Source: Deltaproteobacteria bacterium
GTDB taxonomy: Bacteria; Myxococcota_A; Polyangia; Polyangiales; Polyangiaceae
Length of the DNA: 51,809 nucleotides
Assembly: GCA_016875405.1 (NCBI GenBank)
Contig: VGRJ01000023.1
Location: 1 to 51,809 of the forward strand
Direction: 5' to 3'
The translations under genes were made by a program, and so were the position numbers. A model generated the notes under the pieces. The model saw nothing but the letters and a program-made list of their open reading frames with translations. It did no database searches and was not told the origin of the DNA. This document shows, one piece after another, positions 1 to 51,809 of this stretch; positions within the stretch are counted from its first letter, which is position 1, and the number at the start of each line of letters is the position of its first letter.

Positions 1-19
1 GTCCGCCCGCCGCGGGTCG

Positions 20-778
20 ATGCCGTTCGGGCGCGGCAGCGAGCCGCTCCTCGGCAAGTGGCCGCCGGAAGAGCTCCCGGTCGCCAAGGCGCTCCTCACG
101 CTGACGATGCTCGTCTTCGGGCTGCAGTTGCTTTCGGCATGGAAGCGAGAGCCTTCGGTCGGAACCTTGTTCGACGCCGGCGGTGTCCTTGAGGCCATCC
201 GCGCGGGCGCGATGCTCTCGATCCCGTCGCACGTCGCCCTCGAGCCATGGCGGCTGCTGTCAGCGTGTTTCGTCCACTTCGGACTCCTCCACCTCGGCAT
301 GAACATGCTTGGGCTCCTGCACTTGTGCCGGCTGCTCGAGCCCGCCATCGGCTCGGTGCGGCTGCTGCTCGTCTACGTCGTCACCGGCATCGTCGGCTTC
401 GCGGCGTCGCTCGCCTACTACACACTGCAGAGCCAGCCGAGCCCGACAGCGGGGGCGAGCGGCGCGATCTTCGGTCTGATGGGCGCGATCCTCGGGTTGC
501 TCTACCGCCGCGACGACGAGCGCTGGAAGCAGTGGCTCATTCAGACCGTCGGCTACAGCCTGATGTTCGGCTTGCTGATGCGCGGGGTAAACAACGCGGC
601 GCACCTCGCAGGCCTCGTGTCGGGCGCCGCCCTCGGTTGGCTGTTCGCGCCCGGCGCGCCCTCACCGTCGAGCCTCGCTCAGCGGCTCCTGGCCGTCGCG
701 TCCGCCGGCGCGGTCATTGGCTCGCTCGTGCTCGCTCGGCTCTCGCCCCTGCCTGATATCCTCGCGCGCCTGCGCTAG
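20..778 (+). CDS. Rhomboid-family intramembrane serine protease
   Basis: A polytopic membrane protein with the rhomboid active-site signature. Visible motifs are HxxxN at His91-Asn95, the catalytic serine in GASG at Ser147, and the catalytic histidine at His195 in the motif NNAAH. About six to seven hydrophobic segments lie between residues 20 and 242. The Ser/His dyad cleaves transmembrane segments of substrates within the membrane; no substrate can be inferred here. The ATG at 20 gives 252 residues, but no stop lies in frame between it and the window edge, so the true start may be further upstream and the entry may be partial. Next gene on the same strand is a papain-like lipoprotein about 150 bases downstream. 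Confidence 0.9.
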   Translation: MPFGRGSEPLLGKWPPEELPVAKALLTLTMLVFGLQLLSAWKREPSVGTLFDAGGVLEAIRAGAMLSIPSHVALEPWRLLSACFVHFGLLHLGMNMLGLLHLCRLLEPAIGSVRLLLVYVVTGIVGFAASLAYYTLQSQPSPTAGASGAIFGLMGAILGLLYRRDDERWKQWLIQTVGYSLMFGLLMRGVNNAAHLAGLVSGAALGWLFAPGAPSPSSLAQRLLAVASAGAVIGSLVLARLSPLPDILARLR

Positions 779-898
779 GCGACGAGCCTCACGCAAGTGA
801 ATAGGTCTTGATCCAGGGTGGATTTTTTCCAGTCCATTCTCGCGGAAGCGGCCCGTCGCAAGTCATTGAAAGACTTAACGAACCAATGTAGGCGTGTG

Positions 899-914
899 TG
901 GCCCAATGGTTGCA
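899..914 (+). promoter_or_regulatory. Candidate sigma-54 (-24/-12) promoter element
   Basis: TGGCCC, then five bases, then TTGCA, giving GG (900-901) and GC (912-913) separated by exactly ten bases as in sigma-54 promoters. The predicted transcription start near 925 would sit two bases before the ATG at 927. The -24 half matches TGGCAC at five of six positions. It could be chance; there is no enhancer site I can recognise. Confidence 0.35.
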
Positions 915-926
915 CAGCGCGGCGCC

Positions 927-2192
927 ATGACCCAATCCCCTCGCCTCTGCTCTTGGCTCCTCGGCGCCCTCCTCGCGGCTCTCCCCGTGACCACCGGCTG
1001 CACCAGCGACACGGGCAGCTCCTCCGATGACGTGACCGACGTCAAGCACACCGACGTCGAGCGTCAGTCGATCGGCAACTGCTGGCTTTACGCCCACGCG
1101 AGCTGGATCGAGTCGATGAACTTCTCGGCGACCGGCAAGGCGTTCGACGTGTCGCAGTCCTACTGGACCTACTGGGACTGGTTCAACAAGATCGTCGGCG
1201 GGGAGGTGTATTCGGGCGAGCTCGAGACCGGCGGGTTCTACTACGTCGCGAACGACATCGTGCTCGAGCGCGGCATCATGCCCGAGGCAAAGTTCATCAA
1301 GGAGGACTCGAACGGCGAAATGTCGTCGGCGCAGAGCTCTGCCTTGAAGATTCTGAACGAGGAGCTGAAGACCGGCCGCCTCAAGACGGCGGACAGCCGC
1401 TACGATCGTGCGCTCGTCCGCACGGTACTCGACGACGCCTGGAAACTCACCCCGACGGTCAAGTCGCAGCTCACCAAGGTCTTCGGCAAGAACTACGAGA
1501 GGAGCTTCCTCAGCTCGTCGACCACCACGAGCGGCTCCTCCGTCGTCCACCCGAAGGACTTCAAGGTCTGGTACACGGAGCGCACGACGAACAAGAACCA
1601 GCCGACCGAGCGCATCACCGGCCTCGACGTCGCCATCAACCAGTGGCGCGTGGCGAGCTACCCGAGCTGGAGCGACTCGTCGAAGCGTGACCTCCAGATC
1701 CGCGTCCAGAAGGCACTTCACGACCGTCAGCCGGTCATCATCACCTGGGACGTCGACTTCAACGCGATGGAGGGCCAAGACCCCGTGCTCAAGGGCTCGT
1801 TCAACATGACGACCCTGAAGAAGGCCGTTCGCCCGGGTCGCCAGGGCGGTCACATGACGGTCCTCGAGGACTACGAGGTCGAGACGAAGGACTTCGGCCT
1901 CCTGAAGGCGGGCGTCACGCTCGATCCGAAGAACGCCGAGGACGCGAAGAAGCTCGCGGCGGCGCTGCTCCCGACGAGCTCCCTCAAGTTCCTCCGCATC
2001 AAGAATTCGTGGGGCGCGTTCCGCGATGACCGCTCGTCGGCCCCCGGCTTCCCTGGCTACCATGACCTGTACATGGACTACCTGAATGGCCCGATCGCGT
2101 GGTGCCCGGACGCGGCGGACCCCAAGGATCCCGCGAAGTGCACCGGCCGGTCGACGCCCTGGGACAGCGTCGTGCTGCCCCCCGGCTACTGA
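927..2192 (+). CDS. Papain-like (C1 family) cysteine peptidase lipoprotein
   Basis: A 421-residue secreted lipoprotein with a papain fold signature. The signal peptide runs from residue 1 to a lipobox ending TTGC at Cys25. The catalytic triad is visible as Cys52 in GNCW (papain: GSCW), His309 in GGHMTV and Asn360 in the classic KNSWG motif. Only 26 residues separate the lipidated cysteine from the catalytic one, so there is no room for the inhibitory propeptide usual in C1 peptidases. An in-frame GTG at 894 exists, but 927 puts the signal peptide at the N-terminus and is preferred; no Shine-Dalgarno precedes either. Likely membrane-anchored facing the periplasm or cell surface. Substrate unknown. 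Confidence 0.85.
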   Translation: MTQSPRLCSWLLGALLAALPVTTGCTSDTGSSSDDVTDVKHTDVERQSIGNCWLYAHASWIESMNFSATGKAFDVSQSYWTYWDWFNKIVGGEVYSGELETGGFYYVANDIVLERGIMPEAKFIKEDSNGEMSSAQSSALKILNEELKTGRLKTADSRYDRALVRTVLDDAWKLTPTVKSQLTKVFGKNYERSFLSSSTTTSGSSVVHPKDFKVWYTERTTNKNQPTERITGLDVAINQWRVASYPSWSDSSKRDLQIRVQKALHDRQPVIITWDVDFNAMEGQDPVLKGSFNMTTLKKAVRPGRQGGHMTVLEDYEVETKDFGLLKAGVTLDPKNAEDAKKLAAALLPTSSLKFLRIKNSWGAFRDDRSSAPGFPGYHDLYMDYLNGPIAWCPDAADPKDPAKCTGRSTPWDSVVLPPGY

Positions 2193-2216
2193 CGGTCGGC
2201 GCCTCGAAGGCGTGAG

Positions 2217-2260
2217 CGAGCGCGGCGAGGGCTCAAGTCCTCCCGCGCTCGTTTCGTTTC
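2217..2260 (+). terminator. Rho-independent terminator after the C1 peptidase
   Basis: Perfect nine-base arms CGAGCGCGG (2217-2225) and CCGCGCTCG (2243-2251) enclose a further GAGG/CCTC pairing around an eight-base loop. A T-rich run (TTTCGTTTCC) follows at 2252. It lies between the peptidase and the convergent rodA. Confidence 0.7.
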
Positions 2261-2313
2261 CATCCGCGCGGCGCCGAGCCCAACCGACGGCAGCGTTGAC
2301 CGCGTCCGCGTGC

Positions 2314-3507
2314 TCAGAGCCGCGACAGCGCCGAGAAGCCCGAGTAGCGCCGCATCGACACGTTCATGAGGAGCGCGATGCAGAGCGTGATCGTGAGTAC
2401 GCTCGAGCCGCCGTAGCTGAAGAGCGGCAGCGGCATGCCGACGACGGGCAACATCCCGCTCACCATCCCGACGTTGATGAAGGCGTGCCAGAAGATGAGC
2501 GCGCCGCAGCCGACGGACACGACCGCGCCGAACCGGTCACGCGCCTGCGAGGCGATCCGCAGCGCCCACAAGACGAGGAACCCGTAGAGCGCGAGCAGCA
2601 CCATCGCACCGACGAAGCCCCACTCCTCTGCAAACACCGGGAACGGGAAGTCCGTGTACTGGTCGGGGAGGAACCGATACTGGTTCTGCATCCCGTTCAT
2701 GTACCCGTTGCCGAGCGCGCGCCCGTTCCCGATGGCGACGCGCGCGTGGTAGGCGTGGTAGCCCATGCCCTTGATGTCAGCCGCGGGGTTCAGGAACGTC
2801 GTCACGCGCGCTTTTTGGTAGGGCAGCGCAAAGGTCCAGAGCAGCGGGCCGCCGATCCCTACCGTCGCGAGCGCGCCGACGAGCGTCTTTCGGTCGATGC
2901 GCGTGATCGCCATGATCGAGACGAAGATGAGGCCCATCATCAGCGCGGTGCCGAGGTCGGGCTGCTTCGCGATGAGGAGCCCGGGGATCGCCGTCAAGAT
3001 CACCGGGACGATGAGCTCGCGGGCCGTGCGCGGTTCGCTCCGTGGATCGTCGTGCAGGTATTTTGCGAGCGCGACGATCAAGCATGGCTTCATGAACTCG
3101 CTTGGCTGAAAGCTGAATGAGCCGATGTTGATCCAGCGCGATGCGCCGCGGACGTCGCGCGCGAGCACGAACACGAGCGCGAGCGAGAACACGCCCGCGA
3201 CATAGATGAGGTACGCGTACCGCTCGATGTGCCGGTAGTCGATCGCCGAGACACCCGCGCCCACCGCACCGCCAATCGCCAGCCAGTAGACCTGGTTGAT
3301 GTAGATCTCTGCGAGGCCTGCGCGCGTCGTCCCGAAGTACACGCTCGTCGCGCTGTACATGTTGACGACGCCGAGCACCGCGATGATCGCGGCGACGACG
3401 AAGAGCGGCCAGTCGATGTGGTCGCGAGGTCGCCCCGACAAATTCGAAGGCCCCAACCCGAGCTCGCGGAGCGTCGAGATGCCGCGCGGCAGCACCGGGA
3501 GGCTCAT
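2314..3507 (-). CDS. rodA: Rod shape-determining SEDS glycosyltransferase RodA
   Basis: SEDS-family peptidoglycan polymerase of the elongation machinery (elongasome), working with PBP2. The 397-residue product is rich in transmembrane segments. It shows RodA/FtsW hallmarks such as the GNG-containing loop near YMNGMQNQYRFLPDQYTDF and the C-terminal GMPLPLFSYGGSS motif. Its ATG overlaps the mrdA stop by four bases (ATGA), indicating translational coupling. It is the last gene of mreB-mreC-mreD-mrdA-rodA. E. coli RodA is 370 residues; the extra length is mainly at the N-terminus, before the first membrane segment. Confidence 0.96.
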   Translation of the reverse strand: MSLPVLPRGISTLRELGLGPSNLSGRPRDHIDWPLFVVAAIIAVLGVVNMYSATSVYFGTTRAGLAEIYINQVYWLAIGGAVGAGVSAIDYRHIERYAYLIYVAGVFSLALVFVLARDVRGASRWINIGSFSFQPSEFMKPCLIVALAKYLHDDPRSEPRTARELIVPVILTAIPGLLIAKQPDLGTALMMGLIFVSIMAITRIDRKTLVGALATVGIGGPLLWTFALPYQKARVTTFLNPAADIKGMGYHAYHARVAIGNGRALGNGYMNGMQNQYRFLPDQYTDFPFPVFAEEWGFVGAMVLLALYGFLVLWALRIASQARDRFGAVVSVGCGALIFWHAFINVGMVSGMLPVVGMPLPLFSYGGSSVLTITLCIALLMNVSMRRYSGFSALSRL

Positions 3508-5450
3508 GGCGACGCGCGCCCTCCGAGCGCCTTCTCCTCGGCCTGCCGATCCTGCTCCACGATTCGATGGTAGGCCTGCAGGATTTCGAACGCCACCGGC
3601 GCCGCGTGCTTACCGCCAGAGCCACCGTGCTCAATGAGCACGCAGATCGCGACCTCAGGAGACTTCGAGGGTGAGTACCCCGTGAACCACGCGTGGTCGC
3701 GGTTGAAGTACCAGATGTTGTCGAGCTCCTCGCTGTTCGTCGGGCGGTGCGAGACCTGCGAGGTTCCGGTCTTGCCAGCCGCATCGAGGCCGGCGAGGCG
3801 TGCGCGACTCGAGGTACCCCCCTCCTCGTTGACGCCGCCCCAGAGCGCATCGGCGATGAGCTGACGGTACGTCGAGTCGAGGGTCACGCGCCGCCGGACG
3901 CGCGGTGCGAGATCCTGAACCACGGCGCCGTCCGCGGTCTCGACCGAGCGGACGATCTGCGGCTGGTACAGCGTGCCGCCGTTGGCCAGCGCGGCGTAGG
4001 CGAGGGCGAGCTGCATGACCGTGGCGGTCGTCGCACCCTGCCCGATCGCTGCGTTGACCGTGAAGCCGATGCGGAACTGCCCCTTGTTCCGTCGAGTCAT
4101 CCACGCGCGCGTCGGGACCCGCCCGCTCGATTCGGCGTTGATGCCGAGGCCGGTCTTCTGACCCAAGCCGAAGCGCATCGCGACCTCGGCGATCATGTCC
4201 ATCGTGAGGCCGTAGTCGGACACGAGGCGATAGAAGTACACGTTGCAGCTCTGCGCGATCGCCTTGTGAAAGCTCGTGGGACCGTGCGACTGGGTGCAGC
4301 GAAAGATGCGCTTACCGAATGACAAGAAGCCCCGGCAAACGGTGCTCATCCGCTGATCGATGAGCCCCTTCTCGAGCGCCGCGAGCGCGGTGAAGGGCTT
4401 CACGGTCGAGCCAGGCGGGTACGCGCCGGACAGCGTCTTGTCGAGCGCAGGCTTCAGCGGATCATTGAACAGCTTGCGAAACGCCTCGCGGACGGTCTGC
4501 TTGCCGAATCCGCCCGAGAGCTGGTTCGGGTCGAAGGTCGGCTTCGAGACGAGACCGAGGATGCGGCCCGTCCGAACGTCGATGAGCGCCGCCCCGCCCG
4601 CGAGCTCGCTCTGCATCGCTTTGACCATCGCGTCCTGGATCCGCGCGTCGACGGTGAGGCGCAGATCGCGGCCCGGGATCGGCTCGACGCGCTTCGGATC
4701 TTCGAGGATGTCCTCGCGGGTCGGGCGCCGAGCGCCACGGGCATCGACCAAGACCTTCTCCCAGCCACGAGTCCCGCGAAGATAACTCTCCCAGGCGCGC
4801 TCGAGCCCGCTCGCGCCGACGCGGTCGCCCTCGGCGTAGCCTTGCTTACGAAGCTCGGCCAGCATGTCGGCGTCGACCTCGCGCATGTACCCGAGCATGT
4901 GCGCCCCGACCCCGCCTCGCGGGTAGTAGCGAACGCTCACCGGGACGACATGAATGCCGGGGAGCTCGCGCGCGTGGGTCATCAACGCTGCGACGATGTC
5001 GCGCGAAATATCCTCCATGAGGACGATCTGCTGTTCAGCCCGCGCGCCTCCTCGCCCGCGAATGGCGAGGATCTTCTGCTCGTAGCGCTGCCGCTCCTCG
5101 TCGCCGAGGCTCGCGAGCTCGACGAGGCGGCGCCAGACGTCACCCATCCGCGGGTTGCCTTTGTCGTCGAGCGCTGTGATGCGCTTCGGCTCGACGAACA
5201 TGTCGTACGAGGCGCGGCTCGCTGCGACCACCTCACCCTTTCGGTCGCGGACAATGCCGCGCGTCGTCGCGAGGGTCACCTTTCGCACGACGTTCTCGCG
5301 CGCGATGGCAGCGTACTCGTCCCCCATCATGAGCTGCAGGTGCACCATGCGGCCGACCACCGCGAGGAACAGCACGACGACGATCAACGCGAGCCAACGA
5401 AATCGCAGTCGAAACTCGCCGACGTCGGGCCGCGGTACGAGCAGGCTCAC
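3504..5450 (-). CDS. mrdA: Penicillin-binding protein 2 (elongation transpeptidase)
   Basis: Class B PBP that cross-links peptidoglycan during side-wall growth, partner of RodA. A cytoplasmic N-terminus and one membrane segment (WLALIVVVLFLAVVG) precede the PBP dimerisation domain and the transpeptidase domain. The latter has the active-site STVK serine/lysine motif, SCN as the SxN motif, and KTGTS as the KTG box. I place the start at GTG 5450 because GGAGGTGG lies six to seven bases upstream and the resulting gene follows the mreD stop. An upstream in-frame ATG at 5507 would overlap mreD by 23 bases and add 19 residues. Length is 648 residues from the GTG, close to the family norm of about 630. 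Confidence 0.95.
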   Translation of the reverse strand: MSLLVPRPDVGEFRLRFRWLALIVVVLFLAVVGRMVHLQLMMGDEYAAIARENVVRKVTLATTRGIVRDRKGEVVAASRASYDMFVEPKRITALDDKGNPRMGDVWRRLVELASLGDEERQRYEQKILAIRGRGGARAEQQIVLMEDISRDIVAALMTHARELPGIHVVPVSVRYYPRGGVGAHMLGYMREVDADMLAELRKQGYAEGDRVGASGLERAWESYLRGTRGWEKVLVDARGARRPTREDILEDPKRVEPIPGRDLRLTVDARIQDAMVKAMQSELAGGAALIDVRTGRILGLVSKPTFDPNQLSGGFGKQTVREAFRKLFNDPLKPALDKTLSGAYPPGSTVKPFTALAALEKGLIDQRMSTVCRGFLSFGKRIFRCTQSHGPTSFHKAIAQSCNVYFYRLVSDYGLTMDMIAEVAMRFGLGQKTGLGINAESSGRVPTRAWMTRRNKGQFRIGFTVNAAIGQGATTATVMQLALAYAALANGGTLYQPQIVRSVETADGAVVQDLAPRVRRRVTLDSTYRQLIADALWGGVNEEGGTSSRARLAGLDAAGKTGTSQVSHRPTNSEELDNIWYFNRDHAWFTGYSPSKSPEVAICVLIEHGGSGGKHAAPVAFEILQAYHRIVEQDRQAEEKALGGRASP

Positions 5451-5484
5451 GGCCCCACCTCCGCGGGTCGAGCCCCGCTCGAGC

Positions 5485-6009
5485 TCATCGATCGACTCCG
5501 TCGGCACCGGGCTGCACCAGCGTCGCTTGGTGCAAGCGCTCGGCGAGCGCGAAGGCGAGGGGCGACGCGAGCGCGGTCGAGATCGCGTGAGGCAGGACCA
5601 AGCTCGCGAGGGCGCGGGGCCTCGCCGCGTCCGCGCCGAAGATCGCGATCACGATGAGGATGATGATGCTCTCGAGGAGCGAAAACGCGAAGCCGAGCGC
5701 GATCTTGGTGAGCATCGTCTGCGCCGCGAGTCTCACGCCTGCCGCGCGCGCGACGACGAAGAGCAAGACGCTCGTGAACGTATAGAGCCCGAGCGGCGCC
5801 GCCGAGAACACGTCGAGCACGTAGCCGATCCCGAACGCGAGGAGAGCCCCTCTCCACAGCACGTACTCGTGCACGCCCATGAAGACGATCAACGGGAGCA
5901 CGAGGCTAGGCGTGATCCCCGCGACGTGGAAGCTCCCGACGAGGCGGAAGAGGTTGCTCTGGACGAGGATGAGCGCGAGCCCGAGCACGAGGAACCCGGT
6001 GTTCCTCAT
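5485..6009 (-). CDS. mreD: Rod shape-determining protein MreD
   Basis: Small membrane protein (174 residues) of the elongasome with about five to six hydrophobic helices, including MRNTGFLVLGLALILVQSNL at the N-terminus and the stretch ALLAFGIGYVLDVFSAAPLG typical of MreD. It links MreB/MreC to the wall synthases. It lies between mreC (73-base gap) and mrdA (34 bases to the preferred GTG start) in the conserved order. Sequence conservation in this family is low, so the assignment rests on hydrophobic pattern, size and position, which all agree. Confidence 0.9.
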   Translation of the reverse strand: MRNTGFLVLGLALILVQSNLFRLVGSFHVAGITPSLVLPLIVFMGVHEYVLWRGALLAFGIGYVLDVFSAAPLGLYTFTSVLLFVVARAAGVRLAAQTMLTKIALGFAFSLLESIIILIVIAIFGADAARPRALASLVLPHAISTALASPLAFALAERLHQATLVQPGADGVDR

Positions 6010-6082
6010 GTCGTCCCTCCGGGCTCATGCGGCGCGCACTCGCCTCCAGACACTCGGCGTCTCGCGCGCGAGGCCGCGCCCA

Positions 6083-6997
6083 TCACGGGGTCCCCTCCGC
6101 GGGCCGAGCCTTGTCCTGCGAGCCGCCCTTTCCAGACTTCGCCTTTTCGGTGTCCTCGGTCGCAGCGGGAGGCGTGAGGATGATGAGCACCTCGCGGAGG
6201 CGCGACATGTCGACGGTCGGTGTCGCGATCACCGTCTGGTAGAGGCCGAACGGCTTCTTCTCGACGGACGTGACGCGCGCGACGGGCAGCCCCGCGGGGA
6301 AGCGCCTGCCGTGGCCGCTCGTGACGAGCAGGTCACCGACCTCGACCGAGTCGGTGCGCGAGACATACTCAATCTTGCACTGGTACTTCGTCTCGTCCCC
6401 AACGCCCCGCGCGAAGCCGCGCGCGCCCGTACGCTCGTCGACCACATCGACGCCGCTGCCCGCGTCGACCACGAGCTGGACCTCGACGGTGTCCCCCGCG
6501 ACCTTGCCAGTCACCCCGACGACCCCATCGAGTGTCACCACGGGGAGCCTCGCGTTGTTCGCGATCTCGCGCGACGGCCTATCGAGCGTCACCTGCGCCA
6601 CGCGAAAGAACTCGACGGTGTCCTTGGCGACGACCTCCGCGCTGACGACGTCGAGGTTCAGGTGATTCTTCAGCTGTAAGAGGCCGCGCAAGCGCCGGTT
6701 CTCGGTCTCGAGGCCCTCGAGCTTCGAGACTCGGGCACGAAGCCGCGCCGTCTCGGCCGCGAGGTCGGCGTTGTTGCGCTTCACATCGACGAGGTAGACA
6801 TAGTCGCTGAAGACGCTCGAGAGCCCGTGGGCGAGCGTCGCCGATGCGTACTGGACCGGCGCTATCACCTTCATGATGACGCGGTCCGGACCCGAGAGTC
6901 CGCGCGCGTCCCGCTTGATGTTGTAGCGGAGGAACCAGAACGGCACCGCGAGCGCCAGGACGACGACGATCGCGTCGCGGTAACGTCGGATGCTCAT
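6083..6997 (-). CDS. mreC: Rod shape-determining protein MreC
   Basis: Bitopic elongasome scaffold of 304 residues: N-terminal membrane segment (AIVVVLALAVPFWFL), then a coiled coil at about residues 75-110 (LAAETARLRARVSKLEGL), then the paired beta-barrel periplasmic domain with VVTLDGVVGVTGKVAGDTVEVQ-type strands. It bridges cytoplasmic MreB to PBP2/RodA. The C-terminus is a short charged, disordered tail after ILTPP. Start ATG 6997 is 22 bases after the mreB stop, consistent with one operon. Confidence 0.95.
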   Translation of the reverse strand: MSIRRYRDAIVVVLALAVPFWFLRYNIKRDARGLSGPDRVIMKVIAPVQYASATLAHGLSSVFSDYVYLVDVKRNNADLAAETARLRARVSKLEGLETENRRLRGLLQLKNHLNLDVVSAEVVAKDTVEFFRVAQVTLDRPSREIANNARLPVVTLDGVVGVTGKVAGDTVEVQLVVDAGSGVDVVDERTGARGFARGVGDETKYQCKIEYVSRTDSVEVGDLLVTSGHGRRFPAGLPVARVTSVEKKPFGLYQTVIATPTVDMSRLREVLIILTPPAATEDTEKAKSGKGGSQDKARPAEGTP

Positions 6998-7019
6998 CGT
7001 GCCCTCCCCGGTACAACCG

Positions 7020-8129
<1,110 letters not shown>

Positions 8130-8166
8130 TCATGCGGCGGGTCGGGCGCGGACGCAACCCGAAGCG

Positions 8167-8187
8167 AGAGTCGAGAGACTCGACTCT
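8167..8187 (-). terminator. Hairpin overlapping the rpmG stop codon
   Basis: Perfect nine-base arms AGAGTCGAG (8167-8175) and CTCGACTCT (8179-8187) with a three-base loop. The TAG stop of rpmG (8186-8188) is part of the stem. There is no T tract on the minus strand, so it may be an intrinsic terminator without a U run, an mRNA-stabilising stem, or both. Confidence 0.5.
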
Positions 8188-8347
8188 AACCCTTGGAAAT
8201 CTTGGCCTCTTTGTGCGGCTGATGGTTTCGGCACGAAGGGCAGTACTTCTTGATCTCGAACTTCTGGGTCATCGTGCGCTTGTTCTTCGTTCGCACGTAA
8301 TTGTGGCGATCGCAGATACCGCACCTCAGCATCAGGTTGTCGCGCAT
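8186..8347 (-). CDS. rpmG: 50S ribosomal protein L33
   Basis: A 53-residue protein starting [17 protein letters not shown] and ending KEAKISKG. It carries four cysteines in two CxxC pairs (Cys9/Cys12 and Cys36/Cys39), the zinc-binding C+ form of L33, and the conserved basic YVRTKNKRT stretch. It has its own promoter-like element between it and lgt (TTGACA, 16 bases, TAAAGT). Its stop codon is buried in a perfect hairpin that separates it from mreB. L33 is a non-essential large-subunit protein near the E site. Confidence 0.93.
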
Positions 8348-8379
8348 GACGATGGATTCTGTTCAGGAAAGGGAACGAA

Positions 8380-8407
8380 ACTTTAGGGATTTCCCAGGGG
8401 TTGTCAA
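8380..8407 (-). promoter_or_regulatory. Sigma-70-type promoter for rpmG
   Basis: On the minus strand TTGACA (8402-8407) and TAAAGT (8380-8385) are separated by 16 bases, 33 bases upstream of the rpmG start. The -35 is a perfect match and the -10 matches four of six. It lies just beyond the lgt stop at 8429. Confidence 0.65.
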
Positions 8408-8428
8408 CGCTCTTGCGGCCCTTCGGCG

Positions 8429-9421
8429 TCAACCCTTCGGCTCGTCGGCGGCGGGCGCGTCGTCGGTGTCGCTCCCTGCCCCCTCGTTCCCCGGCTCCTC
8501 ATCCGCCGTCTCGTCGTCCGCCGGCTCGTCGTCGTCCTCGTCCCCTTCGTCGTCGCCCTCTTCGGCCATGGCGGTACGAACGTAGTCGGAGGAGCGGGTC
8601 TTCGTGAGGAAGTACAGGCCGACGGCGAGCGCGAGGAAGCACGCCCACTGCGCGGGAGTGAGGCCTGCGTAGCGAGGGTCTGCCTCGACGATGCGCCCGG
8701 CGTCCTTGGGCTCTATCCGATAAAAGTCGAGCAGGAAGCGGATGGGCGCGTAGGCCGTCAGGGTCAGGCCGACGTAGAAGCCGTTCGCGCGCAACGGGCG
8801 GCGCTGCCAGAGGTAGTGGCAGGCGATGGCGAGCGGGATGGTCAGCGCGAACTCGATGAAGCCGAGATCGATCCGGCCCTCGTAGCCAGCGGCGAGCTGC
8901 TCGACGGGGTAGCGGACGGCAAACCAGGCGTTCGAGAGCTTTCCAGGGTGGTCGTGGACGACGGAGCAGCCGGCGCGCCCAAACACCCATGCGAGCGGAA
9001 ACGCGCTGACGGTGATGTCGACGTACTCGAGGATCGGCCGCCGCCGCGCGTAACGCCACGCGAAGGCACCGATCACCGCGCCGATGAACCCGCCGTAGCT
9101 CGACAGCCCGTCCCATATCTTGAAGAGATAGATCGGGTCTGCCTTGACGCGCGTCGGGTGGTAGAAGAGCGCGTCGAGCATGTGCGACAAGACGAAGCCG
9201 CTCGAGACGACCCAGAAGATGAAGTCGTTGAAGACCTTCTCATCGAGCCTGCGCTCCCTCGCGCGCTTCAGCGTGAGGAGCGAGCCGACGTAGACGCCGA
9301 TCGCCACCAGCGTCCCGAAGGGTTTGATCGACGGCGGGTTCTTCGGGTTCAGGAACTCCAGGAATGGGATCGGGAGCTCGTGATGGGCACCGTCGATGAA
9401 GGGGATGAGCGGACCGGACAC
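8429..9421 (-). CDS. lgt: Prolipoprotein diacylglyceryl transferase with acidic tail
   Basis: Inner-membrane enzyme that transfers diacylglycerol from phosphatidylglycerol to the lipobox cysteine of prolipoproteins, the first step of lipoprotein maturation. Seven or so membrane segments are visible. Conserved features include DGLSSYGGFIGAVIG and the Lgt signature region GRAGCSVVHDHPGK followed by WFAVRYPVEQ. Residues 285-330 form an Asp/Glu-rich tail (MAEEGDDEGDEDDDEP and onward) not found in typical Lgt of about 290 residues. It is transcribed away from moeA, with 47 bases between the two starts. Several lipoprotein genes in this window would depend on it. Confidence 0.93.
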   Translation of the reverse strand: MSGPLIPFIDGAHHELPIPFLEFLNPKNPPSIKPFGTLVAIGVYVGSLLTLKRARERRLDEKVFNDFIFWVVSSGFVLSHMLDALFYHPTRVKADPIYLFKIWDGLSSYGGFIGAVIGAFAWRYARRRPILEYVDITVSAFPLAWVFGRAGCSVVHDHPGKLSNAWFAVRYPVEQLAAGYEGRIDLGFIEFALTIPLAIACHYLWQRRPLRANGFYVGLTLTAYAPIRFLLDFYRIEPKDAGRIVEADPRYAGLTPAQWACFLALAVGLYFLTKTRSSDYVRTAMAEEGDDEGDEDDDEPADDETADEEPGNEGAGSDTDDAPAADEPKG

Positions 9422-9468
9422 GCGAGACCCGTTAGCACATCCCCGTCGCGAACTAGTAGAGTGCCCTG

Positions 9469-10698
9469 ATGCGGCTCGTCCCTTTCGAGGAGGCGCTCGC
9501 CCACGTGCTTCGGGGCGCGGAGCGACTCGGCGTCGAAGAGGTTGCGCTCGAGGACGCCGATCGTCGGGTGCTCGCCGAGGACCTCGAGGCGCTTCGCCCC
9601 ATGCCCGAGCATGACCAATCGGCGATGGACGGGTACGCGCTGCGGCTGGCAGACCTCGAAGGCGACGGGCCTTTCGCGCTCGCGGTCGAGGGCGAGAGTC
9701 GAGCTGGGGGGCGTCCGCCTGCGCTGCCGGTGGGTCATGCGTGCCGCATCTTCACCGGCGCGACGGTCCCCGACGGGGCCGACGTCGTCGTCATGCAGGA
9801 GCGCGTGCGGTTCGAGAGCGAGCGGCTCGTCCTCGTTGCGCGCCCTGCGCCCCGGCAGAACATTCGCGCTCGCGGCGAAGACCTCGCCGAAGGGGCGGTG
9901 GTGCTGCGCGCCGGCACTCGCCTGCGCCCCTCGACGCTCGGCCTCGCAGCGGCCCTCGATCGACCCCGCGTCCGCGTCGCGCGCCGTCCACGCATTGCCC
10001 TGCTCGGCACCGGTGACGAGCTCCGCGCGCCGGGGACCGCTCACCGACCTGGCTCGCTCCCCGAGTCGAACGCCTACGTGGTCGGAGCGCTCGCGAGGCG
10101 CGCGGGCGCCGCCGTTCGGGTGTGCCCGTTCGCTGTCGATGAGCCCGCCGCCCTCGAGCAGGCCATGGCGGGCGCTTTGGAGGACGCCGACGTGCTCGTC
10201 ACCATCGGGGGCGCGAGCGTCGGGGACCACGACCTCGTCCGACCCACCCTCGAGCGGCTGGGCGTGGTGTTCGACTTCGCAGGGGTCTCGATGCGCCCGG
10301 GCAAGCCCACCGCTTCGGGTCGCCTGGGCGGGCAACGTGTCCTCTGCCTGCCGGGCAACCCGGCGTCCGCCACCCTCGCCTTTCACCTCCTCGGCGTCCC
10401 GCTCGTTCGCGCGCTGCAGGGGGATGACGCCCCTCACCCGTCGACCGCGACCCTCCCTGTCCTCGGGACTCACCGGCGCCACCTCGGCGCCAACTGCGAC
10501 GGACGGGATGACTTCCTGCGCGCCCGCCTCGAGCTCCGCGGCGGCGTCACGCACGCTCGCCTTGCGCCGAAGCAGAGCTCAGGCGCCGTGACGAGCTTCG
10601 CTGAGGCCGACGTGCTGGTGCGCCTGTCCGGCCTTCGCGACAGAATCGACGAGGGTGACATCTTGCCCACGCTTCGACTCTCCGAGCTCGAGGGCTGA
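9469..10698 (+). CDS. moeA: Molybdopterin molybdenumtransferase MoeA
   Basis: Inserts molybdenum into adenylylated molybdopterin, the last step of molybdenum cofactor synthesis. 409 residues, the usual length. The N-terminal MoeA domain has the signature HDQSAMDGYALR; the central MoCF-biosynthesis domain has TIGGASVGDHDLV; GNPASATLAFHLL marks the substrate-binding region before the C-terminal beta barrel. It is divergent from lgt and convergent with the membrane protein beyond the AT-rich island. The other cofactor gene here, moaA, is 29 kb away, so the pathway is not clustered. Confidence 0.96.
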   Translation: MRLVPFEEALAHVLRGAERLGVEEVALEDADRRVLAEDLEALRPMPEHDQSAMDGYALRLADLEGDGPFALAVEGESRAGGRPPALPVGHACRIFTGATVPDGADVVVMQERVRFESERLVLVARPAPRQNIRARGEDLAEGAVVLRAGTRLRPSTLGLAAALDRPRVRVARRPRIALLGTGDELRAPGTAHRPGSLPESNAYVVGALARRAGAAVRVCPFAVDEPAALEQAMAGALEDADVLVTIGGASVGDHDLVRPTLERLGVVFDFAGVSMRPGKPTASGRLGGQRVLCLPGNPASATLAFHLLGVPLVRALQGDDAPHPSTATLPVLGTHRRHLGANCDGRDDFLRARLELRGGVTHARLAPKQSSGAVTSFAEADVLVRLSGLRDRIDEGDILPTLRLSELEG

Positions 10699-10722
10699 CG
10701 AGGTCAAAACTGCGTGAATGGG

Positions 10723-10830
10723 CTCTTTTAAATATCGTATACCGAATATACTCTTATTAGTGAAAACCTTTTAATACGCCAGATTCGATATAGTCCATTC
10801 AGGAGCGTATACTAAGTATACTGAACGCTT
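10723..10830. other. AT-rich intergenic island with twin 15-base palindromes
   Basis: By my count 36 of these 108 bases are G or C (33%), against a surrounding coding background that is clearly GC-rich. It contains GTATACCGAATATAC at 10737-10751 and GTATACTAAGTATAC at 10807-10821. The second is a perfect inverted repeat (arms GTATACT/AGTATAC around one A); the first is imperfect, and the two agree at 12 of 15 positions, 70 bases apart. The island lies between convergent moeA and the membrane protein gene, so neither gene starts here. It could be an operator for an unannotated transcript, a foreign remnant or a nucleoid-protein site. Confidence 0.6.
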
Positions 10831-10906
10831 ATGACCTCGCCCGAACGGCCCGCGCCGCTGCGCTTAACCGAGGGGCAGCGCGTCGGGAATCGGGCGCCCC
10901 GGCCGC

Positions 10907-12904
10907 TCAGGCCGACGCGCCGGCCGAGCCAGACGCAGCGCGCTCGGAGGTGTGCTCTCGACGCCAGAACATGCCCACGAGCACCGAGCACCAGACGAGC
11001 GAGACGATCGTCAGCATCGTGTACTTGTTGTCGTTCCAGTAGCTGTTCATCCAAACGATCTGCGTGATCGCAGCGACCGCGAACATGCCGAGCTCAGCCG
11101 AGCGGCGCAGGCGCGTGAGCGGCGCGCCGAGGATCATGAACGAGTAGTAGTAACAGGTGAGCTGCGACAGGAGGATGATGAAGACCTGCCCGAGGCACTG
11201 CGCGACCCAGAGCGACTTCACTCGACGGACGACGACCACGAACGCGGCGAGGGCAGCCAGGATCGCGGCGTACGCCACCAGCCGATAGCGGCGGTAGCGC
11301 TCGTTCCGCATCTCCTTCCAGATCTTGAACGGGTCCGTCAGCTTCTCATCGCGCACGAATTCCATCTGGCCGCTGCTCGGCCCCGTCGCCATACGCACCG
11401 GAAGCTGAACGGGCGCGGTCCAGCCGATCGAACGACGCTGCCCCTCGGTGAGGCTGTTGCGCCACGCGACTCGCTCCTCGGCGGTGCGGAGGCGAAGCGG
11501 CTGCAGGTCGACGAACTTGTGGGCGACGATGACGCGCAGGCCCATGTGGTTCGTGAGCGGAGTCTTGTCGTGAACCTCGAGGGTGTGCTCGTAAAAGCTG
11601 ACATAAGGATCCGCGAGCCGCCTCAGGAGAGGGCTCCCGTCGTCCTTCATCGTCATGACGCTCGCGAGGGGCACGAGGACCAGCGCCGCGATCGTCCCCC
11701 CGAGCAGCGCCTGCTTGTGATCGGGGTGCATGCGTCGCTTCTCGACGAGGTGCGTCACGAAGGGCACCAGGGTGCCGACGACCACGAGGCCCGGGAAGAT
11801 GCGCAAGAGCCCGGCGTAGACGAGCGCGGCGCCGCCGATCTTGAAGTACCTGCGGTGCATCGCGGCGGCGCTCAGCACGAGGAAAAACAGCCAGTCCTGG
11901 CGCAAGAACGCACCGCCCGTCCAGTAGAACGGGGCCGAGGACTGACAGCCCCAAAAGATCGCGCCGACGGCGAACACGCGCCAGCCGAAGCCCCACCAGA
12001 GGGCCGCGAACATCCCGGCGAGGTAGAGCAAGTCGATCGCGGCCAGGAACTGCAGGAAGTGGACGCTCGTGGGTGCGAGGTCACTGAAAAACTTCCCCGC
12101 GATGGTCCAGACCGGCGGGGGGTTGAACCCGTGGTCCTTCTGCATGTCGGTCCAGTACTGCTTGCCGGACACGACGCGGAAGAAGGCGACATCTTCCTTG
12201 TAGGCAGCCCAGCGCGTCTCGCTGAAGAGGCCCTTGCACTGCTCCGGGTGCTCGAGGATTTTCTGCACCGGGATGAGCAGGTTCTCACCGCCGTACTCGG
12301 CCGCGTACTCGGCACCGAGATCGCGAACCTTCTTGTCCGCGTCGTGCATCTCGGCGCGGAAGTCGACGAGGGCGGTAGGCGCGGACTTCTGCCCCACCGC
12401 GCGGTCGAGCTCGACCCGACGCACACCGAGCTCTTCCTCGGCAATCACGGCGCACTTGTAGAGGTTCGTGTAACCGAGCTCGGGGAAGTACTTCGCCCCC
12501 ATGTAGTAGTGGTACTGGTCCCACCGATGGTAGTAGCGGGGGTAGCCGAAGCTGAACCCGTTGAAGTAGGCCGTGATCGACGCGAGCGCGAGCGTCACGC
12601 CGACGAACTTCTTCCAGCGCTCGGCGATCGGACGCTGCATCGCCTTGCGGTGTTGCTCGTAGAACACGCAGCCGGCTGCCGCGATCGCGAGGCCGGCCTT
12701 CGTCAGCTCGACCGAGCGGTCATGCTGCGGAACGTTCCGGGAGATGACGACGAAGAAGCCCCCGATTCCCGCGAGCGTCGCCACGTAGCCGAAGATCGCG
12801 CGCGCGCGCGCGGGCAGCGCCTGGTATCCGAACACCGCCACGCCGAAGAACGCGAGGACGCCGACGACGACCAGCAGGAGCTGCGAGAGCGAGAGGTTCG
12901 GCAT
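10907..12904 (-). CDS. Large polytopic membrane protein, possibly GT-C fold
   Basis: A 665-residue protein with many hydrophobic helices spread along its length and a long extracytoplasmic loop after the fourth. That loop starts RWDQYHYYMGAKYFPELGY, an Asp-containing, aromatic-rich motif in the position where GT-C glycosyltransferases carry their catalytic acid. No further signature lets me assign a donor or acceptor, so the enzyme class is an inference from topology. The C-terminus ends in a short charged tail after the last helix. It follows a TPR protein gene on the same strand after a 119-base gap containing two hairpins, so it may be transcribed separately. Confidence 0.7.
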   Translation of the reverse strand: MPNLSLSQLLLVVVGVLAFFGVAVFGYQALPARARAIFGYVATLAGIGGFFVVISRNVPQHDRSVELTKAGLAIAAAGCVFYEQHRKAMQRPIAERWKKFVGVTLALASITAYFNGFSFGYPRYYHRWDQYHYYMGAKYFPELGYTNLYKCAVIAEEELGVRRVELDRAVGQKSAPTALVDFRAEMHDADKKVRDLGAEYAAEYGGENLLIPVQKILEHPEQCKGLFSETRWAAYKEDVAFFRVVSGKQYWTDMQKDHGFNPPPVWTIAGKFFSDLAPTSVHFLQFLAAIDLLYLAGMFAALWWGFGWRVFAVGAIFWGCQSSAPFYWTGGAFLRQDWLFFLVLSAAAMHRRYFKIGGAALVYAGLLRIFPGLVVVGTLVPFVTHLVEKRRMHPDHKQALLGGTIAALVLVPLASVMTMKDDGSPLLRRLADPYVSFYEHTLEVHDKTPLTNHMGLRVIVAHKFVDLQPLRLRTAEERVAWRNSLTEGQRRSIGWTAPVQLPVRMATGPSSGQMEFVRDEKLTDPFKIWKEMRNERYRRYRLVAYAAILAALAAFVVVVRRVKSLWVAQCLGQVFIILLSQLTCYYYSFMILGAPLTRLRRSAELGMFAVAAITQIVWMNSYWNDNKYTMLTIVSLVWCSVLVGMFWRREHTSERAASGSAGASA

Positions 12905-12982
12905 TCGACGGGGACGTGCCTAGCGGCGCCCGACCTGCGCAGCAACCTCGAAGGAAACGAGGCGCTCCGACGGGCGCACACC

Positions 12983-13014
12983 AAGCACCGAGGGTGCTTC
13001 CGCGCCGAAGGCGC
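12983..13014 (-). terminator. Tandem hairpins between the TPR gene and the membrane protein gene
   Basis: Two perfect stems with three-base loops: GCGCC/GGCGC (13002-13014) and AAGCACC/GGTGCTT (12983-12999). They follow the TPR gene stop on the minus strand. No T tract follows, so termination is probable but not proven. Confidence 0.45.
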
Positions 13015-13023
13015 AGCACGCGC

Positions 13024-14538
13024 TCAGGCGGACGGTGCGGCCCCGCCTGCTCCCAGCTCGGAGGCAGCGCGCTTCGCCCGCTTTCGGATGTCGATCGCGA
13101 GGGCCTCGTCGGCGTTCAGCTGCATGAAGCAGGCGCGCGCTTCCATCACGCGCGATAGCCCGCGGTACCCTTCGGCCTCATTCCAGCGAAGCTGCCACGA
13201 CCGCTTCGTCATGTCGGCGAGCTTCGTCGAGTCCTCAATGACGGCGTCGTAGCGCTCGAGCTTCGCGAGCTCGGCCCACCACTCGCTGCGGAGATCGTCG
13301 TCGTTCGGAGCGAGGGCGACCGCCTTGTCGAACAGCGCGAGGGCATCATCGACGGCTCCGGTTGCGAGCTTCGCCCGCGCGAGCGAACGCCACGCGCCGG
13401 CAACCTCGGGGTGCGACGCACACCACTCTTCGAGCTTCGGTACGGTGTCCTTCAGCTCCATCAGATTCTCGCGGTCCGCCGGCCAGAACTTGAGCGCGAG
13501 CGCCATCGCGTCGCCCGGCTCGGCCTCGAGCGCGCGCTCGACGGCCGCGTCCGACTCGAGAGCCTGCCCCGCCTTCGCGTGCGCACCGGCGAGCTCGACC
13601 CAGAGCGCAGCCGAGCCTGCATTCGCGTCGAGGTATGCCTTCGCGGCGGCGATCGCCTCCGCGGTCCGACCGAGCTCGCGGAGCGCTGCGACCTTACCGC
13701 CAACGGCCCGCTCCGCGGCACGCCCGGTCGCCGACGACATCGCGCGCTCGGCGGCGGCGAGCGCGATCGCGTAGCGCTGCTCGCTCGAGTGGTAGCCCAT
13801 CTGCTCGAGGAAGTACTCGCTCGTGCGCTCGCCCTGGCTCCACACGTGCTCCTCGAGGTACTCGCCGAGCTGCTCGGCCTTCACGTAGACGAGCGACGCG
13901 GCGTCGCGCGGGTTCTCGTAGATCTTCGCGAGGATGCCGAGCTTCGCGAGCGCGTCCATGGCCGGCATGTGGTCGGGCTTCAGCTCGAGCGCCTTCACGA
14001 GCGCCTCGGTCGCGGCAGCCTCGTCGCCCTTCATGACCAGCATCTGCGCGTGGCTGACATGAAACTCGGGATCGTCTGCGAACGTGTCGCGAACGATCTT
14101 CATCTCTTTCAGCGCCTTGTCGTAGTCTCGCTGGTTCGCGAGGGCGCTCGCGTAGTTGAGGCGCGCCGCGTGGTCCTCGGAGCACATGATCGTGATCCGC
14201 TTCAAGGTCTTCAGCGCGTTCTCGAAGTCATTCTCGGCGAAGAGCTTCTGCGCCTTGTCCCAGAGGGCCTTCTTGTCGACGAAGCCCTCCATCTGGGTGA
14301 TGAGCTCGGAGTTGCGCCTGCGCCAATTGCCGTCCTTGCCGAGCGGCGAATCCGAGAGGAACGACTGAATCCATCCGCGGAGCAGATCGGACTGGAGCCC
14401 CTTTTCGGCGAGGCCCTCGAACTCACCCTTCGGCACCGGGATTTGGAACGGCATGCCCTGCATACGCGCCATCTTCTTGTCGAGTGCGATGAGGAGCCAC
14501 TCCTGGCCCTCGGGGGTCGCTGCGCCACGTCCGCTCAT
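13024..14538 (-). CDS. TPR-repeat protein
   Basis: A 504-residue soluble protein without signal peptide. The N-terminal 90 residues include GQEWLLIALDKKMARMQGMP and are unlike TPRs. After that come repeated helix pairs such as ALKTLKRITIMCSEDHAARLNYASALANQRDYDKAL cut into about ten TPR-like units, many with the W/L/G/Y/A/P pattern (for example GRAAERAVGGKVAALRELGR). TPR arrays bind protein partners; no enzymatic motif is seen. The start at ATG 14538 is divergent from epmA, with 107 bases between them. Function unknown; cytoplasmic scaffold is the best guess. Confidence 0.8.
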   Translation of the reverse strand: MSGRGAATPEGQEWLLIALDKKMARMQGMPFQIPVPKGEFEGLAEKGLQSDLLRGWIQSFLSDSPLGKDGNWRRRNSELITQMEGFVDKKALWDKAQKLFAENDFENALKTLKRITIMCSEDHAARLNYASALANQRDYDKALKEMKIVRDTFADDPEFHVSHAQMLVMKGDEAAATEALVKALELKPDHMPAMDALAKLGILAKIYENPRDAASLVYVKAEQLGEYLEEHVWSQGERTSEYFLEQMGYHSSEQRYAIALAAAERAMSSATGRAAERAVGGKVAALRELGRTAEAIAAAKAYLDANAGSAALWVELAGAHAKAGQALESDAAVERALEAEPGDAMALALKFWPADRENLMELKDTVPKLEEWCASHPEVAGAWRSLARAKLATGAVDDALALFDKAVALAPNDDDLRSEWWAELAKLERYDAVIEDSTKLADMTKRSWQLRWNEAEGYRGLSRVMEARACFMQLNADEALAIDIRKRAKRAASELGAGGAAPSA

Positions 14539-14645
14539 GAGTGCGAACCGTAGTGGGCGACGGGGCCGCTCGGCAAGGCCGAACGAAGCCTTGAAGGGCG
14601 CGCTTCCGTTGGCGCCAGCGGGAGGCTACGACGAGCGACGACGTC

Positions 14646-15587
14646 ATGAACGCCGTGTCGCTCGACCTCCTTCGCCAACGAGCCGCCGTCCTTCGAACCG
14701 TGCGCCGCTTCTTCGCCGAGCGCGACTACCTCGAGGTGGAGACGCCGGTCCTCGTCCCGTGCCCTGGGCTGGACGTGCACCTCGACGCGTTCGAGGTGCG
14801 GGCGCACGACGGAGCGGTCGCGGGCTACCTGTCGACCTCGCCGGAGTACCAGATGAAGCGGCTCCTCTGCGGAGGGCTCGAGCGCATCTTCCAGGTCGCC
14901 CACAGCTTTCGGAGCGGCGAGCGCGGCCACCGACACAACCCCGAGTTCACGATGCTCGAGTGGTACCAGGTCGGCGCGAGCTACGCCTCGCTGATGGATG
15001 AGACCGAGGCGCTCGTGCGCGCGGTGGCGATGGCGCACCGCGGCGGGAGCTTGCGCGCGCTCGGCGAGGTCGACGCGACAAAGCCCTTCGCTCGATTGAC
15101 GGTCATCAAGGCTTTTGAGCTATTCGCGGGAGTCGGGCGCGACGAGGTCCTCGCAATGGCCGCGCACGACGAGGAGCGATACTTCCGCTTGCTCGTCGAG
15201 CGCGTCGAACCTGGGCTCGCGTCGCTCGCTCGCCCGGTGTTTCTCCACGACTACCCTGCGGCGCAGGCCTCGCTCGCTCGGCGGAAACCCGATGACCTGG
15301 CGTGCTGCGAGCGCTTCGAGCTCTACGTGGGCGACATCGAGCTGTGCAACGGCTTCGGAGAGCTCTGCGACGCCGAGGAGCAGCGCGCGCGATTCGTCGC
15401 GGACCAAGCCGCACGCCGCAGCCTCGGCAAGCCCGTGTACCCGCTCGACGAGCACTTCCTCGCGGATCTCGAGCGCGGCATGCCGGCGTGCTCGGGCAAC
15501 GCGCTTGGGCTCGATCGGCTCGTCGCCCTCGTCGCGGGCACCGCGTCGATCGGCGAGGTGATGGCGTTCTCGGCTGAGCGCCTCTAA
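14646..15587 (+). CDS. epmA: Elongation factor P--(R)-beta-lysine ligase-type protein EpmA (GenX)
   Basis: A truncated class II lysyl-tRNA synthetase homologue lacking the anticodon-binding domain, 313 residues as expected. Class II motifs are clear: motif 1 DYLEVETPVLVP, motif 2 HSFRSGERGHRHNPEFTMLEWY broken at its arginine/glutamate core, and motif 3 GNALGLDRLVALVAG. In characterised bacteria it ligates beta-lysine to EF-P, helping translation of polyproline stretches; the beta-lysine comes from EpmB. Neither efp nor epmB is in this window. Convergent with the giant cysteine-rich gene. Confidence 0.9.
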   Translation: MNAVSLDLLRQRAAVLRTVRRFFAERDYLEVETPVLVPCPGLDVHLDAFEVRAHDGAVAGYLSTSPEYQMKRLLCGGLERIFQVAHSFRSGERGHRHNPEFTMLEWYQVGASYASLMDETEALVRAVAMAHRGGSLRALGEVDATKPFARLTVIKAFELFAGVGRDEVLAMAAHDEERYFRLLVERVEPGLASLARPVFLHDYPAAQASLARRKPDDLACCERFELYVGDIELCNGFGELCDAEEQRARFVADQAARRSLGKPVYPLDEHFLADLERGMPACSGNALGLDRLVALVAGTASIGEVMAFSAERL

Positions 15588-15606
15588 CGACGCGCCCACG
15601 AGCGCT

Positions 15607-15636
15607 CGGGTCCCTCCGAGCACGCGGGGGGACCCG
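15607..15636. terminator. Inverted repeat between convergent genes
   Basis: Arms CGGGTCCC (15607-15614) and GGGACCCG (15629-15636) with a 14-base loop, between the ends of epmA and the cysteine-rich gene. No T tract on either strand. Likely a shared transcription stop. Confidence 0.4.
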
Positions 15637-15653
15637 GAGGCACCGACGTTCGG

Positions 15654-18600
15654 TCAGAGGTTCATCAGCTGGAGCGGCGGCAAGACGTTGCCCATCTGGT
15701 TCGGCTTGTCGCCGCGCGAGGTGGTGTCACCGAGGCCGAGCTGGCCGCGGTCGTTCGCGCCCCAGCATTTGATGGTGTCGTCCGACAGCCGCGCGCAGGA
15801 GTGATAGATGCCGAGGGTCACGCTCTTGACGAGCTTGGCGGTGCCGAGATCGACGACGAGCAGCTTGTCTCCCATTTGATTCGGGCCGTCCCCTCGGGTG
15901 AGCGAGTCCCCCTGGCCGAGGCCGCCGAAGCCGTTGTAGCCCCAGCACTTGAGCTTCTCGTCGTTCAAGACGGCGCACGCGTGATAGAAGCCCGCTGCGA
16001 CCGCCTTGGCGGTCTTGTTCGCGCCGAGATCGAGCGCGAGGAGCTTGTCGCCCATCTCGCCGGCCTCGTCGCCGAGGTGGCTCGTGTTGCCCTTGCCGAG
16101 CTGGCCGTCCCCGTTGCTGCCCCAGCACTTCAAGGTCGCGTCGTCGAGCACCGCGCAGCTGAAGTAGAAGCCCAGCGCGAGGGACTTGGCCTTGCGGTTT
16201 GCGCCTAGGTCGATCGCGCCGAGGTTTGCGCCCATCTCGTTGGCGTCGTCACCACGACCCTTGACATCTCCATAACCGAGCTGTCCGAACCCGTTGGCGC
16301 CCCAGCATTTCAGCGAGTCGTCATCCAGGAGCGCGCAGCTGTGATAGCCGCCCGCAGCGATCGCCTTTGCGGTGCGGTTCGCGCCGAGGTCGACGCTCGG
16401 GAGGCCATCCCCCATCTCCCCAGCTTCGTCGCCGCGCGATTCCGTGTCGCCGAGGCCGAGCTGGCCATCGGCGTTGTTGCCCCAGCACTTCACCGAATTG
16501 TCATCGAGGATCGCGCACGTGTGATAGCCGCCCGCAGCGATCGCCTTCGCGGTGCGTCCGGTGCCGAGCAGCACGGGAAACAGCGCGTCGCCCATCTCGT
16601 CCCGCTCGTCGCCGCGCGGGCTCGTGTCGCCGACGCCGAGCGAACCGAAGCCGTTGCGTCCCCAGCACTTGACGGTGTTGTTATCGAGGATGGCGCAAGT
16701 GTGGAAGCGCCCCGCGGCGAGGTGCTTCGCGGTGCGACCGGTGCCAAGGTTGACGAATGGCAAGACGTCGCCCATGTCGTCGGGCGTATCGCCGCGGTCC
16801 AGGCCATCCCCGAGCCCGAGCTGCCCGTGGGCGTTGAGGCCCCAGCACTTGACGTTGCCGTCGAAGTAGCGCGCACACGCGTGCGCCTGGCCGGCGACGA
16901 TCTCGACGAGCTGCTTCGAAGGCGTGACGCAAGCGCCCGCGACGCAGAGCCCCCCTGGCGCGCAAGAGTTGCCGCATTGCCCGCAGTCCTTCTCGGAGTT
17001 CTGCGTGTCGACGCACGCCCCCCCGCAATTGGTGAGGCCCTCTGCACACATGGTGTCACAGACGCCGTCCTTGCAAACCTCCCCGGCCGCGCACGGGTTG
17101 TTGCACTGACCGCAGTTCGCGAAGTCGGACTTCAGGTCGACGCAGCCCGTGAAGCAGCGCGTCTCGCCCACCGGGCACCCCGGAACGCAGAGCCCCGTCT
17201 TGCAATCCTGGCCCATCGGGCAGGCGTTGCCGCACTGGCCGCAGTTCGACGGGTCATCGGACAGCGTCACGCACTCGCCGGCGCAGTTCGTCGTTCCCTG
17301 CGCGCACAAGAAACCGCAGCTCCCGTTTGAGCAGACCTTGCCGAGCGAGCACGCGCTCCCGCAAGCGCCGCAGTTCTGGTTGTCGCTCGTGAGCTCGACG
17401 CAGGCGTTCCCGCAGCGCGTCGTCGGCGCCGAGCATTGAACGCCGCAGTCGCCCTTCGAGCATACCTCGTTGCTCGGGCAAGCGTTCGCGCAGATGCCGC
17501 AGTTTTCGGGGTCGAACATGAGGTCGACGCACTCGGCGCCGCACTTCGTCGTGCCGCCGTTGCAGGAGACGCCGCAGACACCGTTTGCGCAGACCTGACC
17601 CGTTGGGCAGGCGTTCCCGCAGGCGCCGCAATTCACGGGGTCGAGCTTGAGGTCCACGCAGCCGAGGCCGCACTTGGTCGTGCCCCCCGAGCAAGAGGTA
17701 CCGCACTGACCGACCGAGCACACCTGCCCCGCAGGGCAAGCGACACCGCACATCCCGCAGTTCAACGGGTCGTTTTGAAGGTCGACGCAGGAGTCGAAGC
17801 ACTCCGTGGTGCCGCCGACGCAATCAAGCCCGCAGAGGCCACCGGAGCAAAGCTGCCCGACCGCACACGACTCCTTGCACATGCCGCAGTTCGCGGGGTC
17901 GTTCTTCAGCGTGACGCAGGTGTCACCGCAGCGCGTCGTACCACCGGCGCAATTCAGCCCGCAGGCGCCGCCGGAGCAGACCTCGCCCGACGCGCACTGG
18001 TTGCCGCAGCTGCCGCAGTTCGAGGCGTCGTCCGTGAGGTCGGCGCACTCGGTGCCGCACTTGGTCGTGCCGGTCGCGCAGGTCGTCCCGCAGACACCTT
18101 GCGAACACAGCTGGCCGGCCGCGCACGCCTTCCCGCACTGGCCGCAGTTCGCGGGGTCGCTCTTCACGTCGACGCAGTCACCCCCGCACTTCGTCTTCCC
18201 GCCGCTGCAGGTGAGGCCGCAGCTGCCGTTCGAGCACACCTCGTCCGAGGCGCACGCCGTCGCACACTTTCCGCAGTTCGCGGGGTCGCTCTTCACGTCG
18301 ACGCAGTCGCCCCCGCACTTGGTCGTCCCGCCCGCGCAGGTGAGGCTGCACACGCCGTTCGAGCACACCTCGCCGGCCGCACAGGCCGTCCCGCATGCGC
18401 CGCAATTGGCCGCGTCGATCTTCGTGTCGACGCAGTCGCCCCCGCACTTGGTCGTCCCGCCCGAGCAACTTAGCTGACAGACGCCATTCGAGCAGAGCTC
18501 GCCGGCCTTGCAGACGGTGCCGCACATCCCGCAATTCGCGCGGTCGCTCTTCACGTTGACGCACTCGTCACCGCACTTCAGCGTCCCGCCCGAGCACTCG

Positions 18601-21600
18601 AGTCCGCACTTGCTGGCAGAGCAGACCTGCCCCGCCGCGCAGGCGATTGTGCATTGGCCGCAGTGGCCGACGTCGGTCGACAAGTTCACGCAGTCGCTGC
18701 CGCACTTCGTGGTGCCGCCGACGCAGGTGGCCCCGCACTTCCCCGACGAGCACACCTCGCCTGTCGGGCAGGCGTTGCCACAGGCGCCGCAGTTCTCTGG
18801 GTCGACCTTCACATCGACGCAGTCGGCGCCGCACTTCGTCGTGCCACCCGAGCAGGTGAGCTTGCAGGCGCCAGCGTCGCAGCCCTCGCCAGGCGCGCAC
18901 GCGACGCCGCAGGTGCCGCAGTTTTGTTCGTCGAGGTCGAGGTCGACGCACTCCGCGCCGCACTTCGTCGTGCCGCCCCCGCAGGTGAGGCCGCACTTTC
19001 CGAAGGAGCACACCTCGGTCGCCTTGCAGACGTTCCCGCACGCCCCGCAGTTGCCAGGATCGCTCGCGACGTCGACGCAAGCATCGCCGCACTTCGTCGA
19101 CCCGCCGCCGCACGTGAGACCACACTTGCTGGCCGAGCAGACCTCGCCCGCGGCGCAAGGAAGCCCGCAGAAGCCGCAGTTGCCAGGGTCGACCTTGACG
19201 TCGACGCACGCGTTGCCGCAGAGCGTCGTGCCGCCGTTGCAGGTGAGGCCGCACTTGCCGGCCGAGCAGACCTGACCCGACACGCAAGCCTCGCCGCACT
19301 TCCCGCAGTTCGCAGGGTCGACCGACAGCGAGACGCAGGCCTCGCCACACTTTGCCGTGCCGCCCGAGCAATCGGCGGCGCACTTGCCGAGCGAGCAGAC
19401 CTGCCCGGCCGCGCAGCCGTTTCCACATAGGCCGCAGTTCGAGGGATCGACGTCGAGGTCGACGCACTGGGTGCCGCACTTCTCGGTGCCGCCGTTGCAG
19501 GTGAGGCCGCAGACGCCGTTTGAGCACACTTCACCGACGCCGCACGCGTTGCCACAACCGCCGCAATTCTCGGGGTCGAGGTCGAGGTCGACGCACTCCG
19601 TGCCGCACTTCTTGGTGCCGCCGACGCAGGTGAGGCCGCACTTGCCAGACGAGCAGACCTGGCCGGCGGGACAGGCGGTGTCACACGCGCCGCAGTTCGC
19701 GGGGTCGAAGCGAACATCGACGCACTCGGTCCCGCAGAGGCTCGTGCCGGCGCTGCAGCTCGTCGCGCAGACACCGTTCGAGCACACCTCGCCCGACGCA
19801 CACGCCTTACCGCACTGGCCGCAGTGGGCGGCGTCCTTCGTGAGGTTCACGCACTCGCTGCCGCACAAGGTCGTCCCGCCGACGCAGTCGACGCCGCAGG
19901 AGCCTGCCGAGCAGACCTCGCCGGCCCCGCAGGCGTCCGCGCACGAGCCGCAGTTCGACGGGTCCAGCTTGGTGTCCACGCACTCGTCGCCGCAGCGGGT
20001 CGTGCCGCCCGAGCACTTCAGCGAGCACGTACCGTTCGAGCAGACCTCACCCGACTTACAGACCGTGCCGCACTTGCCGCAGTGGGCCGCATCGGACTTG
20101 ACGTTGACGCACTCGGTGCCGCACTTCGTCGTGCCGCCGACGCACGAGATCGAGCACCCTCCGCTCGAGCACACCAGATCGGGCGGACACGCGAGGCCAC
20201 ACATCCCGCAGTTCTGCGGGTCGAGGCGGACGTCGACGCACTCGAGGCCGCACTTCGTCGTGCCGCCGGAACAGTCGAGGCCACAGGTCCCGTTCGAGCA
20301 GACCTCACCCGGCCCGCACACCGTCGCGCAGGTCCCGCAGTGCGCCGGATCGAGGTCGAGGTCGACGCAGCTCTGCCCGCACTTCGTCGTGCCGCCGGAG
20401 CAGCCGAGCGCGCAGGTGCCGTTCGAGCAGACCTCGCCGGACTTGCAGGCGGTGCCGCACGCGCCGCAGTTCGACGGATCGACCTTCACGTCGACGCAGC
20501 TCTGTCCGCACTTCGCGGTGCCGCCGAGGCACTCGAACGCGCACTTGCCCGACGAGCAAAATTCTCCCGCCGGGCACGCCGCTCCGCACATGCCGCAGTT
20601 CGCGGGGTCAAAGGCGGGGTCAACGCACTTGCCGCCGCACTTCTCGGTGCCGCCGACGCAGTTGGTGGAGCACTGCCCCGCCGAGCACAGCTCGCCTGCG
20701 CCACACGCGTTCCCGCAGGTCCCGCATTGGGCCGGATCGACAGCGAGGTCGACGCACTTGCCGCCGCACTTCGCGGTCCCGCCCGCGCAGGTGAGACCAC
20801 ACTTTCCGTTCGAGCAGACCTCGCCGGCCTTGCACGACACGCCGCACATGCCGCAGTTTGTCGCGTCGAGCGAGGGGTCAACGCACTTGGTCCCGCATTT
20901 CACCGAACCGCCGGCGCAGTCGAGCGCGCACTTGCCGGCGGAGCAAACCTCACCAGGAGCGCACGCCTTGCCGCACTCGCCGCAGTTCGTCGCGTCCACG
21001 GTGACGTCGACGCACTTGCCGCCGCACTTGGTCGAGCCACCGACGCAATCGAGGAGGCAAGCCCCGCTTGAGCAGACCTGACCGGGCGCACACGCCTCGC
21101 CGCACGAGCCGCAATTCGCGGGGTCAGACTCGGTGTCGACGCACTTGGTCCCGCACTTCACCGAGCCGCCGACGCAGTCGAGCGCGCATTTTCCGCCGGT
21201 GCAGACCTCGCCCGCGCCGCAGGCCTTGCCGCACTCGCCGCAGTTCTTCGGATCGACGGTCACGTCGACGCACTTCGATCCGCACTTGGTCGTGCCGCCC
21301 GAGCAATCGAGCGCGCAGAGCCCAGCCGAGCAGAACTCGCCTGCGGGGCACGAGACCTCACACGAGCCGCAGTGCGCGGGGTCGAGCGACAGATCGAAAC
21401 ATTTCGTCCCGCACTTTTCCGTCCCGCCTGCACACGACGTCGCGCAGCTCCCGTTCGAGCACACCTCGCCGGGGGCGCACTTCTCGCCGCAGCTACCGCA
21501 GTTCAGCGGATCGACCGAGAGATCGACGCAGATGTCCCCGCACTGAGTCGTGCCGCCGATACACTCGTTGCCACACGTCCCCGCCGAGCAGAACTCGTCG

Positions 21601-22070
21601 CTCGCGCACTTCTCGCCGCATTTCCCGCAGTTCTTGGGATCGACCGAGAGATCGACGCAGCGATCGCCGCACTTCTCGGTGCCACCGACGCAGTTGATAC
21701 CGCACTTGCCGGCCGAACAGACCTCGCCCTCGGGACACTTGACCGCGCAATTGCCGCAGTGGCTCGGGTCGAGCTCGAGATCGGCGCAGGTGCCGTCACA
21801 GCTCACCTTCCCGCCGGAGCAGGCATCGACGCAGGCCGACGCAACGCACGTCTGACCATCGGGGCAGGCGGTCCCACACGCGCCGCAGTTCTTCGAGTCG
21901 TTCGCCGGGTCCGAGCAGACGCCGTTGCAGACCTGACGAGGCGCGACGCAGTTGGTGTTTGGCTTGAACGGGTCGGCCTTCGTCTCGTCCTGGGAGCCGC
22001 ACGCGCCGAAGGTGCCGAGGACAAAGAGGACCAAGCCTAGGAGTAAGAAGCGCTTCAAGTGGAACGACAT
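15654..22070 (-). CDS. Giant cysteine-rich repeat lipoprotein with RCC1-like C-terminal propeller
   Basis: A 2138-residue exported lipoprotein. Residues 1-24 are a signal peptide ending in the lipobox GTFGAC, so Cys24 is the predicted lipid anchor. Residues 38-1714 are 39 contiguous repeats of exactly 43 residues, each with eight cysteines in the pattern CxxxxxxC-x3-C-x9-C-x2-C-x3-C-x5-C-x4-C; a typical unit begins GLTCGGGTTKCGAECVDL. The last 424 residues hold seven RCC1-type repeats with HxCA and KCWG motifs, the number expected for a closed seven-bladed propeller. By count there are about 327 cysteines. Repeats resemble the Stig1-type motif (CVD..DP.NCG.CG..C). Start ATG 22070 is preferred over an in-frame start at 22151 because it places the signal peptide at the N-terminus and follows a GGAG. 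Probably a surface stalk or adhesin; function unknown. Confidence 0.9.
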   Translation of the reverse strand: MSFHLKRFLLLGLVLFVLGTFGACGSQDETKADPFKPNTNCVAPRQVCNGVCSDPANDSKNCGACGTACPDGQTCVASACVDACSGGKVSCDGTCADLELDPSHCGNCAVKCPEGEVCSAGKCGINCVGGTEKCGDRCVDLSVDPKNCGKCGEKCASDEFCSAGTCGNECIGGTTQCGDICVDLSVDPLNCGSCGEKCAPGEVCSNGSCATSCAGGTEKCGTKCFDLSLDPAHCGSCEVSCPAGEFCSAGLCALDCSGGTTKCGSKCVDVTVDPKNCGECGKACGAGEVCTGGKCALDCVGGSVKCGTKCVDTESDPANCGSCGEACAPGQVCSSGACLLDCVGGSTKCGGKCVDVTVDATNCGECGKACAPGEVCSAGKCALDCAGGSVKCGTKCVDPSLDATNCGMCGVSCKAGEVCSNGKCGLTCAGGTAKCGGKCVDLAVDPAQCGTCGNACGAGELCSAGQCSTNCVGGTEKCGGKCVDPAFDPANCGMCGAACPAGEFCSSGKCAFECLGGTAKCGQSCVDVKVDPSNCGACGTACKSGEVCSNGTCALGCSGGTTKCGQSCVDLDLDPAHCGTCATVCGPGEVCSNGTCGLDCSGGTTKCGLECVDVRLDPQNCGMCGLACPPDLVCSSGGCSISCVGGTTKCGTECVNVKSDAAHCGKCGTVCKSGEVCSNGTCSLKCSGGTTRCGDECVDTKLDPSNCGSCADACGAGEVCSAGSCGVDCVGGTTLCGSECVNLTKDAAHCGQCGKACASGEVCSNGVCATSCSAGTSLCGTECVDVRFDPANCGACDTACPAGQVCSSGKCGLTCVGGTKKCGTECVDLDLDPENCGGCGNACGVGEVCSNGVCGLTCNGGTEKCGTQCVDLDVDPSNCGLCGNGCAAGQVCSLGKCAADCSGGTAKCGEACVSLSVDPANCGKCGEACVSGQVCSAGKCGLTCNGGTTLCGNACVDVKVDPGNCGFCGLPCAAGEVCSASKCGLTCGGGSTKCGDACVDVASDPGNCGACGNVCKATEVCSFGKCGLTCGGGTTKCGAECVDLDLDEQNCGTCGVACAPGEGCDAGACKLTCSGGTTKCGADCVDVKVDPENCGACGNACPTGEVCSSGKCGATCVGGTTKCGSDCVNLSTDVGHCGQCTIACAAGQVCSASKCGLECSGGTLKCGDECVNVKSDRANCGMCGTVCKAGELCSNGVCQLSCSGGTTKCGGDCVDTKIDAANCGACGTACAAGEVCSNGVCSLTCAGGTTKCGGDCVDVKSDPANCGKCATACASDEVCSNGSCGLTCSGGKTKCGGDCVDVKSDPANCGQCGKACAAGQLCSQGVCGTTCATGTTKCGTECADLTDDASNCGSCGNQCASGEVCSGGACGLNCAGGTTRCGDTCVTLKNDPANCGMCKESCAVGQLCSGGLCGLDCVGGTTECFDSCVDLQNDPLNCGMCGVACPAGQVCSVGQCGTSCSGGTTKCGLGCVDLKLDPVNCGACGNACPTGQVCANGVCGVSCNGGTTKCGAECVDLMFDPENCGICANACPSNEVCSKGDCGVQCSAPTTRCGNACVELTSDNQNCGACGSACSLGKVCSNGSCGFLCAQGTTNCAGECVTLSDDPSNCGQCGNACPMGQDCKTGLCVPGCPVGETRCFTGCVDLKSDFANCGQCNNPCAAGEVCKDGVCDTMCAEGLTNCGGACVDTQNSEKDCGQCGNSCAPGGLCVAGACVTPSKQLVEIVAGQAHACARYFDGNVKCWGLNAHGQLGLGDGLDRGDTPDDMGDVLPFVNLGTGRTAKHLAAGRFHTCAILDNNTVKCWGRNGFGSLGVGDTSPRGDERDEMGDALFPVLLGTGRTAKAIAAGGYHTCAILDDNSVKCWGNNADGQLGLGDTESRGDEAGEMGDGLPSVDLGANRTAKAIAAGGYHSCALLDDDSLKCWGANGFGQLGYGDVKGRGDDANEMGANLGAIDLGANRKAKSLALGFYFSCAVLDDATLKCWGSNGDGQLGKGNTSHLGDEAGEMGDKLLALDLGANKTAKAVAAGFYHACAVLNDEKLKCWGYNGFGGLGQGDSLTRGDGPNQMGDKLLVVDLGTAKLVKSVTLGIYHSCARLSDDTIKCWGANDRGQLGLGDTTSRGDKPNQMGNVLPPLQLMNL
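15657..16928 (-). repeat. Seven RCC1-like repeats within the cysteine-rich lipoprotein
   Basis: Codes for the C-terminal 424 residues. Each unit is about 58-60 residues and contains G-x-x-H-x-C-A, K-C-W-G, a GQLGLGD-type turn and an RGD or similar pair followed by a D/N-x-MGD motif. KCWG occurs seven times. Confidence 0.85.
16929..21959 (-). repeat. 39 tandem 129-base coding repeats (43-residue, 8-Cys units)
   Basis: The span of 5031 bases equals 39 times 129 exactly, so no unit has gained or lost a codon. Units are diverged from each other at the protein level (conserved cysteines, glycines and NCG; variable elsewhere). The opposite strand stays open over long runs because of the repeat composition, which yields spurious antisense frames. 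Confidence 0.92.
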
Positions 22071-22106
22071 GCGACGATGACTCCGTGCCCCAGCACCTAA
22101 GCGTGG

Positions 22107-22136
22107 ATGATAGCGACGGATGCCGACGCGCCGCAA
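22107..22136 (-). promoter_or_regulatory. Possible promoter of the cysteine-rich lipoprotein gene
   Basis: Minus strand TTGCGG (22131-22136), 18 bases, TATCAT (22107-22112), 37 bases before the ATG at 22070. The -10 matches five of six; the -35 is weak and overlaps a hairpin. Confidence 0.4.
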
Positions 22137-22147
22137 TGGCGCGGCGC
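22128..22147 (-). terminator. Hairpin after the small unknown gene
   Basis: Arms GCGCCGC (22128-22134) and GCGGCGC (22141-22147) around six bases, 14 bases past the stop of the gene ending at 22161. No T tract. Confidence 0.4.
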
Positions 22148-22160
22148 GCATCGTCCCCGG

Positions 22161-22619
22161 TCAGCCCTTTTTTCGGACGCCGTGCACCTGAACCCCGTCG
22201 AGGCGGTAGAGGTACAGCTTTGTCACGCCACGTGCCGCGAGCGGCCTGTCGAGCCCGAGGTAGACGAAGTGCATCTTCCCCTTGCCGGCGGGGTGCTCCT
22301 CGCTCCGATCCTCGCCCGCGTCGGTCATCAGGAACACGCCATCACCGCTCGTCACCTCGAGGTTCGGGAGCGGTCGGAGGAGCACGTCGCTGCGGCCCCA
22401 GCGCACGCTCGCTGCGTCCGACAGCACGAAGCGAGACAGGTTCTCGTCGACGAGGGCGACCATCGGGAGGCACTCGCCGACCTCGTCGAGGTGCTCCGGC
22501 TGGCCGATGTGGAAGTACTTCCGCGGCGGCACGGGTGAGCTCGCGGCTTCGTTCTGCAGGACGGTCAAGCGGCGGAGAAGGGTCATCGAAAAACGCTCGG
22601 GGTCGATCGAACGCAGCAT
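22161..22619 (-). CDS. Hypothetical protein
   Basis: A 152-residue soluble protein I do not recognise. It has no signal peptide or membrane segment. Central sequence FHIGQPEHLDEVGECLPMVAL and the C-terminal half, with several predicted beta strands (VLLRPLPNLEV, GVFLMTD, MHFVYLGL, TKLYLYRLDGVQVHGV), suggest a compact beta-rich fold. I chose ATG 22619 because GAGG lies about nine bases upstream; ATG 22586 is an alternative giving 141 residues. It is divergent from the aldehyde dehydrogenase, with only 64 bases between starts, so the two may share a regulatory region. Confidence 0.7.
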   Translation of the reverse strand: MLRSIDPERFSMTLLRRLTVLQNEAASSPVPPRKYFHIGQPEHLDEVGECLPMVALVDENLSRFVLSDAASVRWGRSDVLLRPLPNLEVTSGDGVFLMTDAGEDRSEEHPAGKGKMHFVYLGLDRPLAARGVTKLYLYRLDGVQVHGVRKKG

Positions 22620-22683
22620 AGCTCGTGACCTCGGAGACACCACCGGCTTGACCGGGCCGCCCGAAACGAGGATACGTCGCGAC

Positions 22684-24222
22684 GTGAGTGAGTTTCCGTG
22701 CCATTCGCCCGTCGACGGCAGTGAGCTGCCGACGATCGAGGCCACCTGTCCGTCGACGGTAGCGAGCCTCGTCGACCGAGCGCGCGGAGCATCCGTAAGC
22801 TGGGGCGACACCGCCCTCGCGCGGCGCGTCGAGCTCATCGCCGAGGTCGAGCGACGGCTCCTGGGGCGCGCGGACGAGATCGCCGCGCTGGTGAGGCTCG
22901 AGGTCGGCAAGCCGCTCGAAGAGGCCTGCCTCGCCGAGGTCCTGCCGAACGCAGACCTCGTCAGCTACTGGTGCGACGCGATCGAGGAGCTCCTCGAGCC
23001 CATCCGGGTCGAGCCGGATCCGCTGAGCTACCCTGGCAAGCACGGCCGCGTGAGCCGCGCGCCACGTGGCGTCGTCGCGCTCGTCACACCCTGGAACTAC
23101 CCCGTCGCGATTCCGCTCCGGACCCTCGTACCGGCGCTGCTCGCGGGGAACGCGGTGGTGTGGAAGCCGAGCGAAGTCACCCCGCGCTCGGGGGCGCTGG
23201 TCGCCGCTCTGTTCGAAGGCCTCGTGCCGAAGGACGTGCTCACGGTGGTTCAGGGCGGTGCCGACGTCGGACGCGCGCTCGTCGAGGCCGCGGTCGACTC
23301 GGTGGTCTTCACGGGCAGCGTCGCGACCGGACGGACGATCGCCCGTAGCTGCGCCGAGCGCTTCATCCCCTGCTCCCTGGAGCTCGGAGGCAAGGACGCC
23401 GCGATCGTCCTCGCCGACTGCGACCTCGAGCGCACCGCGAACGGGCTCGTATGGGGGGCCTTCACGAACGCGGGCCAGAACTGCGCCGCCATCGAGCGCG
23501 TCTACGTCGAGCGCGCGATCGCCGAGCCGCTCATCGAGCGCATCGTCGCGACGACGCGAACGCTCGGCGCCTCGGACGTCGGGGTCCTGACCACGCTCGC
23601 GCAGGCCGAGAAGGTCCGCGAACACCTCCGCGACGCTATCGCCAAGGGCGCCCAGGTGCTCGTCGGAGGCGAGCCCGAGGGCGAGGCGAACCCGCGCGCG
23701 TTTCCGCCGACGGTGCTGAAGATCGAAGGCGATGCAGCGAGCGCGAAGGCGATGACCGACGAGACGTTCGGTCCCCTCTTGCCCATCCAAGTCGTAGAAG
23801 ACCTGGACGAGGCCGTGCGGCTCACGAACGCGTCGAGCTACCAGCTCACGACGAGCGTGTGGACGCGCAACACGTCGCGCGGTGACGCCGTCGCAGCGCA
23901 GCTTCGGAGCGGGATTGTGACGGTGAACAACCACGCCTTCACGGCGGCGCTCGCCTCGACGCCATGGACCGGAGTCGGCGACACCGGGACGGGCGTGACG
24001 AATGGCCCCCACTGCCTGACCAGCCTGACGAGGCCGCGACTCGTCCTTGTCGACACGAACGGCGCGAAGCGCGAGCTGTGGTGGTACCCGTACACCCCGG
24101 CCCTTCGGACGGTCGCCTTCGCGATGGCGGTCGTGCGTGGCGGCGGGGGTCTGGTCGCGCGCCTCGCGGCGCTGCCGCGGCTCGTCGGCGCGCTCGTCCG
24201 ACGACTCCTTGGAAAGAGCTGA
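22684..24222 (+). CDS. Aldehyde dehydrogenase family protein
   Basis: NAD(P)-dependent oxidation of an aldehyde to the acid; specific substrate not determinable. 512 residues. Family motifs in order: TPWNYP and KPSEVTP (cofactor binding), FTGSVATGR, the general-base glutamate in LELGGKD, the catalytic cysteine in GQNCAA, and ETFGPLLPI near the C-terminus. About 80 residues follow the core NNHAF motif, including WYPYTP and a basic, hydrophobic end that could touch membrane. Start set at GTG 22684, preceded by GAGG; longer upstream readings run into the divergent gene and lack family similarity. surE follows after 22 bases on the same strand. Confidence 0.9.
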   Translation: MSEFPCHSPVDGSELPTIEATCPSTVASLVDRARGASVSWGDTALARRVELIAEVERRLLGRADEIAALVRLEVGKPLEEACLAEVLPNADLVSYWCDAIEELLEPIRVEPDPLSYPGKHGRVSRAPRGVVALVTPWNYPVAIPLRTLVPALLAGNAVVWKPSEVTPRSGALVAALFEGLVPKDVLTVVQGGADVGRALVEAAVDSVVFTGSVATGRTIARSCAERFIPCSLELGGKDAAIVLADCDLERTANGLVWGAFTNAGQNCAAIERVYVERAIAEPLIERIVATTRTLGASDVGVLTTLAQAEKVREHLRDAIAKGAQVLVGGEPEGEANPRAFPPTVLKIEGDAASAKAMTDETFGPLLPIQVVEDLDEAVRLTNASSYQLTTSVWTRNTSRGDAVAAQLRSGIVTVNNHAFTAALASTPWTGVGDTGTGVTNGPHCLTSLTRPRLVLVDTNGAKRELWWYPYTPALRTVAFAMAVVRGGGGLVARLAALPRLVGALVRRLLGKS

Positions 24223-24244
24223 GCGCCTCGCGCGCACGAGGACG

Positions 24245-25018
24245 ATGACGACACGCCCGCTGATCCTGCTCTCGAACGACGACGGCTACGACGCTCACGG
24301 GATCCTCGCGCTGCGGGCGGCTCTCGAGACCTTCGCCGACGTGTTCCTGTGCGCGCCGAAGGGCAACCAGAGCGCAGCGAGTCACGCCCTCACGCTCCAC
24401 GGCGTGCTGCGACTCGTGCGTCTCGACGAGCGAACCTACTCGCTCAATGGGACGCCCGCGGACTGCGTCTACGTCGCCCTCCACTCGGGCGAGCGAATTC
24501 TTCCTCGCAGACCGGACCTCGTCGTGAGCGGGATGAACCACGGCCCCAACCTTGGGTCGGACGTCGTGTACTCGGGCACCGTCGCCGCCGCGCGTGAGGG
24601 CGCGCTGCGGGGCATCCCAGCCGTGGCCGTGTCGGCGGACAACGCCGCGGATCGCGAGGTCGCGGCGAAGCTCGGCGCGAGGGTCGTACGCGCGACATGG
24701 GAACTCTTCGGCAGCGCAGACAGCCCTCGCTCGGCGGCCCTCCTCAACGTCAACGTCCCGCCGAACCCGAAGGACGCGCTCATGGCGACGCGGCTTGGGG
24801 CACGCCTCTACGATGACGTCGTCGACTATCGGCTGGATCCCCGAGGCTACGAGTACCTGTGGATCGGCGGCTCCGAGGTGCACCACGATGTCACGGAGGG
24901 GACCGACACGGCGGCGTGGGAGGCCGGCTACGCGAGCGTCACTCCGCTCGCCTACGACCTCTACGCTGGCGCCGAGGCCTTCGACGTCGCGCGCAGCGTG
25001 GTCACCCGCACGGGATGA
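24245..25018 (+). CDS. surE: 5'/3'-nucleotidase SurE
   Basis: Metal-dependent phosphatase acting on nucleoside monophosphates, linked in other bacteria to stationary-phase survival. 257 residues, normal length. The N-terminal metal site is LLSNDDG (Asp12, Asp13), with the remaining ligands in the conserved GTPADCV and SGMNHGPNLGSDVVYSGTV motifs. The start at ATG 24245 is preceded by GAGG and sits 22 bases after the aldehyde dehydrogenase stop, suggesting co-transcription. Convergent with the RHH gene. Confidence 0.95.
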   Translation: MTTRPLILLSNDDGYDAHGILALRAALETFADVFLCAPKGNQSAASHALTLHGVLRLVRLDERTYSLNGTPADCVYVALHSGERILPRRPDLVVSGMNHGPNLGSDVVYSGTVAAAREGALRGIPAVAVSADNAADREVAAKLGARVVRATWELFGSADSPRSAALLNVNVPPNPKDALMATRLGARLYDDVVDYRLDPRGYEYLWIGGSEVHHDVTEGTDTAAWEAGYASVTPLAYDLYAGAEAFDVARSVVTRTG

Positions 25019-25052
25019 GCGCGGCCGTCGAGGCCCCCGAGTCGACGCGACG

Positions 25053-25358
25053 TCATAGGCCGCGCGGCACGGCGTCGAGGTCGACGAGCTCGAGCGCGTG
25101 ACGGAGCAAGGCGCTGCGGTTCGCCTTCGTATAACCCCGACGCTTCAGCTCTTTGACCATGTCGTCGAGCCTCTCGAGCGAGTCGGTGTACATCGAGATG
25201 CAGATCACCTTGTAGTGCGTCGGCTTCTCATCCTTCGCCTTCTCCCCGCCGCCCGGCGCGGCGGCCGAGTTGTAGAAGGTTCCGCGGAGGACTCCCTCGA
25301 CCTCATCGCGATCAAACACGCGCTGCGCGGCGGCCCCAAGATCGTCCGGTGTGCTCAT
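25053..25358 (-). CDS. Ribbon-helix-helix DNA-binding protein, partner of the zinc-finger ParA
   Basis: A 101-residue protein whose C-terminal half matches the ribbon-helix-helix (MetJ/Arc/CopG) pattern: strand HYKVICISMY, helix TDSLERLDDMVKELKRRG and helix NRSALLRHALELVD. The N-terminal half (GAAAQRVFDRDEVEGVLRG, then an Ala/Gly-rich linker) is probably flexible, as in partner proteins such as ParG, whose mobile N-terminus contacts ParA. The ATG at 25358 has GGGAG eight bases upstream. It starts 23 bases after the ParA stop, so the two are very likely one operon, ParA first. The natural reading is a ParA/ParG-like pair, inferred from gene order and fold rather than from sequence identity. 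Confidence 0.75.
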   Translation of the reverse strand: MSTPDDLGAAAQRVFDRDEVEGVLRGTFYNSAAAPGGGEKAKDEKPTHYKVICISMYTDSLERLDDMVKELKRRGYTKANRSALLRHALELVDLDAVPRGL

Positions 25359-25381
25359 GACGTCATCTCCCTTGCTTTTGA

Positions 25382-26731
25382 TCAAGCGGTCTCGGCGGCG
25401 CTCCTCGCCGCGTGGTCGTGGGTCTCGAATGCTCCGCAGAGCAGAGCATCGACGAGCGTGCCGTAGTCATCGGCGCCATGCGTCCCGGGCGCGTGATCGA
25501 AGATCGAGCGGGCCTGGGCAGGCGCCTCCTTGAGCTTGGTCGTCGCTCGGATCGGCGCGAGGCAGCGGTCGCCAAAGTGACCGCGCAGCGTCTCGAGCGC
25601 TTCGCTGCAGATGCGCGCGCGAGAGTCGTAGAACGTGGGTAACACGCCCCAGATCTGGAGCGGGTGGCGGAGCAGGGTGTTCACGTTCTTCACCGTCTTG
25701 ATCACCTGCCTCACGCCGACGAGCGACAGGTAGTCGCAGGCGACCGGCACGAGCACGCTGTCCGCGAGGACGAGCGCGTTCTGATTCATGAGCGACAAGC
25801 TCGGCGAGCAATCGACGATGACGAAGTCGTACGCTTCGGTCACCGCAGCGAGCCGCTGGGACAGCACGCGATCGCGGTTCTGTCGGCCGGCGAGGTAGAG
25901 CTCGGCTGCGGCGAGCGTCTCGTTGGCGGGCAAGAGGTCGAGGCCGGGCCTCAGTGTCTGGATCGCGTCGTCGACGCGGAGCCCCATCACGAGCACGTGG
26001 TAGAGCGACCGGTCGCATTTCGCGCCGAGCGAGACCGCGACGTTGCCTTGAGAGTCCGTGTCCACGAGGAGCACGCGATGGCCGCGGTCGGCGAGCCCAG
26101 CCGCGAGGTTCACGCTGGTGGTCGTCTTTCCCGTGCCGCCCTTGTGGTTGAAGACCGCGATGCGCTTCGGCGCGCGCCGACCTTCGGCGGTCGCCGGTAT
26201 GACGGGGCCCGACGGCGTGCTGCGCGAGCGCCCGCCATCGGCGAAGAACGAGGTCTCGGCGACGTCGGTCGCGACGCCCTTCACCTCTCGGTCGACCAAC
26301 GCGGCTGCGGGACGCGACACCGTTGGCGTCGACATGGACTCACGCATGGGGTCGTTGCTGCGGCGGAGCGGGTGGGGCTCGCGGGCAGGGGGCGGCTCCT
26401 CGAGGGCGAGCGGCGACGGGGTGGCGATGTCGCCGAGGCGCATGCCCTGCGACTCGCGGATGAGCTGCGCCCGGCACGGCATCGAGCACGCGTATCGGCG
26501 CTTGCCCTGCGAGTAGAAGACCTGCGACGCGAGCGCGACCGTGAAGCGCTTCGCGCAGGCGTCGCACGGGACCGAGGTGTCGTCGGTGTCTTGACCGCCA
26601 ACCTGGCTCTTCTCGAGGCACGACTGCGAGCAGAAGAAGACGAAGCCGCCGTTCCGCTCTTCCATTTGGTAGCGGAAGATTACGGCAAAGGTCGTGTCGC
26701 AGACGCTGCAGGACTCACGGATGTCGGCCAC
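25382..26731 (-). CDS. ParA-family ATPase with two N-terminal zinc fingers
   Basis: A 449-residue protein. Residues 8-38 and 56-86 are two fingers with identical spacing C-x2-C-x22-C-x3-C (Cys8/11/34/38 and Cys56/59/82/86), each with an aromatic before the second pair, like TRASH/MYM-type treble clefs. A Pro/Ser-rich linker follows. The ParA/MinD ATPase domain begins near residue 187, with deviant Walker A KGGTGKTTTS (Lys197, Lys202), switch I/Walker A' DTDSQGN and Walker B FVIVDCSPS. The GTG start at 26731 is preceded by GAGGGAGCG. The ATPase would dimerise on ATP and bind DNA non-specifically; the fingers could tether it to a protein or DNA cargo. Distinct from the canonical parA at 36585. 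Confidence 0.85.
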   Translation of the reverse strand: MADIRESCSVCDTTFAVIFRYQMEERNGGFVFFCSQSCLEKSQVGGQDTDDTSVPCDACAKRFTVALASQVFYSQGKRRYACSMPCRAQLIRESQGMRLGDIATPSPLALEEPPPAREPHPLRRSNDPMRESMSTPTVSRPAAALVDREVKGVATDVAETSFFADGGRSRSTPSGPVIPATAEGRRAPKRIAVFNHKGGTGKTTTSVNLAAGLADRGHRVLLVDTDSQGNVAVSLGAKCDRSLYHVLVMGLRVDDAIQTLRPGLDLLPANETLAAAELYLAGRQNRDRVLSQRLAAVTEAYDFVIVDCSPSLSLMNQNALVLADSVLVPVACDYLSLVGVRQVIKTVKNVNTLLRHPLQIWGVLPTFYDSRARICSEALETLRGHFGDRCLAPIRATTKLKEAPAQARSIFDHAPGTHGADDYGTLVDALLCGAFETHDHAARSAAETA

Positions 26732-26746
26732 GGAACGCTCCCTCGG

Positions 26747-26777
26747 TCGATAGGACCTTATCGAGCACCTCGATAAG
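26747..26777 (-). promoter_or_regulatory. Operator/centromere-like cluster upstream of the zinc-finger parA
   Basis: Perfect inverted repeat with arms CTTATCGAG (26757-26765) and CTCGATAAG (26769-26777) around CAC. It holds half-sites TATCGA (26759-26764) and TCGATA (26770-26775), and a third TCGATA lies at 26747-26752. Starts are 12 and 11 bases apart, about one helical turn. A second overlapping pairing GAGCAC/GTGCTC is present. It is 26 bases before the GTG start and 106 bases after the purH stop. A hairpin terminator of purH is the alternative. Confidence 0.55.
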
Positions 26778-26882
26778 TGCTCATGGGTGCGACTGACCAC
26801 GTCCGCGCCGAGAGGGCCAAATCTTCGGCCTCGAAAGTCGCGACGTCGCGGTGTCACTCGACGCCCGCGACATCCTCGAGGG

Positions 26883-28454
26883 TCAGTGGCGGAAGTGTCG
26901 AACGCCCGTGAACACCATCGCGAGCCCGAGCGCGTCGGCGGCTGCGATCACCTCGGCGTCCTTCACGCTCCCACCCGGCTGGGCGAGCGCGGTCACGCCG
27001 CTGCGCGCCGCCTCCTCGACCCCATCGGGAAATGGGAAGAACGCGTCCGAACCGAGGGCGCTGCCGCGCGCGCGGTCTCCCGCCTTTTCGCAAGCGATCC
27101 TGACGCTCTGGACGCGCGACATCTGGCCTGCGCCGACGCCGACGACCTGGCGCCCGCCGTCGACGCTGCGCGCCAACACGATTGCGTTGCTCTTGACGTG
27201 CTTCGAGGCTCGCCACGCCGCGTCGAGCGCCGCGAGCTCGTCCTCGGTGGGAGCACGACGGGTGACGACGCGCGCTCGGGAGACCTCGCCGGCCGAGGAC
27301 GCGTCCGCATCCTGAACGACGATACCCCCGCCGACCCGCTTCCACTCGAGCCCGCGCGCTGCGGCGCGAAGCCCCACGTCGACGAGGCGCAAGTTCTTCT
27401 TCGCGCGGAGGAGCTCGAGGGCCGCGTGCGAATAGCCGGGGGCCACAACGCACTCGATGAAGGTCTCGGCGATCACGCGAGCGGTGGCCTCGTCGCACTC
27501 ACGGTTCAGGGCAACGACGCCACCGAAGGCGCTCACCGGGTCGGCCTCGCGCGCGAGTCGGTACGCGGCGGCCAAGTCCCCATGCGTCGCGAGCCCACAC
27601 GGGTTCGTGTGCTTGATGACCGCTGCGCACGGGGCCTCGAACTCGCGCACGACCTCGAGGGCTGCGTCGAGGTCGACGAGGTTGTTGAAGGATAGCTCCT
27701 TGCCTCCGCCGTCGACGCTGCGGGCGCGCGAGAGCGACCCCTCGACGGCGCCGCGCTCTCGGTAAAACGCTGCACGCTGATGCGGATTCTCTCCGTAACG
27801 CAGCGCATGGACGCGCTCGAGCGGGAGCTGCAGGTACGGCGGGAACGCCCGCGATGTCTCGGCGCTCTCGGGTCGCGTGAGCGCCTCGGCTGCACCGGAG
27901 AGGTAGGCGGTGATGGCTGCATCATACGAAGCCGTATGCGAAAAGGCCTTCGCGGCGAGGCCTCGTCGAGCCTCGAGCGACGGGCCATCGGGGAGCGAGG
28001 CGACGAGCGACTCGTAGTCCCGCGGCTCGCATACCACGGTGACGCGCTCGTGGTTCTTCGCGGCGCTGCGCAGCATCGACGGGCCGCCGATGTCGATGTT
28101 CTCCACGACCTCATCGTGAGCCGCCCCTCGGGCGACCGTCGCCTCGAAGGGGTACAGGTTCACCACGACGAGGTCGATCCACGCTCCGCCGACTCGGTCG
28201 AGGTCCGCGGCGTCGAGGGGCTCTCGGGCGAGCAGTCCGCCGTGCACGCGCGGGTGGAGCGTCTTCACGCGTCCGCTCATCACCTCCGGCGAGCCCGTGT
28301 ACTCCTCGACCGCGGTGACGGTGACGCCAGCCTGACGCAAGGCCGCGAGGGTTCCGCCAGTCGAGAGTAGCGCGACCCCGTGGCTCTCGAGCGCCCGCGC
28401 GAGCTCCACGATGCCGTTCTTGTCCGAGACGCTGAGGAGGGCACGTCGCACCAT
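26883..28454 (-). CDS. purH: Bifunctional AICAR transformylase/IMP cyclohydrolase PurH
   Basis: Catalyses the last two steps of de novo IMP synthesis. The N-terminal cyclohydrolase (MGS-like) domain includes ALLSVSDKNGI and SGRVKTLHPRVHGGLLA; the C-terminal formyltransferase domain has the SFNNLVDLDAAL region and the active-site lysine/histidine motif KHTNPCG. 523 residues, full length. Start at ATG 28454, divergent from a lipoprotein gene 55 bases away. Nothing else from the purine pathway is adjacent. Confidence 0.97.
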   Translation of the reverse strand: MVRRALLSVSDKNGIVELARALESHGVALLSTGGTLAALRQAGVTVTAVEEYTGSPEVMSGRVKTLHPRVHGGLLAREPLDAADLDRVGGAWIDLVVVNLYPFEATVARGAAHDEVVENIDIGGPSMLRSAAKNHERVTVVCEPRDYESLVASLPDGPSLEARRGLAAKAFSHTASYDAAITAYLSGAAEALTRPESAETSRAFPPYLQLPLERVHALRYGENPHQRAAFYRERGAVEGSLSRARSVDGGGKELSFNNLVDLDAALEVVREFEAPCAAVIKHTNPCGLATHGDLAAAYRLAREADPVSAFGGVVALNRECDEATARVIAETFIECVVAPGYSHAALELLRAKKNLRLVDVGLRAAARGLEWKRVGGGIVVQDADASSAGEVSRARVVTRRAPTEDELAALDAAWRASKHVKSNAIVLARSVDGGRQVVGVGAGQMSRVQSVRIACEKAGDRARGSALGSDAFFPFPDGVEEAARSGVTALAQPGGSVKDAEVIAAADALGLAMVFTGVRHFRH

Positions 28455-28508
28455 ACGCGGGCCTTATCTCAAACCATCGCCCGCGTACACCGGCCGCCGT
28501 CTTGCACT

Positions 28509-29879
28509 ATGCTTGAGCTGTACATGGTCAGTCGTTGGCTCTCACTCGCGCTCCTCGCAGGGTGCTCACGCACCGGACCTATCGAGCTCTTTGCGCCGCA
28601 GCCTGACGTCGCCGACTCGTCGGGCTCGCTCAACGTGACGGGGAGCGGCGGGGAAGCGTCCGGTGGCCCGGGCTCGACCGGCACGCTCGGCGTCGGCGGC
28701 ACGGGTGGGGCTCCTCCCACGACGACCGCGGGGCCCGGCGGTACGAGCACCGCGGGCGGCGGGTCGGTCACGGCATGCACGAAGCTCGTGCAGAACGGCG
28801 CGCTTACCATCGTCCCGACGCTCCAACCGGGCACCTCCGACAACGCCCGATTTCATCGCCTCGACGACGCTCGAATCGCCGTCTTTCATCGCCCGTTCGA
28901 CTCCGTGATGGGGCTGCGTCTCGGCAGCACCACGGTGACGTGGACCGGAAGCTGGCCACCGCCGAGCGCGCCACCGGTCGCGATCGTCGAGCCCGCGGGG
29001 CTCAGCTTCGCCATCGACCGCGGCCCCGACCCGACGGTCGCCCTGCTCTCGCCTCCACCAGGCGGGAACGGCGTCAGCTTCGGAGTCGTCGATCCGGCGG
29101 TCGGCGGGTGGTCGCCCCAGGCGTCGATCGCCCTCTCCGCGGATCGGGCCGTGTTCTCGCGCCGCGGCTTCGGCGAGGCGTGCGTCGGTACGACGATCCC
29201 CGGCATCTCGCCCGGGCCGTCGTCGCAGCTGCGGGTCGCCTGGTACGACGGGAAGGACGTCCGCGGGCCCTACAATGCCGGCTGCAGCACCGCCCTCGTG
29301 ATGGCCGATGCGCTCGCGCTCCCGGCAGGCTGGCTCCTCGCTCGCACGAGCTCGTCGATCTCGACGTGCAGCCCCTTCGCCCCTGCCCCACCTCCGCAGA
29401 ACATCACGGTCGATCTCATCGCCGGGGACATGCCGCTCTTCGGCGCCGAGATCCCCTTCGGCGGTCAGACCAGTCAGCTCGCGCTCGTTCCGCGAGGCGA
29501 TGGCGCGTGGCTCCTCCACTGGCTCGGCGCCTCCACCCTGATGGGCCTCGCCCTCGACGGCCTGGGCCACATCGCCTTTGGGCCCGTGGCGCTCCTCACC
29601 CTCAAGGGCCCCTCGTTCGCGTTCGCGGCCGACCGCCTCGACGACGGGCTCGGGCTCGTCCTGTACGACGTGCCGCCCTCGGGGCCGACTGCGCTCATCG
29701 TCGTCGCGACCAACGCCGTCGGGGCCCCCATCGCCTCGGCTGTCCTCGTCGACCCACCGAAGCTCACCACGGCGCCGCAGCTGGCCTTCGATGCCGTGAG
29801 CCGTCAGCTCCTCGTCGGCTTCTCCGGGGTCCTGAACGGCAAGCAGTCGGCGTACCTCGCGCGCTTCGCCTGCGAGTAA
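28509..29879 (+). CDS. Hypothetical lipoprotein with Gly/Ser/Thr linker
   Basis: 456 residues with a short signal peptide ending in the lipobox ALLAGC (Cys19). A flexible Gly/Ser/Thr/Pro linker follows (residues about 42-88), a style common in myxobacterial surface lipoproteins. The remaining 370 residues are beta-strand-rich with alternating short hydrophobic strands and loops, consistent with a beta-propeller or jelly-roll; I recognise no catalytic motif. A second ATG at 28524 would trim five residues. A weak sigma-54-like element (GG 28492-28493, GC 28504-28505) would place a start of transcription near 28517 and favour that one. Surface function unknown. Confidence 0.7.
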   Translation: MLELYMVSRWLSLALLAGCSRTGPIELFAPQPDVADSSGSLNVTGSGGEASGGPGSTGTLGVGGTGGAPPTTTAGPGGTSTAGGGSVTACTKLVQNGALTIVPTLQPGTSDNARFHRLDDARIAVFHRPFDSVMGLRLGSTTVTWTGSWPPPSAPPVAIVEPAGLSFAIDRGPDPTVALLSPPPGGNGVSFGVVDPAVGGWSPQASIALSADRAVFSRRGFGEACVGTTIPGISPGPSSQLRVAWYDGKDVRGPYNAGCSTALVMADALALPAGWLLARTSSSISTCSPFAPAPPPQNITVDLIAGDMPLFGAEIPFGGQTSQLALVPRGDGAWLLHWLGASTLMGLALDGLGHIAFGPVALLTLKGPSFAFAADRLDDGLGLVLYDVPPSGPTALIVVATNAVGAPIASAVLVDPPKLTTAPQLAFDAVSRQLLVGFSGVLNGKQSAYLARFACE

Positions 29880-29884
29880 GACAC

Positions 29885-29915
29885 GACGCGTCGAGCGCCC
29901 TCGAGCGAGCGCGTC
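29885..29915. terminator. Stem-loop between the lipoprotein gene and lon
   Basis: GACGCG-TCGAG (29885-29895), loop CGCC, CTCGA (29900-29904), a five-base bulge and CGCGTC (29910-29915): eleven paired positions with one bulge. Sits between converging genes. No T tract. Confidence 0.4.
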
Positions 29916-29921
29916 CTCCGC

Positions 29922-32414
<2,493 letters not shown>

Positions 32415-32551
32415 GAAGAGCATGGCGCAGGAGAGACGGGTCCCGCCCAACGCCTCGAGCGTCGTGGTTCGGCGAGACGGTAGGGTTCGGGGCGGCGTTC
32501 GGAGCGCGGTCGCGTGTGCGGAGCGGGCCGCCCGAGCGCCGCTTGGGGGGT

Positions 32552-33805
32552 TCAGGCCGGCTCGGCCTCTTCGACGTAGACCATCACCGGGGCGTCCTTC
32601 TTGTCGATGACCTCCTCCGAGACCACGACCTCCTTCACGCCCTTCTTTCCGGGGACCTCGTACATGAGGTCGAGCATCGAGTCCTCGAGGATGGCGCGGA
32701 GGCCGCGCGCACCGCTCTCGCGCGCGATCGCTTTCTTGGCGACGGACTTCAGCGCGCCCTTCGTGAACTTTAGCTTCACGTCATCCATCTCGAAGAGCTT
32801 CTGGTACTGCTTGACGAGGCTGTTGCGGGGCTTCGTGAGAATGTCGACGAGCGCCTCCTCGGTCAACTCGTAGAGCGTCGCGATCACGGGCAAGCGGCCG
32901 ATGAACTCGGGGATGAGGCCGAACTTCAGGAGGTCCTCCGGCTGCACCTGCTTCAAAAGGTCGCCCAGCCGCATCTCGTTGCGCGACTTCACGTCCGCGC
33001 CGAAGCCGAGCGTGCTCTGGCCAATGCGTCGCTTGATGATCTGATCGAGGCCGACGAACGCTCCGCCGCAGATGAACAGGATGTTCGTCGTGTCGACCTG
33101 CAGGAAGTCCTGCTGCGGGTGCTTGCGCCCGCCCTTCGGCGGCACGTTGGCGACGGTGCCTTCGATGATCTTGAGGAGCGCCTGCTGAACGCCCTCGCCG
33201 GACACGTCGCGCGTGATGCTCGGGTTGTCGCTCTTGCGGGAGATCTTGTCGATTTCGTCGATGTAGACGATGCCGCGCTGCGCCGCCTCGACGTCGTGAT
33301 CGGCGTTTTGGAGGAGCTGGACGATGATGTTCTCAACATCTTCTCCAACGTAGCCAGCCTCCGTCAGCGTGGTCGCGTCCGCGATGGCGAACGGCACATT
33401 GATGATCTTCGCCAGCGTCTGCGCGAGGAGCGTCTTGCCACAGCCCGTGGGGCCAAGCAGGAGGATGTTCGACTTCGAGAGCTCGACGTCGCCCGCGTTC
33501 ACGCGGCTATCGATGCGCTTGTAATGGTTGTACACCGCGACGGACAGCGCGCGCTTCGCCGAGTCCTGGCCGATGACGTACTCGTCGAGGATCGTCTTGA
33601 TCTCTTTCGGCTTGGGGATCGGCGTGGAGCCCGCCGCGGGCTCTTCCTTGTCGACCTCCTCGGCGATGATGTCGTTGCAGAGGCCGATGCACTCGTCGCA
33701 GATGTAGACCGTCGGGCCTGCGATCAGCTTCTTGACCTCCTTTTGCGACTTTCCGCAAAAAGAGCAGCTCAGATTTCCATTCGAGTCGTCTCGGCGGCGA
33801 TCCAC
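32552..33805 (-). CDS. clpX: ATP-dependent Clp protease ATP-binding subunit ClpX
   Basis: AAA+ unfoldase that feeds substrates to ClpP. 417 residues. N-terminal zinc-binding domain with CSFCGK and [10 protein letters not shown], Walker [11 protein letters not shown], the pore region after it (GYVGEDVEN), and Walker [10 protein letters not shown]. The GTG start at 33805 is preceded by GGGAGAG at good distance and yields the usual ClpX N-terminus; a longer reading from 33868 adds 21 residues without family similarity. Same strand and order as clpP upstream (117 bases). Confidence 0.97.
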
Positions 33806-33922
33806 GTCGAAATTCTCTCCCGCGATTCTAGTGGCCGAGCCCAGGGCGGGCAAGCCGAGGGCTGTCACGCGTGGACGTCGACGCCGCCTCGGAAGGACGA
33901 CCCCGACGCCCGGTCTGCTCGG

Positions 33923-34588
33923 TCAGGCCTCTTGCCCGGCCTTCGAGAGCACCTTGTCGATGAGGCCGTACTCCTTGGCCTCCGCAGCGCTCAGGTAAAA
34001 GTCGCGCTCGATGTCGGCCGAGATCTTGTCGCGCTTCTGGCCGGTCGCGGTCGCGAGCATGTCGGTGAGGGTGTCCTTCACCTTCTTGATTTCGCGGGCC
34101 TGGATCTCGATGTCGGTGGCCTGACCGCGCGCGCCGCCAAGCGGCTGGTGGATCATGATGCGCGCGTGCGGGAGCGCGTAGCGGTGGCCCTTGGTCCCGA
34201 CCGCGAGCAACACCGCACCCATCGACGAGGCCTGCCCGATGCACATCGTCGAGACGGGGCTTCGGATGTAGTTCATCGTGTCGACCATCGCGAGCCCCGC
34301 GGTCACGATTCCGCCCGGGCTGTTGATGTACATCTGGATCTCCTTGTCGGGATCCTCGCTCTCGAGGAAGAGGAACTGCGCGACGACCGCGTTCGCGACG
34401 AAGTCGTCGATCTCGGTCCCGACGAAGACGATCCGGTCCTTCAGGAGGCGGCTGTAGATGTCCCACTCGCGCTCGCCGCGGTGGGTCGTCTCGGTGATGC
34501 GCGGCAGGTAATAGGCGGCACGCTCGCGCTCGTGACGGATGTAGTCGGCCGAGCTGTCCAGAACCTCGAGAGCCTTGCTTCGATTCAT
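33923..34588 (-). CDS. clpP: ATP-dependent Clp protease proteolytic subunit ClpP
   Basis: Self-compartmentalised serine protease, tetradecamer capped by ClpX. 221 residues. Catalytic triad visible as Ser in GQASSMGAV, His in RIMIHQP and Asp in [11 protein letters not shown]. The ATG at 34588 has GGAG five bases upstream (AAGGAGATCCG) and gives a normal N-terminus; an upstream in-frame ATG at 34660 is not needed. Lies between tig and clpX as in most bacteria, but the 265-base gap to tig is long and carries a tandem repeat. Confidence 0.97.
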
Positions 34589-34707
34589 CGGATCTCCTTC
34601 GTTGCGCCGGGTCGTCTCCTCCGCCCGCGCTTCTCGCACCGAGAGCGGGTCATGCCCCACCCTCCGACGTCCGCCCCCGCGAGCCCGAGCCTCGCGGGGA
34701 GAGTGAC

Positions 34708-34810
34708 ACCGATGAGGCTCGCGCGTCGTCGGGTCAAGTGGTGCCGAAGAGGCTCATGGCCCGTCGGCTCCGAGATTACCGATGAAGCATGCGCCCCGTC
34801 GGTTCAAGTG
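34708..34810. repeat. Degenerate 35-base tandem repeat between tig and clpP
   Basis: Copies begin at 34708, 34743 and 34778. The first and third share 27 of 33 bases, starting ACCGATGA and ending TCAAGTG; the middle copy is weaker (about 20 of 33). The period is 35 bases. No reading frame. The rest of this 265-base gap shows nothing else I recognise. Confidence 0.5.
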
Positions 34811-34853
34811 ACAGCGTGGCGGATCGGCCTCAAGGCGGCCAGAAATCCGCGGG

Positions 34854-36107
34854 TCACGCGCTCGTGATCGTCGCTTCCTTCTCGATCAGGGTGAGGACCT
34901 TGTCCTCGAGGATCATCCCGATCAGCATTTCGCGCTTCCCGCGCTCGCGGTACTCGGCCTTGACGCGCGCGACGTTCTTCCCCGTCTGCGCGGCGAGCTC
35001 CTCGTAGCCCTTCTCGATGTCGGCCTCGGTGACCTCGAGCTTGTTCTCCTTGGCGATCTCCGCCATGAGCAGCCCCGCCCTCACCTTCATCTCCGAGTCG
35101 ACGCGGATGTGCTGCTCGAGCTCGGCCGTGCGGCGGTAGGGCTGGCCGGTCATCTGCGCCATCATCTGCATCTCCCGCTCGGTCATGCGCGACTGCTGCT
35201 CGACGAGCGAGGGCGGCACCGGAACGATGTTCTTCTCACAGAGCTGCAGGACCAAGGCCTTCGCGACCTCTTCCTCGGCGCGCTGCTCGAGGTCCTTGCC
35301 GAGGCGCTCGCGGATGGAGGCGTCGAGGGCGGCGAGGTTCTCGCTGCCGGCATCCTTCGCGAGCTCGTCGTCGATGGCGGGTAGGATGCGCTCCTTCAGC
35401 TCGTCGACCTTCACGGTGATCGCGACGTCCTTGCCACGCAGCTGAGCCGCGTGGTGGTTCTCGGGGAAGTTGACGGTCACGGCCTTCTCGTCGCCGGCCT
35501 TCGAGCCCGGCAGCACCGCCTCGATGGAGTCCATCACCTTGCCCTCACCGACCTCGGTCTCGACCGTCTCGTGACGCTCGTTGCCGTCGATGGTGAACCG
35601 GAGAGACAGCGTGGCGACGTCGCCCTTCTGGGCGCCTCGGCCGTCGACCGCCTGGAGCGTCGAGTGCTGGCGCTGCACGCGCTCGAGCTCGGCCTTCACG
35701 GTGTCCTCGGTCACGGCCACGCTGGGCTTCGTGGCGGCGAGACCCTTCCACTCGACCCGCTCGATGTCGGGGCGAACCTCGAAGCGGGCCTTGAACGAGA
35801 AGGGCTTCTTCGGCTCGAGCTCGGCCGGCTCGACCGAGGGCTGGGTCAGCGGCTGGATGTTTTTGTCGCCGAGCGCCTGTTGAAGGGTCGCGTCGACGAG
35901 ACGGCGCGCGACGTCGGCTCGGACGGCCTGTCCGTAGACCTGCACGAGCACCTGCCGGGGCGCCTTCCCCTGCCGGAAGCCGCGGACGCGGGCGGTCTTC
36001 TGAAGGGAGGAGTACGCCCCCTCGACCTCGCTCGAGACCTTGTCGGCCGGGACCTGAACCTGGAGCTCCATGAGCACGGGAGAGAGCTTTTCGACTTGAA
36101 CTTCCAT
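34854..36107 (-). CDS. tig: Trigger factor
   Basis: Ribosome-bound chaperone meeting nascent chains. 417 residues with the N-terminal ribosome-binding signature GFRQGKAP, a middle peptidyl-prolyl isomerase-type domain (QKGDVATLSLRFTIDG to about residue 240) and a helical C-terminal arm. Start at ATG 36107 gives the normal MEVQVEKLS beginning; an in-frame ATG at 36140 is upstream. Head of the tig-clpP-clpX-lon series; separated from the 55-residue gene upstream by a strong terminator. Confidence 0.96.
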   Translation of the reverse strand: MEVQVEKLSPVLMELQVQVPADKVSSEVEGAYSSLQKTARVRGFRQGKAPRQVLVQVYGQAVRADVARRLVDATLQQALGDKNIQPLTQPSVEPAELEPKKPFSFKARFEVRPDIERVEWKGLAATKPSVAVTEDTVKAELERVQRQHSTLQAVDGRGAQKGDVATLSLRFTIDGNERHETVETEVGEGKVMDSIEAVLPGSKAGDEKAVTVNFPENHHAAQLRGKDVAITVKVDELKERILPAIDDELAKDAGSENLAALDASIRERLGKDLEQRAEEEVAKALVLQLCEKNIVPVPPSLVEQQSRMTEREMQMMAQMTGQPYRRTAELEQHIRVDSEMKVRAGLLMAEIAKENKLEVTEADIEKGYEELAAQTGKNVARVKAEYRERGKREMLIGMILEDKVLTLIEKEATITSA

Positions 36108-36182
36108 GACTTCCACCGAACGAGTGGCTGGGATTGCCACGCGGAGGCGATGGGGTCAAGCGGGAGCGCGCCGCGCAGCGGA

Positions 36183-36221
36183 TAAAAAAAGCCCCGGCGG
36201 TGAGGCAACAACCGCCGGGGC
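36183..36221 (-). terminator. Rho-independent terminator after the 55-residue gene
   Basis: Eleven-base perfect arms GCCCCGGCGGT (36191-36201) and ACCGCCGGGGC (36211-36221) with a nine-base loop, followed on the minus strand by seven T (36184-36190). A textbook intrinsic terminator placed 34 bases after the stop of the small gene and before tig. Confidence 0.85.
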
Positions 36222-36254
36222 CACGTGAGTCCCGGGAGGAGACTCGAACGACTG

Positions 36255-36422
36255 TCAGGCCTCGTCGTCGTCCTCGTCGGCGAGGAGATCGCGATCGAAC
36301 TCGAACTCCGCTTCGAACGGGCTGTCCTCGATGAGATCCTCGAAGGTCTGGCCAACGCGGAAAGCGGGCTTCAGGTACTCGCGCTCAAACTCGGCGAAAT
36401 TTCGGTACGACCTGGGCGGCAT
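36255..36422 (-). CDS. Small acidic protein of 55 residues, unknown
   Basis: Starts MPPRSYRNFAEFEREYLKP and ends with an acidic run (DRDLLADEDDDEA). Strongly acidic overall, no cysteines, no membrane segment. The ATG at 36422 is preceded by a near-perfect GGAGG at six bases, and the gene ends 34 bases before a strong terminator, so it looks like a real, independently expressed monocistronic gene. It contains a repeated Phe-Glu motif (AEFERE, FEAEFEFDRD). Divergent from parA. I do not recognise its family. Confidence 0.75.
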   Translation of the reverse strand: MPPRSYRNFAEFEREYLKPAFRVGQTFEDLIEDSPFEAEFEFDRDLLADEDDDEA

Positions 36423-36480
36423 GGAGTCCTCCAAACTACCTGCGAATGCGTGTGTGGGGTGCGCCGGAGGAACACATCCA

Positions 36481-36492
36481 CCGACATGTCGG
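36481..36492. promoter_or_regulatory. Palindrome in the small-gene/parA divergent region
   Basis: CCGACATGTCGG is a perfect 12-base palindrome. It is 59 bases upstream of the small-gene ATG and 93 bases upstream of the preferred parA ATG (36585). On the minus strand a TACAGT -10-like box (36496-36501) lies just beside it. Candidate operator. Confidence 0.4.
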
Positions 36493-36584
36493 CGACTGTA
36501 GTTACCTCTTGACCGGCGGCTAAGAAAATGGCGTCGAAAATTCTCTCCGCTCGCGGACGCCCCTGCGCTATCGACCCTCCTCCC

Positions 36585-37361
36585 ATGCCCCGCGCCACCG
36601 TCCTCGCCGTTGCGAACCAGAAGGGCGGCGTCGGCAAGACCACCACGAGCGTCAACCTCGCCGCCGGTCTCGCCACCGCCGAGCGCCGCACGCTGCTCGT
36701 GGACGTCGATCCGCAAGGCAACGCCTCGAGCGGGGTCGGCGTCAGGCCTCGAACGGTGGAGCGCTCGCTCTACGACGCCGTCGTCGGGCGCTCGACGCTA
36801 CGTGACACGATCCTCCAGACCGAGATCGCGACGCTCGACCTCGTGCCGGCGACACAGGATCTCGTGGGAATGGAGCTCGAGCTCGTCGACGCCGAGGATC
36901 GCGCGCTGCGGCTCCGCAAGGCGCTCGAGTCGGCTCGCGACGAGTACGAGTACGTGGTGCTGGACTGCGCTCCGTCGCTCGGGCTCCTCACCGTGAACGC
37001 ACTCTCGGCGGCCGATCTCGTCATCGTCCCGATGCAGTGCGAGTACTACGCCCTAGAGGGGCTCACGCACCTCATGGCGACCATCGATCGCGTGAAGGAC
37101 ATCTACAACCCGATGCTCGACGTCGCCGGTGTCGTGCTCACGATGTACGACGGTCGAAACTCGCTCACCCACCAGGTCGCCCAGGAAGTACGCGACCACT
37201 TTCACGTGTTCGAATCGATCATCCCTCGCAACGTGAAGCTCTCCGAAGCGCCATCGCACGGGAAGCCCGCCCTCCTCTATGACATCGAGTGCAAAGGCTC
37301 ACAGGGGTACCTGGGCCTTGCTCGCGAGGTGCTGGCGCTGCGCGGCGAGAGCGCCACCTGA
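36585..37361 (+). CDS. parA: Chromosome partitioning ATPase ParA (Soj)
   Basis: Walker ATPase that, with ParB on parS, segregates chromosome origins. 258 residues: deviant Walker A KGGVGKTTTS (Lys13, Lys18), DVDPQGN and Walker B YVVLDCAPSLG, canonical throughout. I chose ATG 36585 since the product then begins MPRATVLAVANQKGG as in Soj proteins; an in-frame ATG at 36528 would add 19 residues. Unusually it is convergent with parB, with 16 bases between the two stops, rather than in a parAB operon. Confidence 0.95.
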   Translation: MPRATVLAVANQKGGVGKTTTSVNLAAGLATAERRTLLVDVDPQGNASSGVGVRPRTVERSLYDAVVGRSTLRDTILQTEIATLDLVPATQDLVGMELELVDAEDRALRLRKALESARDEYEYVVLDCAPSLGLLTVNALSAADLVIVPMQCEYYALEGLTHLMATIDRVKDIYNPMLDVAGVVLTMYDGRNSLTHQVAQEVRDHFHVFESIIPRNVKLSEAPSHGKPALLYDIECKGSQGYLGLAREVLALRGESAT

Positions 37362-37377
37362 GCGGCCGCGCCGGGAC

Positions 37378-38289
37378 TCAGGCGTTGATGAGGGCGAGGA
37401 TGCGGTCGAGGTCGTCGAGGCTACCGTAGCCGATCGTGATCGTGCCACCTGGCCCTTGATGGCTGACCGTCGACCGAGCGCCCAGGCGTCGTGTGAGCCG
37501 CAGCTCGAGATCGCGGACGTTCGAGGATTTCTCGGCAGGCCCGGGCACGGCTGGGGCAGGCTTCGAACGAGCGCGGACGAGGGCTTCCAGCGTTCGCACG
37601 CTGAGCTTCCCGGCCACCGCCTTGCGCGCGAGCGTCAGCATCGTCGCCTCGTCCGGGGCGCCGAGCAGAGCGCGACCGTGGCCCTCGCTGAGCTCGCCAG
37701 TCGCGACGAGCTCTCGGATCGACTCGGGTAGCTTGAGGAGACGCAGCGAATTCGTGATGGCGACGCGGCTCTTGCCGACCCGCTCGGCGAGCACCTCCTG
37801 AGTGTAGCCGTTCTCCTCGATGAGGCGCGCGTAGGCCGCGGCGGTCTCGAGGGCGTTCAGATCTTCGCGCTGGAGGTTCTCGATCAGGGCGAGCTCGAAC
37901 GACTCCGCGGTCGACACCTCCTTCACGAGGACCGGAACCTCTTTGCGTCCGGCGAGCTGCGCGGCGCGCCAACGGCGCTCCCCCATGATGATCTCGAAGC
38001 GGTCCTCGGTGCCGAGCCGCCGAACGAGCAACGGCTCGAGGATTCCGTATTGGCGGATCGTCGCTGCGAGATCTTCGAGGCGCTCCCGATCGAAGTAGCG
38101 GCGAGGCTGCCCGCGCTGCGGCACGACGCGCTCGATCGGGCACTCGATCAGGCCACGTGAGGGCATCGGCGAGCCGGGCGCGGAGCCGCTCGTCGTCGCT
38201 CCATCACTAGGTGCTCGCGGCGCAGGCTTCGGTGGCAGGAGCGCGTCGAGACCGCGCCCGAGGGCACGGCGTGGTGGCTTGTCGTTCAT
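37378..38289 (-). CDS. parB: Chromosome partitioning protein ParB
   Basis: parS-binding CTPase clamp. 303 residues. It has the N-terminal ParA-interacting region MNDKPPRRALGRGLDALLP, the CTP-binding motif GERRWRAA (103-110) and second motif ENLQREDLN (137-145), the helix-turn-helix (about 162-186) and the C-terminal dimerisation part. The ATG at 38289 has GAGAG upstream. It is preceded on the same strand by a TPR lipoprotein gene (41 bases), so transcription likely comes through that gene, not with parA. Confidence 0.95.
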   Translation of the reverse strand: MNDKPPRRALGRGLDALLPPKPAPRAPSDGATTSGSAPGSPMPSRGLIECPIERVVPQRGQPRRYFDRERLEDLAATIRQYGILEPLLVRRLGTEDRFEIIMGERRWRAAQLAGRKEVPVLVKEVSTAESFELALIENLQREDLNALETAAAYARLIEENGYTQEVLAERVGKSRVAITNSLRLLKLPESIRELVATGELSEGHGRALLGAPDEATMLTLARKAVAGKLSVRTLEALVRARSKPAPAVPGPAEKSSNVRDLELRLTRRLGARSTVSHQGPGGTITIGYGSLDDLDRILALINA

Positions 38290-38330
38290 GCGGATCTCTC
38301 GAAGCTCCGGGAGGGGTGCGCCGCTCGCGG

Positions 38331-39368
38331 TCAACGACGGATGAGGTCGTCCCAGTGCGCCTTCGCCTTGCGCCCGACGGTCGTGTCGGGGCCGAGCTTG
38401 TACGCCTTCTCGAACGCCTCGGCGGCGCGCACGAGCTTCTTCATCTGCATGAGGGACATGGCCATGTAGAAGTGGGCCGGCTGGAACTTGGAGTCGGCCT
38501 CGACCGCGCGCTCGTAGTCGGCGAGCACGTCCTCCTCGCGCTCCTTCAGCTCGTGTCGGCAGAGGCCTCGGTTGAGGTACGAGCTCGCGTCGGTGCCATC
38601 GAGGGCGACCACCTTCGTGTAGGTGACCGCGCAGTCGGCGTAGGAGCCTGCCTTAGCGAAGCGGCCTGCGATCGCCGCGAGGGCCTTCGCGTTGCGCGAG
38701 AACGCCGGGACGAGCTTCTTCAGCTCGAGCACGAGCTCACCCATCTTGCCCGCATCGTAGAGGACGTCGGCGAGCATCTGTCGCGTCTCGACCTTGTCCT
38801 GGCTGGCGAGCGCGGCGCGGTAGTGGTTCGCCGCCTGGTCGAGGCGCTTGAGGAGCCGGTTCGCGTACGCGAGGTTCAGGTTCACATCGATGGCGCGCGG
38901 CTCGATTGCGACGGCGGGCTCGAGGACGGCGAGCGCCTTGGCGGGCTGCGGCGGGTCCTCGAGGTACATGGCCCCGAGGTTCATGCGTGCTTCGACGAGC
39001 TTCGGGTCGAGCGTGATCGCCTGCTGATAGGTAGCCTCCGCCTCCCTGCGACGACCCACGCGGTCATACGCAAAACCGAGGTAGTACGTCGACTCGGCGT
39101 CAGGCGTGACGGTCTTGAAGGCTTTCTCGATCAGCGCGATCCCATCTGCGTAGCGCTCGTTCTGCACGAGCGCGACCCCGCGGTCGAGATCGGTCGCGCC
39201 CTGCCCCGGCGTCTGGCCGTCGAACGATGGGAGCGGCTCGGCGATGAGGACTGGGCGCGGCCGCTTGCGGGGTGGCGCGGCACATGCCGCCATCGAGGTC
39301 GCGACGACCAGCGCGGCAAGAGTGCGCCCACAGCGAAGCATGGCAGACCCGGGGAGGCAGAGCGACAT
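38331..39368 (-). CDS. TPR-repeat lipoprotein
   Basis: 345 residues. N-terminal signal with lipobox SMAAC and following basic stretch PPRKRPRP, then about eight TPRs in the pattern of paired helices (for example ADGIALIEKAFKTVTPDAESTYYLGFAYDRVGRRREAEATYQQ). Start chosen at ATG 39368, which has GAGAGGG seven bases upstream; ATG 39341 would cut nine residues and lacks such a site. Likely an outer-membrane TPR scaffold of the kind used in type IV pilus or envelope assembly, but no specific family is evident. Divergent from moaA, upstream of parB. Confidence 0.8.
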   Translation of the reverse strand: MSLCLPGSAMLRCGRTLAALVVATSMAACAAPPRKRPRPVLIAEPLPSFDGQTPGQGATDLDRGVALVQNERYADGIALIEKAFKTVTPDAESTYYLGFAYDRVGRRREAEATYQQAITLDPKLVEARMNLGAMYLEDPPQPAKALAVLEPAVAIEPRAIDVNLNLAYANRLLKRLDQAANHYRAALASQDKVETRQMLADVLYDAGKMGELVLELKKLVPAFSRNAKALAAIAGRFAKAGSYADCAVTYTKVVALDGTDASSYLNRGLCRHELKEREEDVLADYERAVEADSKFQPAHFYMAMSLMQMKKLVRAAEAFEKAYKLGPDTTVGRKAKAHWDDLIRR

Positions 39369-39508
39369 CGAAACCCTCTCGTAGCAGGTGTCGTTCATTT
39401 TGGGCACGGGGTCCAGGGGCGAGCACCCCATGGGACGGAGGAGCGCGGAGCGGCCGGTCGGATCCTGCGCATGCTCCGAGCGCCGGGCCAAGGTAAGCTG
39501 CGAGTCCG

Positions 39509-40534
39509 ATGTCGACGGCCGTGCACGACCGACTCTCGCGGCCCCTCCGCAGCCTGCGCCTCAGCGTAACCGACCGCTGCAATCTGCGCTGCTCGTACTG
39601 CATGCCCGAGGAGGACTACGTTTGGCTTCCGCGCGAAGGGCTCTTGGACTTCGACGAGCTCGCGCGGCTGACGCGGATCATGGTCGGCGTCGGCGTGACG
39701 CGCGCGCGGCTGACGGGAGGGGAGCCTCTCCTGCGACGCGACTTGCCGACGCTCGTCGCCGAGCTCGCGCATCGAACGGGCCTCGACGAGCTTGCGCTCA
39801 CGACGAACGGCATCCTGCTCGCGGAGCTCGCGATGCCGCTCGCGCACGCCGGACTCACGCGCATCACGGTGAGCCTCGACACGCTCGAGCCCGCGCGCTT
39901 TCGCGCGATCACGCGCAAGGACGAGCTGCCGCGCGTCCTCGAGGGGCTGCGCGCCGCGGTCGACGCCGGCCTCGCGCCGAAGATCGACACGGTGGTCGTT
40001 CGAGGGGTGAACGACGACGAGCTCGTGCGGCTGCTCGACCATGCGCGCGGGCTCGGCGCCATGCTGCGGTTCATCGAGTACATGGACGTGGGTGGCGCGA
40101 CGCACTGGCGTGGTGATGCGGTGGTGTCGCGAGCGGAGATCCTCGCGCGCGTCACGGCCGAGCGCGGCCCTGCGATGCCGATCCAAGATCGAGGCTCGGC
40201 CCCGGCCGAGTCGTTCATGCTCCCCGACGGCCAGCGGTTCGGCGTGATCGCGAGCGTGACCGCACCGTTCTGCAGCGCGTGCGACCGCGCGCGTGTCACC
40301 GCCGATGGCCAGTGGTTTCCGTGCCTCTACGGGAGGCGAGGCCTCGATCTGAAGGGCCCGCTTCGGAACGGAGCGTCCGACGAATCCATCGCCGAGCTCG
40401 TCCGGGGCGCCTGGGAGGCGCGCGACGACCGGGGCGCGGAAGCGCGCGCGGCGCTCTCGAACCGCGAGCCTCTCGTGCCTGCGCATACCTTGAAGCGCGA
40501 CCCTCACCTGGAAATGCACACGCGAGGCGGCTGA
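39509..40534 (+). CDS. moaA: GTP 3',8-cyclase MoaA
   Basis: Radical SAM enzyme that makes the first intermediate of molybdenum cofactor synthesis from GTP. 341 residues. First [4Fe-4S] cluster from CNLRCSYC (Cys24, Cys28, Cys31); second from FCSACDRARVTADGQWFPC near the C-terminus. The protein ends in RGG; the C-terminal GG motif is typical of MoaA. Starts a three-gene run with a small gene (16 bases) and an ABC ATPase. The partner moaC is not in the window. Confidence 0.96.
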   Translation: MSTAVHDRLSRPLRSLRLSVTDRCNLRCSYCMPEEDYVWLPREGLLDFDELARLTRIMVGVGVTRARLTGGEPLLRRDLPTLVAELAHRTGLDELALTTNGILLAELAMPLAHAGLTRITVSLDTLEPARFRAITRKDELPRVLEGLRAAVDAGLAPKIDTVVVRGVNDDELVRLLDHARGLGAMLRFIEYMDVGGATHWRGDAVVSRAEILARVTAERGPAMPIQDRGSAPAESFMLPDGQRFGVIASVTAPFCSACDRARVTADGQWFPCLYGRRGLDLKGPLRNGASDESIAELVRGAWEARDDRGAEARAALSNREPLVPAHTLKRDPHLEMHTRGG

Positions 40535-40550
40535 TGGTCCTCACGCGCTC

Positions 40551-40874
40551 TTGACGCGCATCCCCGAACGCATCGACGCTCTCGTCATGACCGAAGCGAT
40601 GTACCAGCGGGTCCTCGAGCGTGCGGAAGCACAGAGCGCGAAAAAGGGCCCAGCGAAGCTCCCCGAGGACAAGTCGATCACGCTCTACGTCGCGAGCCAC
40701 GGAGCGTCGATCACCGTTGCCAACGTCGTCGAGCTCGCCCTCACCGAAGGGATCGTCGAAGCACGCAACCGAAAGGGCGAGCTGTTCGTGCTCGGCCTCG
40801 GCGACGTCCTGGCGGCCGCGATCCACACCTCGGACGAGCGTGGGACCGGCAGGCGTGCCGGCTTCGTCGGCTGA
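40551..40874 (+). CDS. Hypothetical protein of 107 residues
   Basis: Small soluble protein with no recognised family. It starts at TTG 40551, 16 bases after moaA; an in-frame ATG lies at 40587. Sequence has a helical first half (MTEAMYQRVLERAEAQSAKKG) and a mixed second half (SITLYVASHGASITVANVVEL, then GELFVLGLGDVLAAAI). Coding-style base use fits the neighbours. Likely in one operon with moaA and the ABC ATPase, which gives no clear hint of its role. Confidence 0.6.
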   Translation: MTRIPERIDALVMTEAMYQRVLERAEAQSAKKGPAKLPEDKSITLYVASHGASITVANVVELALTEGIVEARNRKGELFVLGLGDVLAAAIHTSDERGTGRRAGFVG

Positions 40875-40922
40875 AGCCGGGTCGTCCGCGTCGACCCGAG
40901 AGCGCGTGAGAGTCGGCGCCGC

Positions 40923-41732
40923 GTGTCGCGACCTCGACCAAGGCCACCGGAGTGGCTCGGCCCCGACGACCACGTCGTTCTCGACGGCGTGCGCAAATCG
41001 TTCGGCGCGAATGAAGTCCTGAAGGGCATCGACATTCGGTTCAGGCGCCACGAGACCGCCGTGATCATCGGTGGTTCGGGCGCCGGCAAGACCCCCCTCC
41101 TCAGGCTCCTGATCGGGCTCGATGCGCCCACCGACGGCCACATCTGGGTGGACGGCGAGGACATCGCCCCGCTCGACGAACTCGAGCTGAACCGCGTCCG
41201 CCAGACGTTCGGCATGGTGTTCCAGTACGCGGCGCTCCTCGATTCACTGGATGTCTTCGAGAACGTCGCGTTTCCGCTGCGAGAGCACCGCCAGCAGCTG
41301 ACGAAGAGGCAGCTCGAGGAGCGCGTGCGTGAGATGCTTGCGACGCTCGGCCTCGGCGGGAAGGAGCGGCACATGCCGTCGGAGCTCTCGGGCGGCCAGC
41401 GCAAGCGCGTCGGGCTCGCGCGGGCGCTGATGCTCGAACCGCAGATCCTCGTCTACGACGAGCCCACGAGCGGCCTCGATCCCGAGACGAGCCGGATGGT
41501 GGACGACCTGATCGAAGAGACGCGCGATCGGTTTCGAGTGACGAGCGTTGTCATCTCGCACGACATGGCGAGCTGCTTCCGAATCGCACATCGAGCTTAT
41601 TTGCTGATGGACGGCCGCGTGGTGGCCGAAGGCACGCCGTCGGAGCTGGCAGACGGAGACAACGCCATCGCGCGCGAGTTCATCGCGAAGAGCGGTGTCG
41701 CGCCCGAGCGCGTGCGGCGGCTCGTCGACTGA
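40923..41732 (+). CDS. ABC transporter ATPase, MlaF-like
   Basis: 269 residues. Walker A GGSGAGKTP, Q-loop VFQYAALLDSL, signature LSGGQRKRVGLARAL, Walker B LVYDEPTSGLDPET and switch His in VISHDMASC. These match the MlaF family, whose members energise phospholipid or related lipid transport. Start at GTG 40923. The usual MlaE permease and MCE protein are not next to it: upstream is the 107-residue gene and downstream the convergent tsf. The residue after the Walker A lysine-threonine is Pro instead of the usual Thr. Confidence 0.85.
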   Translation: MSRPRPRPPEWLGPDDHVVLDGVRKSFGANEVLKGIDIRFRRHETAVIIGGSGAGKTPLLRLLIGLDAPTDGHIWVDGEDIAPLDELELNRVRQTFGMVFQYAALLDSLDVFENVAFPLREHRQQLTKRQLEERVREMLATLGLGGKERHMPSELSGGQRKRVGLARALMLEPQILVYDEPTSGLDPETSRMVDDLIEETRDRFRVTSVVISHDMASCFRIAHRAYLLMDGRVVAEGTPSELADGDNAIAREFIAKSGVAPERVRRLVD

Positions 41733-41766
41733 CGTGATGACGCGCCAAAGCCCCACAAAGCGCGAA

Positions 41767-41792
41767 GGCCCCGCGGCATGAGCCGTGGAGCC
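41767..41792. terminator. Stem-loop between the ABC ATPase gene and tsf
   Basis: Arms GGCCCCGCGGC (41767-41777) and GCCGTGGAGCC (41782-41792) with loop ATGA; nine of eleven pairs are Watson-Crick. A second stem GCGGG/CCCGC follows at 41806-41819. Likely bidirectional, no T tract. Confidence 0.5.
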
Positions 41793-41832
41793 TCCACTCT
41801 TCCTCGCGGGTGAACCCGCCAGGGTTACCGGG

Positions 41833-42759
41833 TCACTGGAGCAGCTCGGCGACGCCCTGCTGCAGATCCTCGGTCTTCTTCTCGATGCCCTCGCCGAGCG
41901 CGAAGCGCACGTAGGCGACGATCTTGAGCTCGCCGCCCGCAGCCTTGCCGGCCTCGGCCATCAGCTCCTTGATCGCCTTCTTGTGCTGCGCCGACTCCTG
42001 GTCCACGAGCGTCACCTCCTGGAACCACTTGGCGACCTTGCCGTCGATGATCTTCGGCCACATCGCCTCGGGCTTCGGCTTCGCCTCGTCGCGGAGCTGA
42101 GCCTCGAAAATCTCGCGCTGCTTCGCGATGAGCGCCGGGTCGAGCTCTGCGCTCGTGAGGGCGAGAGGCTCCATGGCCGCGACCTGCATCGCCGTCTCGT
42201 CCGCGAAGGTCTTCACCGCGTCATGCGTCGCGACGGCGTCGGTCGTGGTCGCGAGGACGAGGAGCACGCCGATCTTGCCACCCATGTGGATGTAGCTCGC
42301 GCAAAAGCCCGACGTGCCAGCGGGAACCGCGACTCGCTTCGAGCGACGCAGCGTGATCTTCTCGCCGATGATCGCGGTGAGCTCGCTCGCGTCGTCGACG
42401 AGCTTCTTGCCGTCGAACGCGAGGTCGTCGAGCGCCGCGCCCTCGGGAGCCGCCTTGACCGCCCCGAGCACGCGCTGAACGAGCGACTTGAACTTCTCGT
42501 TGCGAGCCGAGAAGTCGGTCTCGATGTTCACTTCGACGATCGCAGCCTCGCGACCGCCGCCGAAGACCTCGGCCGCGACCTCACCCTCGGAGGCGACGCG
42601 ACCGGCGCGCTTGGCGCTCTTGGCCTGCCCCTTCTTGAGGATGACCTCGACGGCCTTGTCCATGTTGCCCTCGGCCTCGGTCAGCGCGGCCTTGCAGTCG
42701 GCCATGCCGGCCTGGGTGCGCTCACGGAGCTCTTTGATCAATTCGATGCTGATGGCCAT
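41833..42759 (-). CDS. tsf: Translation elongation factor Ts
   Basis: GDP/GTP exchange factor for EF-Tu. 308 residues. N-terminal UBA-like domain with RERTQAGMADCKAAL, then the EF-Tu contact motif TDFSARN (usually TDFVARN), followed by two subdomains. ATG 42759 is 50 bases after the rpsB stop, and the rpsB-tsf order is nearly universal, so they form one operon. Confidence 0.97.
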   Translation of the reverse strand: MAISIELIKELRERTQAGMADCKAALTEAEGNMDKAVEVILKKGQAKSAKRAGRVASEGEVAAEVFGGGREAAIVEVNIETDFSARNEKFKSLVQRVLGAVKAAPEGAALDDLAFDGKKLVDDASELTAIIGEKITLRRSKRVAVPAGTSGFCASYIHMGGKIGVLLVLATTTDAVATHDAVKTFADETAMQVAAMEPLALTSAELDPALIAKQREIFEAQLRDEAKPKPEAMWPKIIDGKVAKWFQEVTLVDQESAQHKKAIKELMAEAGKAAGGELKIVAYVRFALGEGIEKKTEDLQQGVAELLQ

Positions 42760-42809
42760 TTCCTGTCTCCTTGGACGGATCTCGTGGTGGCTTGGGTTCG
42801 AGGACGGGA

Positions 42810-43670
42810 TCAGCGGGCGCCGCCGCCGGAGCGGAAGCGCGAAACCTGAACGTCGGCGTTGCGGGGCCCGCGATCGCCGCGGTCACCGCGATCCCCGCGG
42901 TCACCACCGGCTGCGTGCTCAGCCGGCTCGTCGTGCTTGCGGCGCAGGCGGCCCTCGATGCAGGCGTCGGCAATGCGCTTCGTGATCGTCGCGATCGAGC
43001 GAATCGCATCGTCGTTGCCCGGGATGACGTAGTCGATGAGGTCCGGGTCGCAGTTCGTGTCGGTGATCGCCACGACCGGAATGCCGAGCTTCCGCGCCTC
43101 GGACACCGCAATCAGCTCCTGGCTGGGGTCAATGACGAACAGCGCCGCGGGGAGCGCGCTCATGCCCTTCAGGCCGCCGAGGAACTTCTCGAGGCGCTCA
43201 CGCTCCTTCTCGAGGCGAACGACCTCTTTCTTCGGGAGCTGGTCGTAGGTGCCCTCTTCGCGCATGCGCTCGAGCGAGCGAAGGCGCTCGAGGCCGCCCT
43301 TGATGGTGCGGAAGTTCGTCAACGTACCGCCGAGCCAGCGGTTCGTGAGGAAGAACATCTCGGCGCGGCGCGCCTCCTCGACGATGATCTCCTGAGCCTG
43401 GCGCTTCGTCCCGACGAACAGAATCGAACCGCCGCGGGCGACCGACTGCGAGACAAAGTCATACGCGCGCTTGAACAGGTTGACCGTCTGGTCGAGGTCG
43501 ATGATGTGGATGCCGGCCCGGGCGCCGTAGATGAAGCGGCGCATCTTCGGGTTCCAGCGGCGGGTCTGATGCCCGAAGTGGACGCCGGCCTCGATGAGCT
43601 GGCGGAGGTCGATGCTGTTGTCGCCGGTGGCGTACTCGTAGGTGGTCTCGGTCACAGTCGTCTCGGTCAT
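42810..43670 (-). CDS. rpsB: 30S ribosomal protein S2
   Basis: 286 residues, longer than the common 240-260. Core is standard ([30 protein letters not shown]). The extra part is a C-terminal tail with [16 protein letters not shown] and a short RFRSGGGAR end, a GDR/RG-rich extension. The 5' leader of about 150 bases (43671-43820) follows a good promoter at 43829-43856. First gene of rpsB-tsf. Confidence 0.97.
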
Positions 43671-43828
43671 GATGCACTTCCTTCCGGTTGTTCCTCCGCT
43701 CTCCCCGACGGGTCGTCGCGCGACGCGACACCGGGCCGCCGGTACGTGCTGGAGAGCGTGTGTGTTGGATGATGGCCCGCCCGAAAGCGGAGCGGCGAGC
43801 GGGATACACCCCTACTCGCGGGCGCGCA

Positions 43829-43856
43829 AGGATATGCGACTGGCCGAGGCTGTCAA
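43829..43856 (-). promoter_or_regulatory. Sigma-70 promoter of rpsB-tsf
   Basis: Minus strand TTGACA (43851-43856), 16 bases, TATCCT (43829-43834). Transcription would begin near 43821, leaving a leader of about 150 bases before the rpsB ATG, long enough for the translational autoregulation known for S2 operons. Confidence 0.7.
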
Positions 43857-43892
43857 ATAGGGGCCGACGCCGGGCGTCGCCTCCACCCCAAG

Positions 43893-45554
43893 TCAGAGCG
43901 TGATGCTCTCCTGGTGCTCGCCCCACACCGATCGGAGAACGTCGCTAAGCTCGCCGACGGTCGCCCCTGACTTCACGGCGTGGACGAGCAGCGGCAGGAG
44001 GTTCTCGTCTCCGCGCGCCGCCGCCTCGACCGACGACAGCGCAGCCCTGCAAGCCTCGGCGTCACGCGCCTCGCGCCAGGCTCGGACTCGCGCGACCTGC
44101 TCGCGCTCGAGGGCCGGGTCGATCTTCATCACCGGCGTCGGAGCGGCTTCTGAGATGAAGTCGTTCTGCCCCACGACGACGCGGCGTTTTTCCTCGATGT
44201 CGAGCTGATATTGGTACGCCGCGTTCTGGATCTCGCGCTGGACGTAGCCCTGCTCGATCGCCGACACCATCCCTCCGAGCTGGTCGATGCGGGCGAGGTA
44301 GTCGCTCGCCGCTTGCTCGATGCGAGAGGTCAGCGTCTCGACGGCGTAGCTACCACCGAGCGCGTCGACGAAGTCGGCGAGTCCCGACTCGTAGCCGATC
44401 ACCTGTTGGGTGCGGAGCGCGAGCGTCGCGGCCTCTTCGGTCGGTAGCCCGAGCGCCTCGTCGAAGCTGTTGGTGTGGAGCGACTGACAGCCCCCGAGGA
44501 CCGCCGCCGCTGCCTGAAGCGCCACGCGCACCACGTTCACGAGCGGTTGCTGGGCCTGCAGCGTCACACCCGCCGTCTGACAGTGGAACCGCAGCGCCAT
44601 CGCGCGCTCGCTCGTCGCGTGGAAGCGCTCCTTCATGATGCGCGCCCACATGCGCCGCGCCGCGCGAAACTTCGCGACCTCCTCGAGCAGGTTGTTGTGC
44701 CCGTTGAAAAAGAATGACAGCTGCTTGCCGAAACCGTCGACGTCGAGCCCCGCGGCGAGGGCCGTCTCGACGTAAGCGATCCCGTCGGCGAGAGTGAACG
44801 CGACCTCCTGCACCGCGGTGCAGCCCGCCTCGCGCATGTGGTAGCCGCTGATCGAGATGGTGTTCCACGATGGGAGCTCCTTCTCGGCGAACGCGAAGAC
44901 GTCGCGGATGAGCCGCAGCGACGGGCGCGGCGGGTAGATGTAGGTGCCGCGCGCGATGTACTCTTTCAGGATGTCGTTCTGGATCGTGCCTCGCAACGCG
45001 GACCTCGGGACTCCGCGCTCCTCGGCCACTGCGACGTAGAGCGCGAGCAACATCGGAGCGGTCGCGTTGATGGTCATCGACGTCGACACTTTGTCGAGCG
45101 GAAGCTCGGCGAGCAGCGTTCGCATGTCGCCGAGCGCGTCGATGGCCACGCCAACGCGCCCGACCTCGCCCGTCGCTCGAACGTGGTCGCTGTCGAAGCC
45201 CATTTGAGTGGGGAGGTCGAACGCGACCGAGAGGCCCGTCTGCCCCTGCTCGAGCAGGTAGCGATAGCGGCGGTTTGACTCTTCGGCGGTCCCGAACCCG
45301 GCGTACTGCCGCATCGTCCAGAGGCGACCTCGGTACATGTTCGGTTGCACGCCACGCGTGAACGGAGGCATGCCGGGGAAGCCGAGATCCCGCTCCGGGT
45401 CGAAGCCGACCTCGGCGAGGGCCGCTGCGTCGTAGAGGTCGGCGGCGTCGTGCTGCGTATTGCCTGCGCCGCCGGACAGGGTGCCGCTGCGGCGTCGCGC
45501 TCCGCGGCTCGCGTCGGCCAATCGTCGCTGGAAGGCGTCTCGTCCCGTGCTCAT
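43893..45554 (-). CDS. Methylmalonyl-CoA mutase-type catalytic subunit without B12 domain
   Basis: Large (TIM-barrel) domain of a coenzyme B12-dependent acyl-CoA mutase, 553 residues. Family motifs: [56 protein letters not shown] and [16 protein letters not shown]. Tyr in QYAGF and the AFDLP sequence fit methylmalonyl-CoA mutases better than 2-hydroxyisobutyryl-CoA mutases. The C-terminal cobalamin-binding domain (DxHxxG) of fused mutases is absent, so a separate B12-binding small subunit is needed; none is in this window. Divergent from the FtsB-like gene; lies upstream of the rpsB promoter. Confidence 0.9.
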
Positions 45555-45650
45555 GCGGAACGGTACCCCCAGCGCGCGGAGGCGGCAACGACCTCGCGGG
45601 CGCCAAAAACTTGGAAGGCGCGCTCCGAGCGTGCGATTCGACGCGAGCTC

Positions 45651-45971
45651 ATGGCGGAGTCCACGCCCACCCCCGCGCCGTCGAAGCGCATCCTGCTCCT
45701 CGAGCGGGGCCTTCCCATCGGCCTCTTGGCGCTCGCGATCGGCAGCGTCCCGGTGATGGTGTTCTCACGCGAAGGGCTCCCGCGGCTGCGCACGGTGCAG
45801 GCGGAGCTCGAGACCGTCGAGGGCGAGAACCGCGAGGTTCGCCGCGAGATCGAGACGCTGCGCGTTCGAGTGAAGACGCTGCGCGACGACCCGGCGGCGG
45901 TCGAGCGGCTCGCCCGCGACGAGCTGGGAATGGTGAGGCAGAGCGAGGTCGTGTTCCAGTTCCCCGAGTGA
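45651..45971 (+). CDS. ftsB: FtsB/DivIC-like septum formation protein
   Basis: 106 residues: short cytoplasmic N-terminus, one membrane segment ([17 protein letters not shown]) and a coiled coil ([33 protein letters not shown]) ending with the DivIC/FtsB-type [18 protein letters not shown] motif. In other bacteria FtsB joins FtsL and FtsQ at the division site. Start at ATG 45651, after which the signal-anchor topology is normal. Divergent from the mutase and 105 bases upstream of the giant TPR gene. Confidence 0.8.
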
Positions 45972-46076
45972 CGCGCGGCGAAGCCCGACGGAGGCGGCGT
46001 CTTTCACGCTGTCCGACAGGGTCAGGTTTGGTTATAGATCGCGGTCCGCCTACGCGGACACGAGAGCCAGACCGAC

Positions 46077-49000
46077 ATGTCGATCGAACTGATCCGGGGA
46101 GAACTCGAGCGCCTTTACTCGCTCGAGGCAATGATGGACCTGTCCAGCCGCCTGCTCGGCTTCGAGCCTCGCGAGGTGGGCGGTACCGCGTCGAGCGCAT
46201 CGTTCGCAAGGGCGCTCACCGAATACTGCCGCGAGCGCGACGCCGTCGCTGCGCTGGTGGACGCGGTGATCGCGACGAAGGGCGACTCGGTGCCGCAGCT
46301 CCCTCGGGCGCTAGAAGCCGTGCTGCGCGCCCCGATCGAGCTCAAGGTCGGTGACTCGTTCGGCGAGTTCAAGATCACGAAGAAACTCGGCGCGGGCCCG
46401 AACGGGTCCGTCTTCCTCGCGAAACGCGACGACGCGGGGTACGTGCTCAAGATCTTGCATGCGGCGGCGACCCACGACGGCAGCGCCGTGCATCGCTTCC
46501 TTACCCGGAACCGCGTCGCAGGCAGCCTTGGCTGCGACAACCTCCCGTCAGGCGTGACGGCCGGATTCCTCGACGGAAAGCCCTTCGTCGCATACGAAGC
46601 GGCGGAGGGTCAGCCGCTCGCAGCGCGCGTCGGCCGGGGCGGAGCGCTTCACATCAACGAGGCCCGACCGATCCTGCATGGCGTGCTCGCGGCCCTCACG
46701 GCGCTGCATTCGCGGAAGGTCGCGCACGGGGCCGTGAAGCTCGAGAACGTCCTGGTCGGCAAGAAGGCCGACGGCGCTCCGCGCGTCGTTTTGGTCGATG
46801 GCGCTGGCGATCTGCTCTGGTCCGCGTGGATCCATTCCGACACGACAACGTCGAGCGCGAGCCGCGTGAAGGGCCTCGCCCCCGAGATCGTGCGCGGCGG
46901 CTCCGCAGGCCTGCGCGGGGACGTCTATGCCCTCGGCGCGATGATGTTCGAGCTGCTCACAGGCAAGCCGCCGATCGAAGAGGGCTCTGCCTCGGATCTT
47001 GCCCTCGCCCACGTCTCGAAGACGCCGCCGCGCGCGCAGAATATCGCGCCGAAGGGCTGGGTGAGCGATGCGCTCGGGGATCTGTGCGCGCGCATGCTCG
47101 CGAAGGACCCCGAGGCTCGCCCGGACCTCGCGGCGATCGCGCACGTCCTCGGCCCCGTGGAAGACTCCGTGAAGGCGATCGAGAACGACGAGCTGACGAA
47201 CGCGGTCGACCTGCTCGTCGCCGATCCGACCGACATCGAGGCCGCCATCGCGCTCGAGCTGACCCTCGACCGCAAGGCGGATCCGACCAAGGTCGCGGAG
47301 GCCTTCCTCATGGCGGCCGACATGGTCGACCTCGACGAGGCCGCCCGCGCTGCCGGCGCCGGTGAGGAGAGCGAGGCCGTCCGCGAGGTCAAGGCCGACG
47401 CGGCCCGGGATCGCGCGCGCGAGGTCAAGAAGAGCCTCCTGTTCCGAGCAGCCCGACTGTTCGAGAGCCGACTGAAGAGCCACACCGCGGCCGAAGACGC
47501 GTTCAAGGCAGTCCTCGACCTCGACCCCGAAGACGACGTCGCTCAAGTCGGCTACGAAGCCGCGTTGAAGGCGCAAGACAAGCTCGACGAGCTCGTCGAG
47601 CGGCTGCTTGAGGTCGGCCAGAGCAGCACGAGTCACTCCGAGCGCTCGCGCGCGTTGCACAAGATCGGGCAGCTCTACGCGGGTCCGCTCGACGACAAGG
47701 AGCAGGCGGTCTTCGCCTTCGCGCAAGCCCTCGCACAGGACCTTCAGAACGACGATTACGCCGACGACCTGGAGCGCACGGCCGGCACCGACATGAACCT
47801 GTGGGCCCAGGCGATGCGCGAGCTCCACGAGGTCTCCTCGCACCCGCGCATGCCGCAAGAGACGCGGATCGCCCTCTTTACGCGGCTCGGCCGCTGGTAC
47901 GTCGAGAAGGTCGGCCGCCCAGACCTCGGCCTCCCCTGCTTCGACTCGGTGCTGACCATCGAGCCAGCGCACGAAGGCGCGCTTCAAGGCATGTGCGACG
48001 TGTACCGAAAGGCGCAGCAGTGGCACGAGCTCGTCGCGGTGCTCATCACCCGTGTCGATCGAGCCCTCACTCCTGAGCGCGCTCGCGACCTACGGTCCGA
48101 GGCCGCAGAAATTCTCGAGACACGAATCAACGAGCCCGGCCGCGCCCGCGACCTCTACGAAGCGACGCTCGCCGAAGACCCAGGGCACCAGAAAACGGTC
48201 GACGCGCTCGCTCGGCTCTACCAGCGGAGCGGCGACTGGGCGGGGTACGTCAAGATCCTCGACCGCCAGGCGGAAGCGTTGACTGGCGCCGCGCGCGCCG
48301 AGACTGTCGCGCGGATCGCTGAGATCTACGAGGACAACCTCTCGGACTTCGCGGAGGCCCAGCGCCGTTACGAGGCTTCGCTCGAGCTCGATCCAGCGTG
48401 CCTGTCGGCCATCCGTGGCCTCGACCGCGTCTTCAACCGCACGGGCCGATACGGCGAGCTCCTCGCGAACCTCGAGAAGCAGGTGACCATGAGCGCAACG
48501 CCGCGCCAGAAGATCACCCTGCTCGAGCGCATCGCGGGCATCCACGACGAAGAGTTCCTCGACCACGGCAAGGCCGCCGAGGCGCTCGAGGGCGTACTCG
48601 CACTCGACGCGGGCCACGAGGGCGCGCTCACCGGACTGATGCGCCATTACCGCGCGCTCGACCGCTGGGACGACGTCAACGCGCTCTACGAGCGGACCCT
48701 CAAGATCACCACCGAGCCCGCACGTCGGGTCACGCTGTTGCTCGCACAGGGCCGCGTACTCCTGGATCAAGTCGGCTCGCCCGAGCGTGCGCGACAAGCT
48801 TACGAGGCCGTGCTCCAGATCGATCCGCAGAACGCCTCGGCGCTCGACTCGCTCGCGCACGTGCGCGCGGCAACGGGCGACGCGATGGCCGCGTTGACGG
48901 CCGTCGAGACGCTCGCCGAGAAGGCCGAGAGCCCCGAGGCTCGCGCCGAGCAGTGGGTGCGCGCGGGACGCATCCTCGAGCAGCACGGCGATCGCGACGG

Positions 49001-51437
49001 TGCGATTCAACGCTTCAAGCTGGCGCTCGAAGCGGTCCCCCACCACCCCGCAGCGTCCGACGCGCTGCGCAAGGCGTACCTCGCGCGCGGCGATGCAGCC
49101 CAGGCGGCCGAGCTCATTGAGGCGGAGGTCGAGCGGACCGAAGGCAAGCTGGCGAAAGCGCGCCTCCTCTTCGACCTCGCGGTGCTGCGGCGCGAGAAGC
49201 TGAAGGACGACGATGCGGCGCGCGAGGCAGCGAACCGCGCGCTCACGGCCGACCCAGGACACGCGGGCTCGCTCCTCTTGCTCGGCGACATTGCGTTCGA
49301 GCGAGAGCAGTTCATCGAAGCATCGAACCACTTCGGGGGCCTCGCCTCGCGCCTCGATGCGCTCTCGAAGCCCGACGCGAAGCGACTCCTCGTTCGTTAC
49401 ATCGACTCGCTCGCGCGAAGCGGCTCGACGGAGAAGGCGAAGTCGACCGTGCAAGCGTTGCTCGAGCTCGCGCCGGAGGACCACGAAGCCCTCGCGCGCG
49501 TCGCTCGGGTGCAGCTCGACTCCGGTGACGCGGTCGGCGCGGTCGCGACGTACGAGAAGCTCTTCGAGTCGTTCGGCAGCGCGCTGGTCGGCGAGGAGCG
49601 CGGCAACGCGCTCTTGCAGCGCGGCAAGGCGCTCCGCGTCGCGGGGAAGACGGCCGATGCAGTGGCGATCCTCCAAGAAGCCTCTGAGCTCTTGCTCGGC
49701 AGCCCTGCCACGCTCGACGAGCTCGGCCGGGTGTACGAAGCGACGGGCGCTTGGGAGGACGTCGTTCGCGTGAAGCAACAGCAGCTCGACGTGGCCGAGG
49801 GCGAGGGCCGAACGAACCTGCTCGTGGAGATCGGCGAGGTGCTCGCCACGCAGCTCAAGGATGCGACCCGGGCCGCGAAGAGCTTCGTCGCCGCCCTCGA
49901 CGAGCGCCCTGACGATCGCCGCGTCCTCACGCGCTTGATGCGCCTCTATTCCGAGGAGAAGGACTGGTCGAGGCTTCTCGACATCCTCGTCAAGCTTGCC
50001 GACAGCGCAGACGACGACAAGCAGAAGGCCAAGTACATTCACACCGCCGCGGGGATCGCCATCCGTCAGGTCGAGGACCTCGAGCGGGGCGTCGAGCTGC
50101 TCGGCAAGGTGCTCGAGATGGAGCCCGAGAACGACAAGGCGCTCGGCGAGCTCGTCGACGCTCGGTCGAAGAGGGGTGACTGGGACCAGGTCGTCGAGCT
50201 CCTGCAGAAGCAGCTCGAGCGTGCGGAGAAGGCCTCCGATAAGGACCGTCAGGTTAAGCTCCACGACAAGCTCGCGCGGATCCACAAGGACGAGCAAAAC
50301 CGCCTCGACGCCTCGGTCGCGCAGCTCGAGAAGGCGCTGGCCCTCGTCCCCGAAGACGAGGTTCGGCTCGCCGCGCTCCTCGAGATCTACGTCGGTGACC
50401 TCGACCAGTACGTCGAGAAGGCCCTCGTGGTGCAGCACGAGATGCTGCGGCGCGATCCGTTCACCCCTGCGGGATATCGAACCCTTCGCAAGCTCTACAC
50501 CCACAAGAAGGAGCCGGACCCGGCGTGGTGCGCTTGCCAGGTACTTCACGCGATGAAGTCGGCGGAGCCGGACGAGCAGCGATTCTTCACGCGCATGCGC
50601 GCCGAGACGGCGGCCGAAGCCCGTGAGCGCGTCACCGTCGAGGAATGGAACAACGTCCTCACCCACGAGCTCGTCGACCCGATCCTCACGCAAATCTTTC
50701 AGCTCATCGAGCCGGCGGTGTTCGCGAAGAACACGAGGCCCCTCGAGCAGCTCGCCCTGCACCCGGCGTACGCGGTCGACCTCGCGTCGTTCCCGTACCC
50801 GATCCCGCAGACGTTGTTCTACGCCGCCGGCGTCCTCGGGCTCACACCGCCGCCCGCGCTGCACAATCCCCAGGATCCCAACGGCATCACCTTCCTCCAC
50901 GCGACGCCACCTTCCATCATGCTCGGCCAGGCCGCGCTCGTGACGGGCCTGCCGACCCAGGCGAGCGCCTTCATCGCAGCGCGTCACCTCACCTACTACC
51001 GACCCGGCCTCTACGTGCGGCACCTGGTCCCGACCGGGACTGGCCTCCGCGCGTGGCTCTTCGGCGCGATCCGTCTCATCCACGAGGCGTTCCCCGTCGC
51101 CGCCGAGCTCGAGAGCACCGTGAAGGAGAACAGCCAGGCGATCCGCCCGGTCGTCGAGGGCCCAATCCGTGAGCAGCTCGCGAGCCTGGTCACGAAGCTG
51201 CTCCAGGGCGGCTCCATCGATCTGAAGCGATGGGTGGCGGGCGTCGACCTTACCGCCGACCGTGCCGGCTTGCTGGTTGCGCACGACCTCGAGACCGCGT
51301 GCGACATGGTGAAGGCCTCGGACGAAGCGAGCGCGGCCCTCCCGCACCGAGACCGCATTAAGGAACTGACGACGTTCTCGGTGGATCCGAAGTACTTCGC
51401 GCTCCGTCGCAAGCTCGGAATCAGTATCGACGCGTGA
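46077..51437 (+). CDS. Giant TPR protein with N-terminal kinase-like (probable pseudokinase) domain
   Basis: 1786 residues, no signal peptide. Residues 96-358 follow the Hanks-type kinase fold: glycine loop GAGPNGS (105-111), Lys125, then where HRDxKxxN is expected the protein has HGAVKLEN (217-224), so the catalytic Asp is Ala219; the DFG position reads DGA (241-243). APE (268-270) and Asp282 remain. These losses suggest a pseudokinase. Residues about 380-1500 are repeated TPR/HAT-like helix pairs. The last 270 residues are a different domain beginning near EWNNVLTHELVDPILTQIF, conserved-looking but unknown. Likely a cytoplasmic scaffold. Downstream of the FtsB-like gene. Confidence 0.85.
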   Translation: MSIELIRGELERLYSLEAMMDLSSRLLGFEPREVGGTASSASFARALTEYCRERDAVAALVDAVIATKGDSVPQLPRALEAVLRAPIELKVGDSFGEFKITKKLGAGPNGSVFLAKRDDAGYVLKILHAAATHDGSAVHRFLTRNRVAGSLGCDNLPSGVTAGFLDGKPFVAYEAAEGQPLAARVGRGGALHINEARPILHGVLAALTALHSRKVAHGAVKLENVLVGKKADGAPRVVLVDGAGDLLWSAWIHSDTTTSSASRVKGLAPEIVRGGSAGLRGDVYALGAMMFELLTGKPPIEEGSASDLALAHVSKTPPRAQNIAPKGWVSDALGDLCARMLAKDPEARPDLAAIAHVLGPVEDSVKAIENDELTNAVDLLVADPTDIEAAIALELTLDRKADPTKVAEAFLMAADMVDLDEAARAAGAGEESEAVREVKADAARDRAREVKKSLLFRAARLFESRLKSHTAAEDAFKAVLDLDPEDDVAQVGYEAALKAQDKLDELVERLLEVGQSSTSHSERSRALHKIGQLYAGPLDDKEQAVFAFAQALAQDLQNDDYADDLERTAGTDMNLWAQAMRELHEVSSHPRMPQETRIALFTRLGRWYVEKVGRPDLGLPCFDSVLTIEPAHEGALQGMCDVYRKAQQWHELVAVLITRVDRALTPERARDLRSEAAEILETRINEPGRARDLYEATLAEDPGHQKTVDALARLYQRSGDWAGYVKILDRQAEALTGAARAETVARIAEIYEDNLSDFAEAQRRYEASLELDPACLSAIRGLDRVFNRTGRYGELLANLEKQVTMSATPRQKITLLERIAGIHDEEFLDHGKAAEALEGVLALDAGHEGALTGLMRHYRALDRWDDVNALYERTLKITTEPARRVTLLLAQGRVLLDQVGSPERARQAYEAVLQIDPQNASALDSLAHVRAATGDAMAALTAVETLAEKAESPEARAEQWVRAGRILEQHGDRDGAIQRFKLALEAVPHHPAASDALRKAYLARGDAAQAAELIEAEVERTEGKLAKARLLFDLAVLRREKLKDDDAAREAANRALTADPGHAGSLLLLGDIAFEREQFIEASNHFGGLASRLDALSKPDAKRLLVRYIDSLARSGSTEKAKSTVQALLELAPEDHEALARVARVQLDSGDAVGAVATYEKLFESFGSALVGEERGNALLQRGKALRVAGKTADAVAILQEASELLLGSPATLDELGRVYEATGAWEDVVRVKQQQLDVAEGEGRTNLLVEIGEVLATQLKDATRAAKSFVAALDERPDDRRVLTRLMRLYSEEKDWSRLLDILVKLADSADDDKQKAKYIHTAAGIAIRQVEDLERGVELLGKVLEMEPENDKALGELVDARSKRGDWDQVVELLQKQLERAEKASDKDRQVKLHDKLARIHKDEQNRLDASVAQLEKALALVPEDEVRLAALLEIYVGDLDQYVEKALVVQHEMLRRDPFTPAGYRTLRKLYTHKKEPDPAWCACQVLHAMKSAEPDEQRFFTRMRAETAAEARERVTVEEWNNVLTHELVDPILTQIFQLIEPAVFAKNTRPLEQLALHPAYAVDLASFPYPIPQTLFYAAGVLGLTPPPALHNPQDPNGITFLHATPPSIMLGQAALVTGLPTQASAFIAARHLTYYRPGLYVRHLVPTGTGLRAWLFGAIRLIHEAFPVAAELESTVKENSQAIRPVVEGPIREQLASLVTKLLQGGSIDLKRWVAGVDLTADRAGLLVAHDLETACDMVKASDEASAALPHRDRIKELTTFSVDPKYFALRRKLGISIDA

Positions 51438-51439
51438 CA

Positions 51440-51470
51440 GCCAGAGGCCTGGCTCGCGGCGTGCCGCGTC
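51440..51470 (+). terminator. Two short hairpins after the giant gene
   Basis: AGCCAG/CTGGCT (51440-51455, loop AGGC), then GCGGC/GCCGC around GT, directly after the stop codon. No T tract, so only a candidate. Confidence 0.35.
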
Positions 51471-51526
51471 GGGTCAGGTCACCCCTCTCGAGGCTCGCCC
51501 CAGCCCTGCCCGTGCATAGGGATTGG

Positions 51527-51584
51527 TTGACGGAGACGATCCGGGCCTGCTAACGTCCGCCCGTGCGCCTGCGACCAGGTCGCA
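51527..51584 (+). promoter_or_regulatory. Promoter and palindrome before the PAKKA protein gene
   Basis: TTGACG (51527-51532), 18 bases, TGC-TAACGT extended -10 (51551-51556). It is followed at 51570-51584 by the perfect inverted repeat TGCGACC-A-GGTCGCA, placed between the promoter and the GTG start at 51618. The -10 is weak apart from the TG extension. Confidence 0.4.
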
Positions 51585-51617
51585 ACCCGTTGAATTTTAA
51601 GGGAATCCGAGGCGGAC

Positions 51618-51809
51618 GTGAGCAAAGTCAAGACGTCGAAGACCAAGGCACGCGCTGTGGGGAGCGCGAAGCAGAAGGGTGCGGCGCCCATGAAGAAGTC
51701 CGCCAAGAAGGCTGACGCAGCGAAGAAGGCTGCGACCGCGAAGAAGGCCGCGCCCGCGAAGAAGGCTGCGACCGCGAAGAAGGCCGCGCCCGCGAAGAAG
51801 GCTGCGACC
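51618..51809 (+). CDS. Lys/Ala/Pro-rich histone H1-like protein (truncated by window)
   Basis: Only the first 64 codons are present. GTG start with GAGG six bases upstream. After SKVKTSKTKARAV the sequence becomes a repeat of AKKAATAKKAAP units, the PAKKA pattern of histone H1-like and AlgP/Hc1-type DNA-binding tails. The basic tail would bind DNA electrostatically; whether a globular domain follows lies outside the window. In DNA, an 18-base unit alternates in two forms with a 36-base period from 51720 to the end. Confidence 0.75.
   Translation, partial: MSKVKTSKTKARAVGSAKQKGAAPMKKSAKKADAAKKAATAKKAAPAKKAATAKKAAPAKKAAT
51720..51809 (+). repeat. Tandem 18/36-base coding repeat
   Basis: Five 18-base units beginning GCGAAGAAGGC at 51720, 51738, 51756, 51774 and 51792. 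Units 1, 3 and 5 are identical and units 2 and 4 are identical, so the period is 36 bases with perfect identity. The array probably continues past the window edge. Confidence 0.85.

Follow-up and report, generated by a model that had tools for sequence, protein, structure and literature searches.

The gene considered here comes from a bacterium related to myxobacteria and lies on the minus strand of the 51,809-nucleotide stretch of DNA that was analysed (hereafter the window), at the positions already given for it in a preliminary description of the sequence, 15654-22070. Its open reading frame runs from an ATG at 22070 to a stop codon at 15654-15656, with a GGAG motif resembling a ribosome site at 22081-22084, before the signal-peptide start, and it translates into a stalk-and-head protein of 2138 amino acids whose parts are collected in Table 1. 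Our count of its cysteines agrees with the earlier one of about 327, 312 of them in the repeats: one is Cys24, 312 belong to the 39 units with eight each, and the other 14 form one C-x9-C pair in each of the seven propeller blades.

Table 1. Parts of the stalk-and-head protein and their positions in the window.
Feature	Positions	Strand	Basis
Signal peptide, residues 1-23 (MSFHLKRFLLLGLVLFVLGTFGA)	22002..22070	-	translation
Cys24, predicted lipidated +1 residue; mature N-terminus CGSQDETK	21999..22001	-	translation, relatives
Short linker, residues 25-40	21951..21998	-	translation
39 tandem STIG1/MXAN_6577-type units, 43 residues and 8 Cys each, residues 41-1714	16929..21950	-	
Short linker from last unit to head, residues 1715-1722	16905..16928	-	
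Seven-bladed RCC1-like propeller, residues 1723-2138, 60 residues per blade	15657..16904	-	domain matches, model

An operon partner was sought among the neighbouring genes, which encode an aldehyde dehydrogenase, SurE, a class II tRNA-synthetase-like protein, a TPR protein, MoeA and Lgt, among others, and no linked system was found. The gene for Lgt (prolipoprotein diacylglyceryl transferase) lies at 8429-9421 on the minus strand, about 6 kb from the 3′ end of the lipoprotein gene, whilst a 631-amino-acid open frame at 22342-24237 (minus strand), opposite the aldehyde dehydrogenase, is probably spurious. Further along, positions 46077-51437 of the plus strand encode a 1786-amino-acid protein kinase that also contains an extended TPR array, and the contig ends (51700-51809) in an 18/36-base tandem repeat (CCGCGAAGAAGGCTGCGA), one frame of which would read as an Ala/Lys-rich sequence resembling a histone-H1-like tail.

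The array had been described as 39 exact repeats of 43 residues with eight cysteines, which is true of the unit length and the cysteine register and not of the sequence copies. Successive units lie 43 residues apart in all 38 steps and the cysteine spacing is 6-3-9-2-3-5-4 in 39/39 units; the pairwise identity between units, however, averages 55% in amino acids and 64% in DNA, and reaches at most 79% and 81%, respectively. The array has no Trp and no Tyr, and is 17.5% Gly and 18.6% Cys, with only six His. Identity between units is lowest at third codon positions (0.56, against 0.66 and 0.69 at the first and second), a pattern that fits old duplications under selection at the protein level, and the nearest unit to 33 of the 39 is another unit of the same array, which shows that the array expanded within its own lineage; its growth is old enough for the units to have diverged. 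An assembly artefact arising from near-identical repeats is unlikely, given that the best DNA identity between any two units is only 81%.

Both repeat families to which the array was assigned match it far above their thresholds: Pfam Stig1 (PF04885) in 39 stretches with 633.2 bits and an E-value of 5e-195 (gathering score 24.1), and the NCBIfam family NF041328, MXAN_6577-like Cys-rich, with 1273.5 bits (curated cut-off 100). Scores of this size exclude chance as the origin of the array and of the blades, and confirm that the gene with its 39-unit array is real and striking. The family occurs in all 39 genomes of a set comprising the window genome and its near relatives and in none of 14 control genomes; a query of 20 units found matches in 166 of 379 genomes sampled across the phylum and in 168 of 184 genomes of the order, bearing out the earlier remark that such Cys-rich repeat proteins occur in this group.

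When units were counted in unbroken 43-residue register at about 250 loci besides the window copies, mostly the best-scoring among the matches listed, in a set of genomes of which many are fragmented, no array was longer than the one in the window. The next longest runs have 35 units (L183 and L184, with 36 units in all), 29 (L182) and 28 (L193), followed by 27 (L131), 25 (L132 and L200) and 24 (L185). The 39 units are thus the top of a continuum, the longest found among the loci opened, and the description of the stalk as very long is upheld even with relatives reaching 35-36 units. The exact 43-residue register, on the other hand, is typical of the subfamily and nothing special to this protein, which shares with the NF041328/Stig1 relatives the same repeat by profile and, with most of the long ones, the same lipoprotein N-terminus, and differs from them in keeping 39 units in one unbroken register where most have fewer. 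A sub-variant of the repeat, with the fifth cysteine shifted by one residue, was seen in six STIG1-type units of another locus (L209, G286:C357). Literature searches found no reported function for bacterial MXAN_6577-like/Stig1 arrays, no paper on MXAN_6577, no experiment on any family member and, where STIG1 was combined with myxobacteria, nothing beyond peptide names that are unrelated. The protein belongs to a known, widespread and uncharacterised family, within which it is notable mainly for its length and regularity.

Structure prediction of a few units had been proposed as a check on the stalk. An AlphaFold2 model of four units (89 aligned rows) has a pLDDT of 87.1, with two small, ordered beta hairpins in each unit (residues 6-13 and 34-41); the low pTM of 0.54 makes the geometry between units, and with it the stiffness of the stalk, uncertain. 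Three units searched with phmmer against PDB sequences matched nothing at E up to 1, the four-unit model had no Foldseek match at E ≤ 0.001, and the R-spondin Fu domains, considered as a relative of the stalk, aligned too weakly (VIA-align Z 2.2 over 64 residues). Other Cys-rich modules of about 40 residues span 2.5-3 nm each, and an extended rod in the order of 100 nm might result if each unit here spans as much.

All eight cysteines are kept in 1891 of 1910 distinct units. In the units lacking C5, either the cysteine has moved by one position (seven cases) or C2 is missing as well (four cases, in three families); in a few others, C3 or C2 is the only cysteine lost. The four joint losses of C2 and C5, where about 0.01 would be expected, fit a C2-C5 disulfide. 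In addition, the same genome encodes VKOR and thioredoxin domains in one 748-amino-acid open frame (L201, G000:C76), likely a periplasmic disulfide-forming enzyme, and it may be this system that oxidises the cysteines of the array. The four disulfides per unit suggested earlier are thereby supported indirectly, one pair through the joint losses and oxidised cysteines more generally through export and the VKOR-thioredoxin fusion. A metal-binding or redox-buffering array of the metallothionein type, built without disulfide modules, could be imagined from the 312 cysteines in 1677 residues and the CxxC motifs among them. It is nevertheless improbable, as the protein is exported in an organism with a VKOR-thioredoxin fusion, exactly two cysteines, C2 and C5, are lost jointly, ordered beta hairpins are predicted, His is scarce in the array, and the units are homologous to secreted STIG1 domains.

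The seven-bladed propeller tip proposed earlier is supported. Pfam finds seven RCC1_2 stretches, PF25390 scores 237.5 bits (cut-off 150), and AlphaFold2 models the last unit and the head as seven repeated three-stranded blades with a pLDDT of 95.7 and a pTM of 0.89. In Foldseek and VIA-align comparisons the head model lies closest to UVR8 (Z 53.7, rmsd 2.0 over 369 residues), also near HERC2 and RCC1, and less close to BLIP-II (Z 26, rmsd 2.6 over 245 residues) and to the CRINKLY4/ACR4 ectodomain (Z about 26). Across 44 heads the cysteine pairs of the blades show little or no variation, which is consistent with one disulfide per blade. While UVR8, the HERC2 RLD and RCC1 have the same seven-bladed RCC1-like propeller, the head described here is exported, has a C-x9-C pair in every blade and sits on a Cys-rich stalk. 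Neither its sequence nor the model comparisons gave any sign of light sensing or nucleotide-exchange activity, and Ran-type guanine-nucleotide exchange is unlikely because the protein is exported; what eukaryotic RCC1 proteins do cannot be transferred to this head, and no specific match in the domain and structure comparisons predicts its function. Of the two less close structures, BLIP-II is a secreted bacterial propeller of the same class whose fold forms a protein-binding surface (it binds beta-lactamase); it has no stalk in its solved structures, however, and the likeness is one of fold. Plant CRINKLY4/ACR4 likewise has an extracellular RCC1-like propeller, which also adjoins a Cys-rich region, but it is a receptor kinase with one such region, in place of a stalk of 39 units.

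At the other end of the protein, the signal peptide is followed by a lipobox-type TFGA|C24, a permissive form with F at -3, and since nearly all long-array relatives start with the same two elements, the earlier view of a lipoprotein anchored by Cys24 holds as a prediction from sequence. In M. xanthus, Lys at +2 of the mature protein is linked to inner-membrane lipoproteins and Ala at +7 to sorting to the matrix (PMC3222651). Here +2 is Gly and +7 is Thr, so that both the inner-membrane pattern and the Ala of FibA-type matrix sorting are absent. Anchoring in the outer membrane seems most likely, and the protein may by analogy be exposed at the surface, although the array could also have its function within the periplasm or be released.

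In nearly all long relatives the layout is the same, signal and lipobox leading into the array and the array into a C-terminal part that varies between proteins: RCC1 blades (L185), an SGL/Vgb-like propeller (L130), a weak Gp38 adhesin-like match (L152) or unnamed domains, many of these parts being small or unnamed. RCC1 heads, in turn, are found on STIG1 arrays, DDGN-type Cys-rich repeats, EGF-like repeats and simple linkers, most of these heads having blades of about 50-60 residues. Among them are a lipoprotein-like protein of 959 amino acids in which about ten Cys-rich repeats of the DDGN type precede the RCC1 head (L273, G004:C5) and a protein of 2810 amino acids that combines EGF-like repeats with 14 RCC1 blades (L133, G033:C451); a relative from the same genus (G003:C19) pairs about ten units with a head of five blades, and appears to be frameshifted close to its start in the assembly concerned. 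A tree of 76 heads, built by a quick method with no bootstrap and with some long branches, groups the window head with five others of its genus in a starred set (SH-aLRT 95); five of these six have stalks of 39, about 7, 2, 5 and 5 STIG1 units, and the sixth has another Cys-rich stalk. Because the starred branches of the tree require the STIG1 label to have changed three times or more, and RCC1 heads sit on such varied stalks, stalk and head behave as exchangeable modules.

A tandem-domain stalk projecting a terminal head is also the plan of periscope proteins and fibrillar adhesins (PMC8201768, PMC9210967), and both elements, a repetitive stalk and a terminal head, are present here as far as sequence and model tell. 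Periscope proteins are defined by near-identical repeats and a variable repeat number (PMC8201768), and the array with its head, together with the range of 2 to 39 units among related heads of the genus, might suggest an adhesin of this type, whose unit number shifts fast by recombination between near-identical repeats. The units are too diverged for this, in amino acids as well as in DNA, to count as highly similar repeats. A survey of repeat number, also proposed earlier, could be made in two congeneric pairs of relatives, of other species than that of the window: L183 and L184 both have 36 units, with an identity of 0.83 between units at the same position and 0.64 between those at other positions, and L132 and L200 both have 27 (0.87 and 0.61). 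In these two pairs, then, unit count is equal and order conserved, and a fast-shifting array is unlikely. The predicted disulfide-rich modules and the Gram-negative lipid anchor further set the protein apart from periscope proteins and fibrillar adhesins.

The interpretation that we favour, with a probability of roughly 0.6, is that of an outer-membrane lipoprotein in which 39 disulfide-locked STIG1 modules hold a ligand-binding RCC1-like head away from the membrane. The protein would be exported by Sec, lipidated at Cys24, oxidised at its array cysteines in the periplasm and transported to the outer membrane, where the propeller, displayed at the tip of a long stalk, could bind a partner on a cell, prey or matrix in adhesion or recognition. 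Signal and lipobox, array, head fold and modular reuse are read from sequence or prediction, whilst we infer the location at the outer membrane and surface, the extended rod, its reach and the ligand-binding role. The main rival is a shed or vesicle-borne form, that is, a structural protein of matrix or vesicles in which the Cys-rich array itself is functional as a tough, polymer-like material and the propeller only docks. Such a role would recall MXAN_0889, an RCC1-repeat protein of M. xanthus that proved specific to outer-membrane vesicles (PMC4158809), and would suit the many relatives with long arrays but small or unnamed C-terminal parts. Yet a span of 2 to 39 units among related heads is better fitted to a spacer than to bulk material, no multimerisation domain was seen, and Thr stands at +7 in place of the Ala of M. 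xanthus matrix sorting (PMC3222651), which together make this alternative rather unlikely.

It is tempting to go further and to see in the STIG1 arrays of Myxococcota a class of their own, surface rods of fixed length that are locked by disulfides and bear interchangeable heads, their unit number being constant within a lineage, although we hold this generalisation only tentatively. If the class is real, it would be a modular long-reach contact system, with the window protein as its extreme case and, at the same time, a good subject for testing whether reach depends on the number of units. Proteins of this sort are often numerous in a Myxococcota genome, and we found no paper on the function of their arrays; should these be long stalks with swappable heads, they would represent a large and unstudied share of the means by which social and predatory bacteria make contact with cells, prey and matrix.
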